This document shows positions 1-42,530 of a stretch of 42,530 nt of DNA, in pieces. Under the pieces are notes generated by a model. It ran no database searches. It was not told the DNA's origin and saw only the letters and a program-made list of their open reading frames with translations. The translations under genes were made by a program, and so were the position numbers. The DNA comes from Limimonas halophila. GTDB taxonomy: Bacteria > Pseudomonadota > Alphaproteobacteria > Kiloniellales > Rhodovibrionaceae. The first letter of the stretch is position 1, and the number at the start of each line of letters is the position of its first letter. The DNA lies in the NCBI RefSeq assembly GCF_900100655.1, contig NZ_FNCE01000014.1:1-42530 (forward strand), in the 5' to 3' direction.

Positions 1-123
1 TCCAAAATTCGTTGTATATCAAGGCATTATGAAGCGCCGCCGGATCGGCGAACCGTCCAGGCCGTCACAACTCTTGTGGAAAACCTGTGCACGGCGTGCC
101 GCAACCGACCGTGAAGCCCGCCT

Positions 124-333
124 TAGAGCAGATCGCCGTAAAGCAGAATCAGCTTGTTCGGGGTGTCACGCCCACGCCGCCGTGGCCATCCCGGCGTGAT
201 TCTGCTTGCTCGTGCGTGGACAGCCGCAAGGCTCGCGCGCCGCAGGCGCGCAAACTGCTCGCACTGGAAAAACATGGCGTTATCCCGACGCTTCTGGTTC
301 GTTGGGAAACACGATTTCACGCACGATGCTCTA
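124..333. repeat. Dispersed palindromic element R1, copy 1
   Basis: First of three copies of a repeat with conserved ends: left end TAGAGCAGATCGCCGTAAA, right end TTTCACGCACGATGCTCTA. The ends form an imperfect terminal inverted repeat (TAGAGCAGATCG against TAGAGCATCG read from the other strand). The main stem is AAGCAGAATCA at 141-151 with TGATTCTGCTT at 197-207. Inside its loop lies a second hairpin built on CACGCCG/CGGCGTG, shared with copy 3 but absent from copy 2. This copy alone also carries AGCC-GCAA-GGCT (222-233) and GCGCGCC-GCA-GGCGCGC (234-250) hairpins. The last three bases (331-333) are the TAG stop codon of the peptidase gene. Nothing coding is seen in bases 1-123; overlapping short ORFs here are not supported. 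Confidence 0.85.
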
Positions 334-1728
334 GGTGCCAACCCCGCGCGCCATGCGGTCGAGCAGCGCGACGTGGGACTTGATGCCGTTCTCGAAGCAG
401 CGGACCTCGAACTTCTCGTTCGGGCTGTGCATGCGATCGTCGGCGAGGCCGAAGCCCATCAGCAGGGAATCGATGCCGAGCACCTCCTTCATCACGCCCA
501 CGACGGGAATGGAGCCGCCGCAGCCGATCAGCAGCGCTTCGCGGCCGTAGGCGTTCTCCAGCGCCTCGCGCGCCGCCCGCAGGTAGGGCGAGTCCGTGGG
601 CACGCGGATAGCCGGCGCGCCGTGGTGGACGATCAGCTCCCAACTGCAGCCGGCGGGCACGATCCCGTGTAGATAGGCGCGGAACTGTTCCGCCGCCGCC
701 TCGGGGTCCTGGTCGGGCACCAGGCGGAAGGAGATCTTGGCCGAGGCGCGCGCCGGCAGCACCGTCTTGGCGCCCGTGCCGGTGTAGCCGCCGAGCATGC
801 CGTTCACGTCGCAGGTCGGGCGCGCCCAGATCTTTTCCAGCACGCCGCGGTCCTGCTCGCCGCCGGCGGCGTCGACGCCCACGCCCTGCAGGAAGGCGTC
901 GGCGTCGAAGTCCAGCGCCTGCCACTTGGCGCGCGTGGCTTCGTCCGGCTCCACGACGGCATCGTAGAAGCCGGGGATGGCGATCCGACCCTGGTCGTCG
1001 TGCAGCTGGCCGAGGATGCGTCCGAGGGCGTTGAGCGGGTTGGGCACCGCGCCGCCGTAGAGGCCGGAGTGCAGGTCGTGATCCGGGGCGTCGACCACCA
1101 GCTCGGTGTAGAGCAGGCCACGCAGCTGCGTGGTCAGCGCGGGCGTTTCCACGTCCCAGCTGCCGGTGTCGGAGATGACGCAGACATCGGCGCCCAGCTC
1201 CTGCTTGTGCTGTTCCAGGAAGGGCTTGAGGCTCGGGCTGCCGCTTTCCTCCTCGCCCTCGAAGAAGGCCGTGACCTGGACCGGCAGCGTGCCGTGCTCG
1301 GCCTGCCAGGCGCGGAAGGCCTCGACGAAGGTCATGAGCTGGCCTTTGTCGTCCACGGCGCCGCGCGCGACCATGCGGCGGCCGTGCGGGCCCTCGACGA
1401 TCGTGGGCTCGAAGGGGCCGCTGTCCCATTCCTCGACGGGATCGGGCGGCTGCACGTCGTAGTGGCCGTAGTAGAGGAGGTGCGGCGCGTCGCCGCCCGG
1501 ACCGGGATGGTGGGCGACCACCATGGGATGCCCGGGCGTGTCGCGCACCGAGGCGTCGAAGCCCAGCTCGCGCAACTGCTCGGCCAGCCACTGGGCGGCG
1601 CGGCGGGTGTCGGCGTTGTGCGCCGGGTCCGTGCTGATGCTGGGAATGCGCAGAAAGTCCGTCCAGCGCTCCAGCGCCGCCTCGAAGTCCGCGTCCACGC
1701 GGGCCAGAACCCGGTCCAGATCGCTCAC
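331..1728 (-). CDS. M20/M25/M40 family metallopeptidase (dipeptidase-like)
   Basis: A 465-aa zinc-dependent exopeptidase or amidohydrolase of the M20 family, probably cytoplasmic since no signal peptide is seen. The metal-binding pattern is complete: GHYDVQP near residue 88 (His and Asp ligands), the bridging Asp in GAVDDKG near 126, the catalytic Glu pair in FEGEEESGS near 158-161, and a late His in RMHSPNEKFE. The length fits the dipeptidase/acetylornithine-deacetylase-like branch. The start is taken as GTG at 1728 because GGAGG lies at the right distance there; the GTG at 1734 overlaps that site. It follows an unknown gene by 18 bases and is probably cotranscribed with it. The stop codon TAG is the end of repeat R1 copy 1. 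The substrate cannot be read from sequence. Confidence 0.93.
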   Translation of the reverse strand: MSDLDRVLARVDADFEAALERWTDFLRIPSISTDPAHNADTRRAAQWLAEQLRELGFDASVRDTPGHPMVVAHHPGPGGDAPHLLYYGHYDVQPPDPVEEWDSGPFEPTIVEGPHGRRMVARGAVDDKGQLMTFVEAFRAWQAEHGTLPVQVTAFFEGEEESGSPSLKPFLEQHKQELGADVCVISDTGSWDVETPALTTQLRGLLYTELVVDAPDHDLHSGLYGGAVPNPLNALGRILGQLHDDQGRIAIPGFYDAVVEPDEATRAKWQALDFDADAFLQGVGVDAAGGEQDRGVLEKIWARPTCDVNGMLGGYTGTGAKTVLPARASAKISFRLVPDQDPEAAAEQFRAYLHGIVPAGCSWELIVHHGAPAIRVPTDSPYLRAAREALENAYGREALLIGCGGSIPVVGVMKEVLGIDSLLMGFGLADDRMHSPNEKFEVRCFENGIKSHVALLDRMARGVGT

Positions 1729-1746
1729 AGCCACCTCCGAAAGCCG

Positions 1747-2445
1747 TCAGGCGGACACGGCCGCGTCCTCGCCGTTCGGCGCGCGCGTCGAGTCCCGTGC
1801 ATCCGCGCCCACCTCGCACAAGCGGTCGAGCACGTCCACAGCAAGGTTCCAGTACCACGCCCGGCGGCTGGGCCGGGCCAGCCCGGTGACGGCCGCGATG
1901 AGAATGCGCGCGACGGCCTCGGCGTGCTGTTCGGCGTGGCCCGAGCGGTGGGCGGAGACGGCCGCGCGCAACGGCCCGATCAGCAGGGCATGGTCCCAGG
2001 CCGGGTCCTGCACGATGCGCGGGTAGGCGTCCGGCTCGGCGGCGGCCAGCTCCCCCGCGAGGCGCACCGCCGCCTCGGCGTCGCCGCCGCGCACACCGCT
2101 TCCGGCGGCGACGCGCAGGTCCTGCACCGCGGCTGGCAGCAGGGTGTCGAAGAGCGCGGCGTGCAGCACGGCCTGCCGCTCGGCGTCCAGGCCGTCGGCG
2201 GTGCCGGAGATGCGCGGCGCGAAGGGGACCAACCGCTGCCGCGTGGGGCGGTCCATGGCATCGTTCACCGCGCGCGCGAACCCCGCGACCGCGGGCGAGG
2301 CCACCGCCGGCCGGTCGCCGTGTGCCTCGCCGGCCAGATGCGCGACCAGCGCCATCACACAGACGCGGCGGCGCTCCGGGTCGCCGCGGCTGCGCACGAG
2401 TTCCACGCCGTCCAGGTAGCGTTCGATCACCGCGTCGTGGGCCAT
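1747..2445 (-). CDS. Conserved hypothetical protein, 232 aa
   Basis: Function unknown. The start at 2445 is chosen because AGGGGGTG precedes that ATG by about 8 bases; a longer frame to 2559 has no such site. The protein is soluble, mostly alpha-helical in appearance and alanine-rich. A stretch near residue 30 (LVAHLAGEAHGDRP, later FAPRISGTADG) resembles, from memory, an uncharacterised family common in actinobacteria and proteobacteria with an AGE-x-H-S-D-x-P-x-C motif; the cysteine of that motif is replaced here by Val. It lies 18 bases upstream of the M20 peptidase gene on the same strand, so a shared transcript is likely. No catalytic residues can be assigned. Confidence 0.8.
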   Translation of the reverse strand: MAHDAVIERYLDGVELVRSRGDPERRRVCVMALVAHLAGEAHGDRPAVASPAVAGFARAVNDAMDRPTRQRLVPFAPRISGTADGLDAERQAVLHAALFDTLLPAAVQDLRVAAGSGVRGGDAEAAVRLAGELAAAEPDAYPRIVQDPAWDHALLIGPLRAAVSAHRSGHAEQHAEAVARILIAAVTGLARPSRRAWYWNLAVDVLDRLCEVGADARDSTRAPNGEDAAVSA

Positions 2446-2578
2446 GGCTGGCACCCCCTGCGCTGCGGCGGTGGGGTCCGCCCCCATCCGCCGGGTTTCC
2501 CACGAAAAAGAGTGGCGCAGCCTGCCTGGTTCGCCAACCCACCCGACGTGTTTGGTCACCCCGTCCGGCGGATGACCG

Positions 2579-2788
2579 TCAGCCCGGCGAATCCAGCTCC
2601 TGCTGGCGCTGGAAGGCCGCCTGGATCTCGGCGTCCGCCTCGCGCTGTTCGGGCGCGCTGCCGAAGCTGGACAGCTCCAGCTCCAGGGCCCGCAAAAGCG
2701 CGCGGGCGACGTCGGCCTTGCCCTGTTCGTACGCCTGTTCGTGCGCGCGGACGATCTTGTCGCCCAGCCGCCGCGGCTCGTCGGTCAT
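2579..2788 (-). CDS. Small charged hypothetical protein, 69 aa
   Basis: A short gene with a strong ribosome binding site (GGAGGGAGGAT about 6-10 bases before the ATG at 2788), which sets the start well inside a longer open frame. The product is rich in Glu, Gln, Ala and Leu and is probably a helical or coiled-coil protein (AHEQAYEQGKADVARALLRA, then ALELELSS). No domain is recognised. It is divergent from the PilZ gene and upstream of the unknown gene/M20 pair on the same strand; a 133-base gap separates it from the next gene. Calling it real rests on the Shine-Dalgarno site and codon usage only. Confidence 0.65.
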   Translation of the reverse strand: MTDEPRRLGDKIVRAHEQAYEQGKADVARALLRALELELSSFGSAPEQREADAEIQAAFQRQQELDSPG

Positions 2789-2965
2789 GCCCGATCCTCC
2801 CTCCGGCGCGTGGCGTGTCCGCCGCCCGCGCATACGCGCCATGCCGTTAACAGTTTGCATACGCGCCGTCCGCATCATGGCGCATGCAGCCGTCGGGCGA
2901 CAATGCGCGGCTGCCGTGGACCTGGCGGGCGTCGAGACCAACCGGCGTGGGGAGACAGCGACCGC

Positions 2966-3322
2966 ATGACACCGGATGCCCCGACCACCGCGCGCGAACG
3001 CCGCAAACACCGACGCGTCCGCGTGCTCTGGAGCGCGCGCCTGCGCTTCCCCGAGGAAACGGCAGAGCTGAACTGCACGGTCGCCAACGTCTCCGGCGGC
3101 GGCGCCAAGCTGACGCACGTGGCCTGGCCCGCGGGCGAGGAAGCGCGCGTCGTGGACCGGCTGGAGCCGGGCGTGGCGGTGCGCCTGAGCATCGCGGGCA
3201 CGGCCGAGATCCCAGCCGAGGTGGTGTGGTGCGCACGCGGGCGCATGGGCGTCCAGTTCCACCTCCCGGCGGCGGACGTGGCGGCGCGCCTGGGCCAGAC
3301 GGTGGACCTGCGGAACCCCTGA
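2966..3322 (+). CDS. PilZ domain protein (putative c-di-GMP receptor)
   Basis: A 118-aa stand-alone PilZ domain. The two ligand-binding signatures are visible: an arginine-rich RxxxR-type start (ERRKHRRVRV, residues about 10-19) and NVSGGG, matching [D/N]xSxxG, near residue 45. PilZ proteins bind cyclic di-GMP through these motifs and pass the signal on to motility, exopolysaccharide or secretion machinery. The ATG at 2966 is preceded by GGGGAGA; the frame upstream to 2741 has no support. No output domain is attached. The next gene on the strand, 117 bases on, is a pentapeptide-repeat protein. The nearby degenerate EAL protein (10219-11313) is too far away to imply a direct link. Confidence 0.85.
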   Translation: MTPDAPTTARERRKHRRVRVLWSARLRFPEETAELNCTVANVSGGGAKLTHVAWPAGEEARVVDRLEPGVAVRLSIAGTAEIPAEVVWCARGRMGVQFHLPAADVAARLGQTVDLRNP

Positions 3323-3439
3323 GCGACACGCCACGGTTGAGCGGCGTCATCACCCCGGCAAACGGCGCGCGGATTAACGTGCCATTAAGCGCGCACCGGT
3401 TTGATGGTGTGCGGCGAATCGACAAGCGAACGAGCGGCC

Positions 3440-4768
3440 ATGAACGGGCGACCGGACCCCAGCCACCAGGTCGGCTGCACGGAACTCAACGCGGCGGAAC
3501 TCAAGCGCATCCTCCGCTCGCACCAGGCGTTCGTGAACCGCAAGCCCGGCGGGCAGCGGGCGATGCTGCAGTTCCACGACCTGAGCAACCTGGACCTCTC
3601 GGGCTACGATCTCTCCGAGGCCGACCTGACCGGCGCCGTCCTGCGCCGCTCGCGCCTGGACGACGTGCAGCTGCGCGGCGCCAACCTCTTCGGCGCCGAC
3701 CTGCGCATGACGCGCCTGCACCGCGCCAACCTGACGCGGGCCGACCTGCGCGGCGCCTCGCTGCGCGGCGCGGACATGACGGACGCCGTGGTCTACGACG
3801 CCGACATCCGCGAGGCGCAGCTCGCCCACTACGACGAGGCCGGCAACCCCCAGACCACGGAGTTCGAGGCCCTGCCCGCCGAGCTGTCGTCGATCACCGC
3901 GCGCGGCGCCGACTTTTCGCGCGCGCAGATGGGTCAGGCGATGGCGCTGAAGACGGACTTTTCCGACGCGCGGCTGTGCAACGCCAACTTCCGCAACGCC
4001 GACCTGCGCCGGTCCATCCTGGTGGGCGCGGCGATGGAGGGCGCGGACCTGTCCAGCGCCAACCTGGGCGAGTGCAAGCTCACGGGCGCGGTGCTCACCG
4101 ACGCCGACATCCGCGGCGCCAAGTTCCAGAACGCGGACATCCGCGGCGCCATTCTTGACGACGACGCCGGCGACGCGCCCGAGTTCTTCGACGCGGTGAA
4201 GCCGGCGACGTCGGCCGAGCTGGTCCAGCGCATCGACCGCATGCTCAACGACCACGCCGCCTGGGTGAGCACCTCCTCGCGCGAGGGCGAACGCGCGGAC
4301 CTTTCCGACGCGGATCTTCGGGGCTTCCGCAAGCCGGGCGTCAACCTGGCCGCGGCGGTGATGGAGCGCATCGTGCTCAAGAACGCGGTGCTGATCGCCG
4401 CGGAGCTGCCCATGGCGCAGCTGGCGTTCGCCGACCTGCGCGGCGCGCACCTGGCGCAGGCCAATCTGCGCGGCGCCGACCTGCAGCGGGCCGTGCTGCG
4501 CGGGGCGGACCTGCGGGAAGCGCGCCTGGGACCGGTGCGCAACGTCGGCCGCGACCAGCACACCTGCCCGGCCAACCTGGCCCACGCCAAGCTGGCGGAG
4601 TGCACCCTGGCCGGGGCGGACCTGAACGAGGCCTGCCTCTTCGGCGCCGACCTCTCGGACAGCGACCTGACGGGCGCCCAGCTTACCCGCGCCGACCTGC
4701 GCCAAGCCAACCTGACCCGCGCCCAGGTGGACAAGGGCAGCCTGCGCAAGGCCTACCGGGATCGGTGA
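3440..4768 (+). CDS. Pentapeptide-repeat protein, 442 aa
   Basis: Three blocks of A(D/N)LxG/x pentapeptides (roughly residues 40-115, 155-235 and 285-430) predict a right-handed quadrilateral beta-helix, a fold used for protein contacts and, in some families, DNA mimicry. Two non-repeat segments interrupt it: residues about 115-155 with an acidic linker, and about 235-285 (DAVKPATSAELVQRIDRMLN) that looks helical. An N-terminal 40-residue cap (ELKRILRSHQAFVNRKPGGQ) is not repetitive. No signal peptide or membrane segment is seen. The start at 3440 is uncertain: a weak site precedes it, and ATGs at 3401/3404 are possible. It follows the PilZ gene on the same strand. Function unknown. Confidence 0.85.
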   Translation: MNGRPDPSHQVGCTELNAAELKRILRSHQAFVNRKPGGQRAMLQFHDLSNLDLSGYDLSEADLTGAVLRRSRLDDVQLRGANLFGADLRMTRLHRANLTRADLRGASLRGADMTDAVVYDADIREAQLAHYDEAGNPQTTEFEALPAELSSITARGADFSRAQMGQAMALKTDFSDARLCNANFRNADLRRSILVGAAMEGADLSSANLGECKLTGAVLTDADIRGAKFQNADIRGAILDDDAGDAPEFFDAVKPATSAELVQRIDRMLNDHAAWVSTSSREGERADLSDADLRGFRKPGVNLAAAVMERIVLKNAVLIAAELPMAQLAFADLRGAHLAQANLRGADLQRAVLRGADLREARLGPVRNVGRDQHTCPANLAHAKLAECTLAGADLNEACLFGADLSDSDLTGAQLTRADLRQANLTRAQVDKGSLRKAYRDR

Positions 4769-4810
4769 CGCGGCGGCCGCGGCCGCTTACGCCTGCCCAA
4801 CCGCTGCTGG

Positions 4811-4990
4811 TTATCCCGCCTCGGCCACGCGATCGTCGCAAACGCCAACCTCGATCCGCGCGCCGAGTTCCGCGAAGGCGGCATCAAGGTGATCCAGGCG
4901 CGAGGCGTGGTTGAGGTCGAGCAGACGGTCGACCTGCGGCCGATGCCAGTGCAGCCGCCGCGCGAGCGCCCAGCAGACGGGGTCAAGCTG
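4811..4990 (-). pseudogene. Start-less coding-like fragment after cobB
   Basis: On the minus strand, in the +1 frame relative to cobB, an open frame runs through the end of cobB to a TAA at 4811-4813. It reads like protein (QLDPVCWALARRLHWHRPQV, then DRLLDLNHASRLDHLDAAFA) and its third codon positions are strongly GC-rich as in neighbouring genes. I find no ATG, GTG or TTG in this frame near its start, so it cannot be a normal independent gene. It may be the tail of a decayed gene or a chance high-GC frame. The WALARRLHWHRPQVDRLLDLN part faintly recalls small phage tail-assembly proteins; this is a weak impression. A 14-base palindrome GCGGCCGCGGCCGC lies at 4773-4786. Confidence 0.3.
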
Positions 4991-5699
4991 CCAACAGCTT
5001 GTCGACGTAGGCGGGGACCACCTCGGTCGCGGGGCCGTGGTGGTGGTCGTGGAAGGCGCTGGATGCGTCGGATGGTTCGAGGTTGAGTTCGACGCAGTGG
5101 GCGCCGGCGCCGAAGCGGGCCTGCTGCACGAAGCCGGCGGCGGGCTGAACCGCGCCCGAGGTGCCGACGGCGAGGAAGTGGCTGCAGGTGTCGAGCGCGG
5201 CGAAGATGCGCTCCAGCTCCAGCGGCATCTCGCCGAACCACACGACCTGGGGGCGCATGCCGCCGGCTTCGCCGCAACTCGGGCAGGCGGTGGCCGTGTC
5301 CATGTCCGCGCGCCAGTCGTGAACCGCGCGGCAGTGCAGGCACAGCGCCTTCAGGATCTCGCCGTGCATGTGGATCAGGTTCTGCTGCCCGGCGCGGTCG
5401 TGCAGGTCGTCGATGTTCTGGGTGACGACCAGGACCTCGCCTGGCCACTCGCGCTCCAGGCGCACCAGCGCGTCGTGCGCGGCGTTGGGCCGCACGTCGC
5501 CGGTCAAGAGCTGGCGCCGCCGGTCGTTGTAGAAGCGGTGGACGAAGTCGGGCTGGCGGCGGAAGGCGTCGGGCGTCGCCACGTCCTCCAGCGACACCCG
5601 GGACCAGATCCCGCCTTCGTCGCGGAAGGTGTCGAGGCCGGACTCCTTCGAGATCCCGGCGCCCGTCAGCACAACGATGGGTCCTGCATCTTTCGACAT
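4983..5699 (-). CDS. cobB: NAD-dependent protein deacylase (sirtuin, CobB-type)
   Basis: A 238-aa class III sirtuin that removes acyl groups from protein lysines with NAD+. Motifs in order: GAGISKESG (residues 13-21, NAD loop), TQNIDDLH (93-100), catalytic His in HMHGE (112), two zinc-binding pairs CLHC (120/123) and CPSC (139/142), GEMPL (156-160) and a GTSGAVQPAAGF segment. Tyr57 and Arg60 in FYNDRRR match the Tyr-x-x-Arg pair that lets CobB/SIRT5-type enzymes accept succinyl- and malonyl-lysine, so desuccinylase activity is likely. The start at 5699 gives the usual family length. It is divergent, over 69 bases, from the tyrosine phosphatase gene. Confidence 0.93.
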   Translation of the reverse strand: MSKDAGPIVVLTGAGISKESGLDTFRDEGGIWSRVSLEDVATPDAFRRQPDFVHRFYNDRRRQLLTGDVRPNAAHDALVRLEREWPGEVLVVTQNIDDLHDRAGQQNLIHMHGEILKALCLHCRAVHDWRADMDTATACPSCGEAGGMRPQVVWFGEMPLELERIFAALDTCSHFLAVGTSGAVQPAAGFVQQARFGAGAHCVELNLEPSDASSAFHDHHHGPATEVVPAYVDKLLAA

Positions 5700-5768
5700 G
5701 GCGGCACGGATGCTAAAGCACGTCCCCAAGGTGGGGGAACCCCGCGCCACGGACCTTGAGCCAACCGC

Positions 5769-6233
5769 ATGCGTCTTCTCTTCGTCTGCACCGGGAACAT
5801 CTGCCGCTCGCCCACGGCCGAGGCGGTCGTGCGCCGCATGGCGACCGACGCGGGCGTGGCCCACGACCTCGTGCTGGAATCCGCCGGCACGGGCGACTGG
5901 CACGTGGGCGAGGCGCCCGACCCGCGCGCGGTCAAGGCCGCCAAGAAGCGCGGCTACGACCTGCGCGGCATCCGCGCGCGTCAGGTGCGCCCCGCGGACT
6001 TCGAGGAATTCGACGTCATCCTGGCGATGACGGGCGGCCATATGGCCGACCTGGAGCGCATGTGCCCGCGTGGGGCGCGCGCCGAGTTGCGCATGATGCT
6101 TGCCCACGCGCCCAAAGCCACGCACCGCGACGTGCCCGATCCCTACTACGGCGACGCGCGCGGCTTCGAGACCATGCTGGACCTGATCGAGGAAAGCGCG
6201 CGCGGCCTGCTGGCGGACGTCGCGCGGTCATGA
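5769..6233 (+). CDS. Low-molecular-weight protein tyrosine phosphatase family
   Basis: A 154-aa LMW phosphatase with the N-terminal P-loop CTGNICRS (catalytic Cys7, Arg13) and the general-acid Asp in DVPDPYYG (Asp124). It hydrolyses phosphotyrosine or small sugar phosphates through a cysteinyl-phosphate. Its stop codon overlaps the start of the fructosamine-kinase family gene by 4 bases (ATGA), so the two are translated together. A human LMW-PTP was identified as a protein-ribulosamine-5-phosphatase, and the partner gene here is a sugar-amine kinase, so a role in deglycation is a fair inference. Alternatives are exopolysaccharide-related or tyrosine-kinase signalling, but no such genes are near. 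Confidence 0.92.
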   Translation: MRLLFVCTGNICRSPTAEAVVRRMATDAGVAHDLVLESAGTGDWHVGEAPDPRAVKAAKKRGYDLRGIRARQVRPADFEEFDVILAMTGGHMADLERMCPRGARAELRMMLAHAPKATHRDVPDPYYGDARGFETMLDLIEESARGLLADVARS

Positions 6234-7084
6234 CGCTGACGGCCGAGCAGGCGGCGCGCGTAACCGCCACGACGGGCGCCGAGGTGGTGCGCCGCCGCCC
6301 CCTGCCCGGCGGCTGCATCGCCGAGGTGCTGCGCCTCGACCTCGACAGCGGCGGCAGCGTTGTCGCCAAGATCGCGCCGCGCGGCGGGCTCTCCACCGAA
6401 GCCTACATGCTGCGCACCCTGGCCGAGCGCTCGCCCCTGCGCGTGCCCGCGGTGCTGCGCGCCGACGACGACCTGCTGGTGCTGGAGCACCTGGACGCCG
6501 GCGGCCGGCTGGACCGCGCGGCGCAGGAAGACGCCGCGGCCCACATCGCCGCGCTGCACGGCGTCACCGGCCCCTATTTCGGGCTGGAGCGCGACACCCT
6601 GATCGGGCCGCTGCACCAGCCCAACCCGCCCACCGAGGGCTGGGTCGACTTCTTCCGCGAGAACCGCCTGCTCTACATGGTGGAGGTGGCGCGCGACGCC
6701 GGCAGCCTGCCCGGCCGCACCAAGCGCGTGCTGGAACGCCTCGCCGCCAAGCTGGAAAGCTACATCGAGGAGCCGGCGGCGCCCGCGCTGATCCACGGCG
6801 ATCTGTGGACGGGCAACGTCCTGGCGAAGGACGGCCGCATCACCGGCTTCGTCGATCCCGCGATCTACTACGCCGACCCCGAGATCGAGCTGGCGTTTTC
6901 CACGCTCTTCGGCACCTTCGGCGAGCCCTTCTTCCGGCGCTACGACGCGCTGATGGGCGTGCGCGAGGGTTTCTTCGAGGTGCGCCGCGACCTCTACAAC
7001 CTCTACCCACTCCTGGTGCACGCGGCGTTGTTCGGCGGCGGCTACGCCCAGGAGGTCCACCGCGTCGCGGAGCGTTACGCGTGA
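6230..7084 (+). CDS. Fructosamine/ribulosamine-3-kinase family protein
   Basis: A 284-aa aminoglycoside-phosphotransferase-fold kinase. Family marks: substrate loop RPLPGGCIAEV (residues 23-33), ATP-binding Lys in SVVAKIAPRGG, then STEAYML, the EHLDAGG segment, the catalytic loop ALIHGDLWTGN (Asp191) and the metal-binding FVDPAIYYADPEIELA (Asp209). Members phosphorylate C3 of ketosamines on glycated amines, making the adduct unstable so that the free amine is regenerated; bacterial members often prefer ribulosamines or erythrulosamines. It starts by a 4-base overlap with the phosphatase gene and ends by a 4-base overlap (GTGA) with the transporter gene, so it sits mid-operon. Confidence 0.9.
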   Translation: MTLTAEQAARVTATTGAEVVRRRPLPGGCIAEVLRLDLDSGGSVVAKIAPRGGLSTEAYMLRTLAERSPLRVPAVLRADDDLLVLEHLDAGGRLDRAAQEDAAAHIAALHGVTGPYFGLERDTLIGPLHQPNPPTEGWVDFFRENRLLYMVEVARDAGSLPGRTKRVLERLAAKLESYIEEPAAPALIHGDLWTGNVLAKDGRITGFVDPAIYYADPEIELAFSTLFGTFGEPFFRRYDALMGVREGFFEVRRDLYNLYPLLVHAALFGGGYAQEVHRVAERYA

Positions 7085-7986
7085 GCGACGGCGAGCGGTC
7101 GAACAGCCCGGGTCTGGGGATCGGCGCGGTCTGCCTGGGCGTGCTCTGCTTGGCGTCGATGGACGCCCTGGCGAAGTGGCTGGGCCAGGCCTACCCCATC
7201 ATCCAGATCGTCTTCTTCCGCACGCTCTTCGCGCTGCCGCCCGTGGCTGTGCTGGCCTACGTCTCGGGCGGGTTCCAGCTGCTGCGGCCCGAGCGCCTGT
7301 GGGTGCACCTGCTGCGCGGGCTGCTCGGCACGGGCGCGATCCTCTTCTTTTTCACCGCCCTTCGGTACATGCCGCTGGCGACGGTGTGGACCATCGCGTT
7401 TTCCGCGCCGCTGATCGTCACCGCGCTGTCCCGCCCGCTGCTGGGCGAACCCGTGGGCATCCGCCGCTGGGCGGGCGTGCTGGTGGGCTTCGCCGGGGTG
7501 CTGATCGTCATCCAGCCCGGCACGGCGGGGTTCGAGTGGGCGATGCTGCTCGCGCTGGCCGGGACGCTGAGCTATTCCCTGCTGTTGATGACGGCGCGCA
7601 AGTTCGCGGCCAGCGAAACCGCGCCGGCGATGGTGCTGTTCAACATGCTGGTGCCGCTCGTGATCGCCACGGTGATCACGCCAACGGTGTGGACCATGCC
7701 CGCGGGCTGGGACTGGCTGGCGTTCGTGGGCGCGGGGCTGCTCGGCGGCTCGGCGATGATCTTCCTGACGCTGGGCTACCGCCTGGCCCCGGCGGCGGTG
7801 GTGGCACCCTTCGACTACACCGCGCTGATCTGGTCGGTGGCGCTGGGGTGGCTGATCTGGCGCGACTGGCCCACGCCCGCGACCTGGGCCGGCGCCGTGC
7901 TGATCGTCGCCGCGGGGCTCTACGTGGCCTACCGCGAGACGCGCGTGCACCGGCGCGCCGAGCCGCCCGCCACCGACGCGCGGTGA
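7081..7986 (+). CDS. EamA/DMT-superfamily transporter
   Basis: A 301-aa inner-membrane protein with about ten hydrophobic segments arranged as two EamA repeats, typical of drug/metabolite transporters. The start is the GTG at 7081 that overlaps the preceding stop (GTGA). The first helix contains LGVLCLASMDALAKWLG and the region after LLRGLLGTGAILFFFTAL is the characteristic first-repeat segment; the second repeat ends in AGAVLIVAAGLYVAYRE. Substrates of this family (amino acids, nucleosides, metabolites) cannot be predicted from sequence. It ends 1 base before the convergent thpR gene. Its linkage to the phosphatase-kinase pair may mean export of a small product, but that is only inference. 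Confidence 0.9.
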   Translation: MSDGERSNSPGLGIGAVCLGVLCLASMDALAKWLGQAYPIIQIVFFRTLFALPPVAVLAYVSGGFQLLRPERLWVHLLRGLLGTGAILFFFTALRYMPLATVWTIAFSAPLIVTALSRPLLGEPVGIRRWAGVLVGFAGVLIVIQPGTAGFEWAMLLALAGTLSYSLLLMTARKFAASETAPAMVLFNMLVPLVIATVITPTVWTMPAGWDWLAFVGAGLLGGSAMIFLTLGYRLAPAAVVAPFDYTALIWSVALGWLIWRDWPTPATWAGAVLIVAAGLYVAYRETRVHRRAEPPATDAR

Positions 7987-7987
7987 C

Positions 7988-8560
7988 TCACGCGGACGCG
8001 TCCTGCACCGGTTCCGGGATCGCGGGTTCCAGCGGGTATTCCGCCTCCACGCGGTAGATCGGCCCCTTGGGCGTGCGCAGGCTGGAGATCAGCTGGAAGC
8101 AGTCCACGTGGAAGGGGCCGCTGCGAAACAGCGAATACTCGCGCAGGAAGGTGCCCAGCTTGTCGCCGGGCGCACCCTTGAAGCGGGCCAGCGTAACGTG
8201 GGGACGGAACTTGCGCCCTTCGCCCGGCAGCCCTGCGCGCTGGATCGCCTTTTCCACCTTGAGCTGGAGCTGCGCCAGCTGATCGGGCGCGTCCACCCCC
8301 ACCCAGAGCGCGTTGACCTTCTTGCCGTTGCCGAAGGTGCCGAGCCCGGCCAACTCCATGTCGAAGGTGGGCGCGGTGATGCCGTTCAACTCGGTGTCGA
8401 TGTCGCGCATCCGGTGGCCGTCGACCTCGCCGATGAAGCGCAGCGTCAGATGCATGTTGTCGGGATCGACCCAGCGGGCGTTGTTCAGCCCGCCGCCCAT
8501 CTGCGCCAAGCGGTCGGTCAGCGCCTCGGGCAGCGGTATGGCAACGAACAGGCGCATCAT
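7988..8560 (-). CDS. thpR: RNA 2',3'-cyclic phosphodiesterase
   Basis: A 190-aa 2H phosphoesterase with the two signature tetrapeptides HLTL (His37) and HVTL (His121), followed by RF in both cases as in ThpR/LigT enzymes. These hydrolyse 2',3'-cyclic phosphate ends of RNA to 2'-phosphates and can join tRNA halves in vitro. The two adjacent ATGs at 8560 and 8557 are both possible; the site GGGGGTGAT supports this region rather than the ATG at 8578. It is convergent with the EamA gene, with one base between the stops. C-terminal residues 175-190 are acidic and not conserved. Confidence 0.93.
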   Translation of the reverse strand: MMRLFVAIPLPEALTDRLAQMGGGLNNARWVDPDNMHLTLRFIGEVDGHRMRDIDTELNGITAPTFDMELAGLGTFGNGKKVNALWVGVDAPDQLAQLQLKVEKAIQRAGLPGEGRKFRPHVTLARFKGAPGDKLGTFLREYSLFRSGPFHVDCFQLISSLRTPKGPIYRVEAEYPLEPAIPEPVQDASA

Positions 8561-8620
8561 GGCGATCACCCCCAACAAAGGGTCGCAGCCCCGGGAGTCC
8601 CGGTCAAGCCGACCGGGGTG

Positions 8621-10189
8621 TCACCCGGTTTGCGCCACCGCTTCCACGTCGGGCGGAAACACCAGGGCCACGCGCGTACCCTCGCCGGGCGTGCTTTGCA
8701 GGTCGAGGCCGCCGCCGTGGGCCTCCACCAGCCGCTTGGTCAGCGGCAGCCCCAGGCCGAGCCCCTCGTGCTGGCGCGCCAGGGAGTCGTCGCCCTGGGT
8801 GAAGGGCTCCAGGATCTGCTCGATGTGCTCGGGCGGGATGCCCTTGCCGGTGTCGCCGACCGCGATGACGTGACCGCCGTCGTCGGCCCGGTACGCCTCG
8901 ACGCGCACGCGCCCGCCCCGGTCGGTGAACTTCACCGCGTTGCCCAGGAGGTTCACCAGCATCTGGCGCAGCTTCTGCGGATCGGCGACGACGGGGCGCA
9001 GGCCGTCCTCGATCTCGGTGTCCAGCTCGATGCCGTGCTTGGCGGCCTTCTCGCGCACGAAGGAGAGGCAGGTCTCCACGACCTTCTGCACGCGCACCTC
9101 GTCGAGCTGGAGCTTGATCTCGTTCATCTCCAGCTTGGCGACGTCCAGGATGTCGTTGATGACGCCCAGCAGGTGGCGCGAGCTGGAAACGATGTCGGCG
9201 ACGTAGGTGCGGTACTGCTCGTTGCCCAGCGGGCCGAGCACCTCGTTCTCCATCATCTCCGCGAAGCCGATCACGGCGTTCAGCGGCGTGCGCAGCTCGT
9301 GCCCCACCATGGCGAGGAAGGCGTTCTTGGCCCGGTCGGCGGCGCGCGCCCGCGCCAGGGCCTCGTCCAGCTCCGCGTTGGCCTGTCGCAGGTCCGCCAG
9401 GGTGTTTTCCAGGTCGGCGCGGCGGGCTTGCGCGGCGCGATCTGCCTCGATCTCGGCGGTGACGTCGCGGGCCGAGCCCCGAAAGCCGGCGAACGCGCCG
9501 GTGTCCTCGTCGAAGGTCGGGATGGCGGTGAGCTGGAACAGCCGCTCGGTTCCGTCGCCCGAGGTGACGCGGTAGATGACGTCGCGGAAGGGCGCGCGCC
9601 GGCGCCGGTGCAGGCGCGGCGTCTCCCCCGTGCGCGGGTCCGCGACCAGCTCGCCGGCGGCGAAGAAGTCGTGGCCGATCATGCCCGTGGGATCGAAGCC
9701 CAGCACGCGCTGACTGCGCGCGCTGGATTCCCGGAAGATCCAGTCCGCGTCCAGGTGCCACACCCAGTCGGAGACGGTGCTGAGGAGCTCCTCGGCCTGG
9801 GCGCGCACCCCGCGTAGCCGGGCGAGCGCGTCCTCGGCCCGCGTCACGTCCCGATACACGCCCACCAGATAGGTCCCGTCGGCGACCGCGCGGTGATGGC
9901 CCTCGAAGACGTAGGGTGTTCCGTCGGCCCCGGTGACACGCTCCAGCCGGCGCACGCGGCGGCTGGAGCGCACGATGCGCCGGCGCAGGGATTCGGCCAG
10001 CGCGCCGTTCTCGACGGCGGCCGGGCGGATGAGGCGCTCGAAGGCCTCGTTCGTATCCAGAATGGTCCCGTCCGACGAGGCCACATACGCCGGACCGGCC
10101 AGATCCAGCAGCGCCGGCCACACGGCCGCGAAGCCCTGGCTGGCGGCGGCCGCGACCGGCTGCTCGGCAGGCGTCCGGGACCCGTTCAT
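8621..10189 (-). CDS. PAS-domain sensor histidine kinase (soluble), 522 aa
   Basis: No membrane segment is seen, so this is a cytoplasmic sensor. A PAS-like region at about 25-118 (ending GVYRDVTRAEDAL) is followed by a second PAS/PAC region at about 130-245 (DWVWHLDADW, then FRGSARDVTAEIEAD), a coiled coil (about 247-285), a HisKA box with phospho-acceptor His297 in [18 protein letters not shown], and an ATPase domain with the N box NLLGNAVKF, VGDTGKGIP and GLGLGLPLTKRLV. The cognate response regulator is not in the window. It lies 29 bases downstream of the degenerate EAL gene on the same strand, so the two probably form one transcript. GGGGAG precedes the ATG. Confidence 0.92.
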   Translation of the reverse strand: MNGSRTPAEQPVAAAASQGFAAVWPALLDLAGPAYVASSDGTILDTNEAFERLIRPAAVENGALAESLRRRIVRSSRRVRRLERVTGADGTPYVFEGHHRAVADGTYLVGVYRDVTRAEDALARLRGVRAQAEELLSTVSDWVWHLDADWIFRESSARSQRVLGFDPTGMIGHDFFAAGELVADPRTGETPRLHRRRRAPFRDVIYRVTSGDGTERLFQLTAIPTFDEDTGAFAGFRGSARDVTAEIEADRAAQARRADLENTLADLRQANAELDEALARARAADRAKNAFLAMVGHELRTPLNAVIGFAEMMENEVLGPLGNEQYRTYVADIVSSSRHLLGVINDILDVAKLEMNEIKLQLDEVRVQKVVETCLSFVREKAAKHGIELDTEIEDGLRPVVADPQKLRQMLVNLLGNAVKFTDRGGRVRVEAYRADDGGHVIAVGDTGKGIPPEHIEQILEPFTQGDDSLARQHEGLGLGLPLTKRLVEAHGGGLDLQSTPGEGTRVALVFPPDVEAVAQTG

Positions 10190-10218
10190 ACCCGCTCCCC
10201 CATGCGCCCCCGCGGCGT

Positions 10219-11313
10219 TCAGCCGGGGACATCCTCGCTGGCGGTGAGCGCGAGCCCCTCGGGGATGCCGGGCTGCGTCGCCCGCTCCGGCATCGCCAGC
10301 GCGCTCACGCCGTGCTCATACAGCCATTCGCGGTCGGTGTCGCCGAGGCTGCCGATGGCCACGGTCTCGATGCGCAGGCGGTGCGCCATCTCCAGCAGCT
10401 TGCGGGCGATAACGGCGCGGAAGGGGTCCTGGCTCACGCCCGCGGTGACGTCGTGCGACAGCCAGACGTACTCGGGCCGCAGGTGCTGAAGCAATTCCAG
10501 CGCCCCGCGCTCGGCGCCCAGTTCCCCGAGAGCGACCTGGAAACCGCGGTCCTTGTAGTAGCCCAGAATGGTCTGGAGGTGGCCGATGTCCCGGTGACTG
10601 CCCGCGCGCGAGAGCGTGAAGACCACGTCCTCGGCCGCCAGCCCCGTGCGCTCCACCTCGGAAACGGTGGTGCGCAGGCAGTAGACGGGGTCGTAGATCG
10701 AGGACGGGTGGAACTGCACGAACACCGGGCGGTCGAGGCCCTGGTTGGCGGCCTCGCGGATGCAGGCCACCCGGCACACGCGGTCGAGCTGGAACAGCAG
10801 CCCCCCGTCGGTCGCCAGGGTGAAGACATCGCCCGACGCGATTTCCAGGTCCGGAAAGTGCAGATTGGCGCGGTAGGCCACCACCTCCGAGGCGTCGTCC
10901 GCCGCCGTGATGGGCGTGAAGGACGCGCCGATGCGCCCAGCAGTGAGCGTCTGCGCCAGCGTCTCGCTCTGTTCCAGCCGCATGAGACGAAACAGCGAGG
11001 TCACCCGCGGATAGTCGGCAAAGCCGGGCGCATCCGTTCCGCGCACCCCGAGGACGCTGCTGTCCTGCTGCTCCTCGGCGGAGAGGTCGGCGGCGAGCGC
11101 CTCGAGCCCACCGGCACGCAGGAGATCGTCCATGCCGACCACGACGGCGCGCCCGTCCGCGCCCTGCGCACGCGGCACCCGCAGCGCATCCAGCCGCCGG
11201 GTCAGCTTGCCGCCGGTGTGCCCCAGGGGCGGCCAGATGTAGAGGGTCCAGCCCGGGCCCGGGATCCCGGGCACCGTCTCGCATTTCGGGCAGGGTCGGC
11301 CCGTCGCCGTCAT
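10219..11313 (-). CDS. Degenerate EAL-domain protein, probably catalytically inactive
   Basis: A 364-aa protein whose residues about 120-350 follow the EAL fold (SETLAQTLTAGRIGASFTPI, VFVQFHPSSI, FQVALGELGAERGALELLQH, LRIETVAIGSL). Every catalytic position I can align is lost: the EAL motif reads YRAN, the EITES-type Glu is replaced in FTLSRAG, DDFGTG reads GELGAE, and the Lys of LKID is replaced in VWLSHD. Such domains act as c-di-GMP sensors or protein-binding modules rather than phosphodiesterases. The N-terminus has one CPKC pair without partners. GGGAGCG precedes the ATG at 11313. It is followed by the histidine kinase and may modulate it. Family placement is from fold pattern, not a search. 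Confidence 0.75.
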   Translation of the reverse strand: MTATGRPCPKCETVPGIPGPGWTLYIWPPLGHTGGKLTRRLDALRVPRAQGADGRAVVVGMDDLLRAGGLEALAADLSAEEQQDSSVLGVRGTDAPGFADYPRVTSLFRLMRLEQSETLAQTLTAGRIGASFTPITAADDASEVVAYRANLHFPDLEIASGDVFTLATDGGLLFQLDRVCRVACIREAANQGLDRPVFVQFHPSSIYDPVYCLRTTVSEVERTGLAAEDVVFTLSRAGSHRDIGHLQTILGYYKDRGFQVALGELGAERGALELLQHLRPEYVWLSHDVTAGVSQDPFRAVIARKLLEMAHRLRIETVAIGSLGDTDREWLYEHGVSALAMPERATQPGIPEGLALTASEDVPG

Positions 11314-11538
11314 CGTCGCTCCCGCTCGTTGTGGCCCGCGCCGCCTGCGACCGTGCCCCATCGTTGGCTGTAACACCGCGCGTCGAAACCGTACCGGCTT
11401 GCCTGTTTAGAAAGCGTGAAGCCGGCCGGCATCGGCCCGCGCGCCGCCCTGCTTCCACCTTCGAACGTGGCCCTTCCGTGCTGCGGTGCAAACCCTGAAG
11501 CGGTGGACAACGGCCGCCACGGCCGGCACGTCTTTACC

Positions 11539-12135
11539 ATGTCGAGCGAGCGCGAGGATGTGGCCACCGTTCTGCGCGAAGCGCGCGCGTGCCGGGTGTG
11601 CGAAGACGTCCTGCCCCATGGCCCCAACCCCGTGCTACGGGCCGGCGTGGACGCGCGCATCCTGATCGTGGGACAGGCGCCGGGGTGGAAGGTGCACACC
11701 ACCGGCATTCCGTGGAACGACCCCTCGGGCGACCGGCTGCGCGCCTGGATGAACCTGGACCGCGAGACCTTCTACGACGAAACGCGCATCGCCATCGCGC
11801 CCATCGCCTTCTGCTACCCGGGCAAGGACCCGCGCGGCGGTGACCTGCCGCCCCGGCCGGAATGCGCGCCGTTGTGGCAACCGCGCCTGATCGCCGCGCT
11901 GCCGCGGCTGGAACTGATCCTGCTCGTGGGCCAGCACGCCCAGCGCTACCACCTGGGCCCCACGCGCAGACGCACGCTGACGGAAACAGTGCGCGCCTAC
12001 CGCGACCACCTGCCGCGGTTCCTGCCGCTGCCGCACCCGAGCTGGCGCAACAACGCCTGGCTGGCGCGCAACCCCTGGTTCGAGACCGAACTGCTCCCCG
12101 AGCTCCGCGCGCGCGTCCACGCGCTTCTGGGCTGA
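11539..12135 (+). CDS. Uracil-DNA glycosylase family protein with Fe-S cysteines
   Basis: A 198-aa member of the UDG superfamily. Motif A region is VGQAPGWKVHTTGIPWNDPSG-type (residues 44-64), motif B is LPLPHPSWRNN near 163-172. Four cysteines, Cys18/Cys21 (CRVC), Cys92 (FCYP) and Cys109 (ECAP), match in order and spacing (CxxC, then a pair about 16 apart) the [4Fe-4S] ligands of family 4 UDGs. It would remove uracil from DNA in base excision repair. The start at 11539 is chosen because conservation begins there; the open frame goes back to 11416. It is convergent with the solute-binding protein gene, 9 bases apart. Position 1 substrates are inferred only from family. Confidence 0.85.
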   Translation: MSSEREDVATVLREARACRVCEDVLPHGPNPVLRAGVDARILIVGQAPGWKVHTTGIPWNDPSGDRLRAWMNLDRETFYDETRIAIAPIAFCYPGKDPRGGDLPPRPECAPLWQPRLIAALPRLELILLVGQHAQRYHLGPTRRRTLTETVRAYRDHLPRFLPLPHPSWRNNAWLARNPWFETELLPELRARVHALLG

Positions 12136-12144
12136 GCGTGACGG

Positions 12145-12942
12145 TCAGCCGTCGCCGCCGAGCGCGTCCATGTGGCGCTCCACGGCCCCCTGGAACGCGC
12201 CGTCGTCCCGCAAGGCGCGCAACGCCTCAGCGACGGCGTCGGCGACGCCGGTGCAGCCGCTCTTCTTGGAGATCACCAGCCACAGCGGGTTGTTGGTGAC
12301 CCAGGTGTCCGTGCGCGCGGCGATGCCGTCCGACACCCCGGCCTCGCGCGCCGCCTTGAGGCCGGCGTAGTAGCCGAAGACCACGTAATCCACGCGCCCG
12401 GCATCCAGCATCTTCATGATGTTCGTCACTTTGCCGTGGCGCGAGAGGTTCAGATGCTTCTCGGCGTAGCTGTCGAAGTCGCCGCCGAAGCTGTCGCCCA
12501 GGCGCGTCGCCCCGCGATGTCCCTTGAGGTCCGCGAGCTCGGTGAACTGGATGCCGCTATCCGAGCGCACGAACACGGCCACGGGATCGGGGCCGATGGG
12601 CGCGACGTAGCGGAAGTGCTGCTGGCGCTCCTCGGTCTTGTACAGTCCGGGCAGGCCGTCCAGCTCGCCCCGTCGCGCCTGCATGAGCACGCGCTTGAAC
12701 GGCCCGACGTGCGTCGTCTCCAGAGCCACGCCCGCGCGCTCGAAGGCTTCGCGCACCACGTCCACGGCGGCGCCGACGTAGCGGTCGCCGTCGCGGTAGA
12801 TGACCGGCGGATAATTGCTGCCGGAGGTGGTGAAGGTCTTGCAGGCGTCTGCGGCGTGCACGGCCCCGCCGGCACCCGCCATCGCCATCGTCGCCAGAAT
12901 GAGGGCGGCGACGCACCGGCCGCCCCAACGGAAACCACGCAT
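12145..12942 (-). CDS. Periplasmic amino-acid-type solute-binding protein
   Basis: A 265-aa SBP_bac_3-like protein. A signal peptide (residues 1-30, cut likely after AVHA) is followed by a bilobal domain: YPPVIYRDGDRYVGAAVDVV and AFERAG early, VLMQARRGELDGLPGLYKTE in the middle, and ITNIMKMLDAGRVDYVVF-like text in the second lobe. Two cysteines (Cys34 and the one in KKSGCTGV) may pair. No ABC permease genes lie beside it, so it is an orphan binding protein or a ligand receptor. AGGGAGAAG precedes the ATG at 12942. It is divergent from the TRAP operon across a 349-base intergenic region. Confidence 0.87.
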   Translation of the reverse strand: MRGFRWGGRCVAALILATMAMAGAGGAVHAADACKTFTTSGSNYPPVIYRDGDRYVGAAVDVVREAFERAGVALETTHVGPFKRVLMQARRGELDGLPGLYKTEERQQHFRYVAPIGPDPVAVFVRSDSGIQFTELADLKGHRGATRLGDSFGGDFDSYAEKHLNLSRHGKVTNIMKMLDAGRVDYVVFGYYAGLKAAREAGVSDGIAARTDTWVTNNPLWLVISKKSGCTGVADAVAEALRALRDDGAFQGAVERHMDALGGDG

Positions 12943-13291
12943 CGTGCTTCTCCCTGTCGTGCCCCGTCTGTCGCGGGATGGCGGGGGAATCTGGAACGAA
13001 CGGTTTAAAAAAATATTGATGCCACCTCGTGGCGTCCAAACGCTGTCCAGCGCGCCCATTTACCCGCACGCACATTCCGGCAAAACATTTTCGACCAGTG
13101 CGCGTTTCGTCGGTGCCCACCGGAGCGCCGTTAGCAAGCCAAACGATCACAAAAGGATTATTCGTACGCCATATGGTTGATCCGGATTTTGGTTCCGGAT
13201 CAGTTTGCGATATCCTTGCCTTTCGAAAGGGAGCGTGCGCCCCTCCGCCGATCGCGGTGTGGCGCACGCACGAACGGGGAGGATTCACGTC
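12943..13291. promoter_or_regulatory. Divergent intergenic regulatory region
   Basis: This 349-base gap holds no convincing gene and is AT-richer than its surroundings. It must contain promoters for the solute-binding protein (leftward) and the TRAP operon (rightward). An A-rich tract (TTTAAAAAAATATTGATG, about 13004-13021) lies near the left promoter. A perfect inverted repeat and a 12-base palindrome near the right side are listed separately. Confidence 0.6.
13178..13202. promoter_or_regulatory. Candidate operator upstream of dctP (inverted repeat)
   Basis: TGATCCGGA (13178-13186), a 7-base spacer TTTTGGT, then TCCGGATCA (13194-13202): a perfect 9-base inverted repeat about 90 bases before dctP. 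A second perfect palindrome, CCTTTCGAAAGG, is at 13219-13230. Their place between divergent transporter genes fits regulator binding; no regulator gene is adjacent, so which protein binds is unknown. Confidence 0.5.
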
Positions 13292-14419
13292 ATGACGAAA
13301 ACGAAGAAGGCGCAGACGGCGGCCGGCAGCCGCCGCAATTTCCTCAAAGGCGGCGCGGCCGCGATCGCGGGCGCCCCGGCCATCGTGGCCTCGACCAGCC
13401 TGGTCAACGCGGCCCCGGCGCGCACGCTGCGCATGCAGTCCTCGTGGCAGCCGGGCACGACCGGCTACAAGATATTCGAACAGTGGGCCAAGGAAATGCC
13501 CGATCTCACCGACGGCGAGATCGGGATCAAGCCGTTTCCGGCGGGGGCCGTTTCCGGCGACTTCCAGCTCATGGACGCCGTGCGCAACAACGTGTTGGAC
13601 GGCATGAACGTCTTCACCGTCTACTGGGCGGGGCGGATGCCCGCGGGCGTGTTCCTGTCGTCCTATCCCATGGGCCCGAACCACCCGCACATGTGGGACA
13701 TGCTGTTCGACAGCTACGGCGGCCGCGAACTCGCGGACGAGCTGTACAGCGGCTTCGGGCTGAAGTTCATCGGTCACGTGCACCACGATCTGAATCTGGT
13801 GCATTCCAAGAAACCCATCACCTCGCTGGATGACCTGAAAAACCTGAAGCTGCGCGTCCCGGGCGGCATCGTGGCGGACTGCTTCTCCGACATCGGGGCG
13901 CAGACGACGCTGCTGCCGGGCTCCGACGTCTATCCGGCGTTGGAGAAGGGCACGATCGACGCCGCCGACTTCGTCGGGCCGGCGGTCAACTACGACCTCG
14001 GGTTCCATCAGATCACGGACTACATCATGATGGGCCCGACCTCGACGCCGTGCCTGCACCAGCCGGTGGACTTGATGGACATTTCCGTGTCCCGGCGCGT
14101 GTGGGACTCGCTGTCCGAGCGCATGAAGACGCTCTTCCCCGAGCTGGTGGACGCCTATTCGCGCCGCCACTACGCGGGCATTCAGGAAGCCAACAACAAG
14201 GCCTGGAAGAAGTACGCGGAAGCCGGTGTCGAGGTCACGCGGCTCTCCGAACAGGATGTGGAAGAGTTCCGCAAGGTGGCGATCCCGAATTGGTTCAAGT
14301 GGGCGAACAAGGACAAGAATGCCGCCAGGGTGTTCAAGCTCCAGCTCGAGCTGATGCAGAACCCGTCGGTCGCCCTCATCGAGAAGTCCGACATCAAGGA
14401 CTACTCGCTGGACATCTGA
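13292..14419 (+). CDS. dctP: TRAP transporter solute-binding protein DctP
   Basis: A 375-aa periplasmic binding protein exported by the Tat system: the twin-arginine motif SRRNFLKGG (Arg14-Arg15) is followed by a hydrophobic stretch and a cleavage region near residue 40. Body motifs typical of the 2-oxo-acid/TakP-like branch are seen: WAKEMPDLTDGEIGIKPFPA-type text, then LKLRVPGG, DVYPALEKGTIDAADFVGPA and TDYIMMGP. TakP-like proteins bind monocarboxylates such as pyruvate with Na+; the substrate here is inferred. A strong site GGGGAGG precedes the ATG at 13292. A perfect hairpin separates it from dctQ, as is common where the binding protein must be made in excess. Confidence 0.93.
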   Translation: MTKTKKAQTAAGSRRNFLKGGAAAIAGAPAIVASTSLVNAAPARTLRMQSSWQPGTTGYKIFEQWAKEMPDLTDGEIGIKPFPAGAVSGDFQLMDAVRNNVLDGMNVFTVYWAGRMPAGVFLSSYPMGPNHPHMWDMLFDSYGGRELADELYSGFGLKFIGHVHHDLNLVHSKKPITSLDDLKNLKLRVPGGIVADCFSDIGAQTTLLPGSDVYPALEKGTIDAADFVGPAVNYDLGFHQITDYIMMGPTSTPCLHQPVDLMDISVSRRVWDSLSERMKTLFPELVDAYSRRHYAGIQEANNKAWKKYAEAGVEVTRLSEQDVEEFRKVAIPNWFKWANKDKNAARVFKLQLELMQNPSVALIEKSDIKDYSLDI

Positions 14420-14426
14420 CAGCCTC

Positions 14427-14455
14427 GGCCGGGCCGCTTTTGTGGCGGCCCGGCC
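14427..14455 (+). terminator. Intercistronic hairpin between dctP and dctQ
   Basis: An 11-base perfect stem (GGCCGGGCCGC at 14427-14437 with GCGGCCCGGCC at 14445-14455) around a TTTTGTG loop, 8 bases after the dctP stop. No U-run follows, so partial termination or 3'-end protection of dctP mRNA is more likely than full termination. Confidence 0.7.
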
Positions 14456-14508
14456 CCGTCCGCCCGCCTGCTACCGGCACGCACCTCAAAACGATCCAGA
14501 GTGACCGC

Positions 14509-15222
14509 ATGTTCGACGCGGACATCGAGTTCGTCCTTCCCCACTGGCTGTACTGGGGCGGCCTGATCGCCTTCCCCCTCGTCTACATGCTCATCGTCCG
14601 GATCCGCGGCGCCGGCGCCGCGGGCGAGGAAGACGTTCCCGAGGGCCACGAGCGTTTCAAGGACGTCCTGATCCCGACGACGCTGTTCACGCGTTGGGTG
14701 GATGGAATCTCGGACTTCATGGGCCGCTTCGTGGCCTATTGGACGGTGATCGCGGTCGTCGTCTACTTCTACGAGGTCATCGTGCGCACGGTGTTCAACT
14801 CGCCGACGAACTGGGCGCACGAGAGCATGTTCCTGATGTTCGGGATGCAGTACGTCCTCGCCGGGGCGTACGCGTACCTGTACGACGCGCACGTACGCGT
14901 GGACGTCTTCTATTCCAACGCGGGCCCGCGCGGCCGGGCGGCGCTGGACATCCTGACCTCGGCTTTCTTCATCGCCTTCGCGCTGGGCTTCGTGTGGACG
15001 GCCTGGACCTTCTTCTCGCAGTCGATGAACAAGGAACTGTTCTTCTGGGCCAGCGGCATGTCCAACGAGGTTTCCTTCACCGAGTGGGCGATCCAGTACT
15101 ACCCGGTGAAGTTCACGCTGGTGCTGGGCGGATTGTTCCTGCTGCTGCAAGGCGTCAGCCGACTGATCAAGGACATCCTGGTTTTCAACGGGATCGAGCG
15201 GAAGGCGCCCGATCATGGCTGA
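14509..15222 (+). CDS. dctQ: TRAP transporter small permease DctQ
   Basis: A 237-aa inner-membrane protein. Five hydrophobic segments are seen at about 11-31, 73-95, 106-126, 148-170 and 205-225. The last four correspond to the usual four DctQ helices and include NWAHESMFLMFGMQYVLAGA and YLYDAHVRVDVFY, the conserved family stretch; the first, with an acidic loop (AAGEEDVPEGHERF), is an N-terminal extension. DctQ is the scaffold subunit that pairs with DctM. The ATG at 14509 has only a weak ribosome site, which fits lower output than dctP. The gene overlaps dctM by 8 bases. Confidence 0.92.
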   Translation: MFDADIEFVLPHWLYWGGLIAFPLVYMLIVRIRGAGAAGEEDVPEGHERFKDVLIPTTLFTRWVDGISDFMGRFVAYWTVIAVVVYFYEVIVRTVFNSPTNWAHESMFLMFGMQYVLAGAYAYLYDAHVRVDVFYSNAGPRGRAALDILTSAFFIAFALGFVWTAWTFFSQSMNKELFFWASGMSNEVSFTEWAIQYYPVKFTLVLGGLFLLLQGVSRLIKDILVFNGIERKAPDHG

Positions 15223-16780
15223 AGCGCATTCCAGCCGCGGCAGCGCCGCGCGGCGCGCCGCCGCCGGCGTGCCCGTGCCCACCACCGGCCTGGGCTGGCT
15301 GCTCACCCTCGTCGCCGGGGCAATGGCCCTCCTGCTGGCGGTGGAGGTGATCAACGTCGCCTTCTACGACCCCTACGGCGACGCCAAGTTCCTGTGGCGC
15401 TTGGCGGGATCGCTGCAGGGCATCGACATTGCGACCCTGTCGTTCCTGATGTTCGGCGCCCTCTTGGTGCTGCTCGCGGCGGGGATGCCGCTGGTGTTCT
15501 GCACCGGCTCGCTGGGCGTGGTGTTCATCTACCTAGTGGGCGGCCAGGGCATGCTGAACATCATCCCCACGCGCATCTTCCCGCTGATGACGAACTATCA
15601 GCTCTCGGCCATCCCGCTGTTCATCTTCATGGCCTCCATGCTGGAGCGCGCGGGGATCATCGACGAGCTGTTCGACACGATCTACAAGTGGCTCGGCGGC
15701 CTGCGCGGCAGCCTGGCGATGGCGACGATCGTGGCCTCCACCATCATGGCCGCGATGGTGGGCGTCATCGGCGCCGCTGTGGTGACGATGGGCATCATCG
15801 CCCTGCCCGCGATGCTCAAGCGCAACTACGACCCCAAGATCGCGCTGGGCTCGATCATGGCGGGCGGCACGCTGGGCATCCTGGTGCCGCCGTCCATCCT
15901 GGCGATCATCTACGGCGTCGTGGCGCAGGAATCCGTGGGCGAGCTGTACGTGGGCTCGGTCCTGCCGGGGCTGGTGCTGTCCGGGCTGTACATCGGCTAC
16001 GTGGCGATCCGGGCGTGGCTCAAGCCGTCGGCGGCGCCGGCGCTTGAGCTCAGCGAGCGCGTGAACTTCGCGGACAAGCTGCGGCTGCTGCGCAAGATGC
16101 TGGCGCCGGTGATCCTGATCGCCGTGGTGCTGGGCGTGATCTTCACGGGCGCGGCGACGCCGGTGGAGGCCGCGGGCATCGGCAGCTTCGGCGCGCTGAT
16201 CGTGGCGGCGATGCACGGGCGGCTTTCGGTGCAGAGCCTTCGCGAGGCGAGCTTCGGCACGATGAAGGCCACGGCGATGGTGCTGTGGATCATCTTCGGC
16301 GCCACGATCTTCGTCGGCTTCTACATCCTGCAGGGCGGCCAGACCTTCGTGCAGGAGCTGATCATGGGCACCGGCCTCGGCCCCTACGGGATCCTGGTGC
16401 TGATGATGGTGATCCTGGTCTTCCTCGGCATGTTCCTGGACTGGGTGGGCATCCTGCTGCTGGCCGTGCCGATCTTCATCCCCATCGTGGAATCGCTGGA
16501 GTTCACCGGGCTGTTCGGGCTGCCCGGCGTGTCGGGCGACGAGAAGGTGCTGTGGTTCGGCATCATCTACCTCGTGAACATGCAGATGAGCTTCCTGTCG
16601 CCGCCCTTCGGCTACGCGCTCTTCTACATCCGCGGGGTGACGCCGAACGCCATCCCGACGACGCAAATCTTCGCCGCCGCCCTGCCCTTCCTGGCGCTTC
16701 AGGTCGTGGGCCTGGCGATCTGCATCATCTTCCCCGACGTGCCCCTGGCCCTGCCACGCGCGATCTTCGGAAGCATGTGA
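15215..16780 (+). CDS. dctM: TRAP transporter large permease DctM
   Basis: A 521-aa membrane protein with about 13 hydrophobic segments, the transport subunit that moves substrate with Na+ by an elevator mechanism. Typical segments include LLAAGMPLVFCTGSLGVVF early, the helix-hairpin TLGILVPPSILAIIYGVVA and, in the second half, MFLDWVGILLLAVPIFIPIV and MQMSFLSPPFGYALFYIRGV. Residues 1-25 are a hydrophilic Ala/Arg-rich extension. The start overlaps dctQ by 8 bases, so translation is coupled. The gene is followed after about 16 bases by a GC-rich hairpin. Confidence 0.94.
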   Translation: MAEAHSSRGSAARRAAAGVPVPTTGLGWLLTLVAGAMALLLAVEVINVAFYDPYGDAKFLWRLAGSLQGIDIATLSFLMFGALLVLLAAGMPLVFCTGSLGVVFIYLVGGQGMLNIIPTRIFPLMTNYQLSAIPLFIFMASMLERAGIIDELFDTIYKWLGGLRGSLAMATIVASTIMAAMVGVIGAAVVTMGIIALPAMLKRNYDPKIALGSIMAGGTLGILVPPSILAIIYGVVAQESVGELYVGSVLPGLVLSGLYIGYVAIRAWLKPSAAPALELSERVNFADKLRLLRKMLAPVILIAVVLGVIFTGAATPVEAAGIGSFGALIVAAMHGRLSVQSLREASFGTMKATAMVLWIIFGATIFVGFYILQGGQTFVQELIMGTGLGPYGILVLMMVILVFLGMFLDWVGILLLAVPIFIPIVESLEFTGLFGLPGVSGDEKVLWFGIIYLVNMQMSFLSPPFGYALFYIRGVTPNAIPTTQIFAAALPFLALQVVGLAICIIFPDVPLALPRAIFGSM

Positions 16781-16795
16781 CGAGCGACGTGTCCC

Positions 16796-16822
16796 GGGGC
16801 GCCGTCCGAGGGGCGGCGCCCC
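16796..16822 (+). terminator. GC-rich hairpin after dctM
   Basis: Stem GGGGCGCCG (16796-16804) with CGGCGCCCC (16814-16822), 9 perfect pairs, 15 bases after the dctM stop. There is no U-tract, so it may mark the 3' end of the TRAP mRNA rather than act as a classical intrinsic terminator. Confidence 0.55.
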
Positions 16823-16952
16823 GATCCCCGACATCGCGGGGCGCCCGCACCGGGTGGGCTCATCGCAACACCGCAGGATCAAGCCCGGCGGCATGAGCGC
16901 TGTGACGACGATGGCGGGGGAAGCCGCGATGCCCGAACCTCCCCCACCCGTC

Positions 16953-16974
16953 ATCGCCCGCGCAGGCGGGCGAT
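16953..16974. repeat. Short GC palindrome of the GTCAT...GCAGGCGGG type
   Basis: ATCGCCCGC (16953-16961), loop GCAG, GCGGGCGAT (16966-16974). With its flanks (CCGTC before, CCCG after) it matches from memory a palindrome seen widely between genes in proteobacteria (a GTCAT-C-CGCG-AGGCGGG-ATCC pattern). Only one copy is seen in this window. Confidence 0.5.
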
Positions 16975-17027
16975 CCCGCCCATCGCGGCCGAGGCGCGGC
17001 ATCGAACCGCGTTTCGCTGAAACCGCG

Positions 17028-17291
17028 TCAGCTCGCCTCGTTTGAAGCCGCACACGCGCACGATCGGGGCTCATCCCTCGGCGCGCACGGGCACAAAAGA
17101 CAGCACGGACGCGTTTCAAGCGCGCCGGCGAGGCGTTCCACCACGGTCACCGTCGGGTTGCGTTTCTCGCGTTCGATGCCGCTGACGTAGGTGCGGTGAA
17201 GCCCCGCGTGCTCGGCAAGGCCCTCCTGCGACCAGCCCTGTTGCTGGCGGCGGTCGCGCACGTTCCGCGCCAAGTGGCCGAGCACCGACAT
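17028..17291 (-). CDS. Small XRE/HTH regulator resembling restriction-modification controller (C) proteins
   Basis: An 87-aa protein with an HTH_3 domain at residues about 8-58: RRQQQGWSQEGLAEHAG, then the recognition region HRTYVSGIEREKRNPTV, very close in pattern to C proteins (RTYISGIERNSRN type). From residue 59 on, the tail (ETRPCCLLCPC, then SCACA) has six cysteines and no family likeness. In another frame the same DNA reads NASVLSFVPVRAEG and then stops at 17071-17073, which looks like a normal family C-terminus; a one-base deletion near 17110-17117 would explain this. A C-box-like operator lies 39 bases upstream. No methylase or endonuclease gene is nearby. It is divergent from the 147-aa gene. 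Confidence 0.82.
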   Translation of the reverse strand: MSVLGHLARNVRDRRQQQGWSQEGLAEHAGLHRTYVSGIEREKRNPTVTVVERLAGALETRPCCLLCPCAPRDEPRSCACAASNEAS

Positions 17292-17321
17292 ACCCGGATA
17301 TGGCCCGGGTTGTCGCCGATC

Positions 17322-17340
17322 AGTCTACAGACTATGAGTC
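17322..17340. promoter_or_regulatory. C-box-like operator
   Basis: On the minus strand the sequence reads TATGTGACTCATAGTC, containing GACT-CAT-AGTC, the GACTnnnAGTC C-box form, and it differs by one base from my memory of the left operator of C.Esp1396I. Overlapping it is AGTCT-AC-AGACT (17322-17333). It lies 39 bases from the regulator's start codon, suggesting autoregulation. Confidence 0.6.
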
Positions 17341-17370
17341 ACATACGCGCCGCCCGGAACGTTCGCGGCG

Positions 17371-17388
17371 TGCATACTTTAATATGCA
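17371..17388. promoter_or_regulatory. Second inverted repeat in the divergent promoter
   Basis: TGCATA (17371-17376), spacer CTTTAA, TATGCA (17383-17388), 30 bases before the ATG of the 147-aa gene. The AT-rich spacer could overlap its -10 element. Which protein binds is not known. Confidence 0.45.
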
Positions 17389-17418
17389 AAACGGCCAGAG
17401 CTTGGCGGGAAGGGCGCG

Positions 17419-17862
17419 ATGCGTGACACAGAAAACCCGACGGGCGGGCGGCTGGTGCCGTTCGCGTTGCCGGGCGCGCGCCGCGTGCCGCCGGAAACGG
17501 AACGGGTCGCCGCGTGCGTGCGCTGGTTGCGTGCGGATGTGGCCGGGCTGAGCCGGGATGACGCCGGGCACTTCACCGGCTTCCCCGACCACCGCATTGG
17601 CGCGTTCGAAGCCACGCGGGCCGGTGTGCCGATGCTTTATGCCGGGCGGCTGCTGCGCGTCGCGGACGTGGACGCCGCGACCTTCATGGACGCGCTCTTC
17701 GCGGCCGTGGATTGGCCCCGTGACCCGCGCGCCTTCGCGCCGCTGCCGGACGACGCGCGGGCGCTGGAATGCACGCTGCGGCTGTGGCGGACCGAACCCG
17801 TCGCCGCGAACGCCTCGCTGCGGCGGCTGGTGGAAAGCACGCTCGACAACGCTCCGGCCTGA
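17419..17862 (+). CDS. Hypothetical protein, 147 aa
   Basis: I do not recognise this protein. It has no signal peptide or membrane segment and is rich in Arg, Ala and Asp. Segments such as VAACVRWLRADVAGLSRDDA and RLLRVADVDAATFMDALFAA suggest alternating helices. GGGAAGGG lies about 12 bases before the ATG. It is transcribed away from the C-protein-like regulator across a 127-base promoter region with two inverted repeats, so it is a likely target of that regulator. In restriction-modification systems this position would hold the endonuclease, but no nuclease motif (PD-ExK, HNH, GIY-YIG) is visible. Confidence 0.72.
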   Translation: MRDTENPTGGRLVPFALPGARRVPPETERVAACVRWLRADVAGLSRDDAGHFTGFPDHRIGAFEATRAGVPMLYAGRLLRVADVDAATFMDALFAAVDWPRDPRAFAPLPDDARALECTLRLWRTEPVAANASLRRLVESTLDNAPA

Positions 17863-17967
17863 CGCGCGGTCCTATTCACGCGACACACGCGGCGCGGTTG
17901 CGACTCACGGCTGTATGCGGCATGCAGCGGTTCGACACCGAAACGCCCAGCCCGCGACGAGGCCGCC

Positions 17968-19716
17968 ATGACCCAAGCCGCCCGCCCCGCCGGCCGCACC
18001 CTTAAAGAGTTCAAGGACCAGGACACCGAAAACGGGCTCTTGCCGGCGGAAGACGACTTGCACGCTGCTGCTCGACAGGGTGAGACTTGCGTTCTGGATG
18101 AGCATGAAAAACCCCCGATCCGCGCTTCCTTCATCCGTTTCCTCGCCCTGGGCGGGGACGAAAAAGCGCCCGTGCACGAAAAGGGTGTCGACCTCGAAAA
18201 TGCCACGATCGAGGGCCAGCTCGACCTGAGCCGATGCAAAAACGTTCTGCCGCTTTACCTGGACAACTGCACCCTGTCGTCCGATGCGCCGATCACGGCG
18301 CAGGATGCCCACCTGAGCTTGCTGTCCTTGCAAGGCAGCACGGTGCCGGGCGGCATCGATGCCGATCGCGCGAACGTCGAAGGCAGTGTTCTTCTTCGCA
18401 ACGGCGCGAGAATCAAGGGAGAAATAAGGTTTTCTGGAGCGCAGATCCATGGCGATTTCGACGCTTCGGGCAGTACGCTGACCAAAGCGGACGGTGACGC
18501 GCTCTTTTGCGACCGGGCGCGGATCGGTGGAACCGTTTTTCTGAGCGAAAACGCAAATATTACGGGGACGGTAAATTTCCGTGGCGCCCGGATCGAGGGG
18601 GATCTCGATGCCCACAACAGCACCTTGACTGCCAAGCACAGCATCGCGCTTGTTACCGAGCACGCGGTGATCGAAGGCAAGGCGCTTTTGTCCAACGGGT
18701 TCAAGAGCGACGGGACGATACATTTCCGCGGCGCCACGGTTCGCCGCGACCTCGATCTCACGGACAGTGTGATCAAACAGCCGCGTGGTTCGGCGTTCGA
18801 TCTTCGGGACATCCGGGTCGAGGGAACGCTGCACCTGGATTCAGTGCGTGACGACAGCAAGGTACCGGGCCGCATCGACGGCCACATTGACCTGCGCGGC
18901 GCCCATGTCGCCTATTTCGCGGACCGGCTCGCCGACACCGAGCCCGAGAACGCACCCGGCGTCATCGGTCTGGACCAATTCAGGTACGAGCGCTTTGTCG
19001 GGAACTCGACGCTTAATGTGGACGCGCGCCTGCGGTGGCTGCGGTTTCAGCCCGCGCATCATCAACGCGGCACGGCCGGCTCCCCGGACGGCAGGGCGGA
19101 GCTGTCACGCTTCCGCCCGCAGCCCTACGACCAGCTTGCCGACGTCTATCGCGCGATCGGGCACCACCGCGACTACCACCGCGTGCTGCGCGAGAAACAC
19201 ACCCGTGCGCTGCGCGACGATGTGGGCATATCGCCGGATATGGATGCGGACGCGCGCGTGCGAACCTGGGTCGCGCGCATTTCGTCGTGGCAACGGCTCG
19301 CGCCGTTGAAGTGGCTGTTCGTGGAACAGCTCATCGGTTACGGCCACCGGGTCTGGCCGCTGTTCGCGGTCTTCTTCGCCCTCTTCGGCCTCAGTTTCGT
19401 CGTTTTCTGGGCCGCCAGCGGCGCCGGACTGATGGTGCCAACGGACGGCGACATCCTGGTGCATGCCGCGTGGGAAGGCGCATGCGCAAGCGACTGGCCC
19501 GACTGCGACCTCCCCATCCTGAAGGATTACCCGGATTTCAGCGCATTCTTTTATACGCTCGACATCCTGCTCCCGATCGTCGGGCTGGAGCAGCAGGCGA
19601 TGTGGACGCCCAATTGGGTGTGGCTGAATGTTCTGAAGTGGATCAACATCCTCTACGGCTGGTTCACGGGCTTGATGCTGGTCGCGATCGTGTCTGGCGT
19701 GGTGCAGCGGGCGTGA
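17968..19716 (+). CDS. Beta-solenoid membrane protein with three C-terminal transmembrane helices
   Basis: A 582-aa protein. Residues 70-310 form a repetitive beta-solenoid; three tandem units of about 49 residues (starting near 151, 200 and 249) share GxIxFxGAxIxGDxDxxxSxLT. The N-terminus (LHAAARQGE, then RASFIRFLALGG) and the YRAIGHHRDYHRVLREKHTR segment (394-413) match, from memory, a large uncharacterised family, some members misnamed membrane-associated oxidoreductase. Hydrophobic helices are at about 463-487, 525-541 and 552-578, after a conserved-looking GYGHRVWP. The topology suggests a large domain on one side of the membrane. DNA at 18100-18760 is visibly less GC-rich than its neighbours, so part may be acquired. 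Function unknown. Confidence 0.85.
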   Translation: MTQAARPAGRTLKEFKDQDTENGLLPAEDDLHAAARQGETCVLDEHEKPPIRASFIRFLALGGDEKAPVHEKGVDLENATIEGQLDLSRCKNVLPLYLDNCTLSSDAPITAQDAHLSLLSLQGSTVPGGIDADRANVEGSVLLRNGARIKGEIRFSGAQIHGDFDASGSTLTKADGDALFCDRARIGGTVFLSENANITGTVNFRGARIEGDLDAHNSTLTAKHSIALVTEHAVIEGKALLSNGFKSDGTIHFRGATVRRDLDLTDSVIKQPRGSAFDLRDIRVEGTLHLDSVRDDSKVPGRIDGHIDLRGAHVAYFADRLADTEPENAPGVIGLDQFRYERFVGNSTLNVDARLRWLRFQPAHHQRGTAGSPDGRAELSRFRPQPYDQLADVYRAIGHHRDYHRVLREKHTRALRDDVGISPDMDADARVRTWVARISSWQRLAPLKWLFVEQLIGYGHRVWPLFAVFFALFGLSFVVFWAASGAGLMVPTDGDILVHAAWEGACASDWPDCDLPILKDYPDFSAFFYTLDILLPIVGLEQQAMWTPNWVWLNVLKWINILYGWFTGLMLVAIVSGVVQRA

Positions 19717-19779
19717 GGGCGGGCCCGGCGGTGTGGTATACAGACGCTCAAAAAGCGGAAGGCATGGCCTCATTCTGTC

Positions 19780-19890
19780 TTTGCGCGCCTGCGGCGCGCG
19801 AGCCCGTCTTCGACGGGCTGTCCTCCTGAAGGTGGACAGGCGCTTTCAGCGCCTCGCACGCTTCAGCGTGCAAAGAACCCTGGCGAGGTT
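19780..19890. repeat. Array of consecutive hairpins
   Basis: Five adjacent inverted repeats with 2-5-base loops, then a weaker sixth: GCGCGC/GCGCGC (19783-19799); AGCCCGTC-TTC-GACGGGCT (19801-19819); GTCCTCC-TGAA-GGTGGAC with one mismatch (19820-19837); AGGCGCT-TTC-AGCGCCT (19838-19854); GCACGCT-TC-AGCGTGC (19856-19871); AACC/GGTT (19876-19890). Bases 19780-19804 are the exact reverse complement of 230-254 in repeat R1 copy 1. Together they would fold as a row of short stems in RNA or single-stranded DNA. The array lies 64 bases after the beta-solenoid gene and 84 bases before the DUF29 gene. Confidence 0.8.
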
Positions 19891-19973
19891 CCGCGGATAC
19901 GTCCTTGGTTCATCGTCGGTTCCGCGTGTTGCGCATTCATAGTAGCCTTGCGCGTGTGACGGAGGGACTCGGC

Positions 19974-20456
19974 ATGGGCGCCGGCACGCTCTACGAGCGC
20001 GACTTCTATACCTGGACGCAGGAGCAGGCCGCGCGGCTGCGCGAGCTGCGCGGGCACAACCGCCTGGACGTCGAGCACCTGTCCGACGAGGTGGCGGACT
20101 TGGGGCGCAGCGAGCTGAACAAGACGGAAGAACACCTGCTGCAAACCCTGGCCCATCTCATCAAGGCCGCCGCGCGGCCCGAGGCGGAACCGTCTCGCGA
20201 CTGGCGCAAGGAAGCCCGGACGCATCAGCGCCAGGCCCGGCGCGCCTTCTCGCCCGGCATGCGCCGGCAGCTCGACGTGGATGCCATCTGGCGCGACGCC
20301 GTGGCCGACGCGAACGACAGCTTCGCCGCGAACGACGAGGTTCAGGTCACGGCGCCGTCCCGGTGCCCCCTCACCCTGGACCAGCTCATCGCCGAGCGCT
20401 TCGACCGCGATGCGGCGCTCGATGCTGTCGCCGACGCACTCGGCTCTGACGGATAG
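19974..20456 (+). CDS. DUF29 family protein
   Basis: A 160-aa protein with the DUF29 hallmark start LYERDFYTWTQEQAARLR, followed by LDVEHLSDEVADLGRSE and EEHLLQTLAHLIKAA. The family is widespread in cyanobacteria and alphaproteobacteria and has no established function; it is a soluble helical protein. The ATG at 19974 is chosen because GGAGGG lies 8 bases before it and conservation begins there; the open frame goes back to 19905 through the repeat region. It is followed by a composite palindrome and then the DUF1848 gene. Confidence 0.88.
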   Translation: MGAGTLYERDFYTWTQEQAARLRELRGHNRLDVEHLSDEVADLGRSELNKTEEHLLQTLAHLIKAAARPEAEPSRDWRKEARTHQRQARRAFSPGMRRQLDVDAIWRDAVADANDSFAANDEVQVTAPSRCPLTLDQLIAERFDRDAALDAVADALGSDG

Positions 20457-20495
20457 CCCTGCCCGACCACGCGGGCCGCCACATGAAGTCGCGAC

Positions 20496-20592
20496 ATCCC
20501 CACCCCCACACGATCTCCCCCTCCCCTTGGCGAAGGGGAGGGGGAGAGGCCGGCGCGGGGCATCGCGCCGTGCCGGCAGAGGGGGTGGGGAT
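20496..20592. repeat. Nested composite palindrome, 97 bp
   Basis: Outer arms ATCCCCACCCCC (20496-20507) and GGGGGTGGGGAT (20581-20592) pair perfectly over 12 bases. They enclose a 14-base perfect stem, CTCCCCCTCCCCTT (20515-20528) with AAGGGGAGGGGGAG (20533-20546) around GGCG, and a second hairpin GCCGGC/GCCGGC (20549-20554, 20572-20577). The fold is a three-way junction. It fills the gap between the DUF29 and DUF1848 genes. Confidence 0.8.
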
Positions 20593-20631
20593 CATCCAGG
20601 CACTGTGAACAGGCGCTCGCGAAACGCCGCC

Positions 20632-21531
20632 ATGATCGTCTCCGCCAGCCATCGCACCGACATTCCGGCCTTCTACCCGACGTGGTTCCGGCGGCGGCTG
20701 GATGCGGGCTGGTGCAAGGGCGTGAACGCCTTCTCGGGCAAGGCCTACACCGTCGATCTCAGCCCCGAGGGCTGCGACGGCTTCGTGTTCTGGACCAAGA
20801 ACGCCGGCCCCTTCATGGACGCGCTGGCGGCGGTGCACGCGCGCGGCTTTCCCTTCGTCGTGCAGTACACGATCACGGCCTACCCGCGCGCCCTGGAAAC
20901 CTCGGTGATCGACGCCGAGCGCTCCATCGCCCGCATGCACGAGATCGCCGAGCGCTTCGGGCCGGCCACGCTGGTCTGGCGCTACGACCCCGTGCTGTTC
21001 AGCGACCTCACCCCGCCGCAGTGGCACCGCGACACCGTGGCGTGGCTGGCCGAACGCCTGGAAGGTGTGAGCGACGAGGCCGTGTTCTCCGTCGCGCAAC
21101 TCTACCGCAAGACCCTGCGCAACACGAACGCCGCCGCCGAACGGCACGGCTTCACCTGGTGGGACCCGCCGGCCGAAGACAAAACCGCGCTGTTGGACGA
21201 GCTGGCGCGCACGGTCCAGCGCCACGGCTTTGCCCCGCGCCTGTGCGCCCAGCCGGAGCTGCGGCCGGACCCGTTGTTCTCGCCGCTGGAACCCGCCCGC
21301 TGCATCGACGCCGATCGCCTGGCCTGCGTCGCCGGCCACGACATCGGGCGGCAGAAGGCCAAGGGCGCGCGCAAGGGCTGCGAATGCCATCAGGCCCGCG
21401 ACATCGGCGCCTACGACACCTGCCCGCACGGCTGCTGCTACTGCTACGCCGTCCAGCATCCGCGCGTTGCCAAGCAGCGCTACCGCGCGCACGACCCCGA
21501 CAGCGAATTCCTGGTTCCACCGGCTCGGTGA
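20632..21531 (+). CDS. DUF1848 family protein with C-terminal cysteine cluster
   Basis: A 299-aa DUF1848 protein starting MIVSASHRTDIPAFYP, with FWTKNAGPFM, QYTITAYPR and LVWRYDPVLF motifs. Near the C-terminus is a cysteine-rich stretch, CEC followed by CPHGCCYCYA, that resembles an iron-sulphur ligand set of the radical-SAM kind placed at the C-terminal end instead of the N-terminal end. The TIM-barrel-like pattern and the cluster suggest a redox or radical enzyme, but the reaction is unknown. The start is the ATG at 20632, where conservation begins. The upstream gap is the 97-bp palindrome. Confidence 0.87.
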   Translation: MIVSASHRTDIPAFYPTWFRRRLDAGWCKGVNAFSGKAYTVDLSPEGCDGFVFWTKNAGPFMDALAAVHARGFPFVVQYTITAYPRALETSVIDAERSIARMHEIAERFGPATLVWRYDPVLFSDLTPPQWHRDTVAWLAERLEGVSDEAVFSVAQLYRKTLRNTNAAAERHGFTWWDPPAEDKTALLDELARTVQRHGFAPRLCAQPELRPDPLFSPLEPARCIDADRLACVAGHDIGRQKAKGARKGCECHQARDIGAYDTCPHGCCYCYAVQHPRVAKQRYRAHDPDSEFLVPPAR

Positions 21532-21594
21532 TATCGCGGCGGCATGCCTGACGGCGATGCCGCCCTACGAAATTACGAGACTCATCTGTCGACA

Positions 21595-21678
21595 GGCACC
21601 TTCCCCAAGATAGCCCCAAACACCGCGTTCCTCGGGCGTCCGTCGGCCTGACAAACGCGATTAAACACGCCGTGTTTA
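21595..21678 (-). repeat. Stop-codon-anchored element R2, copy A
   Basis: Read on the minus strand, this 84-base copy begins with the TAA stop of the DUF484 gene (21678-21676), which is part of a TAAACAC-GGC-GTGTTTA hairpin, and continues downstream through TGTCAG, ACGGACGCC and ATCTTGGGGAA to end in GTGCC. Copies B and C have the same order and nearly the same length (86 and 85 bases) and also begin at a gene's stop codon. The terminal hairpin could serve as a transcription terminator for both converging genes. Confidence 0.75.
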
Positions 21679-22434
21679 TTGGGGCGCGGGCAGGTCGAGC
21701 CACAGGCGGATGGTGCGTTCCAGCGCGCGGGCGAGGAAGGAGAGCAGGTCGCCGCCCTGGCCGGGCTCGAATTGATCGGGCGCGCGCGAGCCGAGCGCGA
21801 GCAGCGCCGGCGGCGTGGCGTCGGAGATGTGCAGGCGCAGCAGCGCGGCGGAGCGCACGAGCCCCGCGGCCTCGCCGAACAGCTCGGGCTCGCCGATGAC
21901 GTCGGCGAGGAAGACGCACTGCCGCTGGCCGCCCAGGAAGGCCTCGACCGTGCCGGGCTGAAGCTGGTGCACCCCGCGCAACCGGCTGGGCACGCCGCCG
22001 TCGTGGGGCTGCTCGACGCAGATGGTGATGGCGTCGAGGTCGAGGATGACGAGCAGGTCGGTGGCGACGGTTTCGATCAGGTGCTCGAAGCTGCGCGCGG
22101 CGAGCAGCGTGAGCATGGCCTGATGCACCCGCGCCTGGGCGTTCATGTTGATGCGCGAGGTGTGCACGAGGTCGTCGCGGCTCTCGCGCAGGCGCGTGAT
22201 CTCGCCGCGCAGACGGTCCATCATGAACTGCTGGAGATCGACGACCCCCTCGCCGTGGTCGCGCGCGGGCGCCTCCAGCACGTCCAGCAGGTCGGGGTGG
22301 CGGGCCAGGAAGTCGGGGTGGCGGCGCAGGTAGTCGGCAACGGCCGTGTCGGTCAGCGTCGTGTCGCCGCCGGCCGCCGGCTCGTTCGCGCCCGGATCGC
22401 TGGCGGGCGGATCGTTGCGCTTGCCGTTGGTCAT
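21676..22434 (-). CDS. DUF484 family protein
   Basis: A 252-aa protein of the DUF484 family (GAF-like fold). The N-terminal part has [20 protein letters not shown] followed by a coiled segment ([20 protein letters not shown]) and a C-terminal GAF-like domain ending [16 protein letters not shown]. In many proteobacteria it is found near xerC and tal/fsa-like genes; here it directly follows the transaldolase-like gene with a 4-base ATGA overlap (22431-22434). Residues 1-28 are low-complexity and acidic. The stop codon lies inside the first hairpin of R2 copy A. Molecular function is not established. Confidence 0.9.
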
Positions 22435-23108
22435 GCGCCCGCCTGCCCGCTGCGGATGATGGATTGCCCCGTCTTTTCCCAGTCGGCGAGGAAGGCCGCG
22501 AGGCCCTTGTCCGTCAGCGGATGCTGGAACATCTGCCACAGCACCTTGGGCGGCAGCGTGGCGACGGGCGCGCCCATCTTCGCCGCCTCGGTGACGTGGG
22601 TGGTGTGGCGGACGGAGGCGACGAGCACCTCGGTTTCCAGCTCGGGCTGGGCGTCGAAGATGCGCTGGATTTCCGCCAGCACCTGCACACCGTCGTGGCC
22701 GATGTCGTCCAGCCGCCCGATAAAGGGGGAGACGTAGCGTGCCCCCGCCTTCGCCGCCAGCAGCGCCTGCGCGGCCGAGAAGCACAGCGTCACGTTCACC
22801 GGGATGCCCTCGTCGGTGAGCGTGCGCGTGGCCTTGAGGCCCTCGGTCGTCAGCGGCGCCTTGACCACGACGTTGTCGGCGATGCCGGCGAGCACACGCC
22901 CCTCGGCCACGATGCCGTCGTGGTCGGTGGCCGCGACCTCCGCGCTGACCGGCCCGGCCACCAGCTCGCAGATCTCGTGGATCACCTCGAACATGTCGCG
23001 TCCGGTCTTGGCGACATGCGAGGGGTTGGTGGTAACACCATCCAGCAGGCCGGTGGCGGCCAGCTCGCGGATCTCGCTGGTGTCGGCCGTGTCGACGAAG
23101 AATTCCAT
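22431..23108 (-). CDS. fsa: Fructose-6-phosphate aldolase / small transaldolase
   Basis: A 225-aa member of the FSA/TalC family, a short class I aldolase TIM barrel that usually forms decamers. It starts [13 protein letters not shown] with TTNPS near residue 27; the Schiff-base Lys is Lys83 in NVVVKAPLT; later [20 protein letters not shown] and [13 protein letters not shown] are family hallmarks. Transaldolase and fructose-6-phosphate aldolase activities cannot be separated from sequence with confidence. The start at 23108 is preceded by AAGGGGAC; the frame continuing to 23141 is not needed. It shares a transcript with DUF484 and is divergent from priA. Confidence 0.92.
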
Positions 23109-23172
23109 GCCGTCCCCTTGGGTTTCCGGGCGGGGCGTCATCGGGCCCCGCGTGGCGGAGGAAGTCTAGAGC

Positions 23173-25422
23173 ATGGGCGGAGCAGCCGCCAACCCGCCAG
23201 CCAGCGCCGACCTGCCCGGCTTCGAGGCGCAGCCGGGGCGCGTGCGCGTGCTGCTGCCCCTGCCGCTGGGGGAGGCGTACGACTACCTGCTGCCCCCGGA
23301 AACGGCCGTCGCGCCGGGCGCGATCGTGGAGGTGCCCCTGGGCAGCCGCCGCGTCGCCGGCGCGGTGTGGGAAACCGATCCCGACACGGCGAAGGTGCCC
23401 GCCCACAAGCTCAAGCGCATCCTCCGGGTGTGCGACGCGCCGCCCCTGCCGCTGCCGGTGCGCCAGTTCGTGGACTGGGTGGCGCGCTACTACCTGGCCG
23501 AGCCGGGCGCGGTGCTGAAGATGAGCCTGCCCGTGCCGGCCGCGCTGGAGCCGCCCGCCCCGCGCCTCGCCTACCGCCGGGCGATGGCCCCTGAGACCCT
23601 GCCGGTGCGCCTCACGGCGGCGCGCAGGCGCGTGCTGGACGTGCTGGCGGACGGCCTGGCGCGCCCGGCGGGCGAGCTGGCCAGCGAGGCGGCGGTGAGC
23701 AGCGCCGTGGTGCGCGGGCTGGCGGACGCGGGCGCGCTGGAGCAGGTGCCGGTCTATCCCCACGCCCCCGGCACGCTGCCCGAGGCGTTGCCCGAGGGCC
23801 CGCCGCTGTCCGACTCGCAGCGGCAGGCGGCGGATGCGCTCGTGGCGAAGGTCCAGGCCGATGCCTTCGCGGTGACGCTGCTGGACGGCGTCACCGGCTC
23901 CGGCAAGACGGAGGTGTACTTCCAGGCCGTGAAGGCGGCGCTGGCGCAGGGGCGGCAGGTGCTGGTGCTGCTGCCCGAGATCGCGCTCTCCGCCCAGTGG
24001 CTGGAGCGATTCGAGCGCCGATTCGGCGTCGAGCCGGCGCAGTGGCATTCCGACCTCACCCAGGCGCAGCGCCGCGACACCTGGCGCGCGGTGACGCGCG
24101 GCGAGGCACGGGTGGTCGTGGGCGCGCGCTCGGCGCTCTTCCTGCCCTATCCGGCGCTGGGCCTGATCGTCGTGGACGAGGAGCACGAACCCGCCTTCAA
24201 GCAGGAGGACGGCGTGCCCTACCACGCCCGCGACATGGCGGTGGTGCGCGCGCGCCTGGGCGGGATCGCGTGCGTGCTGACCTCGGCCACGCCCTCGCTG
24301 GAATCCATCGAGAACGTGCGCGCCGGGCGCTACGACAGCGTCCACCTGCCCGAGCGCCACGCGGGCGCGGCGCTGCCGGCGGTCGAGCCCATCGACATGC
24401 GCACGGACCGCCCGACGCCCATCGAAGGCCACGGCACCTCCTACATCGCGCCCGGCCTGCGCGACGCCCTGGCGGAAACCCTGGCGGCGGGCGAGCAGGC
24501 GATGCTGTTCCTGAACCGGCGGGGCTACGCGCCGCTGGTGCTGTGCCGGTCGTGCGGACACCGGCTGCAATGCCCCTACTGCACGGCGTGGCTGGTGGAG
24601 CACCGGCTGATCCACCGGCTGCAATGCCACCACTGCGGCTTCGCCATGAAGGCGCCCGACACCTGCCCCGAGTGCGAGGCGGCGGACAGCCTCGCCGCCT
24701 GCGGGCCCGGCGTGGAGCGGCTGACGGAGGAGGTGCGCGCGCTCTTCCCCGACGCGCGCACGGCGCTGATGGCGAGCGACACCGTCACCGGCCCCGATTC
24801 CGCCGCCCGCTTCGTGGAAAGCGTGCGCCGGGGCGAGGTGGACCTGCTGATCGGCACGCAGATCGTCGCCAAGGGCCACCACTTTCCGGGGCTGACGCTC
24901 GTGGGCGTGGTGGACGCCGACCTGGGGCTGGCGGGCGGCGACCTGCGCGCGGGCGAGCGCACCTATCAGCTGCTGCACCAAGTCGCCGGGCGCGCGGGCC
25001 GCGCCGAGAAGCCGGGGCGCGTGCTCTTGCAGACCTACGGGCCCGAGCACCCCGTGCTGGAAGCACTCGTGTCCGGCGACCGCGACGCCTTCCTCGCGGT
25101 GGAGGCGGAGAACCGCAAGCTGGCGGAGATGCCGCCCTTCACGCGGCTGGTGGCGCTGATCGTCTCCTCGCCGGAAGAGGATCAGGCCGATTCCCTGGCG
25201 CGCGCCCTCGCCCGCACGGCGCCCGTGCGCGAGGGCGTGGAGGTGCTCGGCCCCGCGCCCGCCCCGCTGGCGGTGCTGCGCGGCCGGCACCGGCGGCGCC
25301 TGCTGCTCAAGACGCGCCGCGACTTGGCGCCGCAGCCGCTCCTGCGCGCGTGGCTGGCCCAAATCGAGGTTCCCAACAAGGCGCGGCTGTACGTGGACGT
25401 GGACCCGTACGGGTTTCTGTAA
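23173..25422 (+). CDS. priA: Primosomal protein N' (replication restart helicase PriA)
   Basis: A 749-aa superfamily 2 helicase that reloads DnaB at stalled forks. After an N-terminal DNA 3'-end binding domain (VRVLLPLPLGEAYDYLLPPE) come a Walker A loop GVTGSGKTE near residue 240, the Walker B motif VVDEEHEPAFKQEDG near 332, TSATPS, and a zinc-binding insert with four CxxC pairs (CRSCG, CPYC, CHHC, CPEC) at about 457-500. The motif V/VI region (GTQIVAKGHHFPGLTLVGVV, then QVAGRAGRAEKPG) is intact. Length and order match full-length PriA. The ATG at 23173 follows soon after TCTAGAGC; the first 15 residues are not conserved. Confidence 0.97.
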   Translation: MGGAAANPPASADLPGFEAQPGRVRVLLPLPLGEAYDYLLPPETAVAPGAIVEVPLGSRRVAGAVWETDPDTAKVPAHKLKRILRVCDAPPLPLPVRQFVDWVARYYLAEPGAVLKMSLPVPAALEPPAPRLAYRRAMAPETLPVRLTAARRRVLDVLADGLARPAGELASEAAVSSAVVRGLADAGALEQVPVYPHAPGTLPEALPEGPPLSDSQRQAADALVAKVQADAFAVTLLDGVTGSGKTEVYFQAVKAALAQGRQVLVLLPEIALSAQWLERFERRFGVEPAQWHSDLTQAQRRDTWRAVTRGEARVVVGARSALFLPYPALGLIVVDEEHEPAFKQEDGVPYHARDMAVVRARLGGIACVLTSATPSLESIENVRAGRYDSVHLPERHAGAALPAVEPIDMRTDRPTPIEGHGTSYIAPGLRDALAETLAAGEQAMLFLNRRGYAPLVLCRSCGHRLQCPYCTAWLVEHRLIHRLQCHHCGFAMKAPDTCPECEAADSLAACGPGVERLTEEVRALFPDARTALMASDTVTGPDSAARFVESVRRGEVDLLIGTQIVAKGHHFPGLTLVGVVDADLGLAGGDLRAGERTYQLLHQVAGRAGRAEKPGRVLLQTYGPEHPVLEALVSGDRDAFLAVEAENRKLAEMPPFTRLVALIVSSPEEDQADSLARALARTAPVREGVEVLGPAPAPLAVLRGRHRRRLLLKTRRDLAPQPLLRAWLAQIEVPNKARLYVDVDPYGFL

Positions 25423-25431
25423 CACCTTGGG

Positions 25432-25451
25432 TCGGCTAACCGGTTTGCCGA
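25432..25451. promoter_or_regulatory. Palindrome upstream of the atp operon
   Basis: TCGGCTAACC with GGTTTGCCGA pair over 9 of 10 positions with no loop, 10 bases after the priA stop and 136 bases before atpH. It could be a regulator site or a weak end signal for priA. The 165-base gap to atpH should hold the atp promoter, but I see no strong -35/-10 pair. Confidence 0.35.
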
Positions 25452-25587
25452 CGGCGGCGTGTTGCACCGCCGATGGTGCTGTGGTACCCGGCGCATGCTC
25501 ACGGACGGGAGAGCCGTTCGTGCTCATCCCTGTGCGGTCTGGTACGCACCGGACATCTTCCGCAGGATACTTCGGGGGGCTGACGCG

Positions 25588-26142
25588 GTGGCATCGACCC
25601 TGATGAGCGGGCTGGCGGCGCGCTACGCGCAAGCGCTGCTGGAACTCGCGGACGAGAAGAAGAAGCTGGACGCGGTCGCCGAGGATCTGCGCGGGCTCCA
25701 GCAGCTCATCGCGGACAGCGACGACCTGCGCCGCTTCATCCGCAATCCCCTCTATGGCCGGCAGCGGCAGGTCGCGGCCATGAAGCGGGTCATGGACGAC
25801 GCCGGCGCCGATCCGGTCACGGTCAACTTCGTCCAGCTCGTGGCGCGCAACGGGCGGCTGTTCGCGCTGCCCGAGATGGCGCAGGCCTATCTGGACGAAC
25901 TCGCGCGCCGGCGCGGCGAGATCACCGCCCAGGTGACCGTCGCGCGCGAGCTGACGGACAAGCAAGCGCAGCAGCTGGAAGAAGCGCTGCGGCAGAGCGT
26001 GGGCGGGAAGGTCCATCTGGAGACCACGGTCGACCGCTCCCTCATCGGGGGCATGGTCGTGCGCGTGGGCTCGCGCATGGTGGACAACTCGCTGCGCAGC
26101 AAGCTCAATCGCCTTGAACACGCGCTGAAAGGGGCTGGGTGA
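25588..26142 (+). CDS. atpH: F1F0 ATP synthase subunit delta
   Basis: A 184-aa delta (OSCP) subunit that joins F1 to the peripheral stalk. It starts with GTG at 25588 after GGGGGG ([20 protein letters not shown]); the open frame upstream to 25459 is not conserved. The C-terminal region has the family signature [20 protein letters not shown], and the central region [15 protein letters not shown]. It is the first gene of atpHAGDC; atpA begins 2 bases after its stop. The F0 genes are not in this window, as is usual in alphaproteobacteria, where F0 lies elsewhere. Confidence 0.95.
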
Positions 26143-26144
26143 CG

Positions 26145-27674
26145 ATGGACATCCGCGCTTCGGAAATCTCCGCCATCCTCAAGGAGCAGATCGAGAGCTT
26201 CGGCGCCGAGGCGGATGTCGCCGAGGTCGGGCAGGTCCTGTCCGTGGGCGACGGCGTCGCGCGCGTCTACGGGCTGGACAACGTTCAGGCCGGCGAGCTC
26301 GTCGAGCTGCCGGGCGGCGTCATGGGCATGGCGCTGAACCTGGAAACCGACAACGTCGGCATCGTTCTCTTCGGTGAGGACCGCCACATCCGCGAGGGCG
26401 ACACGGTCAAGCGCACCGGCCGCATCGTCTCCGTGCCCGCGGGCAAGGAGCTGCTGGGCCGCGTCGTGGACGCCCTGGGCAACCCGATCGACGGCAAGGG
26501 CCCGATCAACGCCACCGAGCAGCGCCGCGCCGACGTCAAGGCGCCCGGCATCATGCCGCGCAAGTCGGTCGAGGAGCCCATGCAGACCGGGCTCAAGGCG
26601 ATCGACGCCATGGTCCCGATCGGGCGCGGTCAGCGCGAGCTCATCATCGGCGACCGCCAGACCGGCAAGTCGGCGATCGCGCTGGACACGATCCTGAACC
26701 AGAAGTCCGTCAACGACACGGACGACGAGTCCAAGAAGCTCTACTGCATCTACGTCGCGATCGGGCAGAAGCGCTCCACCGTCGCCCAGCTCGTCAAGAC
26801 GCTGGAAGACCAGGGCGCGCTGGACTACTCGATCATCGTCGCGGCCACGGCCTCCGAGCCCGCGCCGATGCAGTTCCTGGCGCCGTATGCGGCGTGCGCC
26901 ATGGGTGAGTACTTCCGTGACAACGGCATGCACGCGATGCTCACCTACGACGACCTGTCGAAGCACGCCACTGCGTACCGCCAGATGTCGCTGCTGCTGC
27001 GCCGGCCGCCGGGCCGCGAGGCCTTCCCGGGCGACGTCTTCTACCTGCACTCCCGCCTGCTGGAGCGCGCGGCGAAGCTCAACGAGGATCACGGCGCGGG
27101 CTCGCTGACGGCGCTGCCGATCATCGAGACGCAGGCCGGCGACGTCGCCGCCTACATCCCGACGAACGTGATTTCCATCACGGACGGCCAGATCTTCCTG
27201 GAGACGGAGCTCTTCAACAAGGGCGTGCGCCCGGCGATCAACGTGGGCATCTCCGTCTCGCGCGTTGGCTCCTCCGCCCAGACGAAGGCGATGAAGCAGG
27301 TCGCCGGCCGCATCAAGCTGGACCTGGCGCAGTACCGCGAGATGGAGGCCTTCGCCCAGTTCGCCTCCGACCTCGACGCCTCGACGCAGCGCCTGCTGCA
27401 GCGCGGCGCGCGGCTGGTCGAGCTGCTCAAGCAGGACCAGTACTCGCCGCTCAAGGTCGAGGAGCAGGTCGTGGCGATCTTCGCCGGCGTGCGCGGCTTC
27501 CTGGACCACCTGCAGACCTCGGACGTGCAGCGCTTCGAGAAGCAGCTGCTCGACGAGTTCCGCGCCAACGGGCAGGAGCTGCTCAAGGCCATCCGCGAGG
27601 AAGGCAAGATCTCCGACAACCTCGAGGAGCGCCTTCAGAGCTTCATCAAGGACTTCTCGAAGAAGTTCGCCTAA
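26145..27674 (+). CDS. atpA: F1F0 ATP synthase subunit alpha
   Basis: A 509-aa alpha subunit, non-catalytic nucleotide-binding partner of beta. The start [13 protein letters not shown] is typical; a GTG two codons earlier (26139) overlaps the atpH stop but is less likely. The P-loop GDRQTGKSA is near residue 170, and the family signature region [17 protein letters not shown] follows near 365. The C-terminus ([11 protein letters not shown]) is complete. The gene is the second of the atp operon; atpG follows after 36 bases. Confidence 0.97.
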
Positions 27675-27710
27675 CCCTGCTCGGGTGAAACGGTCGGGAG
27701 GCGACACGCC

Positions 27711-30120
<2,410 letters not shown>

Positions 30121-30134
30121 CCGGGAGGACGCCG

Positions 30135-30548
30135 ATGGCCGCGAACGACGCCATTTCCTTCGAACTGGTCTCGCCCGAGCGGCTGGAGATCTCGGAGGAT
30201 GTCGAGATGGTCACCGTGCCGGGCGCCGAAGGCCAATTCGGCGTCCTGGCCCGGCATGCACCGCTCATCTCCTCCCTCCGCCCGGGCGTGATCGGGATCT
30301 GCCGGTCCGGACGCGAGCCGGACGAGCGCTACTTCGTGGCCAGCGGCTTTGCCGAGGTCACCGGCGAGCGGTGCACCGTCCTGGCCGAGCACCCGGAAAA
30401 GGTCGACGAGCTCGACCGGGCGGCGGTCGAAAAAGCGCTCGAAAACGCCCGCGTCGACTACAACGACGCCAAGGACGAGAAGGAGCGCGACGCTGCGGCG
30501 TGGCGCGTCCAGGTCAACGACGCCCGGCTGCGGGCCATCACCGGCTGA
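30135..30548 (+). CDS. atpC: F1F0 ATP synthase subunit epsilon
   Basis: A 137-aa epsilon subunit. The N-terminal beta-sandwich has FELVSPERLEISEDVEMVTV and VPGAEGQFGVLARHAPLIS, and residues from about 85 on form the C-terminal helical part that can brake rotation. GGGAGG lies before the ATG. It is the last gene of the operon, and an intrinsic terminator follows 30 bases after its stop. Confidence 0.95.
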   Translation: MAANDAISFELVSPERLEISEDVEMVTVPGAEGQFGVLARHAPLISSLRPGVIGICRSGREPDERYFVASGFAEVTGERCTVLAEHPEKVDELDRAAVEKALENARVDYNDAKDEKERDAAAWRVQVNDARLRAITG

Positions 30549-30577
30549 CCCGGCCCGGCCAACCGACGTTGCGAGGG

Positions 30578-30600
30578 ACCCCGCCTTTGGCGGGGTTCTT
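30578..30600 (+). terminator. Intrinsic terminator of the atp operon
   Basis: ACCCCGCC (30578-30585), loop TTT, GGCGGGGT (30589-30596), then TTCTT: an 8-base perfect stem with a short U-run, 30 bases after the atpC stop. It is the clearest Rho-independent terminator in the window. Confidence 0.85.
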
Positions 30601-30687
30601 CATGTTGGGCCTTGAAATCCCCGTGGTGGGAAACCCATCGTACAGCACGCGGTGATCCCAACGCGCCGAAATCGTGAGGCGGACGAC

Positions 30688-31641
30688 ATGGCCGACAGTC
30701 AGGTTTCCACGGACGACGCCGTTCAGGCCCAGGCCCAGCCGCAGGACATGCCCCGCGGCAACAAGGACGGGCGCCCCACCGGCAAGTATGATCAGCGCCA
30801 GACCTCCCTGGTGTCGATCGAACGCCACTGGGACATGGAGACGGACATTCCGTGGAGCCAGTTCGACCCGTCCCAGGTCGATCCGGAAATCCTCAAGATC
30901 GCCAAGGCCGCCAGCCTCGTCGAATACAACGCGCGCGACTACGCCACCTACCTCTGCAACGTCTTCCACGACGATCCCGACTTCCAGGAGGACGCCAAGG
31001 CCTGGGCGTACGAAGAAGTCCAGCACGGGGAATCGCTGGGTCGCTGGTGCGAGTACGCCGACCCCAACTGGGACCACAACGAGCACTTCTATCGCTTCGT
31101 CGAGGGCTTCCGCCCCGACATTACCGCCACGGAATCCATCCGCGGCAGCCGCTCCGGCGAGATGGTCGCCCGCTGCATGGTGGAGATCGGCACGTCCTCC
31201 TACTACGGCTCGCTGGGCACCGCCACCGACGAGCCCGTGCTCAAGGAAATCTGCAAGCGCATCTGTGCCGACGAGCTGCGGCACTACAAGATGTTCTACT
31301 CCCACATGAAGCGCTATCTGGAAAGCGAGCACCCCTCCAAGTGGTCGCGCTTCCGCATCGCGCTCGGCCGCGCCGTCGAAACCGAGGACGACGAGTTGTC
31401 CTACGCCTACTACGCGGCGAACGCCCCCTACGACGCCGAATACAGCCGCACCACCTACAACCAGGCCTACATGCGCCGGGCGTTCACCTACTATCAGCCC
31501 AAGCAGATCGAACGCGCCGTCTCCATGACCTGGAAGGCCAGCGGCTTCAACCCGCAGTCCAAGATCTCCGACGCCGCCGCCTGGCTCGCCTGGCAGTTCG
31601 TCTGCCACCGCGCCCGCAGCCTCGCCCGCAAAGGCGCCTGA
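30688..31641 (+). CDS. Ferritin-like diiron protein, acyl-ACP-desaturase-like
   Basis: A 317-aa four-helix diiron protein. The ligand pattern is E79 (SLVEYNARDY), EExxH at 109-113 (YEEVQHGE), E166 (MVEIGTSSYY) and DExxH at 195-199 (ADELRHYKMF), the two-repeat arrangement of ferritin-like and acyl-ACP desaturase proteins. It may desaturate or oxygenate an acyl carrier substrate, or be a peroxide/iron protein; I cannot choose between them from sequence. The first 30 residues are Gln- and Asp-rich. The start at 30688 is preceded by GTGAGGCGG; an ATG at 30652 is in frame but less likely. Its stop TGA is inside the first palindrome of R2 copy B. Confidence 0.83.
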   Translation: MADSQVSTDDAVQAQAQPQDMPRGNKDGRPTGKYDQRQTSLVSIERHWDMETDIPWSQFDPSQVDPEILKIAKAASLVEYNARDYATYLCNVFHDDPDFQEDAKAWAYEEVQHGESLGRWCEYADPNWDHNEHFYRFVEGFRPDITATESIRGSRSGEMVARCMVEIGTSSYYGSLGTATDEPVLKEICKRICADELRHYKMFYSHMKRYLESEHPSKWSRFRIALGRAVETEDDELSYAYYAANAPYDAEYSRTTYNQAYMRRAFTYYQPKQIERAVSMTWKASGFNPQSKISDAAAWLAWQFVCHRARSLARKGA

Positions 31642-31724
31642 AACACGCGCGTGTTTCATCGCATCTGTCAGTCAGACGGACGCCTTCCAAGCGAGATTAT
31701 CGGGGCTGTCTTGGGAAAAGTGCC
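31639..31724 (+). repeat. Stop-codon-anchored element R2, copy B
   Basis: This 86-base copy begins with the TGA stop of the ferritin-like gene. Its first 20 bases (31639-31658) are a perfect palindrome, TGAAACACGC/GCGTGTTTCA. The rest reads TGTCAG, ACGGACGCCTTCCAAGCG, GGGGCTGTCTTGGG and ends GTGCC, in the same order as copies A and C. TTCCAAG and CTTGGGAA near its end can pair. A gene-free 410-base stretch (31642-32051) holds this copy, R1 copy 2 and R2 copy C, plus a partial sequence resembling the R2 beginning at 31875-31900. Confidence 0.78.
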
Positions 31725-31733
31725 GGTAAACAT

Positions 31734-31872
31734 TAGAGCAGATCGCCGTAAAGCAGAATCACCTGCGTGATTCTGCTTGCTCGTGCGTGAATCTGCTCGC
31801 ACAGGAAAGACGGGGACCTATCGTGAGGTTTCCGGCTTTATCGGCAAACGCGATTTCACGCACGATGCTCTA
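31734..31872. repeat. Dispersed palindromic element R1, copy 2 (shortest)
   Basis: A 139-base copy with both ends intact (TAGAGCAGATCG at left, CGATGCTCTA at right). The main stem AAGCAGAATCAC (31751-31762) pairs with GTGATTCTGCTT (31767-31778) over 12 bases with a 4-base loop CTGC, so the inner hairpin of copies 1 and 3 is absent. Just outside, TAAACAT (left) and ATGTTTA (right) extend the symmetry. It sits between R2 copies B and C, which face each other. Confidence 0.85.
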
Positions 31873-31969
31873 GGATGTTTAATCCCATCTGTCATTCGAC
31901 ACCGGCGTCGCGCGGCCACTGAATGGGTCTCTCACGACCAATCGTGCGAACTCATTTTGTGTTGAGACT

Positions 31970-32054
31970 GGCACATTCCCCAAGATTTCCGCGACCTCTC
32001 GCTTGGAAGGCGTCCGTTGGACTGACAGTCGTTTCCAAAGATCATTTTTGGTTA
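31970..32054 (-). repeat. Stop-codon-anchored element R2, copy C
   Basis: Read on the minus strand this 85-base copy begins with the TAA stop of the MFS gene (32054-32052). Here the initial hairpin is CCAAA/TTTGG instead of the AAACAC/GTGTTT type, but the core (TGTCAGTCCAACGGACGCC, TTCCAAGCGAGA, ATCTTGGGGAA) and the GTGCC end are shared with copies A and B. The conserved core combined with a changed first hairpin suggests the core is the element and the hairpin can be exchanged. Confidence 0.72.
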
Positions 32055-33401
32055 AACATCCTCATGTTTGTTGAGGGCGTCGCGGATGCGGTTTTGTTCG
32101 GCGGCATCGATGGGGTAGCCGCGGACGATGGCGATGGCGGCCAGCTTGATGAAGACGGGAAACAGCGCGTAGAGGCCGGCGAGGGTCCACAGCGCGGGCT
32201 CGGTTTGCGCGGCGGCTTCGCGCTGGAAGCCGACGAGGTCGAGCGCGGGAAAGGCGATGCCGACCGCGAGCGCCAGCGGCACCTTGGTCGCCACGCCCCA
32301 GGCGGCGAAGAAGAGGCCCGCGCGCCGGCGACCGGAGCGCAGGGTGTCGTAGTCCACCACGTCCGCCTGCATCGACGGCGGCAGGGCCAGTTCCCCGCCC
32401 AGCGGCACGCCGGTCAGCACGCAAACGAGGACGAACCAGCCGACCTGCCCGGCGTCCAACAGCGCCGCGGGCCAGAAGCCGGCCGCCGCCATCGCCATGG
32501 CGGCCATCCAGGCGCGGTGCTTGCCGATGCGCCGGCTGAGCCACAGCCATCCCGGCACGGCCGCCACGGCGCAGGCGAAGTAGAGCCCCAGCAGCGGCCA
32601 CGCCCACGCCTGCGCGCGCAGCACGTGCTCCACGTAGAGCAGGAAGAGCGTCGCGGGCAGGCCGTAGGCGACGCCGTTGATGAAGTAGGCGCCGATCAGC
32701 TGGCGGAAGGGGCCGTTCGTCCACACCAGCTTGAGCGCGCGCCCCGGCGCGACCGCATGGCTCGCCGCCGGCCCGATGGGCCGGTCGGGCAGGCCCCACA
32801 CCGCCAGCCCCACGGCCAGCGGCAGCAGCACCGTCAGCCCCAGGGCCGTGCCGGTCATCACGTCGGGCCGGGCCAGGCCGAGCAGCGCCGGAATCCCCAG
32901 CGCCAGCAGCGTGCCCACGAGTTGCGACACCTCCCGAACGGCGGCGATCCGCGAGCGCTCGTGGTGGTGGGGGGACAGCTCGGCGGCCCAGGCCGTGTAG
33001 GGGACCATGATCATCGTGCCGCCAAGGTAGAGCAGGACCGTCCAGATCAGCAGGTGCGGCCAGCCCACCCCGGCCGCCGGCGCGAACAGCTGCCACGCCG
33101 CGAGCACCAGGATGGGAACACCCGCCACCATCCACGGCCGCCGGCGGCCGAAGGCGTTCGGCGAGCGGTCGGAGAGAACGCCGATCAGAGGGTCGCTCGC
33201 CACGTCCCACAGGCGCACGAGGAAGAGAACCGTGCCCACGGCGGCGAAGCCCACGCCCAGGTCGTCTGCATAGTAGGTGGGCAGCGTGACGTAGAGCGGC
33301 AGCAGCAGCACCGCCAGCGGAATGCCCGGCCCGGCGTAGGCGAGCAGCTGCCACGGCCGGAGCAGCCGCCGCGTTTCGTCCATCGCGGCAGGTCCGGTCA
33401 C
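32052..33401 (-). CDS. MFS transporter, GPH (glycoside-pentoside-hexuronide) type
   Basis: A 449-aa inner-membrane carrier with about 12 hydrophobic segments. The loop between helices 2 and 3 carries DPLIGVLSDRSPNAFGRRRP, the GPH-type DxxxGxxxDRxxxxxGRRRP signature, and LPTYYADDLG and VPYTAWAAEL are also characteristic. Family members import sugars or related organic solutes with H+ or Na+. It starts with GTG at 33401 overlapping the DUF6134 stop (GTGA), so translation is coupled; an ATG at 33383 is an alternative. Its stop begins R2 copy C. Confidence 0.9.
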   Translation of the reverse strand: MTGPAAMDETRRLLRPWQLLAYAGPGIPLAVLLLPLYVTLPTYYADDLGVGFAAVGTVLFLVRLWDVASDPLIGVLSDRSPNAFGRRRPWMVAGVPILVLAAWQLFAPAAGVGWPHLLIWTVLLYLGGTMIMVPYTAWAAELSPHHHERSRIAAVREVSQLVGTLLALGIPALLGLARPDVMTGTALGLTVLLPLAVGLAVWGLPDRPIGPAASHAVAPGRALKLVWTNGPFRQLIGAYFINGVAYGLPATLFLLYVEHVLRAQAWAWPLLGLYFACAVAAVPGWLWLSRRIGKHRAWMAAMAMAAAGFWPAALLDAGQVGWFVLVCVLTGVPLGGELALPPSMQADVVDYDTLRSGRRRAGLFFAAWGVATKVPLALAVGIAFPALDLVGFQREAAAQTEPALWTLAGLYALFPVFIKLAAIAIVRGYPIDAAEQNRIRDALNKHEDV

Positions 33402-34102
33402 GATTTGGAGTCGAGCTTCGGCGAGGTGGGCACGAAACCGCTGCGCTCGATCAGTTCGTAGCGCACCGTGCTGCCGCGCGCCTGAAAGGTCAGCTTCACC
33501 CAGCGCCCCTGCTCGTCGTACCAGGCCTTGGCGTCCAACCCGCCGGACATCGTGTAGCCCTGCGCCGGCACGCGGCCCTCCGGCGTCGGGACCAAGTCCG
33601 TCTTGGGGTGCTGCGCCACGGTGATCTCGGCCAGATTGCCCTTCTGGGTGTTGAGGAGCTGCGCGCGCTCGACCGTCGCCGTCATCCAGTAGGTCGACGG
33701 CAGGGTGTCGCCCGGCATCGTGCGCGTTGTGCCGTTCTCGTCCGTGACGCGGAGCTGCCCCTCGTCCGTGCGCTCAGCCTGGACGCGGTGCTTGGTGCCA
33801 TCGTCGTTCGTCCGCGCGCTCATGCGCACGAGCTCGCCCTGTTCCCACTGCGTCTCGTTGCGGTGGGTGTAGCGGAACAAGGTGACGAAGGCGAAGCCGA
33901 CCTTGAGGTCGATGGCGATCTCGACGCGCAGGCTGTCCGGCCCCAGCCGCGTGAACCGCAGCTCGTGCATGCCGATGCGGTCCCCGTCGTAGTGGACGGC
34001 GAAGCGCATGCGCCCTTCCTCGGTCGCGGCGCCCGCCTCCGCCGCGGGGGCGAGAGCCGCCATCCCGAATGCCGCCGCCGCAAGCCATCCGCCTCGCGCC
34101 AT
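33398..34102 (-). CDS. DUF6134 family exported protein
   Basis: A 234-aa secreted or periplasmic protein. A signal peptide with a hydrophobic core (WLAAAAFGMAALAPA) ends near residue 22 (AAEAGA). The mature part starts MRFAVHYDGDRIGMHELRF, the DUF6134 beta-strand pattern (a y-x-V-x-x-D-G-x-x-I-G-x-H motif), and contains TYWMTATVERAQLLNTQKG. The function is unknown. GGGGGAG precedes the ATG at 34102. It is the first gene of a two-gene unit with the MFS transporter, so a role in uptake or sensing of the same compound is possible but not shown. Confidence 0.82.
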   Translation of the reverse strand: MARGGWLAAAAFGMAALAPAAEAGAATEEGRMRFAVHYDGDRIGMHELRFTRLGPDSLRVEIAIDLKVGFAFVTLFRYTHRNETQWEQGELVRMSARTNDDGTKHRVQAERTDEGQLRVTDENGTTRTMPGDTLPSTYWMTATVERAQLLNTQKGNLAEITVAQHPKTDLVPTPEGRVPAQGYTMSGGLDAKAWYDEQGRWVKLTFQARGSTVRYELIERSGFVPTSPKLDSKS

Positions 34103-34116
34103 CGCGCACGCTCCCC

Positions 34117-34288
34117 CAGAGCAGATCGCCGTAAAACGGAACCAGCTTTTTCCGCTCGCCCACGCCGCCGTGGCCATCCCGGCGTGGTTCCGTTTGCTCG
34201 TGCGCAAATCTGCTCGCACGGAAAAAGCAGGACCTTATCCCGAAGCTTTCCGTTCGATCGTCGAACATGATCTCACGCACGATGCTCG
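34117..34288. repeat. Dispersed palindromic element R1, copy 3
   Basis: This copy of about 172 bases has AAACGGAACCA (34134-34144) paired with TGGTTCCGTTT (34185-34195). Compared with copies 1 and 2 the arms differ at three positions and all three pairs are kept (G-C to A-T, A-T to G-C, T-A to C-G). The CACGCCG/CGGCGTG inner hairpin of copy 1 is present with identical sequence. The right end is slightly eroded (GATGCTCGA). It occupies most of the 318-base divergent gap 34103-34420; its left end touches the ribosome site of the DUF6134 gene. I see no gene in the rest of this gap (34289-34420). Confidence 0.82.
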
Positions 34289-34420
34289 AAGATGATGCAC
34301 CCGCTTGTTCGCAGACGGGCACGCACCAGATCACGTCTGAAAGCGCAGGACGGCGCGGATGAAGCCCGGGCGCGCAGGCGTTACGCTTCTCCTCGCCCGC
34401 CATCGAAAGGAATCGAGGCC

Positions 34421-34987
34421 ATGGTGCAGCTCACCCGCATCTACACGCGCGGCGGCGACAAGGGGCAGACCTCGCTCGGCAGCGGCCGGCGCGTGCGCAA
34501 GCACGACCCGCGCGTGACCGCCTACGGCACGGTGGACGAGGCCAACGCCGCCATCGGCGTGGCGCGGCTGCACGTGCCCGAGGCCATCGACCGCATGCTG
34601 GTCCGCATCCAGAACGACCTCTTCGACGTGGGCGCGGACCTGTGCACGCCCGAGCAGGACGAGCCCGAATTCACGCCGCTGCGCGTCACCGAGGATCAGG
34701 TGGCGTGGCTGGAAGCGCGCGTGGACGAGATCAACGCGGACCTGCCGCCGCTCAAGTCCTTCGTGCTGCCGGGCGGGAGCGCGGGCGCCGCCCACCTGCA
34801 CCAGGCGCGCTGCATCGCCCGGCGGGCGGAACGCGACATCACGCTGCTGGCGGAGGACGAGGCCATCAACCTGGACGCCCTGCGCTACATGAACCGGCTG
34901 TCGGATCTGCTGTTCGTGCTGGCGCGCCACGCCAACGCCGACGGGGCCGGCGACGTGCTCTGGAAACCCGGGGAAAACCGGGCGTAA
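34421..34987 (+). CDS. Cob(I)alamin/corrinoid adenosyltransferase, PduO type
   Basis: A 188-aa PduO-family enzyme that transfers the adenosyl group of ATP to cob(I)alamin, making coenzyme B12. It has the ATP-binding N-terminus RIYTRGGDKGQTSL (residues 5-18), RKHDPRVTAYGTVDEANA, the RAERDI motif and MNRLSDLLFVLAR near the end. The ATG at 34421 is chosen because conservation begins there; the open frame goes back to 34292 into non-conserved sequence. It is followed by etfA after 137 bases with its own promoter-like sequence. Confidence 0.93.
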   Translation: MVQLTRIYTRGGDKGQTSLGSGRRVRKHDPRVTAYGTVDEANAAIGVARLHVPEAIDRMLVRIQNDLFDVGADLCTPEQDEPEFTPLRVTEDQVAWLEARVDEINADLPPLKSFVLPGGSAGAAHLHQARCIARRAERDITLLAEDEAINLDALRYMNRLSDLLFVLARHANADGAGDVLWKPGENRA

Positions 34988-35005
34988 AGCCGCATCTGGC
35001 CGGCC

Positions 35006-35034
35006 TTGACGCCCCATCGGGCGCCCCCTATCGT
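35006..35034 (+). promoter_or_regulatory. Sigma-70-type promoter candidate for etfA
   Basis: TTGACG (35006-35011), 17-base spacer, TATCGT (35029-35034). The -35 box matches five of six consensus bases and the spacing is ideal; the -10 box matches four of six. It lies 91 bases before the etfA ATG and 19 bases after the adenosyltransferase stop. Confidence 0.5.
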
Positions 35035-35124
35035 GCGCCGCGCTTTGCGGCGCGGCCCAAAGGGGCACGCCCGCCCATCAGCCGACACCATCGCGCCCAC
35101 CACACACCTCGTAAGGGAACACCC

Positions 35125-36072
35125 ATGAGCGTCCTGGTCATCGCCGATCACGACGGTCAGCAGCTCACGACGGGCACGCGCGCCACGCTGACGGCCGCCA
35201 AGGAGCTGAACGCGGACCGCATCGACATCCTCGTCGCCGGCCACGACTGCCGCGCCGTTGCCGAACAGGCCGCGCAGGCCGCCGGCGTGACAACCGTGTT
35301 CCTGGCGGACGGCGAGTCGCTGGCGCACAAGCTGGCGGAGAACATGGCGCCGCTGGTCGCCGAGCACGGCGCCAAGTACGATCACGTGTTCGCGCCGGCC
35401 TCCTCCACCGGCAAGAACGTCGTCGGCCGCGCCGCCGCGCTGATGGACGTGCAGCCGGTCGCCGACATCACGGGCGTGATCGGCGCCGACACCTTCCGCC
35501 GCCCGATCTACGCCGGCAACGCCATCGCCACGGTGCAGGCCGGCGCCGGCACCAAGGTCATCACGGTGCGCGGCACGGCGTTCGAGGGCGACGCGCTGGA
35601 GGGCGGCGGCGCCGCCATCGAGGAGGTCGCCGCACCGGGCGATCAGGGTCTGTCCAGCTTCGTCGGCCAGGAGCTGAGCCAGTCCGACCGGCCCGAGCTG
35701 GCCTCCGCGCGCATCGTCGTCTCCGGCGGCCGCGGCGTGGGCAGCGGCGAGAACTTCCAGCTCATCGAGCGCGTGGCCGACAAGATGGGCGCCGCCGTGG
35801 GCGCCAGCCGCGCGGCCGTGGACGCCGGCTTCATGCCCAACGACTACCAGGTCGGCCAGACCGGCAAGGTGGTCGCGCCGGACCTTTACATCGCCGTGGG
35901 CATCTCCGGCGCCATCCAGCACCTCGCCGGCATGAAGGACTCGAAGTACATCGCCGCCATCAACAAGGACGAGGAGGCCCCGATCTTCTCGGTGGCCGAC
36001 TACGGCCTCGTCGCCGACCTCTTCGAGGCGGTGCCGGAGCTGGAAAAGGAACTGGACAACGTCCAGTCCTGA
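35125..36072 (+). CDS. etfA: Electron transfer flavoprotein subunit alpha
   Basis: A 315-aa alpha subunit that binds the FAD accepting electrons from acyl-CoA dehydrogenases and passes them to ETF-ubiquinone oxidoreductase. The FAD region is [19 protein letters not shown] (from about 197), then [40 protein letters not shown] and [20 protein letters not shown] precedes the ATG. In related bacteria etfB normally lies immediately upstream, but none is found here: the upstream gap is 137 bases and the gene before it is the adenosyltransferase. hbd follows downstream, so fatty-acid or butyrate metabolism is the likely context. Confidence 0.96.
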
Positions 36073-36084
36073 GCGCGACGCTGA

Positions 36085-36119
36085 CGGCCCCGGCGCGGCC
36101 CGCCGCCGTGCCGGGGCCG
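36085..36119 (+). terminator. Hairpin between etfA and hbd
   Basis: CGGCCCCGGC (36085-36094) with GCCGGGGCCG (36110-36119), a 10-base perfect stem with a 15-base loop, 12 bases after the etfA stop. No U-run follows, so it may reduce read-through into hbd or protect the etfA 3' end. Confidence 0.55.
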
Positions 36120-36165
36120 GGCGCGGCACACGCGCCGGGCGGTTTCACGCGGCCGGACGGGCGCC

Positions 36166-37080
36166 ATGCTCAACCAGACCGACGACCGGCCCATCGTGGG
36201 TTCGGACGAGATTAAGCGCGTGGGCGTGATCGGCGCCGGGCAGATGGGCGGCGGCATCGCCCAGACGCTGGCCCAGTGCGGCTACGGCGTGCGCCTGCTG
36301 GACCAGGACCAGGCGAGCCTGGACGCCGGCCTCGCCAGAATCCGCAAGAACCTGGATCGCGGCGTGGAGCGCGGGCGCATCGACGCGGAAACGCGCGACG
36401 CGGCGATCGAGCGCATTTCCACCGGCCTCGACTACAGCCAGTTCGGCGATTGCGACGTCGTCATCGAGGCGGCGACCGAGGACGAGGCGATCAAGCGCCA
36501 GATCCTGAAGGCGCTGGTGCCGCACCTGCGCCCCGACGCCATCGTCGCGACCAACACCTCCTCCATCTCCATCACCCGCTTGGCGGCGATGACCGACCGG
36601 CCGGGCCGGTTCATGGGCATGCACTTCATGAACCCCGTGCCGGTCATGCGGCTGGTGGAGCTGATCCGCGGCATCGCTACCGAGGAGACGACCTTCCGGG
36701 TGGTGCGCGATTTGGCGCTCAAGCTCGGCAAGACGCCGGCCGTGGCCGAGGACTTCCCGGCCTTCATCGTCAACCGCATCCTGCTGCCGATGATCAACGA
36801 GGCGGTCTACGTCCTCTACGAGGGCGTGGGCGGCGTCGAATCCATCGACACGGCGATGAAGCTGGGCGCCAACCATCCCATGGGCCCGCTGGAACTGGCC
36901 GACTTCATCGGCCTGGACACCTGCCTGGCCGTGATGCACGTGCTCCACAACGGCCTCGCCGACAGCAAGTACCGCCCCTGCCCGCTGCTGGTGAAGTACT
37001 GCGAGGCCGGCTGGTACGGGCGCAAAGTGGGCCGCGGCTTTTACGACTACAGCGGCGACACGCCGGTGCCGACGCGGTAA
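36166..37080 (+). CDS. hbd: 3-hydroxybutyryl-CoA dehydrogenase
   Basis: A 304-aa NAD(P)-dependent dehydrogenase of the short 3-hydroxyacyl-CoA dehydrogenase class, interconverting acetoacetyl-CoA and 3-hydroxybutyryl-CoA. The Rossmann loop is [13 protein letters not shown] (residues 24-36); [10 protein letters not shown] and the catalytic His in [11 protein letters not shown] follow, then [19 protein letters not shown] and the C-terminal [18 protein letters not shown]. The length fits stand-alone Hbd. It follows etfA and is convergent with the histidine kinase gene, whose stop is 12 bases away. Confidence 0.95.
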
Positions 37081-37092
37081 CGGGCGCCGCTT

Positions 37093-38970
37093 TTATCTTC
37101 CGCCCGCGGCGGCAACCCGTTCGGCCGGGAGATAGAGGCGCGCCACCGTGCCCGCGCCCGGCTCGCCCGCCAGGTCCAGCGACCCGCCGTGCAGTTCGAT
37201 CAGGTTGCGTGTGATGCTCAGTCCCAGGCCCGTGCCGCCTTTGTGGTCGCGCGAAAGCTGACTGACCGCCTGCTCGAAGGGCTGAATCACGCGCTCGCGG
37301 TCCTCCGCGGCGATGCCGGGGCCGGTGTCGGCAACCTCAATCGTCACGCCGCCATCCGCCGTCATCCGCCCCTGCAGGCGCACCGCGCCGTCCCGTCCCG
37401 CGAACTTGACGCCGTTGGCCAGCAGGTTGAGCAGCATCTGCCGGAGCGCGCGCGCATCGGCCCAGAGGTGGGGCAGGTCCGCCGGCAGCTCGTCCGCCAG
37501 CTCGACGCCGGCCCGCTCCGCCTGGGGTCCCACCATGCGCAGGCTGGGCGCCGCCACCTCGCGCGGCGCGACCCAGTCCTCGTCGAGGTTGTAGGCGCCG
37601 CGCTCCAGCTTCGCCATGTCCAGCACGTCGTCCACCAGCGCCAGCAGATGCTGGCCGCTTTCGTGGATCGTCTCCGCGTAGCCCGCGTAGGTCGCCACGT
37701 CGTCGCCGAAGAGGCGCCGCCGGATGACGTCGGCGAAACCGATGACCGCGTTCAGGGGCGTGCGCAGCTCGTGGTTCATCGTGGACAGAAAGCGGGTTTT
37801 CGCCGCGTCCGCCGCGGCAGCCCGGTCGCGCGCCTCGCGCAGCTCGCGCTCCAGCCGCTTGTGGGCCGTGATGTCGCGGAAGAACCAGACGCGGCCAAGA
37901 TACCCCCCGTCGCGATCGCGCATCGGGCCGGTGTAGCGTTCCACGACGCGGCCATCGGTGAGCGCGATCTCGTCGTAGCCGATTTCGGCCGGGTCGGCCG
38001 CGAGCTTGCGCATGCGGGCGAGAAAGGCGGCGGGGTTGGCGACCTGGCTCTGGGCGTAGCGGAACAGCTCGTCGCCGTCGTTCTCGTCGATCAGCTCCGG
38101 CGGCATGTTCCAGATTTCCAGAAAACGCCGGTTGTGGAAGATGGGGCGGCGGCGGTCGTCCACCACCAGGATGCCGTCGGGCGACAGCTCCGACAGCGTT
38201 TCGTGGAACGCCGTGCGGTAGCGCAGGTCCGCCTGCGCGCTGCGTTCCGCGCTGATGTCGTGGACCGTGACGAGAAGGCACGCCTGACCCGCGAGCCAGA
38301 AGGGCGCGTAGGCTACCCGCGCGGGAAAGGTGCGCCCGTCCAGCCGCGACAGCTCCGTTTCCAGCTCCGTGAAACCGCCGTGTTCCGCCAACCGCGCCAT
38401 CGCCGCCTCGCGGTCCTCGGGCACGGCGTGAAAGGCTCCGGCCGTGTAGCCGGCCAGCGGCTCGCAGTCCGGGCGGCACGGCGCGCGCAGCAGCGCGTTC
38501 AGGCGCCGGCTGGCAACGTAGACGCAGCCGTCGCTGGGGCGCGCGAGGGCCATGGGAATGGGCGCCTCGCGGATCAGCGAGCGCACCCGGTCGTCGAGCG
38601 CGTCCGGTGGTTCAGCGTCCTCGGCCACGGGGCCGGCAAGCGCGGCCGCCGCCTCGCGGCTCAGGAAGCCGTCCGCGTCGGCCGCCCGGCGGGCCCGCGC
38701 CAGCTGCTCCGCCGTCGGCGTCGGGTCCCCGGCGCTCAGCCCGCAAAACCAGCGGTACGACAGCCGGTCGGCCAGTTCACCGGCGAACACCGCGTCGCCC
38801 AGGCGCTGGGCGTGCTGAAGGAGAATCGCGTGCGCCAGAACCCCTGCATCCGCCTCGTCAGCGGCATGCGGCCGGATGCGCGCCATCAGGCCCGCCCAAT
38901 CGAGGCGGGCGCGCGCTTCGGCGAGGGCTTCGACATCGGGCCCGGCCGTCCGCAGGGGCACCACCGTCAT
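37093..38970 (-). CDS. PAS sensor histidine kinase with an N-terminal transposase-like domain
   Basis: A 625-aa soluble kinase. Residues about 20-110 ([20 protein letters not shown], then [17 protein letters not shown]) strongly recall the N-terminal domain of IS5/InsH transposases (an LSD-x-ELE-x-LADRLSFRRFxGL-D-PxPD pattern). Two PAS regions follow (about 130-240 ending [11 protein letters not shown], and 250-370 ending [12 protein letters not shown]), a coiled coil (370-392), HisKA with His400 in [19 protein letters not shown], and an ATPase with [18 protein letters not shown] and [13 protein letters not shown]. No transmembrane segment or receiver domain is seen. No IS end or transposase remnant is nearby. 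The ATG at 38970 has a weak ribosome site. Confidence 0.88.
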
Positions 38971-39047
38971 GCCGCCGAGCGTGCGGGCAACCGGGTTTCG
39001 ATACGTTTAAGCTCGAAAAGCTGTGCGATAACCGCGCGCGGCGCGAA

Positions 39048-39635
39048 TCAGCCCCCGTTGCCCTCGGCCTTGTCCGCGTAGTGCCGCAGGAAGGCCTGCA
39101 CGTTGTCGCTGTTCCAGTCCAGCGGGCCGGTGACGTTGCCGATCACCCGGCCCTCGGCGTCGAGCACGAAGGTGGTGGGCATGGCGCGCACGTCGAAGGC
39201 GCGCGCCAGCTTGCCGTCGGAATCCAGGTAGATGGGCAACTCGGGCACGTCCACGCGGTTCTTCAGGAAGGGGCCCACGGCGTCCATGCCGCCGCGGTCC
39301 TGCGACACGGCCAGCACGTGAACCCCGGCGTCGCGCATGTCCGTGTGCAGGGCCTCCAGGGTGGGCATCTCCTCGACGCAGGGGGCACACCACGTGGCCC
39401 AGAAGTTGAGGACCAGCACCTCGCCCTCGAAATCGGCGAGCGTGACCCGCTCGCCCTCGCGGGTCTTGAACGCCACGTCCGGCGTGCTCTGGGGCGACTT
39501 GCGCAGCTCCATGCGCTCGCCGAAACTGCCCTTCAGCGGCGGTCCCCCCGCGCTCGCCGGGACGGCCGAGAGCACGCCCACGCCCAGCAGCAGCGCGGCG
39601 CAGACACCGATCAGGCCAAGCTTTCCTTCGCGCAT
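39048..39635 (-). CDS. TlpA/ResA-type thioredoxin-fold protein
   Basis: A 195-aa thiol-disulphide protein anchored or exported by an N-terminal hydrophobic segment ([20 protein letters not shown], cut probable near residue 29). The active site is WCAPC (Cys83, Cys86) in [20 protein letters not shown], with the cis-Pro in AMPTTFVLD. Such proteins keep cysteines reduced in the periplasm, often for cytochrome c or oxidase assembly. The start at 39635 is divergent from argH, 24 bases apart. It could share a transcript with the histidine kinase 77 bases downstream. Confidence 0.93.
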
Positions 39636-39659
39636 CGCGTTCGCTATCCCTTGCCCATC

Positions 39660-41069
39660 ATGAGCGACGATCCCACAGCCAACGACGAGCAGCCGAGCGC
39701 CATCTGGGGCGGCCGCTTCACCGGCGGCCCCGCCGCGGCGATGCGCGCCATCAACCCGTCGATCGGCTTCGACCAGCGCTTGTACGCCGAGGACATCGAC
39801 GCCAGCAAGGCGCACAGCGCCATGCTGGCGCATCAGGGCATCATAGCCGAAGCCGACGACGCAGCCATCCGCGACGGACTCGAGACCATTCGTCGCGAGA
39901 TCGAGGCCGGCACCTTCACCTTCTCGGCCGCGCTGGAAGACATCCACATGAACGTGGAAGCGCGGCTGACGGAACTGGTGGGCGAGCCCGGCCGGCGCCT
40001 GCACACCGCGCGCTCGCGCAACGACCAGATCGCCACCGACCTGCGCCTGTGGGTGCGCGGCGCCATCGACCGCCTGGACGGCGAGCTGGCGGCGGTCCAG
40101 AAGGCCCTGATCGAGCAGGCCGAAAACGGTGCCGAGCTGGTGATGCCGGGCTACACCCACCTGCAGGCGGCGCAGCCCGTCACGCTCGGCCACCACATGC
40201 TCGCCTACGTCGAGATGTTCGGCCGCGACCGCGGACGCCTGGCGGACGCGCGCAAGCGCCTCAACGAATGCCCGCTGGGCGCGGCGGCGCTGGCGGGCAC
40301 GGCCTTCCCCATCGACCGCGGGATGACCGCCGAAGCCCTCGGCTTCGACGCGCCCACGGCGAACAGCCTGGACAGCGTCGCCGACCGCGACTTCGCGCTG
40401 GAATTCCTCGGCGCCGCCAGCATCGCGGCGACGCACCTCTCGCGCCTTTCGGAAGAGCTGGTGATCTGGTGCAGCGAGGGCTTCGCCTTCGTCGAGCTGT
40501 CGGACGCCTTCACCACCGGCAGCTCCATCATGCCGCAGAAGAAGAACCCCGACGGCGCGGAGCTGGTGCGCGCCAAGGCGGGGCGCGTGATCGGCGGGCT
40601 GATCAACCTGCTGACCGTGATGAAGGGCCTGCCGATGGCCTACGGCAAGGACATGCAGGAGGACAAGGAGCCCGTCTTCGACGCGGCCGACACCCTGGAG
40701 CTGTGCCTCGCCTGCACCGCCGGCATGATCGCCGACATGACGCCCAACGCCGAAAACCTGCGCGCGGCCACGCAGCGCGGCTTCCTCACCGCCACGGACC
40801 TCGCCGACTGGCTGGTGCGCGAGGCGGGCATGCCCTTCCGCGAGGCGCACCACGTCACCGGCCGGCTGGTGGCGCTGGCCGAGCGCACGGGCCGCGACCT
40901 GCCGGAACTGACGCTGGCGGAGATGCAGGCGGAGGACGCGCGGATCACCGAGGACATCTTCGGCGTGCTGACCGTGGAGCGCAGCGTCGCCAGCCGCACC
41001 TCCCTCGGCGGCACGGCGCCCGACACCGTGCGCGCGGCGGCCGCCCGCGCGCGGGAGCGCTTCCTGTGA
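39660..41069 (+). CDS. argH: Argininosuccinate lyase
   Basis: A 469-aa homotetrameric enzyme splitting argininosuccinate into arginine and fumarate. The start [20 protein letters not shown] precedes the conserved region; [33 protein letters not shown] (catalytic His) and the superfamily signature [12 protein letters not shown] (near residue 288) are intact. The length fits family members. It overlaps the lipoprotein gene by 4 bases (GTGA) and this in turn overlaps lysA, giving an arginine-lysine biosynthetic block typical of this bacterial group. Confidence 0.97.
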
Positions 41070-41263
41070 CGGCGCGGGTCGCCGCGGCGCTGATGCTGGC
41101 CGCGCTCGCGGCCGCGGCCTGCGGCAAGCGCGGCACGCTGGAGCCGCCGGAGGGCTCGACCTACCCGCGCACCTACCCCGCACCGGAAACGGTCGTGCCC
41201 CAAACCGACAGCCCCGATTCCACCGACAGCACCGACGACGCCCCGACCGGGAGCACCACGTGA
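41066..41263 (+). CDS. Small lipoprotein (LptM-like)
   Basis: A 65-aa lipoprotein starting with GTG at 41066, overlapping the argH stop. The signal segment [15 protein letters not shown] ends in a lipobox whose Cys is followed by [19 protein letters not shown], the CGxxGxLxxP pattern of the small lipoproteins found between argH and lysA, related to LptM, which assists LPS-transport complex maturation. The C-terminal tail is rich in Asp, Ser and Thr ([14 protein letters not shown]). The stop overlaps the lysA start by 4 bases. Function is inferred from family and place only. Confidence 0.82.
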
Positions 41264-42530
41264 CGGGTTTCGCCTACCACGAGGGCCGCCTGCACGCCGA
41301 GGCGGTTCCGCTGGACACCGTGGCGGCGCAGGTGGGAACGCCCTGCTACGTCTACAGCCAGGACGCCATGCAGGCGGCCTTCGACCGCTTCGCCGGGGCG
41401 CTGGAAAGCGCCACGCGGCGCAAGCCGCTGGTCTGCTTCGCCGTGAAGGCGAACGGCAACCTCTCGGTGCTGCGCGCCCTGGCCGCGCGCGGCGCGGGCG
41501 CGGACGTCGTCTCGGGCGGGGAGCTGCGCCGGGCGCTGGCGGCCGGGATCTCGCCCCACCGCATCGTCTTCTCCGGCGTGGGCAAGACGCGCGACGAGCT
41601 GGCCTACGCGCTGGAAAGCGGCATCCACCAGATCAATGTGGAATCCCAGCCCGAGCTGGAGCTGCTGGGCGAGCTGACGAACGAAATGGGGGTGCGCGCG
41701 CCCGTGGGCATCCGCGTGAACCCGGACGTGGACGCCAGCACGCACCACAAGATCGCCACGGGCCGCGCGGGCGACAAGTTCGGCATCGACGCGCCCGACG
41801 TCGGCGAGGTGCTGGAAACCGCACGCCGCTTCTCGCGCCTGGACGTGGTGGCGCTCGCGGTCCACATCGGCTCGCACATCTACGACCTCTCGGCGTTCGA
41901 GCGCGCCTTCAACCGCCTGACGGCGATGTACGGCGAGCTGCGCGCCGAGGGCTGGCCGCTGCGCCGCCTGGACATGGGCGGCGGCCTGGGCATCGCCTAC
42001 GACGACGCCACACCGCCGCCGGACCCCGAGGCCTACGCCGAGGTGGTGGCGCGCAGCGTGGGCACGCTGGACGCCGAGCTGGCGTTCGAGCCGGGGCGCT
42101 TCCTGGTGGCGAACGCTGGCGTCCTCGTGACGCGCGTGACCTACGTGAAGCCCGGCCGCGCGCGGCCCTTCGTGGTGGTGGACGCAGGCATGAACGACCT
42201 CATCCGCCCGGCGCTCTACGACGCGCACCACGCCATCACGCCCGTGGCCGAGCCGCACGGCCACGCGGGGCTGTCGCCGGTCGACGTCGTCGGCCCCGTC
42301 TGCGAGACGGCCGACACCTTCGCCACGGCGCGCTCCCTGCCGCCGATCGCCCAGGACGATCTTCTGGCGATCCGCTCCGCCGGGGCCTATGGCGCGGTCA
42401 TGGCGTCGATGTACAATGCGCGGCTGCCGGCGCCCGAAGTGATGGTCCACGGCAACCGCTGGGCCGTCGTCCAGCGTCCGCCGGACCACGACGCCGTGAT
42501 GGCGATGCAACCAGTGGCGGACTGGCTGAC
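41260..42530 (+). CDS. lysA: Diaminopimelate decarboxylase (runs off the window end)
   Basis: A PLP-dependent fold III decarboxylase making lysine from meso-diaminopimelate. The start is GTG at 41260, overlapping the lipoprotein stop. The PLP Lys is Lys63 in FAVKANGNLSV; GAGADVVSGGELRRAL, the HIGSHIYDL segment, MGGGLGIAYDD, FEPGRFLVANAG and the active-site VCETADTF (Cys) all follow in order. The frame is open to the end of the window (423 codons seen) and, compared with usual lengths near 420 residues, is probably nearly complete with only the last few codons missing. No stop codon is present. Confidence 0.95.
   Translation, partial: MTGFAYHEGRLHAEAVPLDTVAAQVGTPCYVYSQDAMQAAFDRFAGALESATRRKPLVCFAVKANGNLSVLRALAARGAGADVVSGGELRRALAAGISPHRIVFSGVGKTRDELAYALESGIHQINVESQPELELLGELTNEMGVRAPVGIRVNPDVDASTHHKIATGRAGDKFGIDAPDVGEVLETARRFSRLDVVALAVHIGSHIYDLSAFERAFNRLTAMYGELRAEGWPLRRLDMGGGLGIAYDDATPPPDPEAYAEVVARSVGTLDAELAFEPGRFLVANAGVLVTRVTYVKPGRARPFVVVDAGMNDLIRPALYDAHHAITPVAEPHGHAGLSPVDVVGPVCETADTFATARSLPPIAQDDLLAIRSAGAYGAVMASMYNARLPAPEVMVHGNRWAVVQRPPDHDAVMAMQPVADWL

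Follow-up and report, generated by a model that had tools for sequence, protein, structure and literature searches.

A REP-like modular repeat family with hairpins at stop codons in the genome of Limimonas halophila

A modular, REP-like repeat family is present in the genome of Limimonas halophila and, among the genomes searched, in no other. Its units stand alone or in tandem arrays, for the most part in the same orientation as the upstream gene, and the first hairpin overlaps the native stop codon or follows it immediately. The window analysed here is the whole stretch of 42,530 nucleotides, which is one complete contig (NZ_FNCE01000014.1, called C14) of a 3.04-Mb genome in 26 contigs. The stop-codon repeat reported in the initial annotation is real, and the family is larger than was reported there. 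The favoured reading, with a probability of about one half, is a lineage-specific REP-like element whose hairpin has been retained as an mRNA 3'-end element, in which case the hairpin probably marks or protects the mRNA end. Both the function and the mobility of the element are what we infer from the arrangement of the sequence.

Three copies had been described in the window, and on re-reading the sequence their coordinates, orientation, block order and phasing with stop codons were borne out in all three. Copies A, B, and C are each in the sense orientation of the upstream gene, whose stop codon is within the hairpin or directly precedes it. Copy A (21595-21678, minus strand) consists of the hairpin TAAACAC-ggc-GTGTTTA (21678-21662) and a body of type M1, at an offset of -2 (first stem base versus last stop base, here and below). 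The stop TAA (21678-21676) of the gene at 21676-22434 (minus strand) makes up the first three bases of its hairpin on that strand. Copy B (31639-31724, plus strand) has the hairpin TGAAACAC-gcgc-GTGTTTCA (31639-31658), followed by ATCGC and an M1 body, at an offset of -1, and the stop TGA (31639-31641) of the gene at 30688-31641 (plus strand) falls within its stem. Copy C (31970-32051, minus strand) carries a different hairpin type, CCAAAAATGATCTTTGG (32051-32035), whose stem is imperfect and which is followed by AAAC and an M1 body; the imperfect stem leaves this copy outside the array count given below. Its hairpin is directly 3' of the stop TAA (32054-32052) of the gene at 32052-33383 (minus strand). 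Just upstream of copy C, an extra hairpin AAACATGAGGATGTTT (32054-32069, minus strand) is translated as the C-terminal residues KHEDV of the preceding protein, and its last T starts the stop codon. Copies B and C point towards each other, between two convergent genes.

A fourth unit, absent from the copies listed in the initial annotation, follows copy B at 31727-31939 (plus strand) and is interrupted. Its left arm TAAACAT (31727-31733) is separated from its right arm ATGTTTA (31875-31881), which is followed by ATCCC and a body of type M3 up to 31939; the M3 model matches at 31877-31941. When the flanks are joined, they read TAAACAT-TAGG-ATGTTTA-ATCCC, a perfect member of the family. The interruption in the loop is a 135-bp palindromic element, GAGCAG...ATGCTC (31736-31870), which lies between two TA dinucleotides and does not itself belong to the family. 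This second palindromic element, AGAGCAGATCGCC ... CACGATGCTC, occurs three times in the window, at about 126-331, 31736-31870 and about 34118-34288, the copies differing in length; the middle one, with TA at either end, has the look of a clean insertion that duplicated TA. A lone hairpin, CAAGCTG-ttgg-CAGCTTG, followed by ACCCC (4984-5001, minus strand), is a tentative member of the family. It obeys the hairpin rules, has no recognisable body, and contains in its 3' foot the stop TGA (4985-4983) of the gene at 4983-5672 (minus strand).

Each unit of the family has three parts. The first is a 7-bp hairpin of the form N-AAAC-XY / Y'X'-GTTT-N' with a loop of 3-5 bases, the second is ATC followed by a dinucleotide complementary to the final two bases of the loop, and the third is a sequence-conserved body of ~55 bp (types M1 and M3, and a differing type M2). 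The 59 copies with seven perfect pairs, a set selected for perfect stems, contain 27 distinct stems. The chance that two of these copies share a base along the left arm is 0.29, 0.78, 1.0, 0.97, 0.93, 0.40, and 0.29, so that AAAC is mostly conserved, whereas the outer pair and the two inner ones vary almost freely and still match. An unselected raw alignment of 29 copies, in which 83.9% of stem cells pair, gives a covariation score of 0.441 against a shuffled mean of 0.130, and none of 500 shuffles reached it. The complementarity of loop and tail is found in 61 of 64 copies (GG/CC 30, GC/GC 29, AC/GT 1, and GT/AC 1), a set in which two copies are the same DNA read twice at the shared ends of contigs C7 and C22. 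These are 64 of 68 stems, the other four being two of the CCAAAGA type and two misfits; another 20 matches, whose stems were shorter than 6 bp, had been set aside before the test. Counted as single pairs, 123 of 128 match; 20,000 permutations average 89 and reach at most 105, none being as high. The stem AAACAC is combined with GC/GC in 14 copies, GG/CC in 5, and GT/AC in 1, and since one stem occurs with several loop-tail pairs, the inheritance of two subfamilies is not enough to account for them. A second hairpin type, CCAA-XY-A-TGA-..., carries the same bodies and also varies by matched changes (AG/CT, GG/CC, GA/TC, and GT/AC, collected with a loose pattern that includes false matches).

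Two considerations weigh against the mRNA-end reading at this point. Perfect seven-base stems can also persist through palindrome-correcting mutation, a process that would explain the loop-tail pair less readily than the stem, and the 2-bp loop-tail pair is too weak for stability on its own. The mismatches favour neither RNA nor single-stranded DNA as the paired form, as the two sets disagree: G-T occurs 7 times and A-C 2 times in the main stem set, against 3 and 12 times, respectively, in a loosely collected second set.

The bodies seem to have a different history from the hairpins. The M3 body, GTCAYTCGACACCGGCGT ... GATGAATGGGTCTCTCACGACC, is homologous to M1 by eye, and the unit at C5:125739 looks like an M1/M3 hybrid; M2 has the hairpin in common with the other types and the tail GTACGNGGTTCTGAGCGG. 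Across 31 copies, the similarity of the hairpins is unrelated to that of the bodies (Mantel r 0.05, p 0.19), and the units at C3:77096 and C3:77251 have bodies that are 95% alike, yet their stems, loops, and tails differ. The hairpin thus seems to turn over as a unit and faster than the body. In arrays, the body is flanked by a hairpin on both sides, and inspection of the alignments revealed no inverted repeat joining the hairpin end and the body end, such as the terminal inverted repeats of MITEs. The BOX elements of pneumococcus likewise have a modular A-B-C build with a variable number of units, a likeness drawn from their general description and not from sequence, and we know of no stop-codon phasing in them.

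The conserved body sequence and the tandem arrays would suit a structured RNA gene, or an sRNA processed from mRNA 3' ends in which the body is the functional part. This is highly improbable, as no consensus fold is found across 40 bodies with RNAalifold, Rfam has 0 matches at the gathering score in the window, and six repeat-bearing loci give only two sub-threshold matches at E<=1. The raw whole-unit alignment gives RNAalifold three weak pairs only, because MAFFT misaligned loops that differ in length.

Copies of the family are numerous in the genome. With blastn, copy B has 37 matches at E<=10, including itself and two reverse-strand palindrome echoes, and copy A has 28 at E<=1, including itself and two likely chance matches. 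A covariance model built from 29 copies (R1) gives 48 matches at E<=0.001, its 29 source copies included, and 90 at E<=10; these counts come from the best 150 candidates scored and are therefore lower bounds. The M3 body type, which is related to M1, has 51 matches at E<=0.01. As contigs C7 and C22 share ends, the counts 48, 51, and 64 may each include a few duplicates. Examples of tandem arrays are those at C22:3017-3313, C1:397722-397990, and C5:34047-34290. The spread over the genome is uneven: C7 (162 kb) has many model matches, against none at E<=10 among the best 150 candidates on several contigs, including C2 (at least 429 kb) and C8. A tandem repeat array with a period of ~93 bp at C18:27171-27480 reaches the end of that contig, and C1 opens with the same unit (C1:1-85), so the assembly may have broken inside an array.

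Outside this genome the family is not found among the genomes searched. Blastn gives no match at E<=0.01 in 57 relatives, all of other genera, of which two belong to the same family and the others to the same order; the covariance model gives none at E<=0.001 in 13 of the 57. Plasmids have no match for copy B or for an M3 array, and phages none for the M3 array. A 21-base pattern scanned over genome contigs, possibly with the own genome excluded, matched once, in an Acidobacteria MAG where the rest of the element is absent. Three pattern scans of viral contigs gave 1, 0, and 1 matches, the first of which lay in unrelated sequence.

The position of the units relative to genes was obtained with gene ends from a codon-usage caller and hairpin units from a pattern script, run on 235 kb around the matches. 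The script, which required a perfect stem of at least 6 bp at the head of an array and so missed imperfect heads such as that of copy C, returned 96 units in 60 arrays. The upstream neighbour of 57 arrays is a same-strand gene end in 50 and a gene start in 7; one of these seven heads, C3:172, has TGA just before it and may follow a gene missed by the caller. In 42 of the 50 arrays that follow a same-strand gene end, the first hairpin begins between -18 and +1 from the last stop base. The offsets are +1 in 17 arrays, 0 in 2, -1 in 6, -2 in 6, -6 to -9 in 7, -17 or -18 in 4, +10 in 1, and +43 to +311 in 7, and none of the 50 lies at +2 to +9 and only one at +2 to +40. Four more stop-phased hairpins lie outside the 42 of 50 (C4:127347, C6:22108, C23:113, and C24:2340). 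The first of these turns the array counted at +67 into a second unit, and C7:27577 does likewise for the array at +72; if the imperfect heads that the script passed over, such as that of copy C, were counted, the phased fraction would be higher. The initial annotation had proposed a repeat phased with stop codons, as opposed to one randomly placed and oriented or mostly far from them, and with 50 of 57 and 42 of 50 the proposal is not refuted on this wider set.

The 42 phased arrays use 24 TAA, 14 TGA, and 4 TAG stops, whereas all 162 gene ends examined, the phased ones included, have 50 TAA, 92 TGA, and 20 TAG. The excess of TAA is partly explained by the ability of the hairpin to supply its own TAA. 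Hairpins at stops are no general feature of the genes of this genome, since 120 gene ends with no called element have a 7-bp hairpin at the stop in 6 and at a control position 25-44 bases downstream also in 6. By inspection, four of the six stop hairpins have family tails, one (in the window) obeys the hairpin rules only, and one shows neither. The genes beyond the elements are convergent in 19 cases and co-directional in 18, an orientation no different from that at other genes, and a preference for operon ends was not seen. Together with the seven array heads at gene starts and the lack of a conserved fold in the bodies, this counts against the mRNA-end reading.

Whether these stops are native was assessed by scanning 30 of the 37 proteins found to end at an element against NCBIfam, where many were uninformative as they had no close full-length profile. 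YchF (residue 365 of 365 at profile position 368 of 368), MutL (615 of 615 at 611 of 611), and RecR (199 of 199 at 196 of 196) reach the profile end, and LeuS, for which only the C-terminal part was available, reaches 841 of 843 with its last residue but one; in these four the element therefore lies at the true gene end. SdhB also reaches the profile end, and its element starts off the stop, at +10. Residues beyond the best profile number 5 in PurB, 9 in LeuC, 2 in TrpS, 11 in a lyso-ornithine acyltransferase-like protein, and 17 in a ligase-associated helicase-like protein. In relatives, YchF ends in FRFNV followed by the stop at 24 of 24 loci with a visible end, none of which has the element after it; two further loci stopped short of the gene end. 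PurB here ends in RVF-KHERV, with the last five residues encoded by the hairpin, and in 16 relatives with a visible end it stops 1-4 residues after RVF/RIF in 11 and is longer in 5. TrpS here ends in GFLN, with N and the stop inside the hairpin, and in 17 relatives it ends two residues after L in 13 and later in 4. From these comparisons, the hairpin is judged to sit on the native gene end or to replace the last few codons. Protein tails translated from the hairpin include KHERV, KHEDV, KHEGV, QTKLV, and the like, and hairpin-encoded tails are found at C5:50446 (PurB), C5:12128 (LeuC), C4:70204, C14:32052, C25:122, and C3:77115.

The favoured reading would account for this placement as follows. 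The family would have spread as non-autonomous DNA, and the extant copies would have been kept since the hairpin, placed where the open reading frame ends in the mRNA, acts post-transcriptionally. It would most likely block 3'-5' exonucleases and thereby set the mRNA 3' end beside the stop codon, and may also modulate termination or ribosome release. TAA, TGA, and TAG are all used in frame, which makes a fixed DNA target sequence hard to invoke, and random insertion followed by pruning would leave many copies 2-40 bases past stops, where one is seen. The near-absence of copies at +2 to +40 and the difficulty of a fixed target leave two readings, a hairpin that is useful only at the stop or addition that is directed to stops.

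Selfish mobile DNA that prefers gene ends and has no host function is possible though doubtful. A single-strand (HUH-like) or other enzyme, since lost or unrecognised, would insert the unit at or inside stop codons, and the loop-tail pairing would be a pair of guide and cleavage site as in IS200/IS605, where guide and target bases covary. Of the hairpins, 17 start before the stop codon, 8 inside it, and 17 immediately after it, as insertion there would produce, and the hairpin-encoded residues after RVF in PurB, the tandem copies, and the restriction to one genome among those searched point the same way. On the other side, all three stops are used in frame, the orientation is nearly fixed, and the Y1 tyrosine transposase family PF01797 (RAYT), the sole transposase family searched, has 0 matches at E<=0.001 in this genome, compared with matches in 5 of 14 control genomes. 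Reverse transcription was also considered as a means of movement and rejected, as the single RVT_1 match of the genome belongs to a group II intron, and the intron itself was rejected as the mover because it shares only chance matches of 15-19 bases with repeat segments. This intron lies at about 26.9-28.9 kb of C9, directly after an intrinsic terminator hairpin, a placement that we take to be that of group IIC introns.

Alternatively, the units may have been added at stops by a process that is perhaps linked to translation. Placement would then be coupled to translation termination, units would be added in frame at any stop, and the hairpin would be renewed independently of the body, with stem, loop, and tail renewed together as a paired cassette. 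This is unlikely; if true, the element would be a repeat that homes to the end of translation or a per-gene hairpin signal read with the terminating ribosome, and it would be unlike the REPs and MITEs described in the portion of the literature surveyed.

Under another proposal, the hairpins are weak bidirectional terminators (A-tract, stem, T-tract) that end transcription at the stop. The AAAC/GTTT stem does resemble a bidirectional terminator, and copies B and C are opposed between convergent genes. Just 3-4 T follow the stem before ATC, however, while canonical terminators with five or more T exist in the genome, for example at the group II intron site, and the last ribosome would be expected to melt a hairpin that overlaps the stop. 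An intrinsic terminator has a GC-rich stem and a T-run; here the stem core is AAAC/GTTT, followed by N'ATCSC, and the lack of a T-run after the hairpin makes ordinary intrinsic termination unlikely. Other terminators were found at 2 of 40 element-bearing genes and 4 of 68 other genes, and a scan with looser loops gave 1 of 37 (the element's own hairpin) and 6 of 68, one of these six, C24:2340, in fact carrying an element missed by the script. Terminators are about equally scarce in both groups and the numbers are few, so the data do not support their substitution by the element, and the proposal as a whole is quite unlikely.

The mRNA-end reading places the family next to several known systems. 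Among the titles and abstracts surveyed, which leave most subscription papers outside their scope, none describes a stop-codon-locked modular repeat of this kind. The GTAG and CGTC REP/BIME elements are short palindromes in high copy number that lie downstream of genes and are in many cases presumably transcribed; their families are species-restricted, and stems and loops vary within a family (Di Nocera et al. 2013, PMC3733652). The present family is similar in all of these traits except that 55-bp bodies are attached, loop and tail pair, and, as far as the cited sections go, the lock to all three stop codons in nearly always one orientation is its own. In the same sections, GTAG REP termini 'often provide' the TAG stop of the flanking ORF, and CGTC REPs have a CGTC (TGTC/CCTC) tag next to a stem of 8-9 bp whose first two pairs are AT (PMC3733652). 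In the 54-copy alignment, no GTAG tetranucleotide stands beside the hairpin, which has ATC-NN after it and, before it, either varying bases or a stop codon; the CGTC tag is also absent, and a 7-bp core with internal AAAC/GTTT is present instead. With no tag, the family falls outside both the GTAG and the CGTC superfamilies, and the search with PF01797 revealed no RAYT-type transposase, the other mark of GTAG REPs. It is a REP in the broad sense (a 20-40 bp palindrome, in high copy, intergenic, and downstream of genes), with a palindrome of ~17-20 bp at the low edge of the range.

E. coli REPs that lie no more than 15 nt from a stop are reported to stall ribosomes and to bring about mRNA decay via trans-translation (Liang, Rudd and Deutscher 2015, cited in PMC5082802), and other REPs block 3'-5' exonucleases (PMC5082802). 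These are the precedents for the two post-transcriptional roles suggested above. In the E. coli REPs near stops, as in the present family, the hairpin is beside the stop codon, and here most arrays start at the stop. In E. coli, mRNA secondary structure upstream of UAA stops has also been suggested to aid termination (PMC4619774); that structure is likewise near the stop, and in the parts of that source used here it lies upstream and belongs to no repeat family or common motif. The YPAL/RU-2 elements of Yersinia are small palindromic repeats as well, compared here by description and not by sequence. They resemble the present family in their termini without TA, in being described as co-translated with upstream genes, and in targets that span or adjoin dyad symmetry (PMC2229807). 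They measure ~168 bp, with target duplications of 3-26 bp, and a stop-codon lock is not described in the cited sections.

Dozens of genes with a stop-locked hairpin, which differ naturally in stem, loop, tail, stop type, and offset, offer a ready-made series for the study of mRNA ends, termination, and decay. That the hairpin changes fast and yet stays paired also raises a well-defined question about palindrome evolution. Elsewhere in the window, a gene at 3440-4768 contains long pentapeptide-like repeat runs with a 15-base period.
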